From: Puia dinghuensis
Lineage (GTDB): Bacteria > Bacteroidota > Bacteroidia > Chitinophagales > Chitinophagaceae
Length of the DNA stretch: 33,097 nucleotides
Reading direction: 5' to 3'
NCBI GenBank assembly: GCA_026225275.1
Contig: JAMFSL010000153.1
Location: forward strand, 1 to 33,097
Of this stretch, positions 1-33,097 are shown one piece after another. The notes under the pieces were generated by a model, which saw only the letters and a program-made list of their open reading frames with translations, did not search any database and was not told where the DNA came from. The position numbers and the translations under genes were made by a program. Numbering within the stretch: position 1 is the stretch's first letter; each line of letters starts with the position of its first letter.

Positions 1-2063
1 AGTTTGATGAGGATATTCATGGAAGGTCCTGATGTATCCTTGAAGGGATCACCTACAGTATCGCCCGTAACAGAAGCCTTGTGGGGTTCCGATTTTTTAT
101 AATGGATCTCACCGTTGATCTCCACTCCTTTTTCAAATGATTTTTTAGCATTGTCCCAGGCTCCGCCGGCATTATTCTGGAAGATCCCCATGAGTACGCC
201 GCAGACAGTAGCGCCGGCCAGGAATCCGCCGAGCGGTTCCGGCCCCAGCAGGAAGCCGATGATCAGCGGAAAGAAGATGGCTATCGCGCCAGGAAGAATC
301 ATTTTTTTGATGGATGCCTGCGTAGAGATAGCTACGCATTTATCATATTCGGGCTTGCCCGTTCCTTCCATGATACCGGGAATGGTGCGAAATTGCCGTC
401 TTACTTCTTCAACCATGGCCATGGCTGCCTCACCGACGGCCTGGATACACAGAGAAGAGAATACGAAGGGAACCATGCCCCCTACAAAAAGACAGGCCAG
501 TACTTTCGCCTTATAGATATCGATTCCCTGGATGCCGGCGACGCCGACAAAGGCGGCGAACAGGGCGAGGGCCGTCAGTGCCGCAGAGGCGATGGCAAAA
601 CCCTTTCCTGTAGCAGCGGTCGTGTTGCCTACTGCATCGAGGATATCCGTTCTTTCACGGACTTCTTTGGGCAATTCACTCATTTCCGCAATACCGCCGG
701 CATTATCGGCAATAGGACCGAAGGCATCGATGGCCAGTTGCATAGCTGTAGTAGCCATCATCCCGGCTGCTGCAATGGCAACGCCATAGAGTCCGGCACA
801 GGCGAAAGAGCCCCAGATCCCGCCGGCCAGGACCAGGATCGGAAGGAAAGTGGATTGCATCCCCATGGCCAGACCACCGATCACGTTCGTGGCGTGACCC
901 GTTCCGGACTGGCGGATAATGCTCAATACCGGGCCTTTACCCATGGCCGTATAGTGTTCTGTAATGATACTCATTAATGTGCCGACCAGCAGACCTACAC
1001 CGATTGCACCCAATACCCCCCACTTGGTGAATTCAAGACCGCGGAGAACCATCGTGTCCGGTAAGAAGAAATATACCAAGCCGACACAGGCCAGCGCGGT
1101 CAGGATGATCGACCCCCAGTTGCCCATATTGAGGGCCTTTTGGACGACTGCAGTATCCAGTTTGGCGGAATCGCTGATCTTGACGAAAAGGGTGCCTACG
1201 ATGGAAAAAAGAATCCCTACGCCGGCGATAAACATCGGTAACAGGATCGGGGCCATGCCGCCGAACGCATCGTCCGAATGAGTCTCGCGGCCCAGTACCA
1301 TTGTCGCCAATACTGTGGCTACATAACTGCCAAACAGGTCGGCGCCCATGCCTGCGACATCGCCCACATTGTCACCCACATTATCTGCAATTGTCGCCGG
1401 GTTCCTCGGATCATCTTCAGGAATGCCTGCTTCTACTTTACCGACAAGATCCGCGCCGACATCGGCCGCCTTTGTATAGATACCGCCGCCAACGCGGGCG
1501 AAGAGTGCAATAGATTCAGCGCCGAGGGAAAAGCCGGTGAGGACTTCGATCGTCCTGGTCATCTCTTCGGAATCGACAGCGGCGCCGGGAGCGAAGATGG
1601 CTTTCAACATAATGAACAATCCGCTCAATCCCAGAACGGCCAGACCGGCCACACCCAATCCCATGACGGAACCGCCGGTAAAGGATACGGTAAGTGCCTT
1701 GCTGAGACTGGTTCTGGCTGCCTGGGCAGTACGCACATTGGCTTTGGTGGCGCTGCGCATCCCGATATATCCGGCGAGTGCGCTTAGGATGGCCCCGAGG
1801 ACAAATGCCAGCGCGATGGACCAGTGTGACTGCGGGTTGCTGTTACCCATGATGGCCAGCAGGATAGCTGCCAATACCACGAAATAAGAGAGGATTTTCC
1901 ATTCCGCCTTTAAAAAAGCCATGGCGCCTTCGGCAATGTACCGGCTGATTTCCTGCATCCGCTCATTACCGGGATCCTGTTTGGACACCCACGCATACTT
2001 AATAAAGGTATAAAGGAGGCCGATGACCCCCGTGACGGGAACTAAATAAATCAGTTTGTCCAT
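1..2063 (-). CDS. hppA: Membrane-bound ion-pumping pyrophosphatase (partial, 3' end outside window)
   Basis: Cleaves pyrophosphate and uses the energy to pump H+ or Na+ across the inner membrane. The start ATG is at 2063-2061. About 687 codons are visible and the C-terminus is cut off by the window edge. The translation is a multi-helix membrane protein carrying the family's acidic pyrophosphate-binding stretch ([13 protein letters not shown], then [20 protein letters not shown]). [10 protein letters not shown] at residues 479-488 has Ala483 and Gly486, the family signature of K+-dependent enzymes. The usual helix-6 glutamate (DLFESY in Na+ pumps) is glycine here (DLFGSY, Gly245), and a glutamate appears instead in the preceding helix (GAESIALF, Glu183). 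That arrangement fits, from memory, the K+-dependent H+ pumps of the Flavobacterium type. The family is certain; the ion pumped is inferred. Confidence 0.97.
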
Positions 2064-2131
2064 AATTATAGTAGGTCTTGTACAAAATTTCAACCGGCAA
2101 ACAATATCGCTCTCGGCTGGTCAAAGGAGGG

Positions 2132-2139
2132 CAAAAATA
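2132..2139 (-). promoter_or_regulatory. Predicted -7 element of hppA
   Basis: On the minus strand this reads TATTTTTG, a perfect match to the Bacteroidota -7 consensus TAnnTTTG, about 70 bases upstream of the hppA start. No TTTG is visible at the matching -33 distance, so the call rests on one box and position. Confidence 0.4.
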
Positions 2140-2182
2140 GGGGGAAAAAGGGAAATATAATTAAAAGAGACTATGACTCAAT

Positions 2183-2222
2183 AAAAAAAACCGGCCCTCT
2201 GTTTGCGACAGGAGAGCCGGTT
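2183..2222 (-). terminator. Intrinsic terminator-like hairpin, leftward
   Basis: Read leftward, AACCGGC pairs with GCCGGTT, with a partly paired interior, followed by a run of eight T. It would end a leftward transcript arising from the region to its right, where no leftward gene is visible. Confidence 0.6.
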
Positions 2223-2364
2223 CGAATAAGTAGAACATTTATTAAAAAAATGTTCAGGTTTAAAGGGCCTGGTTGTTGTGTAAGGGTCAAGAACCAAGGG
2301 TCAGGGGTCGTTGGCAAAAAACATTCGCGAAAAGACAATCTTATATGCGATTAATAACGTATAT

Positions 2365-2391
2365 AAAAAAAGACCGGCTGTTGGAAGCCGG
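2365..2391 (-). terminator. Intrinsic terminator-like hairpin, leftward
   Basis: Read leftward, CCGGCT pairs with AGCCGG around a six-base loop, followed by GT and a run of T. It is the second leftward terminator-like structure within about 200 bases. Confidence 0.5.
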
Positions 2392-2397
2392 CCCGCC

Positions 2398-2418
2398 CTG
2401 AAGAGCGAAGCGATTCAG
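2398..2418 (-). repeat. Conserved-loop hairpin, reverse-oriented copy
   Basis: CTGAA (2398-2402) and TTCAG (2414-2418) form a 5-bp stem around loop GAGCGAAGCGA. This loop is nearly the reverse complement of TTCGCTTTGCTC, the loop of the hairpins at 18627-18648, 21236-21260, 21276-21297 and 25211-25229. The stem sequence is unrelated to theirs but still complementary. The hairpin is short, so chance is possible. Confidence 0.45.
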
Positions 2419-2435
2419 ACATAATGAAAAAAGGA

Positions 2436-2472
2436 CCGCCCCTACTTTTCGTTGTGGGGCGGACTTTTTTTT
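2436..2472 (+). terminator. Strong intrinsic terminator, probably bidirectional
   Basis: CCGCCCC (2436-2442) pairs with GGGGCGG (2456-2462), followed by AC and eight T. The left flank is A-rich, so the reverse strand also ends in a T tract. No rightward gene precedes it in the window. Confidence 0.75.
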
Positions 2473-2575
2473 GTAGAAGAACCTGAATGTAAGCCTGAAA
2501 AACTAAAAAAACCTTATCTATTGATGGCCGTCAAATCTGGTAAGGCAATATTTTGATGTGGTCGGATGGATCATT

Positions 2576-2596
2576 TAGTTACAACTAACTAGTTAC
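2576..2596. promoter_or_regulatory. Palindromic operator-like site before the gene at 2604
   Basis: TAGTTAC occurs at 2576-2582 and again at 2590-2596. The second copy lies within the perfect 10-bp palindrome TAACTAGTTA (2586-2595). The site ends eight bases before the start codon, where a bound protein could block translation or transcription. Only symmetry and position support it. Confidence 0.35.
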
Positions 2597-2603
2597 TAAA
2601 TAA

Positions 2604-3059
2604 ATGCCAATCTGTAATCGTTTGAATATCATGATATTGCGGAAATTGTTGCATCGATTTCTGTCCCCGGCTGGGAAAAAAATTCCTGTAAGAGGAATAA
2701 GTGATGCTGAAGCACAATTAAATATACAATCCGACGTTTTCCCTTACAAGCGGACCTTCGGGTTCGCCACAATCCAATATCTTTTTAAACTAATACTATT
2801 CCCTATGACCCCGTACACAAGGAATAATCAGAACCATCTGGCTGAAGAGTTCCAACGTTTTGAAAACTACCTTCTGCAGGAAAGTCGCATCGCCATTCTT
2901 AAAGTCCAGAGCTGGCAATTTGCGATGAAGACGCCCGAAGTGGGCCAGCATTATCAGCAGGAAGCTACTGATATGGTGAAAAAGTCCCTACTCAGCTTCG
3001 TTCCCAACAGTTTTGTATTAAGTGAAGAGGGCTACTACTACAAGCAAATATCGAATTAG
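2604..3059 (+). CDS. Hypothetical protein, 151 aa
   Basis: I do not recognise this protein. It has no clear signal peptide or catalytic motif. The N-terminal part is basic and aromatic. The C-terminal half (about residues 75-150) looks helical and mixed-charge, with AEEFQRFENYLLQESR and EATDMVKKSLLSF, and ends in a tyrosine-rich tail. Initiation could be at the ATG at 2604 or at a later Met such as residue 10. The gene follows an AT-rich non-coding stretch and converges on the oxidoreductase subunit gene with a 32-bp gap. A real gene is likely because the frame is open across a region with no competing gene, but it is not certain; it could also be a remnant. Confidence 0.5.
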   Translation: MPICNRLNIMILRKLLHRFLSPAGKKIPVRGISDAEAQLNIQSDVFPYKRTFGFATIQYLFKLILFPMTPYTRNNQNHLAEEFQRFENYLLQESRIAILKVQSWQFAMKTPEVGQHYQQEATDMVKKSLLSFVPNSFVLSEEGYYYKQISN

Positions 3060-3091
3060 CGTTGCGGCGTCGATAGGGCGGGGTAAATTGC

Positions 3092-3775
3092 TTACGCCTT
3101 ATCGAAGCTGACGCATTCCTTCAATTCCTTTTCGCTATAGGCTACGCCGTATTGCTTTAATACGTCAGCAGGGACGCCATTCCATTGGTTGGGGACATTC
3201 CCTATGTAACCGATGTCTTTTACTCCTATTTCCGTCGTATAGAAGCCTGATGCTACCAGGTTGCGCATCAAGCTGAAGAACGCGACGCCTTGTGACATTT
3301 CGGGTTTGGCTTTTCCCGGCCACGCTATCGCATCTACTATCTCCATCTGCTGCTGCTGGTTGCAGTCCTTAAATGGTTTGTCATACCGTGTCAGGCATTG
3401 CATGTCCAGCCAGCGAAGGCCGCCGCGCATGGGAATCTTATGTTCCGGCATATCCTTGACGATATATTCGATGAAGGCCGGCACCTTGGCATCGGAAGCG
3501 CTGCCGCTGGTTTCATCTTTCGGAATGATGATGTCTCCCAGGATAGTGATCGTCGCCATTTCCTCGGCGGTGAAAAAAGTCTTCTCGCTTTCCACTGCCT
3601 TTTCGTGCTCGGCCTCTTCTTTCATCCGGTTGATCGAACCGGCAGGAGTAACGTCACTGGCTGCTGCCGCATGTTCCGAAGGCACCTTCTTGTCTTCGGT
3701 CGTACAAGCCTCTACCAGTACACCGGCAGATACGGATCCTACGAGCAGGGCCTTGATTGATTTTCTTCTATCCAT
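3092..3775 (-). CDS. Gluconate 2-dehydrogenase subunit 3 family protein
   Basis: Small partner subunit of a periplasmic GMC-type sugar dehydrogenase (family PF13618). The 227-aa protein starts MDRRKSIKALL, a twin-arginine-like motif, then a hydrophobic stretch and Cys24 (LVEAC), so it may be both Tat-exported and lipid-anchored. After a low-complexity linker (about residues 25-60) the family core begins at FFTAEEMATITILGDIIIPKDE and runs to GYIGNVPNQWNGVP near the end. The start is 50 bases downstream of the GMC gene's stop on the same strand, the usual arrangement for the two-subunit enzyme. In related enzymes this subunit carries the signal and helps export and mature the catalytic subunit, which here has none. 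Assignment to the family is firm; the substrate is unknown. Confidence 0.9.
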   Translation of the reverse strand: MDRRKSIKALLVGSVSAGVLVEACTTEDKKVPSEHAAAASDVTPAGSINRMKEEAEHEKAVESEKTFFTAEEMATITILGDIIIPKDETSGSASDAKVPAFIEYIVKDMPEHKIPMRGGLRWLDMQCLTRYDKPFKDCNQQQQMEIVDAIAWPGKAKPEMSQGVAFFSLMRNLVASGFYTTEIGVKDIGYIGNVPNQWNGVPADVLKQYGVAYSEKELKECVSFDKA

Positions 3776-3825
3776 TGGTATCTTTTTGCATCTTTTTGCG
3801 CCGTTTTTGGCCCGGTCGGCGGCTA

Positions 3826-5562
3826 TTAAATATTATTTTTCTTCAGTTCATCCACCAGGTGTTCGCTGGCCCGCATTGATAAGGCCAGGATCGTCCAGGT
3901 GATGTTCTTATCGGCCTGTGAGACGAAGGGGCCGCCATCCATGCAGAACAGGTTCTTGCAGTCATACGCTTGGCTCCATTTGTTCAGTGGTGATGTTTTC
4001 GGATCATTACCCATCCGAACAGTGCCCGCTTCATGAATAATATTGCCGGGTGCATGGAGCCCCCAATTGTTGGCGGCACTGTTATCCTGGCCGTGAGTAA
4101 TGATGGCGCCCATGGCATGAAGGACTTCGGAAAAGGTCTCCATCATATGTTTGGCCTGCTTGATCTCGTAGTCTGAATGGCTGGTATGGAACTGCAGAAC
4201 GGGAATGCCATATTTATCCACTACAGCCGGATCGATATAACAACGATTTTCTTTTTTGGCAACAGCTTCACCACGGCCGGCCATGTGGACCGATGCGCCA
4301 AAAATGGCGCGGTAATCTTTTTTCAGCGAAGCGCCATATCCGCCGGCATCTTCCTTTTTGATGCCTTTCAATATGTTCTCGATGCCCCAGCTGAAGCCAT
4401 AGATGGGCTGACCCATGCCGCCGCCGAATTCGATATGATAACCCCGTGGGAAATCCAGCTTCTTATTGTCCAGCCACCAGGGAGCATACACATGCATCCC
4501 GCCGACACCGTCTTCATTGTACCGTTTACGATCCATGAGGTGCGGCACAATACCGCCCATGTCGGAGCCGGTCGAATCATGCAGGTACCTGCCGACAGCA
4601 TCGCTGTTATTGGCCAGGCCGTTCGGATGACGGGAAGATTTGGAGTTCAGCATCAACCGGGCGCTTTCGCAGGCGCTGGCTGCCAGGATCACCGTCCTGC
4701 CCGATACCTGGTATTCCTGCATGTCGTCCTTGCTGATATAGGATACACCTGTTGCGAGCCCTTCCTTGTCCGTCAATACTTCGCGGGCCATGGCGTTGGT
4801 TACGAGATCTACATTACCGGTGTGCAATGCCGGGATAACAAGACAGGAAGAAGAAGAGAAGTCCCCATATACCTTACAACTACGACCACATTGCGAGCAG
4901 AAGAAACATTGCCCCCGTTCACTGTTGATCTGTTTGGTTAGAATGGACAACCGCGAGGAGTAAATGGGAACGCCTACGCTGCCTGCCGCTTTTTTGACCA
5001 TCAATTCATGCAGGCGTGGTCTGGGGGGCGGGAGAAAGATCCCGTCAGGGTCATTTTCCAATCCTTCCATCGACCCGAATACTCCCAGCAACCTGTCAAT
5101 CTTATCGTAATATGGCTTGACATCTTCGTAGCCAATCGGCCAGTCGTCGCCCAGTCCGTCAATGCTCTTCCGTTTGAAATCTTTCGGGCCGAACCGCAGG
5201 GAGATACGTCCCCAGTGATTGGTACGTCCGCCCAGCATGCGGGCCCGCCACCATTCCCAGGAAGTCGTTCCGGGAGCGCCGGATTGGGTGTAAGGTTCGC
5301 CATCGACCTCCCATCCCCAGTAACAGCCATCGAAGTCACCGAAGGGCCTGAATCGGGTACTGGCTCCGCGGCGGGGGGATTCCCATGCGTTTTTCAATTG
5401 ATTGGAGTCCGTTTTGGGATCGAACATCGGGCCTGCCTCGAGCAGGCACACCTTAAGGCCGGCATGAGCCAGAACATAAGCGGCCATGCCTCCGCCTGCG
5501 CCGGACCCTACAATAACTGCGTCATATTTTTTGGGCTGTTTCTTTATCTGGAGATCTCCCAT
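3826..5562 (-). CDS. GMC family FAD-dependent oxidoreductase (sugar dehydrogenase catalytic subunit)
   Basis: FAD-dependent oxidation of a sugar or alcohol substrate. The start is placed at the ATG at 5562-5560 (MGDLQIKKQPKKYD); the frame is open further upstream, but that would run into the preceding gene. The product is 578 aa. Residues 13-45 form the dinucleotide-binding fold (VIVGSGAGGG, then LLEAGP). Cysteines 219, 222, 225 and 229 (CFFCSQCGRSC) resemble the iron-sulfur binding region of FAD-dependent glucose dehydrogenases. The C-terminal domain has HEAGTVRMGNDP and DKNITWTILALSMRA, typical of GMC_oxred_C. There is no signal peptide, so export probably depends on the Tat-type partner encoded just downstream. 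Related two-subunit enzymes include gluconate, sorbitol and glycoside 3-dehydrogenases; the substrate here cannot be read from sequence. Confidence 0.94.
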   Translation of the reverse strand: MGDLQIKKQPKKYDAVIVGSGAGGGMAAYVLAHAGLKVCLLEAGPMFDPKTDSNQLKNAWESPRRGASTRFRPFGDFDGCYWGWEVDGEPYTQSGAPGTTSWEWWRARMLGGRTNHWGRISLRFGPKDFKRKSIDGLGDDWPIGYEDVKPYYDKIDRLLGVFGSMEGLENDPDGIFLPPPRPRLHELMVKKAAGSVGVPIYSSRLSILTKQINSERGQCFFCSQCGRSCKVYGDFSSSSCLVIPALHTGNVDLVTNAMAREVLTDKEGLATGVSYISKDDMQEYQVSGRTVILAASACESARLMLNSKSSRHPNGLANNSDAVGRYLHDSTGSDMGGIVPHLMDRKRYNEDGVGGMHVYAPWWLDNKKLDFPRGYHIEFGGGMGQPIYGFSWGIENILKGIKKEDAGGYGASLKKDYRAIFGASVHMAGRGEAVAKKENRCYIDPAVVDKYGIPVLQFHTSHSDYEIKQAKHMMETFSEVLHAMGAIITHGQDNSAANNWGLHAPGNIIHEAGTVRMGNDPKTSPLNKWSQAYDCKNLFCMDGGPFVSQADKNITWTILALSMRASEHLVDELKKNNI

Positions 5563-5632
5563 GCTTTTCTGGTGGGTTAAAGATTGAAAAAGTAAATGTA
5601 AAGATTTAGCAAAACAGCAAACCAAGTTTTTT

Positions 5633-7288
5633 TCATTTTCTTTCCCCGGCAGTCTGATCACGGATGGCCTTGAATTCGGAACCTGCTTTCCATTGCGGCC
5701 ATTCATGGCTATTGGCTAATCTTTCACCGATGGTGTATAGCAATTCGATATCCTGCAATCCTCCGGTAAGATCCCAGGTGGAGTCATATTGGTCCGCCGG
5801 CTGATGATAACGATTGGCGGTGTATTCATCATGTTTCTGCTTGCCGTATGCAATCCCTCTGGTAAGGTCGTCGACACCGCCATCCGCTGTCAGCGAGGGT
5901 ACGCCGGCACGGGCGAAACTGAAGTGATCCGACCGGAAATAATGACCGGCCTCAGGATGGTCTTCCGGTGCGATGTAACGGCTATTCTTCTTCGCTTCAT
6001 CAGCCAGGTAATCTTCCAAATCGGATTGTCCTTTTCCGCTGTAGGTGATGTCCTTGGTCGGACCATAGGTATTCAGCACATCGATATTGAGATTGGCGAC
6101 GGTTTTCGCCAGCGGATAAACGGGATGCTGTCCATACCAGGCCGAGCCGAGCAGTCCTTGCTCTTCGGCGGTCACTGACAGAAAGAGGATCGTACGCTCT
6201 GGCTTTTGCGACTGGCTTTCGAAGGCGCGTGCGATCTGCAGCAAGGCCGCTGTACCGCTGGCGTTGTCGGCAGCGCCGTTATAAATGGAATCCCCCTTTG
6301 CATCGGGCTTGCCGATACCGAGATGATCCCAGTGGGCGGAATAGATGACATATTCATCCGGGTATTTGCTGCCGGTTATTTTGGCTATCACATTGTGGGA
6401 CATATTGTACACTTCCTTCACGGCCAGGGCGGCAGATATTTTTACGTTCAGCGGTACAGCCTTGAATCCCTGGTGTTGTGCTGCGACGAGCAGGCTGCTG
6501 TCCTTGCCTGCTGCCAGCAGGAATTTTTTCGCCGTTTCGCTGGTGATCCAACCCTGCACGGCCAATTGATACGAAGGATTGCTGCGCGTGTCCAGGTGCA
6601 GCTTGACTCCGCCATTGGAACTTTGTACGACCGTGAAAGGGTAGGAGGCTGCCGCTGTATTGTGGATGATAAAGCAGGCTTTGGCGCCTTGTCGGGCCGC
6701 CTCTTCATATTTATAGGTCCACCGGCCGTAATAAGTCATGGTATGCCCTTTGAACAAAGTGGAATCATAAAAGCCCGGGTCGTTGACCATGACCAGCACT
6801 ATCTTTCCTTTAACATCCAGACCTGCATAATCATTCCAGTTGTATTCCGGGGCTACGACACCGAATCCGGCAAAGACGACGTCGCTGGCATCTACCTTGA
6901 TCACTGAATCCGGCCTTTCCGTCCAGAGGACGAAATCATTCAGGTTCTGAAAAGAGGTGTTGCCCTTCGCGGACTGCAGTTGCAGGGTAGGAGCGCCGAC
7001 GGGACTGATTTCGACCAGCGGCACATCTTGCGTATAACTATTCGTGTTACCAGGCTCCAGCCCGAGTGCGGTATAGGATTTCACCAGGTAATCGATCGTC
7101 CTTGTTTCACCCGCGGTGAAGGGACGTCTGCCCTGGAAGGAATCGCTGGAAAGGATCTTGATGGCGTCAGCCAGGCTGTCTTTATTAAAGGTGGTCAGAC
7201 CGGCGTCACCGGTGCTGGCCGGGTGACAGGCAATGGCGCCGCAGGCTACCGTCAAAAAAAAGGTGTAACGAAAAAAGCGAAAAGTCAT
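5633..7288 (-). CDS. M28 family zinc peptidase with PA-like insert, lipoprotein
   Basis: Predicted secreted metallo-aminopeptidase of 551 aa. The N-terminus has a hydrophobic segment ending GAIAC at Cys21, a lipobox, so it is probably anchored in the envelope. About residues 130-270 match a protease-associated (PA) domain inserted before the catalytic core. The core shows the M28 metal and catalytic motifs in order: SAHWDH, AADNASG, AEEQG, NIDV and SDHFSFARAG. It lies 70 bp upstream of the GMC gene on the same strand and 93 bp downstream of the S41 peptidase gene, so cotranscription is likely. A TATCTTTA sequence near 7320 on the minus strand may be a weak -7 box. The natural substrate is unknown. 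Confidence 0.95.
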   Translation of the reverse strand: MTFRFFRYTFFLTVACGAIACHPASTGDAGLTTFNKDSLADAIKILSSDSFQGRRPFTAGETRTIDYLVKSYTALGLEPGNTNSYTQDVPLVEISPVGAPTLQLQSAKGNTSFQNLNDFVLWTERPDSVIKVDASDVVFAGFGVVAPEYNWNDYAGLDVKGKIVLVMVNDPGFYDSTLFKGHTMTYYGRWTYKYEEAARQGAKACFIIHNTAAASYPFTVVQSSNGGVKLHLDTRSNPSYQLAVQGWITSETAKKFLLAAGKDSSLLVAAQHQGFKAVPLNVKISAALAVKEVYNMSHNVIAKITGSKYPDEYVIYSAHWDHLGIGKPDAKGDSIYNGAADNASGTAALLQIARAFESQSQKPERTILFLSVTAEEQGLLGSAWYGQHPVYPLAKTVANLNIDVLNTYGPTKDITYSGKGQSDLEDYLADEAKKNSRYIAPEDHPEAGHYFRSDHFSFARAGVPSLTADGGVDDLTRGIAYGKQKHDEYTANRYHQPADQYDSTWDLTGGLQDIELLYTIGERLANSHEWPQWKAGSEFKAIRDQTAGERK

Positions 7289-7381
7289 AAGCTGTCATTT
7301 TTAGGGGGATGAAGAGGGATAAAGATAGGAAATGATTTATCTCTCGCAGCTTAGGAGAATATTCTTAGTGACTTTATAGGC

Positions 7382-8416
7382 TTATTTAGTTTGCAGCCAT
7401 GCCAGGGCGGCCGTGCGTGCCGGATCGTCGCTGACTGTACCCGCAGATACCAGTTGATCGGGCTGGATGCTGCCCTCACAGATCCGGCCGGTGCGGTCGG
7501 CTTCCTGGCAGACGGTGAGGACGAGCATCGACCGGTCCGAAAGAGAATAAGTGGCATTGGCCGTGGTTAGTCCGGCCGTCGGCTGGCCGATCAGGCAGGT
7601 CTCCTGTCTTCCTTTGAAGGCAAGGGCCACGATCTCACCGGCGCTGACTGTTCTGTGGCCTGTCAGTACAACGATGGATTTGCGGGTGGAGCGGGTGCGG
7701 TAGCCGTGGCTGTCGCTTACCTGGCAGCGGATGTGGCGGCCCTGAAAGGCAGATCCGTTGTAATAAGCAATCGGTATCTTTTCCCCGGATCCTACAAAAT
7801 AACCATACACACCGTCGCCCAGCAGAGGGCCGATGCCGGCCAGCATCGGCCAGCAATTACCGCCGGAATTCCCTCTGAGGTCGATGATCCAGTGCGAAAT
7901 ATTCCGGCTATCCAGCCGGGCGATGACAGACTGAAGGCTGTCTGCAATACGTTCGCAGATCAACGAATCCGTTGTGCTGATCCAGGGGATCGTAAGGTAA
8001 GCAATGCTGTCTTCCAGCCATTCGCCTTTGATCTCTCCTACCACGTCGGATAAATCTGCCAGTCCAGGTTGGGGCATATCCCCGCCGGCGTAGCGGGCTG
8101 CCTTTTCGGGGGCCATGATGAAGCTATGCGGCTCGTTCAGCTGCTTGAGGCACCAGCTAACGGAGGAATACGCATCATCACAGCTACCGGCGGCTCTGAG
8201 CTGTTCTTTGGCCCTGGCTGCCAGCGAAGTCCATGCTACCTCGTCTCTCCGGTAATAATTCTTTTCCATAAAGCCCAGCACTTCGTCCAGTAGTTGTTCG
8301 GCTTTCTGCCGGCAGGATGGATCCAGCGTATCGGAATGGGATGGGCGGATAGGGGCCGGCCGGGCCTGGGAGAATACCAAAACGAAGACCGGCAGTAGGA
8401 TCAGGCATCGGTTCAT
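7382..8416 (-). CDS. S41 family peptidase (C-terminal processing protease-like)
   Basis: A 344-aa exported serine peptidase of the tail-specific protease family. A short signal peptide covers about residues 1-20. A helical N-terminal region (residues 35-105, including LNEPHSF) precedes the S41 core. Core motifs are WIIDLRGNSGG, GHRTVSAGEIVALAF (the Ser of SAGE is the expected nucleophile), LIGQPTAG and the closing GSIQPDQ. I see no PDZ domain, so it belongs to the shorter Bacteroidota S41 enzymes rather than the CtpA/Prc type. It lies between the ABC transporter gene and the M28 peptidase gene on the same strand, with gaps of 62 and 93 bp. Confidence 0.9.
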   Translation of the reverse strand: MNRCLILLPVFVLVFSQARPAPIRPSHSDTLDPSCRQKAEQLLDEVLGFMEKNYYRRDEVAWTSLAARAKEQLRAAGSCDDAYSSVSWCLKQLNEPHSFIMAPEKAARYAGGDMPQPGLADLSDVVGEIKGEWLEDSIAYLTIPWISTTDSLICERIADSLQSVIARLDSRNISHWIIDLRGNSGGNCWPMLAGIGPLLGDGVYGYFVGSGEKIPIAYYNGSAFQGRHIRCQVSDSHGYRTRSTRKSIVVLTGHRTVSAGEIVALAFKGRQETCLIGQPTAGLTTANATYSLSDRSMLVLTVCQEADRTGRICEGSIQPDQLVSAGTVSDDPARTAALAWLQTK

Positions 8417-8478
8417 GTGCTGTAGGTTGATGACGATTTTCTATAAGATAGGAAAAAAGACAAATTCCATAAAAATTC

Positions 8479-8553
8479 TTATTCCTCTTCTTCTCCTTCG
8501 CCCTCCTCTCCTTCGTCTTCCTGTTCTTCTTCTTCCTCCTCTTCCTCCTCTAC
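8479..8553. repeat. Purine/pyrimidine-biased low-complexity tract coding an acidic tail
   Basis: About 75 bases of nearly pure CTT/CTC triplets (GAA/GAG on the coding strand) form the 3' end of the ABC transporter gene. They encode a Glu-rich C-terminus with a few Gly, Asp and Gln. Such tracts can slip in length; whether this one does cannot be told from one sequence. Confidence 0.8.
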
Positions 8554-10596
8554 CTGTTGGCCTTGTTCTGCTGCCAGGGCAAAGCGGGTGAACCAGCCGT
8601 CTTTCTCCAGCAAGGCTTTGGGACTTCCTTGTTCGAGTACATTGCCTTCGGATAGCACAATGACATGGTCGGCATCCCGAACCATCGAGTAGCGATGAGC
8701 GATAATGATTACCGTTGTCGACCGGCGTACGCTGCCGATAGTCTTTTTTACTTCTTCCTCCGTGGCATAGTCGAGGTTGGCCGTGGCCTCATCCAATACC
8801 ATGATCCGGGTATGGGCAACCAGCATCCTGGCAATCTGAATGCGCTGTCTCTCTCCGACGGACAAACCCATCCCGCTTTCGCCAACGGGTGTCTCCAGTC
8901 CCTGCGGCAGCCGTTGCAGGGTAGAATGCATACCTGCGGCCATGGCAGCCTGCAAGACTTCTTCATCGGTAGCCGAAGGATTTTTGTACCGAATATTATC
9001 GGCCAGGGTACCGCGGAACAAGGCGCCATCGGTAGCGACCACCCCGATCTGGGACCTGATAGAGGAGGCATCGAGTTCATGCAGGTCCTGGCCATCGATA
9101 AGGATCTGGCCACCTGTCGGTTCGTATAATTTCATCAACAGATCGATGGCGGTGGTCTTGCCTGCCCCGGAACTGCCGATCAGGGCGGTTGCACAACCCG
9201 GAGCCAACGTGAAGGACACTCCCTTCAGCACCTCCCGGTCGTCCGTATAGCTAAACCGTACGTCTTTGAATTCTATCTTACCCTCGGTGATCCTGAGTTC
9301 ATGACCTTTTCTTTCTTCTGCACCACTATCCAGCAGCCGAAAAGCTCGGGCGATCGAGGCGACATTCTGCTGCAATTCCACCCAGAGGCTGGCCAGCGCA
9401 TCTATAGGCCCATAGAGGCGATCGAGATAAGCGACGAACATGACCACGTCACCGGGTGTCAGCCTGTTTTCGAGGGTCAGGTATCCGCCATAGCCAAATA
9501 CCAGTGCCGTGGACAGGTGGGAAAGCATGGTTTCCCAAAAAACATATTTATTGGATAGCTGCGCCCTTTTGATGTAATCTTTATAGGCATCACCGGCGAC
9601 GGACTTCAGCTCATTGACTTCCCTGTCTTCCGATCCCGAGAGTTTCACCGTCTTGATACCGGTCAATCCATCCTGTATCCGGGAAGAGACTTCTTCCCAG
9701 CGGGAATAATAGTCGGAGAGGCCGGACTCCAGTTTTTTGGCCGAACGCCAGGCAATCAGCACATAGACCGGGATAGTGATCAGGGCGACGGCGGTAAGGG
9801 CGACGTTTTGCCAGAACATAATGGCCAGGATACCCATCAGGCTGATCAACTCGGGAAGGATCTGCTGGGAGAATCCATTGACAATGCCCGTGACTTCTTC
9901 AGACTGGTCGATCTGCTTGGCGATAGCGGCACTGGGCCTTTTACTGAAAAAAGAAAGAGGAAGACGCAGGACATGCGCGAAGGTGCCCTGGATGAAACGC
10001 TGTTCGATCAGGCACGAGAGCCGGGTATTGGTATTTTCTGCCAGGCGCCATAGCAATGTAGCGACGAGGTTGATCACGAATAGCCAGACGACGGCCCACA
10101 GCAGGGTATCCAACGCCTGCCGGGGTGAACGGGCGGCGACATGGCCCTGGGAATGGGCCTCCGGCGGGATGACAGTAGTAATGGCGGCTGGCGACAGCCG
10201 GCTGGTGATGTGCGGCGTATCGGGTGGAGTGACGCGACGGGTATGCCGCCGGGCCGGACGATTGTGTTTGGCTTCCGCTGAATCGGAGGTTTTTCCTCGC
10301 GCTGAATCCGGAATTGTTATTGCAGCGGTCGAATCCGGTACTTCCGACCGGATCATCGACTGGACACTGTCTACTTCTGCCGGATCAAGGCCGAGATCTT
10401 TTTGTGCATTCAGCCTTGCCTGCCGCACGAATAATCCGGCTACATCATTGATGGCCTCGCGATAGATCAGCGGTTCTACCAGACTGGCGCCGGTGCTGAG
10501 CAATCCCAGCGTGACCACCCACAGGAACTTTTTACGGTAGGGGACAATCAACCGGAAAATATTTTCCCAGACAGTCTTTTTCATCGTTTTTTTCAT
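8479..10596 (-). CDS. ABC exporter, fused permease and ATPase, with long loop and acidic tail
   Basis: A half-transporter of the MsbA/LmrA type: a six-helix exporter domain followed by one ATPase, expected to work as a dimer in the inner membrane. I chose the ATG at 10596 (MKKTMKKTVWENIF), giving 705 aa; an open extension upstream lacks family-like sequence. The ATPase has Walker A (GSSGAGKTT), signature (LSVGERQRIQIAR), Walker B (IMVLDEATANLD) and the switch His (IIIAHR). Two oddities stand out. About 130 mostly hydrophilic residues, rich in Ser, Thr, Arg and His, lie between helix 1 and helix 2, where exporters normally have a short periplasmic loop. The last 23 residues or so are mostly glutamate. 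The substrate is unknown. The downstream S41 gene follows after 62 bp. Confidence 0.93.
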   Translation of the reverse strand: MKKTMKKTVWENIFRLIVPYRKKFLWVVTLGLLSTGASLVEPLIYREAINDVAGLFVRQARLNAQKDLGLDPAEVDSVQSMIRSEVPDSTAAITIPDSARGKTSDSAEAKHNRPARRHTRRVTPPDTPHITSRLSPAAITTVIPPEAHSQGHVAARSPRQALDTLLWAVVWLFVINLVATLLWRLAENTNTRLSCLIEQRFIQGTFAHVLRLPLSFFSKRPSAAIAKQIDQSEEVTGIVNGFSQQILPELISLMGILAIMFWQNVALTAVALITIPVYVLIAWRSAKKLESGLSDYYSRWEEVSSRIQDGLTGIKTVKLSGSEDREVNELKSVAGDAYKDYIKRAQLSNKYVFWETMLSHLSTALVFGYGGYLTLENRLTPGDVVMFVAYLDRLYGPIDALASLWVELQQNVASIARAFRLLDSGAEERKGHELRITEGKIEFKDVRFSYTDDREVLKGVSFTLAPGCATALIGSSGAGKTTAIDLLMKLYEPTGGQILIDGQDLHELDASSIRSQIGVVATDGALFRGTLADNIRYKNPSATDEEVLQAAMAAGMHSTLQRLPQGLETPVGESGMGLSVGERQRIQIARMLVAHTRIMVLDEATANLDYATEEEVKKTIGSVRRSTTVIIIAHRYSMVRDADHVIVLSEGNVLEQGSPKALLEKDGWFTRFALAAEQGQQVEEEEEEEEEQEDEGEEGEGEEEE

Positions 10597-10648
10597 GGTT
10601 GCATATAACGCCAGGCGGTTGCATTCAACCGCAAGTTCGGGAAATTTA

Positions 10649-10680
10649 TTTGGCCCCCGGGACAAATAAAATTACATTCG
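10649..10680 (+). promoter_or_regulatory. Predicted Bacteroidota promoter for the sugar isomerase-like gene
   Basis: TTTG at 10649-10652 and TACATTCG at 10673-10680 are separated by 20 bases, matching the TTTG / TAnnTTTG architecture with one variant base. The start codon lies 47 bases further on. CATCCGTTAGTTTT at 10689-10702, in the predicted leader, also occurs before the thiolase gene. Confidence 0.55.
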
Positions 10681-10727
10681 TTGGGAAGCATCCGTTAGTT
10701 TTTCCGATCATTAAATTCGATCAGCCC

Positions 10728-11666
10728 ATGTCTTATTCCCGCCGAACATTCCTGAAGAACGGTGCGCTGGCCGTTGCCGCCGCCGGAATCCTGCCCGCAG
10801 AGTCATTTGCCGTTTTTAAAAAGAAAGCAATAGTAGGACTGCAACTCTATACGGTTCGCGATGCTATGAAAAGCGATCCCTCGGGTACGCTTAAAAAAGT
10901 AGCTGACATGGGTTATCGCTATGTCGAGCATGCCAATTATATCGACCATAAATTTTACGGTTATGCACCAAAGGATTTTAAGTCGCTGCTGGATAGCCTT
11001 CAGCTGAAAATGCTGAGCGGGCACGTGCGGTTCGGCCCCGGTGACTGGGATGAGGGGAAGAAGGATTTTTCGGATTCCTGGCGGCAAACGGTCGAAGATG
11101 CCGCTATCGTCGGTCAGCAATATGTGATCAGCCCCTGGCTGGATGAGACCTGGCGGCAGAACTACGACCAGGTGTTGGGATATATGGATGTCTTCAACAA
11201 GAACGGCCGGCTTTGTCAGCAGCATGGCATGAAATTCGGCTATCACAATCATGATTTCGAATTCAGCACCGTACTGGGCAATAAAAAATTGTACGATATT
11301 ATCTTACAGCATACCGACCCTGCGCTGGTCATGCAGCAGCTCGATATCGGTAATCTTTACAATGGCGGCGCCGTCGCTGCCGGTATTGTCCTTCAATATC
11401 CCGGCAGGTTCGAGTCCATGCATGTGAAGGATGAGATTGTTGCAGCGAATCAAACGTCGAATCCAATGTCTCAGCCCGGGAAGGAAAAATATGAGAGCAC
11501 CATCTTAGGCCAGGGGATCGTCAATACCCGCCAGGTTTGCGACCTGGGCAGGAAATCCGGTGGTACGCATTATTATATTATTGAACAGGAAGCTTATCAG
11601 GGCAAGGATCCGCTGGACTCTTCAAAGGCCGATCTCGATATCATAAAGGGCTGGGGTTACCGATAG
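10728..11666 (+). CDS. Tat-exported TIM-barrel sugar isomerase/epimerase-like protein
   Basis: Member of the xylose isomerase-like TIM-barrel superfamily (PF01261), 312 aa. The start at 10728 places a twin-arginine signal at the very N-terminus (MSYSRRTFLKNGALAVAAAG, cleavage likely after AESFA), so the protein acts outside the cytoplasm. The barrel begins with VGLQLYTVRDAM. It has GYRYVEHANY, MKFGYHNHDFEF, MQQLDIGNLY and SMHVKDE, where the Glu, His and Asp residues of this family bind a divalent metal. An exported enzyme of this fold is unlikely to act on phosphorylated sugars. With the nearby GMC dehydrogenase and GH3 glucosidase genes, a role on oxidised (3-keto) glycosides is plausible but inferred. 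It diverges from the ABC gene and overlaps the GH3 gene by 10 bp at the 3' ends. Confidence 0.9.
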   Translation: MSYSRRTFLKNGALAVAAAGILPAESFAVFKKKAIVGLQLYTVRDAMKSDPSGTLKKVADMGYRYVEHANYIDHKFYGYAPKDFKSLLDSLQLKMLSGHVRFGPGDWDEGKKDFSDSWRQTVEDAAIVGQQYVISPWLDETWRQNYDQVLGYMDVFNKNGRLCQQHGMKFGYHNHDFEFSTVLGNKKLYDIILQHTDPALVMQQLDIGNLYNGGAVAAGIVLQYPGRFESMHVKDEIVAANQTSNPMSQPGKEKYESTILGQGIVNTRQVCDLGRKSGGTHYYIIEQEAYQGKDPLDSSKADLDIIKGWGYR

Positions 11667-13891
11667 GTAAAGACGGCTGTTTTATCCCCGATCATCACAT
11701 CGAAATCTCCGGGCTCTGTCACCGTATGTAGCTGGGCGTTGACGAACGCGATGTCATTCTTGTCCAGTGTAAAGCTCACCGTCTGCGACTGGCCGGCCTT
11801 CAGGAATATTTTTTTGAACGCTCTCAGCCGCTTCATGTTGGGGGTAATGCTGGCATAATGCTCGTGTGTGTATAGTTCCACCGTATGCCGGCCATCACGG
11901 TTGCCGGCATTTTTAATCGTGACCCGGATTGTCAGCTTTCCGGCGGCATCGAGTTTGTCGGAGCTGAGCTGGAGGTCGCTGTAATCGAACCGGGTATAGC
12001 TCAATCCCCAGCCGAAAGGGAAGAGGGGATCGTATCCTCCGCCAGAATTATCGTTAAAGACTTCACGAATATCTTCCGTCGGTTTCCGGTCGTAGAGTAC
12101 CATTTCGCCCATGCTGCGTGGATAGCTGAAAGGCAGCCTGCCATCGGGATTGTAGTCCCCCAGAAGGATATCGCTGATGGCCTCCGCTGTTTTTCGACCA
12201 CTCCAGTAAGCCATGACGATCGCTTTCATGGAAGGGGCGATACCGGTGATGAAGCGTGGCCTGCCTTCCGTCAGCACCAGGATGACGGGTTTGCCCGTTG
12301 CGGCTGCAGCGCGCGCCAATGCCACCTGTTGATCGGGCAGGGCAAGATCCCTGATATTCCCGGGGCTTTCCGCGTAGGCATTCTCACCGAGGCAAAGGAC
12401 GATGGCATCTACTCCCGCGGCAGCGGCCTTCAGAGTGGTTGTATCATAGTTGTCCCGGCTGTCGAATCCCGGCGTCGCCGTGGTCAGCACATTTGCAGCT
12501 CCCAGTTTGTCACGCAGCGCATCGAAAATAGTCTTGCTGCCTGCGGGATACCAGCGCTCATCATTTCCCTGCCAGGTATAGCTCCAGCAGCCATTCAGCG
12601 CACTGATGCTGCGGGCCGACGGGCCTGCCACCAATACCTTTGCGCTGGAAGTGAAAGGCAGTACGCCGTCGTCATTTTTCAGCAGCGTAATAGCTTCATG
12701 TGCCGCCTGTAAGGCCAGGGTCTGGTATTCCGGGCGGCCGAAGTTAGCGGCAGCGGCGTCTTCCGGGTAGGGATTGTCGAAAAGCCCCAGCCTGGCTTTC
12801 AGGATCAGGATCCGCCTGACGGCCTCATCGATACGGCTCATCGGGACTTCACCCTTTTTTACGGCCTCCTTCAGCAGGGTGAAGAAAGAAAAGTCACTGG
12901 GCACCATACTCATGTCGACGCCTGCATTGACCGCCAGGACCACAGCGGCCCGGGGCGTTGCGGCCACATTATGACGGGTATGCAGCCGGATGATATCTTC
13001 CCAATCCGATACGACCACGCCCTGGAAACCCAATTCTTTGCGCAGTACGTCAGTCAGCAGGTATTTACTGGCGTGAACGGGCGTGCCATTGATTTCGGAA
13101 GAGTTGACCATCAGGGTAGATGCGCCTGCCTTCACCGCTGCCTGGAATTGCGGCAAATAATATTCACGCATCTCGATTTCCGGAAGGTAGATGGGGGTGC
13201 GGTCTTTGCCGGTCCGGGAGGCAGAATAGCCGAGATAATGCTTCATACAACTGGCGACCGCAGTAGGATTTTTCAAGCCGTCTTCTTCATAGGCCCTGAT
13301 GACGGCGGCCCCCATTGTTTTACCAATATAGACATCTTCCCCATAGGTCTCGGGAAACCGGGACCACAACGGCTGGCGGCCGCAATCCAGCACGGGAGCG
13401 TAATTCCAGCGAACCCCGGATGCCCGCAGTTCTTTTGCGGCCACTTTGGTCACTGCGGCAGCCAGTTCAGGATCACGGGTGGCGGCCATCGCGATGTTTT
13501 GAGGGAATAAGGTAGCGTCCAACGTATAGGTCTGACCATGGATGCCGTCGAGTCCATAGATAATTGGAATTTTCAGCCGGGTCTTGCGGGCCTCGTCCTG
13601 GATCAGTGTTTGGACCTTACGCCATTGGTCCACTGTCAGCGCATGATTGGTAACATTCAGAATGGAACCGACCTTATAATCCTGAATGGCTTTGGTCAGC
13701 GCTGCGGGATCCAGCACGCCATCTTCCGGCGCTCCCACTACTCCCAGGGTCACCTGGGTCATCTGGCCGATCTTTTCGTCCAGCGTCATTTGTCGTAAGA
13801 GTGTTTCGGCTTTTTGCCGGTCGGCCGGACTCTGAGCAGCAACGAAAAAAGTCAGCGCGATGGCAGGCAATAGGAAGGCAAGCTTTTTCAT
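11657..13891 (-). CDS. Glycoside hydrolase family 3 beta-glucosidase (BglX-like)
   Basis: Exported beta-glycosidase of 744 aa, starting at the ATG at 13891 (MKKLAFLLPAIALTFFVAAQ), which gives a clean signal peptide. The N-terminal barrel has IPIIYGLDGIHG, ASCMKHYLGY and VVVSDWEDI, where Asp296 is the expected nucleophile. The second domain has the acidic loop GENAYAESPGNIRDL, likely home of the acid/base Glu. A C-terminal fibronectin III-like domain follows (RVTIKNAGNRDG to AGQSQTVSFTL), as in BglX-type enzymes. It probably hydrolyses beta-linked gluco-oligosaccharides or glycosides in the periplasm. The stop codon lies inside the 3' end of the convergent sugar isomerase-like gene. Confidence 0.95.
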   Translation of the reverse strand: MKKLAFLLPAIALTFFVAAQSPADRQKAETLLRQMTLDEKIGQMTQVTLGVVGAPEDGVLDPAALTKAIQDYKVGSILNVTNHALTVDQWRKVQTLIQDEARKTRLKIPIIYGLDGIHGQTYTLDATLFPQNIAMAATRDPELAAAVTKVAAKELRASGVRWNYAPVLDCGRQPLWSRFPETYGEDVYIGKTMGAAVIRAYEEDGLKNPTAVASCMKHYLGYSASRTGKDRTPIYLPEIEMREYYLPQFQAAVKAGASTLMVNSSEINGTPVHASKYLLTDVLRKELGFQGVVVSDWEDIIRLHTRHNVAATPRAAVVLAVNAGVDMSMVPSDFSFFTLLKEAVKKGEVPMSRIDEAVRRILILKARLGLFDNPYPEDAAAANFGRPEYQTLALQAAHEAITLLKNDDGVLPFTSSAKVLVAGPSARSISALNGCWSYTWQGNDERWYPAGSKTIFDALRDKLGAANVLTTATPGFDSRDNYDTTTLKAAAAGVDAIVLCLGENAYAESPGNIRDLALPDQQVALARAAAATGKPVILVLTEGRPRFITGIAPSMKAIVMAYWSGRKTAEAISDILLGDYNPDGRLPFSYPRSMGEMVLYDRKPTEDIREVFNDNSGGGYDPLFPFGWGLSYTRFDYSDLQLSSDKLDAAGKLTIRVTIKNAGNRDGRHTVELYTHEHYASITPNMKRLRAFKKIFLKAGQSQTVSFTLDKNDIAFVNAQLHTVTEPGDFDVMIGDKTAVFTYR

Positions 13892-14064
13892 ACCGGAGTT
13901 TGAAGCGTTAAAATTAAAGATAAGCGCTTTCATCCAGACATGAACTTTTGTCCCTTCCTGGTATTAATTTATCAAAATGGTCGCCTCGGTCGCTTCCGGG
14001 AAGACTTTGGTGGAAGGAGAGGAGGGCACCCTGATGATGCATTAATGCCGAATGTTTTGGCGCC

Positions 14065-14538
14065 TTAATCCAGCCCCTTAATGGCTTTCAGGAAATCGTA
14101 TTGGAGATCTTCGTGCATAGCGGAGATGATAGTCCTGATCTTTTTCAGCTGTTGCCGGTAAAGATTCATGAGTACCGGACTATCCTCAATGGGAATGCGG
14201 GAGTCACGGATCTTCCTGCAGAAGTAGGTCAGCAGCTCGGCTTCGGCCTGCGGCGATGCGGTATAGCGGATTTGTTTGGCGGTCGTCCGCAGCACTTTCC
14301 GCAGGCTTTTTTTCGTGAGATAAAGGTTCGGCTTGGGCAAGCCTGTGAACTCCCCGTCTATTTCTTTTTTGACATTGTCGATATAGGCCGCTTCGTCCTC
14401 AGATTCGAAGAGGAGGTAAGTCAGTAGTTCCTTGTTGTCCTTTTTGAATTTTGCCAATCTGAGACAGAGTTCAGAAAGACGGGAAGGAGAAAGGGACTTG
14501 AGTTCCTGCTTGATCTCCTGGATGCTGGCTGATTTCAA
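14065..14538 (-). CDS. Conserved hypothetical protein with non-ATG start
   Basis: A charged helical protein of about 157 aa without signal peptide or membrane segment. The frame has no ATG before the Met in SPVLMNLYR, so initiation must be at another codon. I chose the TTG at 14538-14536, which gives an N-terminus continuous with the helical domain (SASIQEIKQELKSLSPSRLSELCLRLAKFKKDNKELLTYLLF). An alternative TTG at 14592 would add 18 residues. The sequence resembles, from memory, uncharacterised cytoplasmic proteins common in this phylum; no function is known to me. It stands alone between the GH3 and thiolase genes. Confidence 0.75.
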   Translation of the reverse strand: MKSASIQEIKQELKSLSPSRLSELCLRLAKFKKDNKELLTYLLFESEDEAAYIDNVKKEIDGEFTGLPKPNLYLTKKSLRKVLRTTAKQIRYTASPQAEAELLTYFCRKIRDSRIPIEDSPVLMNLYRQQLKKIRTIISAMHEDLQYDFLKAIKGLD

Positions 14539-14663
14539 TTTTAGGTTGAATTGTTTTATATTTGTGGTGTAATAGTTCCTACAAAGAATCAATCGGCTAA
14601 GACAAAGATATTTTAAAAGATTTTTTTTTGCCCGACAACTTTTGTTGATCGGTCTTCTCTCTT

Positions 14664-14693
14664 ACTAACATCCGTTAGTTTTCGTTAACTTCG
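14664..14693 (+). promoter_or_regulatory. Predicted operator and -7 element of the thiolase gene
   Basis: ACTAAC (14664-14669) and GTTAGT (14674-14679) form a perfect inverted repeat with a four-base centre, the kind of symmetry bound by TetR-like regulators. It sits just upstream of TAACTTCG (14686-14693), a variant of the TAnnTTTG -7 element, 23 bases before the start codon. Symmetry and position are the only evidence. Confidence 0.45.
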
Positions 14694-14716
14694 CCCTCTA
14701 AATAATCAATGAAATC

Positions 14717-15910
14717 ATGAATAACGAAGTCGTTATCGTTGCTGCCGTGCGCACACCTATCGGAAGTTTTGGCGGATCGCTGAAAGACGTGTCTGCTACG
14801 CGGCTTGGTTCAATAGCCATCGAAGGAGCCTTGCGGAAGGCGGGCATACAGCCCTCACAGGTACAGGAAGTGCTGATGGGTTGTGTATTACAGGCCAACC
14901 TTGGACAGGCGCCGGCCCGGCAGGCTGCCAAAGGCGCCGGGTTGCCGGATGATGTCGTTTGCACGACTGTCAATAAAGTCTGCGCCAGCGGCATGAAGGC
15001 TGTTGTCCAGGCGGCACAAAGCATTATGCTGGGAGACGTGGATATTGCTATCGCCGGCGGAATGGAGAGTATGAGCAATGTACCTTACTATACGGCGCAG
15101 TTGCGTTGGGGAAATAAATATGGCCATACATCGCTGATAGACGGACTGGCAAAAGACGGGCTGACGGATGCTTATGATGGCAATGCGATGGGTAATGCCG
15201 CCGAGCTTTGTGCCACTACCTGCGGCATCAGCCGGGAGGAACAGGATGCTTTTGCTATCGCCAGTTACCGGCGTTCGCAGGCCGCCTGGGCTGCCGGGCA
15301 GTTTGCGGATGAAGTGCTCCCCGTGCCTATACCGCAACGGAAAGGTGATCCGCTGATGTTCGGCAAAGACGAAGAACCTTTCAACGTAAAATTTGAAAAG
15401 ATCCCCGAACTGAAACCTTCTTTCCGGCAGGACGGTACAGTAACGGCTGCCAACGCGTCCACTTTAAATGACGGTGCTGCTGCACTCGTGCTGATGAGCC
15501 GCAGGAAGGCGGAGGAGTTGGGACTCCAGCCGCTGGCTAAAATTCTGTCCTATGCTGATGCAGAGCAGGCCCCGGAATGGTTCACAACCACACCGGCTAT
15601 TGCTGTGCCGAAGGCAGTAGCCAAGGCCGGACTTAAGATGGAGGATATCGATTATTGGGAGGTGAATGAAGCCTTTTCCGTGGTAGGCATAGAGAATACG
15701 CGACGGATGAAATTAGACCCTGCCAAAGTGAATGTTCATGGCGGGGCTGTATCGATAGGCCATCCTCTGGGCGCCAGCGGCGCGCGTATCCTGGTGAGCC
15801 TGATACATGTGCTTCGGCAGCATAACGCCAGATATGGGGCGGCGGGTATTTGCAACGGCGGGGGAGGAGCTTCGGCTATTGTAATAGAGAGTTGGCAATC
15901 ATCCCATTAA
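14717..15910 (+). CDS. atoB: Acetyl-CoA C-acetyltransferase (thiolase)
   Basis: Condenses two acetyl-CoA to acetoacetyl-CoA or performs the reverse cleavage, in the cytoplasm. The 397-aa length matches biosynthetic-type thiolases. The catalytic residues are in place: Cys89 ([10 protein letters not shown]), His349 ([12 protein letters not shown]) and Cys379 ([10 protein letters not shown]), at almost the same numbering as the Zoogloea enzyme. [11 protein letters not shown] and NEAFSVV are also family motifs. It is a single gene with its own predicted operator and -7 element. No hydroxybutyryl-CoA or beta-oxidation partner lies next to it, so direction and pathway are open; ketone-body or fatty acid use, or isoprenoid supply, are possible. 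Confidence 0.96.
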
Positions 15911-16002
15911 CGTTTGATTAACCGGTTTTTTTAATTCCATTTTAATTTTTAACACGCGGGAACGTTCTATATATCCGGATTCTATTTAAAACTTAAAATC
16001 TC

Positions 16003-16479
16003 ATGGACATGAAAATGCAAGCGAAGGCACAACGCCTTTTTTACATCTGCGCAGTATTATTCTGTAGTCTGTTTGGCGCCACCCGGGCCCAGGCCGGAAC
16101 GGGCAATGATCTGGGAGGTCATCCGTATTATCTTCATGCGTTGTCCGATCTTCGTGCGGCCCGCTGGATGATTCAGCATCGTCCCGGCAACTGGGTGCAG
16201 ACCCAGGATGAAATCGAAGCTGTCAACCGTATCGACAAAGCTATCGGTGAGATCAAAAAGGCTTCCATTGAAGACGGGAAGAACATCGAAGACCATGAAC
16301 CGGTCAGCGAAGTTCCGGACCACATGGGACGTCTGCACAAAGCGCTGGATTTTCTGCGGAAGGCACGTCAGGACATTAGTCATGATGAGGACAATGTATT
16401 TGCACAAGGATTACAGTCCCGGGCCTACGGGCATATTGACGGAGCCATCGGCGCCGTTAAAAGGGCCATTCATTCTTAA
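16003..16479 (+). CDS. Small secreted helical protein
   Basis: A 158-aa exported protein. A signal peptide covers about residues 1-32 (LFYICAVLFCSLFGATRAQA). The mature part begins GTGNDLGGHPYYLHALSDLRAARWMI and is helical, His- and Asp-rich, with two similar segments: EIEAVNRIDKAIGEIKKA and GHIDGAIGAVKRAI. I recall similar uncharacterised secreted proteins in several soil phyla, but know no function. Initiation could be at 16003 or at the second Met at 16009. It is followed by a strong terminator, so it is probably transcribed alone. Confidence 0.85.
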   Translation: MDMKMQAKAQRLFYICAVLFCSLFGATRAQAGTGNDLGGHPYYLHALSDLRAARWMIQHRPGNWVQTQDEIEAVNRIDKAIGEIKKASIEDGKNIEDHEPVSEVPDHMGRLHKALDFLRKARQDISHDEDNVFAQGLQSRAYGHIDGAIGAVKRAIHS

Positions 16480-16510
16480 TTGCATTTCGGTTTAGGAAAA
16501 AATTAAATGA

Positions 16511-16541
16511 GGGGCCGTCTGTTCAGACGGCCCCTTTTTTT
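16511..16541 (+). terminator. Strong intrinsic terminator
   Basis: GGGGCCGTCT (16511-16520) pairs perfectly with AGACGGCCCC (16525-16534) around a four-base loop, followed by seven T. It ends the small secreted protein gene and separates it from the convergent XRE gene. Confidence 0.92.
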
Positions 16542-16549
16542 ATTCGCGG

Positions 16550-16948
16550 CTATTGTTCACCATCTGTCGCGTCGGACCTGGCCGGCAGGCGGGCGTAGAT
16601 CTGTTGCATTTCCGACCGGATATCCTTGATTTCCTGCAGGACATAAGTCAGATTTTCCTCCTTCTCCCGGACGGCGGATAATTCAATGCCGCCGGAATGG
16701 TCATAGGGGCGTCCCATCCCTATCCTCGATTCAATATGATCCTCCGAGAGGTCCGTCTTCAGCAGTTTATCCACGGGAATATCAAAATAATTGCTAATAA
16801 TCAGCAGCTCGTTGAGGTTAGGTTCGCTGATCCCGTTCTCCCAATTACCAATCGTCGTCTGACCTTTTTGGATCAGCGATGCAATCTCCGACTGGGTTTT
16901 GGCGGTTTGCTTGCGAAGATGTCTGAGATTTTTTCCTAAAAAATGCAT
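16550..16948 (-). CDS. XRE-family helix-turn-helix regulator
   Basis: A 132-aa DNA-binding protein. Residues 4-62 form a Cro/C1-type helix-turn-helix domain (LGKNLRHLRKQTAKTQSEIA, then TTIGNWENGISEPNLNELLIISNYFDIPVDKLL). The C-terminal part (about 85-125) is highly charged and likely a coiled coil (REKEENLTYVLQEIKDIRSEMQQIYARL) for dimerisation. It is transcribed divergently from the nucleotidyltransferase-like/HEPN gene. The shared 133-bp intergenic region holds predicted promoters for both and a 14-bp palindrome overlapping its own -7 box, which suggests autoregulation and control of the neighbour. This pairing is inferred from layout. Confidence 0.92.
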   Translation of the reverse strand: MHFLGKNLRHLRKQTAKTQSEIASLIQKGQTTIGNWENGISEPNLNELLIISNYFDIPVDKLLKTDLSEDHIESRIGMGRPYDHSGGIELSAVREKEENLTYVLQEIKDIRSEMQQIYARLPARSDATDGEQ

Positions 16949-16987
16949 AGTTGTAAAATGGTCGCCAAAAATGTTAGTATCTTTTTT

Positions 16988-17016
16988 TTTGGGCCTTTAT
17001 CAATTTTGTAGATTTG
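16988..17016 (+). promoter_or_regulatory. Predicted promoter of the nucleotidyltransferase-like/HEPN gene
   Basis: TTTG at 16988-16991 and TAGATTTG at 17009-17016 are 17 bases apart; the second is a perfect TAnnTTTG. The start codon is 66 bases downstream, leaving the 14-bp palindrome at 17034-17047 in the predicted leader. Confidence 0.5.
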
Positions 17017-17033
17017 TTGAAAATTCATCCAAC

Positions 17034-17047
17034 ATATTTGCAAATAT
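17034..17047. promoter_or_regulatory. 14-bp palindrome, candidate XRE operator
   Basis: ATATTTGCAAATAT is a perfect palindrome between the XRE and HEPN genes. It overlaps the predicted -7 box of the XRE promoter and lies just downstream of the rightward -7 box, so one bound dimer could affect both genes. Confidence 0.5.
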
Positions 17048-17072
17048 AGCCAAATAACTTGCTAGGCTCAAA
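17041..17072 (-). promoter_or_regulatory. Predicted promoter of the XRE regulator gene
   Basis: On the minus strand TTTG (17072-17069) and TATATTTG (17048-17041) are separated by exactly 20 bases, a full match to the Bacteroidota promoter pattern. The XRE start codon is about 90 bases downstream. Confidence 0.6.
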
Positions 17073-17081
17073 CCTAATACT

Positions 17082-17942
17082 ATGAATACTTCTCTGACTC
17101 ATTTATCGACCTTCCAGCGTCAGCAACTGGAGACAGCAAAAAGGATCATTATTCAGGCCGTTCACCCGGAAAAGATCATACTTTTTGGGGTGTTTAGCGG
17201 CGGGGAGAAAGCTACTCTTTTTACCGAAAGCCTGCCGTCGGGCATGAGGGCATATGATCTGCTCGTCATTACGCGTGTGGGCGACCGCCGGTCTGACTAT
17301 GAAATGCAGGATATTATTGAGAACCGGTGTCGAAGTGAGGTGCCGGTGACTGTTCTGGTGCATGATATCGACTATATCAATCAAAGGATCGCAGAGGGGC
17401 ATTATTTCTTCTCTATGATCCGGGAGGAGGCAATCATGCTGTATGATGCCGGCAAGACAGTTTTGGTGGCGGCCGGTCTGCCCGATCTACCACGCATCCG
17501 GGTGACGGCGCAACGGGATTTCGACCGGTGGGGGCGACAGGCCTGGGCCTTTTTCCGCAGTGCTGAATTCAATCTGGAGCGGGAAGAATGGAAAATTGCG
17601 GCATTTCTCCTTCACCAGGCGGCAGAGCAGATGTACCAGGCTATTTTACTGGCCTTCATGGGTTACAAACCTACAACGCACAACCTGGATAAGCTGCGAC
17701 GATACACCAATCGTTTTTCGATCGAATTGGCACTCCTGTTTCCCAGGGACAGTGAAGAGGAAGACCGGTTATTCCGGTTGCTGGTTTCAGGGTATGTGGA
17801 TGCGCGTTACAAAGAGGATTTCGATGTCAGTGGCTCCGACATAAAAATCCTTACGGAGAGAATCCGTCAACTGTTGGAGATTGCTGAGCGGATATGCAAG
17901 AACAGACTGCTGAGTCTGGAAAAAAGGATGGCGAGTATTTAA
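17082..17942 (+). CDS. Nucleotidyltransferase-like plus HEPN domain fusion protein
   Basis: A 286-aa cytoplasmic protein with two domains. Residues about 15-130 resemble a minimal nucleotidyltransferase (KIILFGVFSGG, then RAYDLLVI). The active-site signature looks degenerate: the usual GS after LFG is GV, and the first Asp of the DxD pair is missing (AYD instead of DxD). Residues about 145-275 are a HEPN domain (AFFRSAEFNLEREEW, LLHQAAEQMYQAILLAFMGYKPTTHNLDKLRRY, then SGYVDARYKEDFD). HEPN toxins of the HepT type carry RxxxxH; I do not see that motif in the expected helix. Related domain pairs act in toxin-antitoxin or stress systems, but both active sites here look changed, so a binding or regulatory role is possible. 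It is divergent from an XRE gene, and a 13-bp tandem repeat starts at its stop codon. Confidence 0.85.
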   Translation: MNTSLTHLSTFQRQQLETAKRIIIQAVHPEKIILFGVFSGGEKATLFTESLPSGMRAYDLLVITRVGDRRSDYEMQDIIENRCRSEVPVTVLVHDIDYINQRIAEGHYFFSMIREEAIMLYDAGKTVLVAAGLPDLPRIRVTAQRDFDRWGRQAWAFFRSAEFNLEREEWKIAAFLLHQAAEQMYQAILLAFMGYKPTTHNLDKLRRYTNRFSIELALLFPRDSEEEDRLFRLLVSGYVDARYKEDFDVSGSDIKILTERIRQLLEIAERICKNRLLSLEKRMASI

Positions 17943-18059
17943 AGACCTGAAGGTAAGACCTGAGGGTAAGATCTGAGGGTAAGATCTGAGGGCAAGACCT
18001 GAGGGTAAGATCTAAAGGTTAGATCTGAAGGCTAGACCGGACGGGTAAGACCTGTTATC
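17942..18059. repeat. 13-bp tandem repeat array (about nine units)
   Basis: Units of consensus AAGAYCTGAGGGT follow one another at 17942, 17955, 17968, 17981, 17994, 18007, 18020, 18033 (14 bp) and a diverged last unit at 18047. The first overlaps the last base of the HEPN gene's stop codon. The units at 17968, 17981, 18007 and 18020 contain AGATCT. At the right end, TAAGACC (18046-18052) pairs with GGTCTTA (18064-18070), whose last three bases are the stop codon of the convergent Rrf2 gene. A 13-bp period cannot keep a reading frame, and there are no unique spacers, so this is a non-coding minisatellite, not a CRISPR. Confidence 0.9.
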
Positions 18060-18067
18060 TGCTGGTC

Positions 18068-18478
18068 TTATCCTTTGGCCAGATCGGCAATCGTCTTTTT
18101 TTCCAGGATCTTCAGGTTGGCATCCCGGACCTGGGACATGACCATATGAAGCCCACAGCCTTTTTCGTCGCAGTTCTTACAGCGTTCGTAGAAGTAAAGA
18201 CTCACGCATGGTAAAAGAGAAATCGGACCGTCCAGCAGGCGCATGACTGTAGCCAATGGTACGTCCTTGGGATTCTTGGCAAAGAAATAGCCGCCCCCTT
18301 TTCCTTTTTTACTTTCTAAAATATTAGCATTCTTTAATTCCAGCAGGATATTCTCCAGGAATTTCAGGGGAATTTTTTTCTTTTTCGCGATCTCCGCGAT
18401 CAGCACCGGTTCATCATTGTCTTTTTCCGCCAGGTACATCAGTGCCTGGAAAGCATATTGCGTTTTCTTGGATAGCAT
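18068..18478 (-). CDS. Rrf2 family transcriptional regulator with four cysteines
   Basis: A 136-aa winged-helix regulator. The N-terminus MLSKKTQYAFQALMYLA and the pattern LIAEIAKKKKIPLKFLENILLELKNANILESKKGKGGGY are diagnostic for Rrf2. Cys91, Cys100, Cys103 and Cys108 cluster where IscR and NsrR bind an iron-sulfur cluster, so a redox- or NO-sensing cluster is plausible, with spacing different from IscR. It lies 197 bp downstream of dapB on the same strand, with a structured repeat element between them. The gap suggests separate transcription or processing. Its targets cannot be read from this window. Confidence 0.93.
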   Translation of the reverse strand: MLSKKTQYAFQALMYLAEKDNDEPVLIAEIAKKKKIPLKFLENILLELKNANILESKKGKGGGYFFAKNPKDVPLATVMRLLDGPISLLPCVSLYFYERCKNCDEKGCGLHMVMSQVRDANLKILEKKTIADLAKG

Positions 18479-18504
18479 TTTTTATCCTTTGTTCATTTTT
18501 TTGA

Positions 18505-18669
18505 CGAGCCCGTGGCTCGATTGAATTTGGCGCTTCCGGGCTGTTAGCTAAAGTTGCCCGTCGCGCCAAATTGGCTAATGTCGGGAGAACTTCGGCGGAG
18601 CTTCGTTCCTCGCTCCTTCTCGTTCGTAACCTTCGCTTTGCTCGGTTATGACCAAGAGCCCGTGGCTCG
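18505..18669. repeat. Structured intergenic repeat element, copy A
   Basis: The gap between dapB and the Rrf2 gene is packed with hairpins. GAGCCCGTGGCTCG occurs at 18506-18519 and 18656-18669, bracketing the element; each forms a stem with CGT loop. AATTTGGCGC (18524-18533) pairs with GCGCCAAATT (18563-18572), continued inward by CGGGC/GCCCG. GGAGC (18597-18601) pairs with GCTCC (18612-18616) around TTCGTTCCTC. TAACC (18627-18631) pairs with GGTTA (18644-18648) around TTCGCTTTGCTC. The last two modules recur at 21207-21260 with changed but still complementary stems. I do not recognise the family. Confidence 0.85.
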
Positions 18670-18675
18670 TTTTGT

Positions 18676-19392
18676 TTAAAATCCCAATACATCACTCATC
18701 TCAAACATTCCTTTTTTACCCAGGAGGAATTCTGCCGCCAATACCGCACCCGTCGCGAATCCACGGCGGTTGTGCGCAGTATGGGTAATTTCTATCGTAT
18801 CGATGGAGGAGCTGTACTCGATCTTGTGGGTTCCCGGAGCAGGATCGACCCGCTCGCTAATGATCTCCAATTCATCTAAGTTATCACTAATATGATTGAC
18901 CCATCGATTTTTCCGGTGAATTTTTTCGAGGATCTGACCAGCCAGGGAAATAGCGGTACCGCTCGGCGCATCCTTTTTTTCAGTATGATGGACTTCCGTT
19001 ACCCGGACCTGGTAGTCCGGATGGGGGGCCATCAGCGCGGCCAGGCGCTTATTGACCTCGAAGAAGATATTGACCCCCACGCTGAAGTTGCTGGCATATA
19101 GAAATGCTCCGTCATTTTGCCGGCAGATCTGCCGGACTGTTTCCAATTGGTCGAGCCATCCGGTGGAACCGCATACAACCGGTACGCCCGCCTCCAGGCA
19201 GCGTACAATATTGCCGAAAGCACTATCTGGCCCTGTGAATTCGATGGCGATATCCGCCTGCCGGAGATTCACTGCCGTATTATCAGCCAGATTGTCGATC
19301 GAGACGGTCAATACAATACTATGTCCTCTCGACAGGGCAATTTCCTCTATCGCGCGTCCCATTTTACCATAACCAATAAGAGCAATCTTCAT
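18676..19392 (-). CDS. dapB: 4-hydroxy-tetrahydrodipicolinate reductase
   Basis: NAD(P)H-dependent reduction step of the diaminopimelate/lysine pathway in the cytoplasm. The 238-aa protein begins with a nucleotide-binding fold (MKIALIGYGKMGRAIEE). It has IEFTGPDSAF, VCGSTGW and the catalytic stretch EVHHTEKKDAPSGTA, with the family's His pair and Lys. HTAHNRRGFATGAVLAAEFL closes the fold. It is somewhat shorter than the E. coli enzyme, as usual in Bacteroidota. The gene follows the DUF5683 gene in the parA-parB-DUF5683-dapB order common in this phylum, after a 95-bp gap that contains an 18-bp palindrome with a perfect -7 box, so it may have its own promoter. Confidence 0.97.
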   Translation of the reverse strand: MKIALIGYGKMGRAIEEIALSRGHSIVLTVSIDNLADNTAVNLRQADIAIEFTGPDSAFGNIVRCLEAGVPVVCGSTGWLDQLETVRQICRQNDGAFLYASNFSVGVNIFFEVNKRLAALMAPHPDYQVRVTEVHHTEKKDAPSGTAISLAGQILEKIHRKNRWVNHISDNLDELEIISERVDPAPGTHKIEYSSSIDTIEITHTAHNRRGFATGAVLAAEFLLGKKGMFEMSDVLGF

Positions 19393-19401
19393 ACTGGAGA
19401 A

Positions 19402-19419
19402 TAATTTTGCGCAAAATTA
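19402..19419. promoter_or_regulatory. 18-bp perfect palindrome with -7 boxes on both strands, upstream of dapB
   Basis: TAATTTTGCGCAAAATTA is fully self-complementary. Each strand reads TAATTTTG, a perfect TAnnTTTG -7 element. The leftward one is about 20 bases before the dapB start. No TTTG is visible at the expected -33 distance. It may be a promoter, an operator, or both. Confidence 0.5.
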
Positions 19420-19487
19420 CGATTTTTTTGGCGGTCGACAGTGGCGACGAGAATATGGCGGCCGCGAGCAGAGGCGAATACCGCTGC

Positions 19488-20213
19488 TCAGGGCGCGAGC
19501 AGCAGCTTATGCCGTGCCTTGTGCCATTCGAACGCCAGGCTTACGCCGGTAGCATGCGCGGGAAGCATGTTTTCGGAAGGGGTCTGCAACTGCATCGTCA
19601 GCTGATCGCTGACGTCAAAATACTTGAGATGCGCATCCACTGTCGCATCCACGATCTGCAGCCCCCAGAACAGTAAAAAGAAGAGGATGGAGTAATCTTC
19701 GTTTTGCCTGAACTCATTGCGGTAGTTGCGCAAATCATTGTCATCCCCCGTACCGGCAAGAAATGGCCTGAGCTGGGGGTTGACCTTGGCCAACGCAGAA
19801 TTCGGCACCGTGTCACCTACGACCGTATAGGTGTTGAGGACGGTCAGCGCATACTGACATTTCTCATACCAGCCTTTGTTGTAAAAGAAAGTGTAAACGG
19901 GTATGCCGACGGCTGCATAAATGATCGGCAATTTCCAGTATTTATGGTTGTAAATCTGCCCCAGCCCCGGACAGACGGCAGAGTAGAAACTGGCTTTACC
20001 CGGATTATGTCTTTTGGCCAACGAATCGAGGGCATAAGGAGAGTCACTCTGACCCTTATGGCGGCTTTTACTCTTAGCGGGTAAGGAATCCGTCCTGATA
20101 GCCGGCTCCCGGTTGCCCTTCAAATAAGAAGAAGCAGTGTCTGTCTGACACCTGCCGATGTGGTACAAGGTCAAAAAAATAGTGAACAACAGTAAAGGGA
20201 GGACCTTATTCAT
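19488..20213 (-). CDS. DUF5683 domain-containing membrane protein
   Basis: A 241-aa protein of unknown function, conserved in Bacteroidota next to parB and dapB. A signal peptide covers about residues 1-22. After a charged linker, SFYSAVCPGLGQIYNHKYWKLPIIYAAVGIPVYTFFYN starts the DUF5683 region; CPGLGQIYN is the recognisable core. A second hydrophobic segment is at ILFFLLFWGLQIVDATVDAHL. This resembles a small membrane protein with two helices. It lies 11 bp downstream of parB and is surely cotranscribed with it. Two short inverted segments (GAGCAG, 19466-19471, and CTGCTC, 19484-19489) flank the stop codon region. Confidence 0.9.
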   Translation of the reverse strand: MNKVLPLLLFTIFLTLYHIGRCQTDTASSYLKGNREPAIRTDSLPAKSKSRHKGQSDSPYALDSLAKRHNPGKASFYSAVCPGLGQIYNHKYWKLPIIYAAVGIPVYTFFYNKGWYEKCQYALTVLNTYTVVGDTVPNSALAKVNPQLRPFLAGTGDDNDLRNYRNEFRQNEDYSILFFLLFWGLQIVDATVDAHLKYFDVSDQLTMQLQTPSENMLPAHATGVSLAFEWHKARHKLLLAP

Positions 20214-20224
20214 GTACAGGATAC

Positions 20225-21145
20225 TTAGTTAACGGAGACGCCCAGTTGATCCAGCAATTTATTCAATTCCTGAAGAGAGTAATACTCAATGGAAATGCTG
20301 CCTTCTCCTTTTTTGCTATGATTGAGCTTTACCCGGGTGCTAAAATGCGATGCTAAGTTATCTTCAATTCTTTTGAAAGCTTCGGGCAATGAAGGCTTTA
20401 CCGAATTTTTAACATCGCCCTTTTCCTTGTACAATTTCCTGACCAACTCTTCTGTCTGGCGAACAGAAAGACCTTTCTCTTTTATTTCTTTGAAAAGGTA
20501 TAGCTGCTTATCTACCGTATCCACATTGATCAATGCACGCGCATGCCCCATCGACAATTGATTGCTGCGCACCGCCACCTGAATATCGGGAGGTAATTTG
20601 AGCAGCCGGATATAATTAGCGACAGTACTCCGTTCTTTTCCCATCCGCTCAGCCACCTGTTCCTGCGTATAGTTCAACTCCTCCATCATCCTTTTGTAGC
20701 TCAGGGCTATCTCCATCGCATTGAGGTCTTCCCGCTGAAGGTTCTCCAGCAGTGCCAACTCGAGTAACTGCTGGTCGTCTGCCTGCCGGACATAGGCCGG
20801 AATATCTGCCAGTTCCGCGATCTTCGCGGCCCTGAAACGGCGTTCGCCGGATATCAGGCGGTATTTACCCGTCGGAAGCCTGGATACGGTCACCGGCTGA
20901 ATGATGTCGTGTAACCGGATAGAATGCGCCAGTTCCTGCAGGGCCACTTCGTCGAAATCATGCCTCGGCTGCCGCGGATTGGCCTCGATCTGATCCAGCG
21001 GGATGCGCAACATGTTTGTCACAGCTTCTACCACGGAAGATTTCAATTCACCGGAAGTCGTTTTGAGATCGGCGTCTATACTTTGCAGCAGGGATCGGAT
21101 ACCCTTTCCCAAAGCCTCTTTATCTTTTTTATGAGGGGTTGTCAT
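20225..21145 (-). CDS. parB: Chromosome partitioning protein ParB (CTPase/DNA-binding)
   Basis: Binds parS sites near the origin, spreads along DNA as a CTP-dependent clamp and works with ParA in chromosome segregation. The 306-aa protein has the N-terminal domain with IPLDQIEANPRQPRHDFDE and the CTP-binding motif GERRFRAAK. The helix-turn-helix follows (YTQEQVAERMGKERSTVANYIRLLKLP), and a C-terminal dimerisation segment ends the protein. It is downstream of parA, but the 149-bp gap between them holds a block of hairpins (copy B of the repeat element); the two genes are usually close. I found no clean parS in this window. Confidence 0.97.
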   Translation of the reverse strand: MTTPHKKDKEALGKGIRSLLQSIDADLKTTSGELKSSVVEAVTNMLRIPLDQIEANPRQPRHDFDEVALQELAHSIRLHDIIQPVTVSRLPTGKYRLISGERRFRAAKIAELADIPAYVRQADDQQLLELALLENLQREDLNAMEIALSYKRMMEELNYTQEQVAERMGKERSTVANYIRLLKLPPDIQVAVRSNQLSMGHARALINVDTVDKQLYLFKEIKEKGLSVRQTEELVRKLYKEKGDVKNSVKPSLPEAFKRIEDNLASHFSTRVKLNHSKKGEGSISIEYYSLQELNKLLDQLGVSVN

Positions 21146-21175
21146 TTTTTTGTTTTGTAATGTGGGGGTGCGGTA

Positions 21176-21298
21176 GAACTTCGTCGGAGCTGCTTAGATC
21201 TTCGTCGAAGCTTCGTTCCTCGCTTCTTCTCGATCGTATTCTTCGCTTTCGCTCGAATACCCTCCTCCTCGTTCGTAACCTTCGCTCCGCTCGGTTAT
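21176..21298. repeat. Structured intergenic repeat element, copy B, between parA and parB
   Basis: Hairpins in order: GAAGC (21207-21211) with GCTTC (21222-21226) around TTCGTTCCTC; GTATTC (21236-21241) with GAATAC (21255-21260) around TTCGCTTTCGCTC; TAACC (21276-21280) with GGTTA (21293-21297) around TTCGCTCCGCTC. The last stem contains the parA stop codon (21295-21297). An internal near-duplication begins GAACTTCGTCGGAGC at 21176 and GATCTTCGTCGAAGC at 21197. The 21210-21248 segment matches copy A at 18600-18638 with 35 of 39 identical bases. Confidence 0.85.
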
Positions 21299-22095
21299 TC
21301 CAAAATTCTCTCTTCCTGCCGGATCCGGGTCAGATTATTTTTCTGAAGGATTTCCTTGGCGAGGTTCAGGTAGTTGACTGAACCTTTGCTCAGCGCATCA
21401 TACAGGATCACCGGTTTGCCCACACTGGGCGCTTCGCTGATCTTGGTATTCCGGTGGATGATCGTATTAAAGACTATTTCATCAAAATGCTTCCTTACTT
21501 CGCTGACCACCTGGTTGCAGAGGCGCAGCCTGCCGTCATACATGGTCATGAGGATACCTTCGATGGCCAGTTTGGTATTCAGCCGGCTCTGGACGATTTT
21601 AACGGTGTTCAGCAATTTTCCCAGCCCTTCCAGTGCGAAAAACTCAGTCTGTACCGGGACAATCACCGAATCGGAAGCGGTCAGGGCATTGACCGTAATC
21701 AGGCCCAGGGAAGGCGAGCAATCGATGATGATAAAATCATATTCTTCCTTGATCGGCTCCAATATGCCTTTCAGTACGCTCTCCCGGTTAGGGTAGTTGA
21801 TCATTTCGATCTCATATCCCACGAGGTCGATATGAGAAGGGACCACATCAAGGTGAGGAATTTCCGACCTAAGGATCACGTCCTTCACCGGGACATGATT
21901 CACCATACAGTCATATAAGCTCTGGGTGACATTATGCAGGTCGAATCCTAGTCCGGTGGTGCTGTTAGCCTGCGGATCAGCGTCCACCAACAGTGTTCTG
22001 AACTCCAATACGGCTAAGCTGGCCGCCAGGTTAATCGCCGAGGTTGTTTTTCCTACTCCCCCTTTTTGATTTGCAACTCCGATAGTTTTGCCCAT
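21295..22095 (-). CDS. parA: Chromosome partitioning ATPase ParA (Soj-like)
   Basis: Walker-type ATPase that binds DNA non-specifically and drives ParB-parS segregation. The 266-aa length fits chromosomal ParA. The deviant Walker A is KGGVGKTT near residues 10-17, followed by LLVDADPQANSTTGLG, DFIIIDCSPSLGLITVNAL and VPVQTEFFALEG. It is the first gene of the leftward parA-parB-DUF5683-dapB unit and diverges from the metallophosphoesterase gene across 166 bp. Its stop codon lies inside the stem of a repeat hairpin, so the end of the coding sequence doubles as part of that element. Confidence 0.97.
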   Translation of the reverse strand: MGKTIGVANQKGGVGKTTSAINLAASLAVLEFRTLLVDADPQANSTTGLGFDLHNVTQSLYDCMVNHVPVKDVILRSEIPHLDVVPSHIDLVGYEIEMINYPNRESVLKGILEPIKEEYDFIIIDCSPSLGLITVNALTASDSVIVPVQTEFFALEGLGKLLNTVKIVQSRLNTKLAIEGILMTMYDGRLRLCNQVVSEVRKHFDEIVFNTIIHRNTKISEAPSVGKPVILYDALSKGSVNYLNLAKEILQKNNLTRIRQEERILE

Positions 22096-22261
22096 AATAT
22101 GCTTGTAAAAGTGTCACCAATCATCAAGATGACAAAATTTAGTTTTGCCCACCGGGGAATATTCCGAACTTTGGCCGCTGACTTTCAGTCCGGATCCGGC
22201 CCTGACAGGATGGCAAATTTACGTTCTTCATCATAATTTATGAGATATAAATTTCTTTTGC

Positions 22262-23497
22262 ATGCGTAGTTGGAGGATGGTCTGGATGGTCGTGATAATA
22301 GCCCTGTTGATGGATTGGTATATTTTTCAAGCCATAAAGGTCGTTACCCAAGGCTCTTCCCTCCGCTGGCAGACGATTATTTACAGCATTTACTGGGGCT
22401 TTGCCATCCTTGCGATGATCATTTTCGGCCTGATGCGTTTTATCCGGCAATATATTCGCCGGTTGCAGGGCTATATTTTTTTTGGTGTTCTTGGTCTCTG
22501 CTTCGCCCAATTACTCGCCTGCGTTTTCCTGCTGATTGATGACGCCAGAAGATTGGTCCTGTGGGTAGCCAGTTTTTTTTCTGCACATCCGGACGCCCGC
22601 ACCCTTTCAGACGGGATCTCCCGGTCGGTCTTTCTTTGCTGGCTTGGCATCGGGGTAGGAGCGGGGCTCTATTTGACCTTTTTGTATGGATTCACCAATA
22701 AATACCATTACCGGGTCCGCAGGCTAACCTTGGCTTTCGATAATCTGCCGGCTTCGTTTAAAGGATTGAAAATTGTGCAATTATCTGATATTCACTCTGG
22801 TAGTTTAAAAAATAAGGAGGCCGTCGGCAGAGGTGTGGACAAGGTGCTGGCTGAAAAACCCGATCTCATTTTGTTTACGGGCGACCTGGTGAACGACATG
22901 GCCGTCGAAATGACGGATTATAAGGATATCTTTGCCCGCCTGAAGGCTCCCATGGGGGTCTTTTCGATTCTGGGTAATCATGATTATGGTGATTATGTCG
23001 GGTGGGAAACGCCGGAGCAGAAAAAAAACAACCTTAGCCATCTTATGGCGCTGCAGCGGGAAATGGGTTGGCGGCTGCTGATGAATGAGCATGTTGTTCT
23101 GGGACGGGCCGGGGAACAGATCGCGCTGCTAGGTATCGAGAACTGGAGCGCCAAGGCAAGGTTTCCGAAATACGGCAAGATGGAGGCGGCGTATTCCGGA
23201 ACCGAAAAATACCCGTTTAAGATCCTGATGAGCCATGATCCCAGTCATTGGGATGCAGAGGTTAGGTCAAAGTATCCCGACATAGACCTCACCCTTTCCG
23301 GTCATACCCATGGCATGCAGTTCGGGGTGGAATGGCCCTGGTTGAAATGGAGCCCGGTGCAGTATGTATATAAGGAGTGGGCCGGCGTATATGAAGAAGG
23401 CCGACAGAAACTATACGTCAACAGGGGTTTCGGCTTTATCGGTTATCCCGGACGTATAGGAATTTTACCGGAAATAACCGTTATCGAACTAACCTGA
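22262..23497 (+). CDS. Membrane-anchored metallophosphoesterase
   Basis: A 411-aa protein with four predicted membrane helices in the first 140 residues and a calcineurin-like phosphoesterase domain from about residue 165. The metal-binding motifs are all present in order: LSDIHSG, FTGDLVND, LGNHDYGDY, LMSHDP and LSGHTHGMQFG. It resembles the YkuE/YaeI type of metallophosphoesterases, some of which act on lipid or nucleotide phosphates; the substrate here is unknown. It is transcribed divergently from parA and ends 240 bp before the first outer-membrane barrel gene. Confidence 0.94.
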   Translation: MRSWRMVWMVVIIALLMDWYIFQAIKVVTQGSSLRWQTIIYSIYWGFAILAMIIFGLMRFIRQYIRRLQGYIFFGVLGLCFAQLLACVFLLIDDARRLVLWVASFFSAHPDARTLSDGISRSVFLCWLGIGVGAGLYLTFLYGFTNKYHYRVRRLTLAFDNLPASFKGLKIVQLSDIHSGSLKNKEAVGRGVDKVLAEKPDLILFTGDLVNDMAVEMTDYKDIFARLKAPMGVFSILGNHDYGDYVGWETPEQKKNNLSHLMALQREMGWRLLMNEHVVLGRAGEQIALLGIENWSAKARFPKYGKMEAAYSGTEKYPFKILMSHDPSHWDAEVRSKYPDIDLTLSGHTHGMQFGVEWPWLKWSPVQYVYKEWAGVYEEGRQKLYVNRGFGFIGYPGRIGILPEITVIELT

Positions 23498-23600
23498 TCT
23501 CCGATGAAAAAGGCCATTGGCCTATCGCTATCAGGAATTTAACGAGTGTTTTAACGATTTTAACAAACCTATAAACTATTCAAGTGTACTTTCATCCCCG

Positions 23601-23621
23601 GAACCGGACTTTGTCCGGTTC
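23601..23621. repeat. Perfect 9-bp stem hairpin with TTT loop
   Basis: GAACCGGAC (23601-23609) pairs with GTCCGGTTC (23613-23621). There is no T tract, so it is not a normal terminator. It resembles the triloop hairpins at 18505-18519, 18656-18668 and 25236-25254 in form, with a different stem sequence. Confidence 0.6.
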
Positions 23622-23665
23622 ATCCACGAGGCCTAAAGCTAAAGCGGATAGACATCAGAATCATT

Positions 23666-23701
23666 GGGTTAAAAAATTATATTTGCCCAATTTTTTAACC
23701 C
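23666..23701. promoter_or_regulatory. 13-bp perfect inverted repeat enclosing a -7 box
   Basis: GGGTTAAAAAATT (23666-23678) and AATTTTTTAACCC (23689-23701) are exact reverse complements with a 10-base centre. A perfect -7 element, TATATTTG (23678-23685), spans the left arm end and the centre. The site is 35 bases before the first beta-barrel gene, so a symmetric regulator could sit directly on its promoter. Confidence 0.55.
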
Positions 23702-23736
23702 TTTTCAAAATTAGAGAACAAAAAACAGCATTTACA

Positions 23737-24432
23737 ATGAAATCGAGCATGAATCCTTTGTCTTTCAACATGCGTTCGCAATCCAAAACTATTGTGTTTA
23801 AGAGAGTGAGTATTTTAGTGTTAGTATTGACCTTTACCCTAACCGCTCATTCGTATGCTCAGCAATCACTGGAATGGGGCCTGAAAGCCGGGGTCAATTA
23901 CTTTAAAATAGGCGGCAGGTCCTTTGATAATACATATAGTCCCGCCTTCAGCGGCGGCGGCTATGCCGAAATAAACTTCAGCTCGAAATGGAGCTTGCAA
24001 CCCGAATTGCTTTTTAATATGGTACAGGGCAAGACTTCCGCAGCTTTTTCTACGATTTATGAAGGTGTCAGCGGGCAGCTGGTAACCGTCGATTATATTG
24101 CCGTCCCCGTACTCTTAGCCTATAAGCCGATACCCGAACTGTCCATCCTGTTAGGCCCCCAATATGGTTATGCCATCGCGCAGACCACAGGTCTTCTTGG
24201 TCCTCAGGGAACAACCAACGGATCGGACGTGAATGTCTTTTCAAAAAGTGATTTCTCCCTTATTTTTGGCGGTCAGCTGAACCTGGGTAAGATGAAGGTG
24301 GGACTTCGCTATTCCGAAGGGCTGAACAATGTCAACCGTATCAACTCGACTGACTCCTGGCGGATATATGGCATTCAGGCTTATGTCGCCTACCAATTCG
24401 GCGATATCAAGTTGAAGAAAAAGAAAAAATAA
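23737..24432 (+). CDS. Outer-membrane beta-barrel protein (PorT-like), first of a tandem pair
   Basis: A 231-aa exported protein. I chose the ATG at 23737; Met12 (MRSQSK) is an alternative that gives a more typical signal peptide. Cleavage is likely after AHSYA. The mature protein has alternating beta-strand sequence typical of eight-strand barrels: LEWGLKAGVNYFKIGG, GGYAEINFSSKWSLQPELLFN, VDYIAVPVLLAYKPIPELSILLGPQYGYAI, GLRYSEGLNNVN and WRIYGIQAYVAYQFG. It ends with a lysine-rich tail. The next gene is a paralog with the same order of motifs. The likely location is the outer membrane; function is unknown. Confidence 0.9.
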   Translation: MKSSMNPLSFNMRSQSKTIVFKRVSILVLVLTFTLTAHSYAQQSLEWGLKAGVNYFKIGGRSFDNTYSPAFSGGGYAEINFSSKWSLQPELLFNMVQGKTSAAFSTIYEGVSGQLVTVDYIAVPVLLAYKPIPELSILLGPQYGYAIAQTTGLLGPQGTTNGSDVNVFSKSDFSLIFGGQLNLGKMKVGLRYSEGLNNVNRINSTDSWRIYGIQAYVAYQFGDIKLKKKKK

Positions 24433-24439
24433 TCACCCG

Positions 24440-24468
24440 GGCAACAGTTGGCATTAACAGTTGCCTTT
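24440..24468 (+). terminator. Weak terminator-like hairpin after the first barrel gene
   Basis: GGCAAC (24440-24445) pairs with GTTGCC (24460-24465) around a 14-base loop, followed by only three T. It may reduce read-through between the two barrel genes. Confidence 0.35.
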
Positions 24469-24532
24469 CAAACGCTGGCATATAAGTTGAAATAATACAT
24501 GCAATCCATTCACTCATCAAAACAGATCCATC

Positions 24533-25120
24533 ATGAAGAGGAACGCATTTGTATTATCAATTTTCCTGGCGATAGCCAGTTTGCATGTCGGGGCGCAGGG
24601 TTTCCACCTGGGTATCAAAGCCGGAGCTAATCTTTTTAAGGTGGACGGCGAATCCTTTGACCAGGAGTTCATGTTCGGGTATACTGTCGGCGCTTTCGCC
24701 CAGCTCAATTTTACCAGCCAATGGGGAATCCAGCCCGAACTGAATTTCAATCAGACCAATTACCGCACCGGCAACAGTTTTTCTTCTGTTGTTCCCGATG
24801 GCGTCAATGATGTAAAAGGCAAGCTGGATTACCTGACGATTCCGGTCCTTTTAAGTTTTAGGCCGATCCCGCTGCTGAGCCTGCAGGCAGGACCGCAATT
24901 TGGCATTTTGCTTAACCAGGATGAACACCTGGTCAATAATGCCGAGAATGCCTTTAAGAAAGGAGACGTTGCCCTTGTCGGCGGCGTGCAGGTGAATCTG
25001 GGTCCGGTTCTTGCCGGCGCCCGATACGTGGAAGGGCTGACCAACATCAATAACACCACGAATGAATCAACCTGGAAGAATCAGGGATGGCAATTGTATG
25101 CAGGGTTTCGCATTTTTTAA
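24533..25120 (+). CDS. Outer-membrane beta-barrel protein (PorT-like), second of a tandem pair
   Basis: A 195-aa exported protein with a clean signal peptide (residues 1-21, ending HVGA). The barrel strands parallel those of the upstream gene: FHLGIKAGANLFKVDG, GAFAQLNFTSQWGIQPELNFN, LDYLTIPVLLSFRPIPLLSLQAGPQFGILL, AGARYVEGLTNINN and GWQLYAGFRIF, ending in an aromatic residue as usual for outer-membrane barrels. The two proteins share order and spacing of motifs but differ in length, so they look like an old tandem duplication. A strong terminator follows. Confidence 0.92.
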   Translation: MKRNAFVLSIFLAIASLHVGAQGFHLGIKAGANLFKVDGESFDQEFMFGYTVGAFAQLNFTSQWGIQPELNFNQTNYRTGNSFSSVVPDGVNDVKGKLDYLTIPVLLSFRPIPLLSLQAGPQFGILLNQDEHLVNNAENAFKKGDVALVGGVQVNLGPVLAGARYVEGLTNINNTTNESTWKNQGWQLYAGFRIF

Positions 25121-25153
25121 CCGTCGGCTGCACTTACATGACATAATAGTTGA

Positions 25154-25184
25154 AAAACCCTCCTGACAATCAGGAGGGTTTTAT
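25154..25184 (+). terminator. Strong intrinsic terminator
   Basis: AACCCTCCTG (25156-25165) pairs with CAGGAGGGTT (25171-25180) around ACAAT, extended by flanking A and T. It ends the barrel gene transcript and precedes repeat copy C. Confidence 0.9.
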
Positions 25185-25208
25185 TTGCGCCAGGGGCAAT
25201 CTGGAAAG

Positions 25209-25256
25209 CAACCTTCGCTTTGCTCGTTTACGGGCAACGGACCTGTGGTCCGTTTT
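25209..25256. repeat. Structured intergenic repeat element, copy C, upstream of lon
   Basis: AACCTTCGCTTTGCTCG (25210-25226) repeats the loop module of copy A exactly, here with a weak stem. It is followed by AACGGACC (25236-25243) paired with GGTCCGTT (25247-25254) around TGT, matching the order in copy A, where the loop module is followed by a GAGCC/GGCTC triloop hairpin and TTTTG. Confidence 0.7.
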
Positions 25257-25371
25257 GGCATCTTGAATAGGCTGGCATCAAACTTGACTCTATTATATTT
25301 CATCTGTAAAACCCTAGGATTTTCCCTTTACAGGTGCTATTTTGTCATAAAATACAGACAAAAACTACCGG

Positions 25372-27774
25372 ATGAAAGAGAACTTATTTCTGCGTGCCGA
25401 AGACGACCTGGATTTCATGCCTATTATACCTTTGAACGAAACCGATAACGAAAACCTGAATGATATTGAAATACCCAAGGAACTGCCGGTACTTCCCCTG
25501 CGGAATACCGTTCTATTCCCTGGTGTTGTGCTGCCTATTACCGTAGGACGGGATAAAAGTATAAAAGCGGTCACCGACGCCTATAAGGCGGACAAACTAA
25601 TCGGAGTATTGGCCCAGAAAGACAGCACCATCGAAGATCCCGGCGTATTGGATCTCGAGGATGTCGGCACAGTAGCCCGCATTATCAAGTTGATAAAGAT
25701 GCCGGATGGCGGCACGACAGTGATACTGCAGGGTAAAAGGCGTTTCAAAGTAGGGGCAATTACAGCGGAGGATCCTTATTTCAAGGCGCAGGTGGTGTTG
25801 CTGCAGGAAGAAGAGGCACCCAAGGAGCAGGATTTTGATGCCTATGTATCCAATATTAAAGATCTCGCATCGCAGATCATCCAGTTGTCGCCCAATATCC
25901 CGTCCGAAGCCAGCATTATTCTAAAGAATATTGAAAATCCTTCTTTCCTCATCCACTTCGTTTCCAGTAACCTCAATACCGAGCTGCATGAAAAGCAACA
26001 ACTGCTGGAAATTCATCATATCAAATCCCGCGCGGACTTATTGATGCAACTGCTGCAGCGCGAGTTGCAATTTGCCGAGCTGAAGAACAAACTGACGAAC
26101 CGGACCAAGACGGAACTGGACAAACAGCAACGGGAATATTTTTTACAGCAACAGCTGAAGAGCATTAAAGACGAATTGGGCGGAGACAGCAATGAAAGAG
26201 AGGTAAAGGAAATGCTGAAGAAGGCGGAGGGCAAGAAGTGGCCGGTCGCAGCCAAAGACCTCTTTCGCAAGGGCATCGAGCGGCTGGAGCGGATGCACCC
26301 CAGTACGCCGGATTATTCCGTGGTCTACAACCATCTCGATCTGATGCTGGAATTACCCTGGGACGATTATACGGCCGATTCCTACGATCTTAAAAAGGCC
26401 AAAAAAATACTGGATCATGATCACTATGGGATGGACAGGGTGAAGGAGCGTATTTTGGAATACCTCGCTGTGCTCAAGCTGAAAGGCGATATGAAGAGCC
26501 CCATCCTCTGCTTCGTCGGCCCTCCCGGTATCGGCAAGACTTCTCTGGGTCGCAGCATAGCCAGCGCGATCGGCCGTAAATATGTACGGATCAGCCTGGG
26601 CGGCCTCCATGACGAAAGCGAGATCCGTGGCCATCGGAAGACCTATATCGGCGCCATGCCGGGTAGGATATTACAGTCGATCAGGAAAGTAAAATCCTCC
26701 AACCCCGTGATAATCCTGGATGAGATCGATAAGACCGGCAGCGATTTCCGTGGCGATCCATCCTCCGCCCTGCTGGAGGTGCTGGACCCGGAACAGAATC
26801 ATACCTTCTACGATAACTATCTCGAGCTCGAATATGATCTGAGTAAAGTGTTGTTCGTCGCCACGGCCAACGATATCAACGCTATTCCGCTGGCTTTAAG
26901 GGACAGACTGGAAATTATTGACTTAAGCGGCTATGCCGTAGAAGAAAAGGTAGAGATAGCGAAGATTCACCTGGTGCCCAAACAAAAAGAGGCGCATGGC
27001 CTGAAGCCCATGAACTTCAAGATCGGCGACAAAGTGCTGGAGAAGGTTATCCAGGACTATACGCGTGAGAGCGGGGTGCGTGAACTGGATCGCCAACTGG
27101 CATCGATCATGCGTTACCAGGCCAAGGAATTCGCCATGAAAGGCAAACTAAAAGCCCAGCTGACGCAGGCCGATGTGGAGAAGGTATTGGGGAAATCGAA
27201 ATATAGTAATGATCTGTATAAGGTGGCCAACATGCCAGGTGTAGCGGTCGGACTCGCCTGGACGTATGTGGGAGGAGATATCCTTTTCGTAGAAACCAGT
27301 CTCAGTGACGGCAAAGGAGATCTCAAACTAACCGGCAATCTGGGAAATGTGATGAAGGAGAGTGCCGTGACTGCATTTACTTACCTGCAGTCCAATGCCC
27401 GGAAATACGATATCGATCCCGAGGACTTCAATAAGAAAACGCTTCACCTCCATGTCCCGGAAGGCGCCGTTCCAAAAGACGGGCCCAGCGCCGGCGTTAC
27501 CATGATGAGTAGCATGGCGTCTGCCTTTACCGGCAAACGGGTGAAACCCTACCTGGCGATGACAGGCGAGATCACCTTACGCGGCCAGGTACTTCCGGTC
27601 GGCGGAATAAAGGAAAAGATCCTTGCAGCCAAACGTGCGGGTCTCAAGGAGATCATCCTCTGCTGGCAGAATGAGAAGGATGTGCGGGACATTGACTCTT
27701 CTTTTATCAAAGGACTAAAGTTTAATTATGTGAGGACGATGCAACAGGTGTTGGAACTTGCGCTGGTACAATAA
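25372..27774 (+). CDS. lon: ATP-dependent protease Lon
   Basis: Cytoplasmic ATP-dependent protease that degrades misfolded and regulatory proteins. The 800-aa protein has the N-terminal LON substrate-binding domain ([19 protein letters not shown]), a coiled-coil middle region, and an AAA+ domain with Walker A GPPGIGKT at 383-390 and VIILDEIDK. The C-terminal protease domain has Ser706 (PKDGPSAGV) and Lys749 (GGIKEK), 43 residues apart as in the E. coli dyad. Upstream, CTGTAAA (25304-25310) and TTTACAG (25327-25333) form an inverted repeat in the promoter region. It is followed by a 195-bp gap. Confidence 0.98.
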
Positions 27775-27788
27775 GACCGATCTTTCAT

Positions 27789-27820
27789 CGAAGACTTTTC
27801 CAGGCGAAGACTTTTTCAGG
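27789..27820. repeat. 16-bp tandem duplication downstream of lon
   Basis: CGAAGACTTTTCCAGG (27789-27804) is followed directly by CGAAGACTTTTTCAGG (27805-27820), with one difference. It lies in the non-coding gap between lon and the response regulator gene. Confidence 0.85.
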
Positions 27821-27939
27821 CCGTTGTTTATAAGCATTACTTACTAGTCTCTGCTAAGTAGTCCCAGCTTGAATTTCACGGAAACTGGGTAATAGTTGCC
27901 GGATTTACTTCTTTTACTTTTTTATTATTGTTTAAACGC

Positions 27940-27947
27940 TAATTTTG
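27940..27947 (+). promoter_or_regulatory. Predicted -7 element of the response regulator gene
   Basis: TAATTTTG is a perfect TAnnTTTG match, 22 bases before the start codon. No clear TTTG is found at the usual distance upstream. Confidence 0.45.
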
Positions 27948-27969
27948 GAACAGGCAGAAAATACCTTCC

Positions 27970-28425
27970 ATGATCAAGCTAATTATCGTCGACGATCATT
28001 TTCACGTACGGGAAGCATGGAGCTGGGTACTCAACCAGGTCCCCCGGTTAAGTGTTATAGCACAGTGTGCCAACGGCCGTGAGGCTATTGAGGCAGCCAG
28101 AAGCCTGCAACCGGATGTGATCCTGATGGATATTAATATGACGCCTGTCAACGGGATCGAAGCTACCCGAACGATCCGGGAATTTGCTCCTGATATGAAG
28201 ATCATCGGTGTGTCTGTGCAGGCAGAGCGATCCTATGTCAACGAAATGCTGCGTAACGGGGCAAACGGCTATGTCACTAAGAATTCCCCCAGCACGGAAA
28301 TGGTCACCGCCATCGATGAAGTGCTGGCCGGCAACACGTATATCTGTGAGGAAATACAACAGCTTCGTCCCCTTAAGAACGGCGATTTACGCAACGATCT
28401 TCAGAGCCAGATGCGTCATCATTGA
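27970..28425 (+). CDS. Response regulator, receiver domain only
   Basis: A 151-aa signalling protein. The receiver domain has Asp8/Asp9, the phosphoacceptor Asp54 (VILMDINMTPVNG), Ser82 and Lys104 (VTKNS), all in the usual positions for the NarL/FixJ type. In such proteins a LuxR-type helix-turn-helix normally follows; here only about 25 polar residues follow the domain, ending QSQMRHH. It is therefore a stand-alone receiver that likely acts by protein contact, or a natural truncation. No histidine kinase gene is adjacent. The gene converges on bioB with a 35-bp gap. Confidence 0.93.
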   Translation: MIKLIIVDDHFHVREAWSWVLNQVPRLSVIAQCANGREAIEAARSLQPDVILMDINMTPVNGIEATRTIREFAPDMKIIGVSVQAERSYVNEMLRNGANGYVTKNSPSTEMVTAIDEVLAGNTYICEEIQQLRPLKNGDLRNDLQSQMRHH

Positions 28426-28460
28426 TCGCCATCGATCTATAGGCCGCAGTGGAAAAGCGG

Positions 28461-29447
28461 TTAATTTATCCGGGCCATTTCCTTCTCATCCTTGAAGGCC
28501 ACTCTTGGTTTTAATCCCAGCAATTCAAACATCAGATTATCTTCTTCAAAAGAGGGATTGGGTGTAGTGAGCAGTTTATCCCCTGCGAAGATGGAGTTGG
28601 CGCCTGCCATAAAACACAGCGCCTGCTCAGCCTGGTTCATTTCAGCGCGTCCGGCGCTAAGCCTTACCATTGTTGCCGGCATCAGTATACGCGCCGTGGC
28701 GATCATCCGGACCATATCCCAGACATCCACTTTTGGGTTGTTGGCAAGGGGAGTGCCGGCTACGCGGACAAGGGCATTGATGGGAACGCTATCGGGATGT
28801 GCCGGCAGCGTGGAAAGCGTATGGAGCATTTTTATCCGGTCTTCATGAGATTCTCCAAGGCCGATGATGCCGCCGCAGCAGACGGTTACGCCTGCCTTGC
28901 GCACGTTGTCGAGGGTCTCGAGCCGGTCGTCATAGGTACGGGTGGAGATGATCTCGTTGTAGTATTCGGCGGAGGTATCGAGATTGTGATTATAGGCGTG
29001 CAGTCCGGCATCTGCCAGCTTCTTAGCCTGGTCTTCGTTCAGCATGCCCAGGGTACAGCAGACTTCCATGCCCAATTCATTGACGCCTTTTACCATCTCC
29101 AGCACCCTATCGAAGTCTTTATTATCCCTTACTTCACGCCATGCGGCTCCCATACAAAAACGGGTGCTTCCCGCAGCTTTAGCTTTAGCAGCGTATTCCA
29201 ATACTTCTTTCTTCTGCATCAGCGCCTGTACGTTCACGCCGGTACTGTATCTGGCAGCCTGCGGGCAATAGGCGCAATCCTCGGGGCATCCGCCGGTCTT
29301 GATAGACAACAGGGTGCATACCTGCACTTCTCCTGTCTCGTTGTACTCACGGTGAATAGTAGCCGCACGATAGATCAGGTCCAGGAGAGGAGTATCGTAA
29401 ATTTCTTTTATTTCCGGAAGTGTCCAGTTGTTTCTAAGCATCGCCAT
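28461..29447 (-). CDS. bioB: Biotin synthase
   Basis: Radical SAM enzyme that inserts sulfur into dethiobiotin, the last step of biotin synthesis. The 328-aa protein has the cluster motif CPEDCAYC (Cys54, Cys58, Cys61), the SAM-binding region [23 protein letters not shown] and [13 protein letters not shown]. It ends with a region containing SAGRAEM and [14 protein letters not shown], the usual end of BioB. The gene is six bases downstream of the M42 peptidase gene, so they probably share a transcript. The other biotin genes are not in the window. Confidence 0.97.
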
Positions 29448-29453
29448 TGGTTT

Positions 29454-30569
29454 TTATAAGTAACTCAGATCTGTTTTGGGCGTCAATATCAGCAACGTCT
29501 CGTACATGAGCTGTATGGTCTGTTCAATATCTCTTTTGTGGAGCATTTCCACGGTGGTATGCATATAGCGCAGGGGGATGGATATCAATACGGAAGGACA
29601 TCCGTCATTGGCATAGGCAAAGGAGTCCGTATCTGTACCCGTGCTACGGGACACCGCCCGCAGCTGTACGGGCAACTTATGCTTTTCAGCGGCCTCCTGC
29701 ACCAGGCTGAGCAATTTGTTATGCACGGCCGGGCCGTAGGCGAGAGAAGGGCCTTTGCCACAGGCGATATCCCCTTCAATGATCTTATTGATCATCGGCG
29801 TGGACGTGTCATGCGTAACATCCGTCACGATAGCCACATTGGGCTTAATACGCCTGGCGATCATTTCCGCTCCGCGGAGGCCAACCTCTTCCTGAACGGC
29901 ATTCACGATATACAGCCCATAGGGCAATTTCTTTTTATTTTCCCGGATGAGGCGAGCGACTTCTGCGATCATGAAGCCGCCGACACGGTTGTCGAAAGCC
30001 CTGCCGATCAGATAATCATACGCCAGTTCGGAATAGCCATCCTGGTAAGTCGCCACGGCGCCGATATGAATACCCAGCTCTTCTACCTCTTTTTTGCTGC
30101 GGGCTCCGCAGTCGAGGAAAAGATTGTCCACTTTGGGCTGCTGCTCTTTGGAATCGGGATTACCCAGACGGGTATGAATGGCGGGCCAGCCGAATACGGC
30201 AGCCACCTTTCCCTTTTTACCATGAATGAAGACCCGTTGAGCAGGCGCGATCTGGTGGTCGACGCCGCCATTGCGCTTGAGGTATAACAATCCTTCCGGA
30301 GTAACATAGTTGACAAACCAGCTGATCTCGTCAGCGTGCGCCTCGATCACCACCTTAAAAGGCGCCTGCGGATTGATCACGCCGACGGCTGTGCCATAGG
30401 GATCGGTAAAATGACTGTCGATATAGGGCGTCAGGTAATCGAGCCAGAGTCTCTGTCCGCTGCTCTCAAAACCTACCGGTGAGGCGTTATCGATATATTT
30501 TTTCAGGAAATCCCATGACTTTGACGGGAGTGAAGATGTGAAGGACTCGTTTTTCGCACTTTTTGCCAT
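29454..30569 (-). CDS. M42 family metallo-aminopeptidase
   Basis: A 371-aa cytoplasmic peptidase of the tetrahedral aminopeptidase (FrvX/YsdC/TET) family, usually forming dodecamers that trim peptides. Metal-binding and catalytic motifs are present in order: EAHADE with His78, GRAFDNRVGG, VQEEVGLRG, VTDVTHD and SIPLRYMHTTVEM. An N-terminal extension of about 15 polar residues precedes the family start. A predicted -7 box lies before it at 30593-30600, and bioB follows after six bases. The substrate preference cannot be read from sequence. Confidence 0.95.
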   Translation of the reverse strand: MAKSAKNESFTSSLPSKSWDFLKKYIDNASPVGFESSGQRLWLDYLTPYIDSHFTDPYGTAVGVINPQAPFKVVIEAHADEISWFVNYVTPEGLLYLKRNGGVDHQIAPAQRVFIHGKKGKVAAVFGWPAIHTRLGNPDSKEQQPKVDNLFLDCGARSKKEVEELGIHIGAVATYQDGYSELAYDYLIGRAFDNRVGGFMIAEVARLIRENKKKLPYGLYIVNAVQEEVGLRGAEMIARRIKPNVAIVTDVTHDTSTPMINKIIEGDIACGKGPSLAYGPAVHNKLLSLVQEAAEKHKLPVQLRAVSRSTGTDTDSFAYANDGCPSVLISIPLRYMHTTVEMLHKRDIEQTIQLMYETLLILTPKTDLSYL

Positions 30570-30592
30570 AATAAAAACATCCGTTTGAGGGA

Positions 30593-30600
30593 CAAATGTA
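30593..30600 (-). promoter_or_regulatory. Predicted -7 element of the M42 peptidase-bioB unit
   Basis: On the minus strand this reads TACATTTG, a perfect TAnnTTTG, 24 bases before the peptidase start and just after the stop of the UbiA-like gene. No matching -33 TTTG is visible. Confidence 0.45.
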
Positions 30601-30601
30601 A

Positions 30602-31441
30602 TTAAATCCTGAAGATTAGCATCAGCAGGCTGGAAAACATTACCATGCCGTCAAGGAGGATATAATAGAGGTCATCGGAAAAATTCCGTTTAGCCTCTTT
30701 ATATATTGCTGTCACTACCACGCCCGGAATCAGGAGCAACAGGATATAAAAGGCGGGGTAATGATAATGGTAGAGGGTCACGCTGGTAAGAAAAAAAAGG
30801 ATCATCGAACCATAGAACAACCGGTCGATTCCTTTTTCAGGCAGGAGGGTGATCATGCTCACGATGCCGTGGCCCCTGTCGTCTTCCCGGTCACGATAAT
30901 CGAATATAAGACAGCAGGCATAGATGAAGAAGAACCGGCTCGCCGTGAACAGGATAAAGGAAGGATGCCAGTGTGCCCCTGCGATAATGATCGGCAGCAC
31001 GGTGGTGACATATACCCATACAAAGGCCAGGTACAAGGTCTTGCCGAATGCGATCCGCCTGAGCCAGTGAAAAGCCTTGTGCGGTATTTTGGGCGCCGAA
31101 TAAAGGAAAGTCAGCAGAATGGCCGGCAGCAGGGCGACGATGAAGGACGTCAGATAAAAGAAGTAGACGGCTGCACCCAACCCTCCGACCAGGTACAGCA
31201 CAAAGTGTAACACCCGGTGGCGATGCGTCCACTGGATACGCCTGGAAGGATTGACAGAACGTGGAGTCAGATACCAGTGGAAATTATAACTGCAGACGGT
31301 AGCAAAGAAAGCAAATCCCATGAGCCGGTCTGGCGGTGACAAACCCAGCAGAAAGTGGCTCGTCTGCCAGATAAGCAGCATGGCACAAAGGGCAACATAA
31401 AGGCTGCTGAAGACAAAAAAATCGAGTATTTTTCTGAGCAC
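30602..31441 (-). CDS. UbiA-like membrane protein with altered first Asp-rich motif
   Basis: A 279-aa protein with about seven to eight membrane helices, related to UbiA prenyltransferases. The second aspartate motif is clear (FDYRDREDDRGHG). The first, normally NDxxDxxxD, is replaced by SYNFHWYLTP, so metal-pyrophosphate binding as in true prenyltransferases is doubtful. The start is a GTG at 31441-31439; the next Met is residue 21, inside the first helix. It lies 32 bp upstream of the M42 gene and 40 bp downstream of a lipoprotein gene on the same strand. Function is unknown; the family link is moderately sure. Confidence 0.75.
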   Translation of the reverse strand: MLRKILDFFVFSSLYVALCAMLLIWQTSHFLLGLSPPDRLMGFAFFATVCSYNFHWYLTPRSVNPSRRIQWTHRHRVLHFVLYLVGGLGAAVYFFYLTSFIVALLPAILLTFLYSAPKIPHKAFHWLRRIAFGKTLYLAFVWVYVTTVLPIIIAGAHWHPSFILFTASRFFFIYACCLIFDYRDREDDRGHGIVSMITLLPEKGIDRLFYGSMILFFLTSVTLYHYHYPAFYILLLLIPGVVVTAIYKEAKRNFSDDLYYILLDGMVMFSSLLMLIFRI

Positions 31442-31481
31442 AGTGTTTAGGTTGAGCTGCGATGGACTTACAGGGTCAGGA

Positions 31482-31928
31482 TCATTGATTCAGCACTATA
31501 ATCATCGGCGAGGAAACGGTATCACTGGATACGCTGTCGGCTGTCAGCGTAAAGAACTGGAATACGAGCGTATCAGGCTGAGGGCCGCCTGAAGAGAGAG
31601 CGTTGGTATTCTGGGCAAGCGAATATCTGTATTCGCCGGAATTCGCCTGGTAAGTGGGGATGGGATTGGGCAGCGTGTCGATCGGGGGGATCTGGGGAGG
31701 CTGCTGGTTGAGCCTGTTCCGGATGGAAATAAAAGTGCCGCCGCTGACAGAGGCGCCGCTGAATTTGAAGGTGGCGATCATCGAGTCATTGAGCTGTACC
31801 GTCTTGGTGATGGATTCGAGGCTTAACTTAGGTTTGCCACTGCTGTTCTTGCTACAGCTTACAACGACCAGGGTAGTAAGGATCAGTGCAATCAGTATAG
31901 TGGGTATCAGGAAAGAACCAGGCTTCAT
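31482..31928 (-). CDS. Small lipoprotein, unknown function
   Basis: A 148-aa envelope protein. A hydrophobic signal segment ends in VVVSC (Cys25), a lipobox followed by SKNSSG. The mature part is Ser/Thr/Pro-rich with likely beta structure (TKTVQLNDSMIATFKFSG, SGEYRYSLAQ, DTLVFQFFTLTADS), as in many small Bacteroidota lipoproteins. I do not recognise a family. A perfect -7 element lies just upstream at 31948-31955. The UbiA-like gene follows after 40 bp. Confidence 0.85.
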   Translation of the reverse strand: MKPGSFLIPTILIALILTTLVVVSCSKNSSGKPKLSLESITKTVQLNDSMIATFKFSGASVSGGTFISIRNRLNQQPPQIPPIDTLPNPIPTYQANSGEYRYSLAQNTNALSSGGPQPDTLVFQFFTLTADSVSSDTVSSPMIIVLNQ

Positions 31929-31947
31929 GATGCTGATTTGATAGCTA

Positions 31948-31955
31948 CAAACCTA
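31948..31955 (-). promoter_or_regulatory. Predicted -7 element of the lipoprotein gene
   Basis: On the minus strand this reads TAGGTTTG, a perfect TAnnTTTG, 20 bases before the start codon. It could drive the lipoprotein, UbiA-like, M42 and bioB genes together. Confidence 0.45.
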
Positions 31956-32051
31956 CCTAATTTTGTTTAAAAGAGCTTAATTTTGATTGGGCCATAGCAC
32001 TTTTTTAACAAAACCGCGTCTGTGACCCATTCGATTGAATAATAATGACGA

Positions 32052-33041
32052 ATGATCCAACAGACCCCATTTTCGGCCGACGGGCTTTTCGAGTTGACCG
32101 ATAAGGATTTTATTTCCGGAGCCATACAGACTTTCCGGTTTCAATATGACAATAATCCGCTATACCGCAGCTTTACCGATACGCTGGGTATACAACCGGA
32201 CCGCGTCCTGACTCTCCCTGAGATTCCCTTTCTGCCGGTGAGTCTGTTCAAGACCCATCCGGTCCGCACGGGCGATTTTATCCCGGAGATCGTCTTTGAA
32301 AGCAGCGGAACGACGGGACTAGTTACCAGCCGGCATGAAGTAAGAGATCTAAGCGTGTATAGGAACAGTTTTACAGCTGGTTTCGAGCGGTTTTACGGGC
32401 CGGTAGGAGAGTGGTGTGTCATCGGACTGCTGCCGGCTTACCTGGAAAGGTCACATTCTTCTCTCGTGCTGATGGTGCATGAACTGATCGGCCAGAGCGG
32501 CCATCGGGATAGCGGTTTTTATCTCTATGACCATGAGGCTTTGTATGCCGTATTGCAGCAACTGGAACGCCAGGGGCAAAAGACTTTATTGATCGGAGTG
32601 ACCTTTGCGCTGCTGGACTTCGCAGAAAAATATGCGATGTCCCTGCGTCATACGGTGGTCATGGAGACCGGCGGGATGAAGGGCAGGCGCAGGGAGATCA
32701 CCCGCAACGAATTACACGACTATTTAAAAGAGCGGCTGGGGGTATCCTCCATTCATGCCGAATATGGAATGACGGAATTGCTTTCGCAGGCCTATTCTTA
32801 CGGGAACGGACTATTCGCCTGTCCTCCCTGGATGAGGGCATTGGTGAGGAGAGAAGACGATCCGTTGGATGTGATGATACAGGGCGAAGGGCTGCTCAAT
32901 ATCATCGATCTGGCGAATATCTGGTCCTGCAGCTTTCTGGCGACGGAAGATATCGGCCGCATAGGGCCCGACCGGCGATTTGAAGTCTCGGGCAGGGCGG
33001 ACAACAGCGATGTGAGGGGCTGTAGTCTGCTGGTGGCTTAA
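32052..33041 (+). CDS. LuxE-like acyl-protein synthetase
   Basis: A 329-aa member of the LuxE/AMP-forming acyl-transfer family (PF04443 type). The adenylation-like phosphate-binding loop is ESSGTTG at 83-89. METGGMKGRRREITRNELHDYL and HAEYGMTELLSQAY follow, as in LuxE and coenzyme F390 synthetase relatives. In light-producing bacteria LuxE activates fatty acids for reduction by LuxC; here no luxC-like gene is in the window, and the next sequence is a convergent reading frame. It may activate a small carboxylic acid for a ligase or reductase elsewhere. The start at 32052 has an A-rich leader and no clear Shine-Dalgarno site. Confidence 0.88.
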   Translation: MIQQTPFSADGLFELTDKDFISGAIQTFRFQYDNNPLYRSFTDTLGIQPDRVLTLPEIPFLPVSLFKTHPVRTGDFIPEIVFESSGTTGLVTSRHEVRDLSVYRNSFTAGFERFYGPVGEWCVIGLLPAYLERSHSSLVLMVHELIGQSGHRDSGFYLYDHEALYAVLQQLERQGQKTLLIGVTFALLDFAEKYAMSLRHTVVMETGGMKGRRREITRNELHDYLKERLGVSSIHAEYGMTELLSQAYSYGNGLFACPPWMRALVRREDDPLDVMIQGEGLLNIIDLANIWSCSFLATEDIGRIGPDRRFEVSGRADNSDVRGCSLLVA

Positions 33042-33049
33042 GCCAATCT

Positions 33050-33097
33050 TTACAAACGATGCAACACCCATTCCAGCGCCTTCCAGAGCGTGCTGCA
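33050..33097 (-). CDS. Possible 3' end of a leftward gene cut by the window edge
   Basis: On the minus strand the last 48 bases read as an open frame ending STLWKALEWVLHRL and a TAA at 33052-33050. It looks like a helical C-terminus and sits at the expected distance for a gene convergent with the LuxE-like gene. Only 15 residues are visible, so this is tentative. Confidence 0.3.
   Translation of the reverse strand, partial: CSTLWKALEWVLHRL

Follow-up and report, generated by a model that had tools for sequence, protein, structure and literature searches.

The CGTC-tagged REP superfamily consists of short palindromes with varied stems that lie partly inside genes and have been reported in Bacteroidetes (Di Nocera et al. 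2013, PMC3733652). The available part of that report states that no dedicated transposase was found for these repeats by its authors, and it counts RPE-4 and RPE-6 among the CGTC elements. Other systems that lend themselves to comparison are the Rickettsia palindromic elements (RPE) as a whole and the GTAG-type REP/REPIN sequences that occur with RAYT in E. coli and Pseudomonas. In mitochondria, repetitive double-hairpin elements are thought to be mobile.

The repeat described here is found in a clade of the family Chitinophagaceae. Like the CGTC-tagged REPs, as the available text on them presents them (PMC3733652), it has no flanking transposase and some of its units are intragenic, but its unit is made up of two hairpins of the same polarity. 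By the same text, the tag of that superfamily (CGTC, or TGTC/CCTC) is missing, since 15 of 132 copies have GTC at a distance of up to 5 nt upstream, and so is the short, mostly CCA tail, the 3' flank of the genus repeat starting with T in 90 of 134 instead of with CCA. Stems of CGTC-tagged REPs are there given as 8-9 bp, starting with AT pairs, with a loop of 4-5, whereas the stems of the genus repeat are 3-7 bp long and interrupted by CGAG/CGAAG. Many palindromic copies, amplified in a lineage, are a trait shared with GTAG-type REP/REPIN; however, no conserved GTAG stands 5' of hairpin 1 in 134 copies, the hairpin pair is of the same polarity and not inverted, and no RAYT flanks it. The repeat resembles RPE in occurring in-frame in proteins as well as between genes, but differs in its host clade. 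The mitochondrial double hairpins are likened by description, and the genus repeat is bacterial. Among the matches listed in a literature search of open-licence papers, no description of the genus repeat was found.

The repeat within the window

The window, by which we mean the whole stretch of DNA analysed, comprises 33,097 nt of Puia dinghuensis (GCA_026225275.1, contig JAMFSL010000153.1); its genome is designated G000. Positions 18600-18638 (copy A) and 21210-21248 (copy B) are identical at 35 of 39 bases. A preliminary description of the window had noted two similar hairpin copies here, an arm change from TAACC/GGTTA to TATTC/GAATA on both sides together, and a second change from GGAGC/GCTCC to GAAGC/GCTTC around TTCGTTCCTC. 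Both paired changes were confirmed in the sequence and the two copies are real, belonging to a two-hairpin repeat of 63-64 nt. While the copies themselves stood, their reading strand and the extent of copy B had to be revised: the functional reading is on the minus strand, where hairpin 1 is followed by hairpin 2, and copy B consists of one element nested in another, together spanning 21176-21298. A third copy, proposed at about 25210-25254, turned out to be a partial hairpin only, with a mismatch adjoining the loop motif. The features are given below, with scores from R1, a covariance model built on 27 aligned copies that all come from G000.

18506..18518, unstranded: second GAGCC-CGT-GGCTC hairpin, on the other side of the composite around copy A; from the sequence, absent from the sister genome
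18524..18572, unstranded: long palindrome AATTTGGCGC...GCGCCAAATT adjoining the CATTAGC motif, in the composite; from the sequence, absent from the sister genome
18587..18625, minus strand: copy A hairpin 2, GAA-CGAG-AA-GGAG-CGAG-GAA-CGAAG-CTCC-GC-CGAAG-TTC; same R1 match as hairpin 1
18627..18648, minus strand: copy A hairpin 1, TAAC-CGAG-C(AAA)G-CGAAG-GTTA; R1 match (18587-18649, 86.4 bits, E 5.9e-19, copy A being also in the model's own alignment), pairs kept through two-sided changes
18656..18668, unstranded: short hairpin GAGCC-CGT-GGCTC flanking copy A; from the sequence, composite absent from the sister genome
21176..21196, minus strand: copy B outer element, remaining 3' part of hairpin 2 (TAAGCAGCTCCGACGAAGTTC); from the sequence
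21197..21260, minus strand: complete inner element of copy B, lying within the second hairpin of the outer element; R1 gives 80.8 bits (E 1.8e-17), this copy too being in the model's own alignment
21271..21298, minus strand: first hairpin of the copy B outer element and the beginning of its second (ATAACCGAGCGGAGCGAAGGTTACGAAC...); R1 gives 26.7 bits (E 0.003), site empty in the sister genome
25210..25231, minus strand: degenerate or partial hairpin 1 only (CGAGCAAAGCGAAG, adjoining pair broken), not counted as a full element; R1 match 25180-25231, 18.3 bits, E 0.47

Copy A is located between dapB and an Rrf2-like gene. Around it, window positions 18506-18668 form a larger composite of two GAGCC-CGT-GGCTC hairpins and the long palindrome with CATTAGC. 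The CATTAG context was found again beside other copies of the element, and at the parA-parB junction of genome G143 a CATTAGC-type composite of this sort is present without the element. Separately, the window carries a 13-bp tandem repeat at 17929-18044, with six registered copies of AAGACCTGAGGGT-like units.

Copy family and covariation

The core motif CGAGC..GCGAAG occurs four times in the window against 0.26 expected from shuffles, and 64 times genome-wide; because the reversed control gives 28, part of these 64 matches is due to chance. A tighter pattern, CCGAGC..GCGAAGG, is found 38 times in the genome and its reversed control not at all. Further copies with covariation, which the preliminary description had proposed to look for, are indeed numerous, as the covariance model gave 67 matches at E<=0.001 in the window's genome.

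In the discovery set of 27 copies, pairing holds in 96.6% of cells, and changes on both sides affect 63 cells compared with 15.4 +- 3.6 in shuffles. Two-sided change is seen in 12 of the 18 proposed pairs, and none of 500 shuffles of this alignment reaches any of five measures. An independent set was assembled from 78 matches in 63 loci of other assemblies, which were not used for the model. Here 94.9% of cells are paired, 14 of the 18 pairs show two-sided change and 166 cells are two-sided against 33.5 in shuffles, figures that are to be read with the knowledge that the 78-copy alignment was fitted to the covariance model and leans towards the structure. Nearly all pairs are Watson-Crick, with GU accounting for 7 of 458 paired cells in the 27 copies and 13 of 1266 in the 78. 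Covariation is thus significant in both sets, in keeping with the earlier claim that a folded single strand is under selection. Hairpin 1 ends in a triloop in 75 parsed copies, 48 of which read C(GNA)G, and in a tetraloop in another 26. The oligonucleotide d(GCGNAGC) is unusually stable as DNA.

Distribution across genomes

Within the genus, the element was matched in 15 of 33 genomes, at 1 to 67 copies each, and in one clade of the genus it has been amplified to tens per genome. Across the family, 5 of 117 genomes gave a match and more than two copies were found only in the window's genome. A pattern scan of GTDB genomes returned Puia dinghuensis, Flavitalea sp. BT771 and several Chitinophagaceae assemblies, and matches to the scan pattern at 17 loci with other titles were weak (best 35 bits). 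Copy A had no match when compared with plasmid and phage sequences.

Relatives in other Bacteroidota

The hairpins share a common plan, namely a stem, CGAG, an inner part, CGAAG and the complementary stem. What stands between the two motifs can be a triplet (e.g. GAA, GGA), a C(GNA)G cap or an additional stem that has a loop itself, and the letters of the stem vary widely. We infer that CGAG/CGAAG forms an internal loop with tandem G.A pairs. This grammar unites variants with unrelated stems in one structural class.

A simpler relative with an ATTG/CAAT stem is present in 76 of 296 Bacteroidota genomes, where the reversed pattern was found four times in total. In that 296-genome set, neither the window's own genome nor ten other genomes of the family contained the ATTG form. 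The ATTG-type relatives in other Bacteroidota read NGTC-ATTG-CGAG-GNA-CGAAG-CAAT. Among 37 copies of ATTGCGAG relatives from 30 loci, CGTC, TGTC or AGTC directly precedes the stem in 31, and 20 have GAA, GCA or GTA as their inner part. These NGTC-tagged CGAG..CGAAG relatives connect the grammar to the CGTC-tagged REPs, a connection that is drawn from the tag and from our own comparison with the available part of the report (PMC3733652). On plasmids, a sequence of the ATTG type was matched in two Methylosinus records, with 36 of 36 bases identical. The 3.9 Mb Bacteroidota genome G149 holds 410 copies of a ATTGCGAG...CGAAGCAAT repeat and none of the reversed pattern. In genome G074 (L052, L057) a related hairpin lies between CCCCCTTAGGGG and GAGGGGG arms, apparently within coding sequence.

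Empty sites, nested copies and exchanged stems

The genome nearest to G000 is G124, with ParB 99% and the Rrf2-like protein 98.5% identical, and it is taken here as the sister genome. Copies A and B are both absent at the corresponding sites of G124. At the parA-parB junction G124 reads GGAATAGCCGCACC where G000 has GGAATA[element in element]CCGCACC. At the dapB-Rrf2 junction, compared over 16 stretches from the genus of which one is without dapB, the element is missing in G124 and in 14 other genomes, which have 15 to roughly 190 nt there; from G124 the whole composite of copy A, hairpins and palindrome (18506-18668), is absent. Some of the other genomes do carry hairpins or palindromes at these junctions. 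A single hairpin of the element type was found between parA and parB in G138 (22.7 bits, E 7e-4), other palindromes are present there in G118 and G143, and G117 has a different short palindrome between dapB and Rrf2 (10.7 bits, E 0.97).

Seven sites in G000 could be located in G124 by both flanks, three of which differ by presence of the element while four are shared. One shared site has a single element in G000 and an extra nested element in G124. At two of the shared sites (L358 versus G000:C57 and L359 versus G000:C58:35016) the stems differ and are still paired, between flanks about 78-92% identical, and at a third the element is nearly identical in both genomes. Judged from these sequences, resident copies may have been replaced by another variant rather than slowly compensated. 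Nesting is likewise a repeated occurrence, being seen in copy B, in C329 (the same nesting as copy B), in C213 and in C162, and tandem chains occur at C187/C212.

The paired differences between copies A and B had been taken in the preliminary description as compensation under selection. With both sites empty in the sister genome, compensation arising in place is not what the two copies display; they look instead as if two variants with different stems had inserted there recently. The repeat is mobile, as seen from its presence or absence at the same gene junctions in sister species, from copies inside copies and from in-frame copies in proteins.

With regard to the ends, TA borders the element on both sides (TA[element]TA) in copy B and at the C333/L355 site, where the empty site has a single TA, and several nested copies read TA...TA. 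A TA target duplication, suggested by these two empty sites, is unsupported over 134 copies: TA at the left and right ends is not associated (Fisher p 0.59) and the end dinucleotides are equal in 12. No common target or target duplication was shown across these copies.

Placement in genes and strand orientation

Gene calling by script places 18 of the 137 copies within ORFs (9 of 59 in G000 and 9 of 78 elsewhere), 12 of them sense and 6 antisense. In-frame copies were found in MacB/FtsX permeases, the DnaX linker, the C-terminus of an Mrp-type NTPase and a DinB-like protein; in the Mrp-type and DinB-like cases the spanning frames were read by eye, outside the count of the script. Pfam names were obtained for six of seven scanned host proteins. 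Three paralogous MacB/FtsX permeases (L148, L151, L160) carry the element in the same loop and in both orientations; one of the three copies is weak (C66, 23.8 bits, E 0.019).

Of 62 copies at tandem gene junctions, 50 have their GA strand in sense direction (50 to 12), a bias that exceeds what gene direction in 20-kb windows would give. Between convergent genes there are 20 copies and between divergent genes 21. Neighbouring sites in four large assemblies share a strand in 63 of 83 pairs, compared with a permutation mean of 41.3 and a maximum of 55 in 5000. For GC skew, 40 stretches of at most 20 kb were chosen from two of these assemblies; in 29 of them the element strand has positive skew (p 0.006), with 11 windows going against the skew and windows on one contig not being independent. 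Genes in those windows show almost no preference for the element strand (308 of 589), and replication orientation and the local sense bias therefore seem to be separate effects. The clustering of orientation, together with the tendency in GC skew, fits insertion into single-stranded DNA at the fork.

Search for a mobilising gene

A RAYT or Y1-type gene had been put forward as a possible associate of the hairpins. Candidates were sought by Y1_Tnp searches, which yielded two types of gene, and no RAYT transposase could be credibly linked to the element. The first type is an intact Y1/IS200-like gene (L033:1735-2211, G000:C180), present in single copy about 45 bp from one copy of the element, with HUH and the aligned Tyr kept. 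It is located between DAHP synthase/chorismate mutase and aroB in 25 of 25 loci (12 genus and 13 family genomes). As a partner of the repeat it was rejected, since the same gene order is found without a nearby element in 25 other genomes, none of which has an element match beside the gene. The Y1_Tnp search revealed no such aro-locus gene in G117 (100% complete, 29 elements) or in G123, and the Y1 gene of G146 is a different one. The data suggest that the aro-locus Y1 gene is a domesticated transposase.

The second type is a tandem pair of RAYT-like genes (L034:1407-2006 and 2119-2715, G000:C249). Each of the 14 genomes that have at least five hits contains the pair, as does one without hits (G035), and elsewhere there are distant matches (37% or less) or none. 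By alignment, the first protein has kept HUH and lost Tyr in 15 of 15 cases, and the second has lost both in 15 of 15. A split active site, with HUH on one protein and Tyr on the other, was considered and discarded, given that the alignment shows Tyr lost in both. No elements flank the pair, there being one 16-bit hit across 26 loci. In a ParB tree of 30 of the 33 genomes, in which the row for G120 is a wrong frame with a long branch, the element genomes and G035 fall on one side of a supported branch. Because they share one branch, the co-occurrence with the RAYT-like pair amounts to about one event and does not count as independent evidence.

Explanations for the spread of the repeat

More likely than not, in our view, the repeat belongs with the REP/RPE elements, as a palindrome that is mobile but non-autonomous. 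The folded minus (GA) strand would be recognised as single-stranded DNA via the invariant CGAG/CGAAG internal loops and the short caps. Recognition would not proceed through stem sequence, leaving the stems free to vary in pairs. Cutting and insertion of the element would take place while the lagging-strand template, or some other stretch, lies exposed as a single strand. The enzyme would act in trans, and Y1/HUH would be the best guess for it by analogy. Insertion at exposed strands would then occur in the manner of IS200/IS605 elements, for which the available part of the source describes a lagging-strand preference (PMC6006769). DNA folding energies of the two window copies (z -0.3 and -0.4) were considered as support for the single-stranded DNA reading and are not supportive, the RNA energies being better (z -2.5 and -3.7). 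Given the RNA folding energies and the sense-strand bias, a transcript of the element may also matter.

A more specific version of the mechanism is tentative and less likely. In it, a putative enzyme other than RAYT might act on single-stranded DNA at the fork, where it would read the GNA cap together with the tandem G.A loops (CGAG/CGAAG). Stems could then be exchanged freely, resident copies overwritten in place and hairpins enlarged by nesting, and the same class of enzyme could explain CGTC-type REPs and RPEs.

Rather unlikely, in our estimation, is a structured RNA element, such as an mRNA stabiliser, an attenuator or a protein-binding hairpin, selected on the transcript and spread only secondarily. 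Tandem G.A pairs are stable in RNA, the minus-strand RNA of the window copies folds into the consensus with the energies just given, and the GA strand is mostly sense at tandem junctions. However, copies between divergent genes, which receive no read-through from either flank, are as many as those between convergent genes, 6 of the 18 copies within called ORFs are antisense, GU pairs are almost absent and presence differs between sister species; a search of the window against Rfam also gave no match at gathering score.

Spread without dedicated mobility appears improbable; hairpins would in this case be propagated or overwritten as copies recombine, undergo gene conversion or are linked by template switching in replication. 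Such processes would suit the two sites shared by G000 and G124 at which the stems are different but paired, yet they leave unexplained the insertions at the element-free dapB-Rrf2 and parA-parB junctions. Very improbable is a classical MITE, whose double-stranded DNA would have been moved by an IS630/mariner-class cut-and-paste transposase with duplication of a TA target. Although two sites and several nested copies are bounded by TA as set out above, no terminal inverted repeat was seen, the hairpins at both ends have the same polarity, left and right TA are unassociated and the strand clustering along chromosomes would not be expected of double-stranded transposition.

CGTC-type REPs, some Rickettsia palindromic elements among them, are widespread and can enter proteins, according to the available text (PMC3733652). 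A clade with tens of copies per genome, empty sites in a sister species, nesting and strand clustering makes both the mover and the single-stranded DNA route directly testable.
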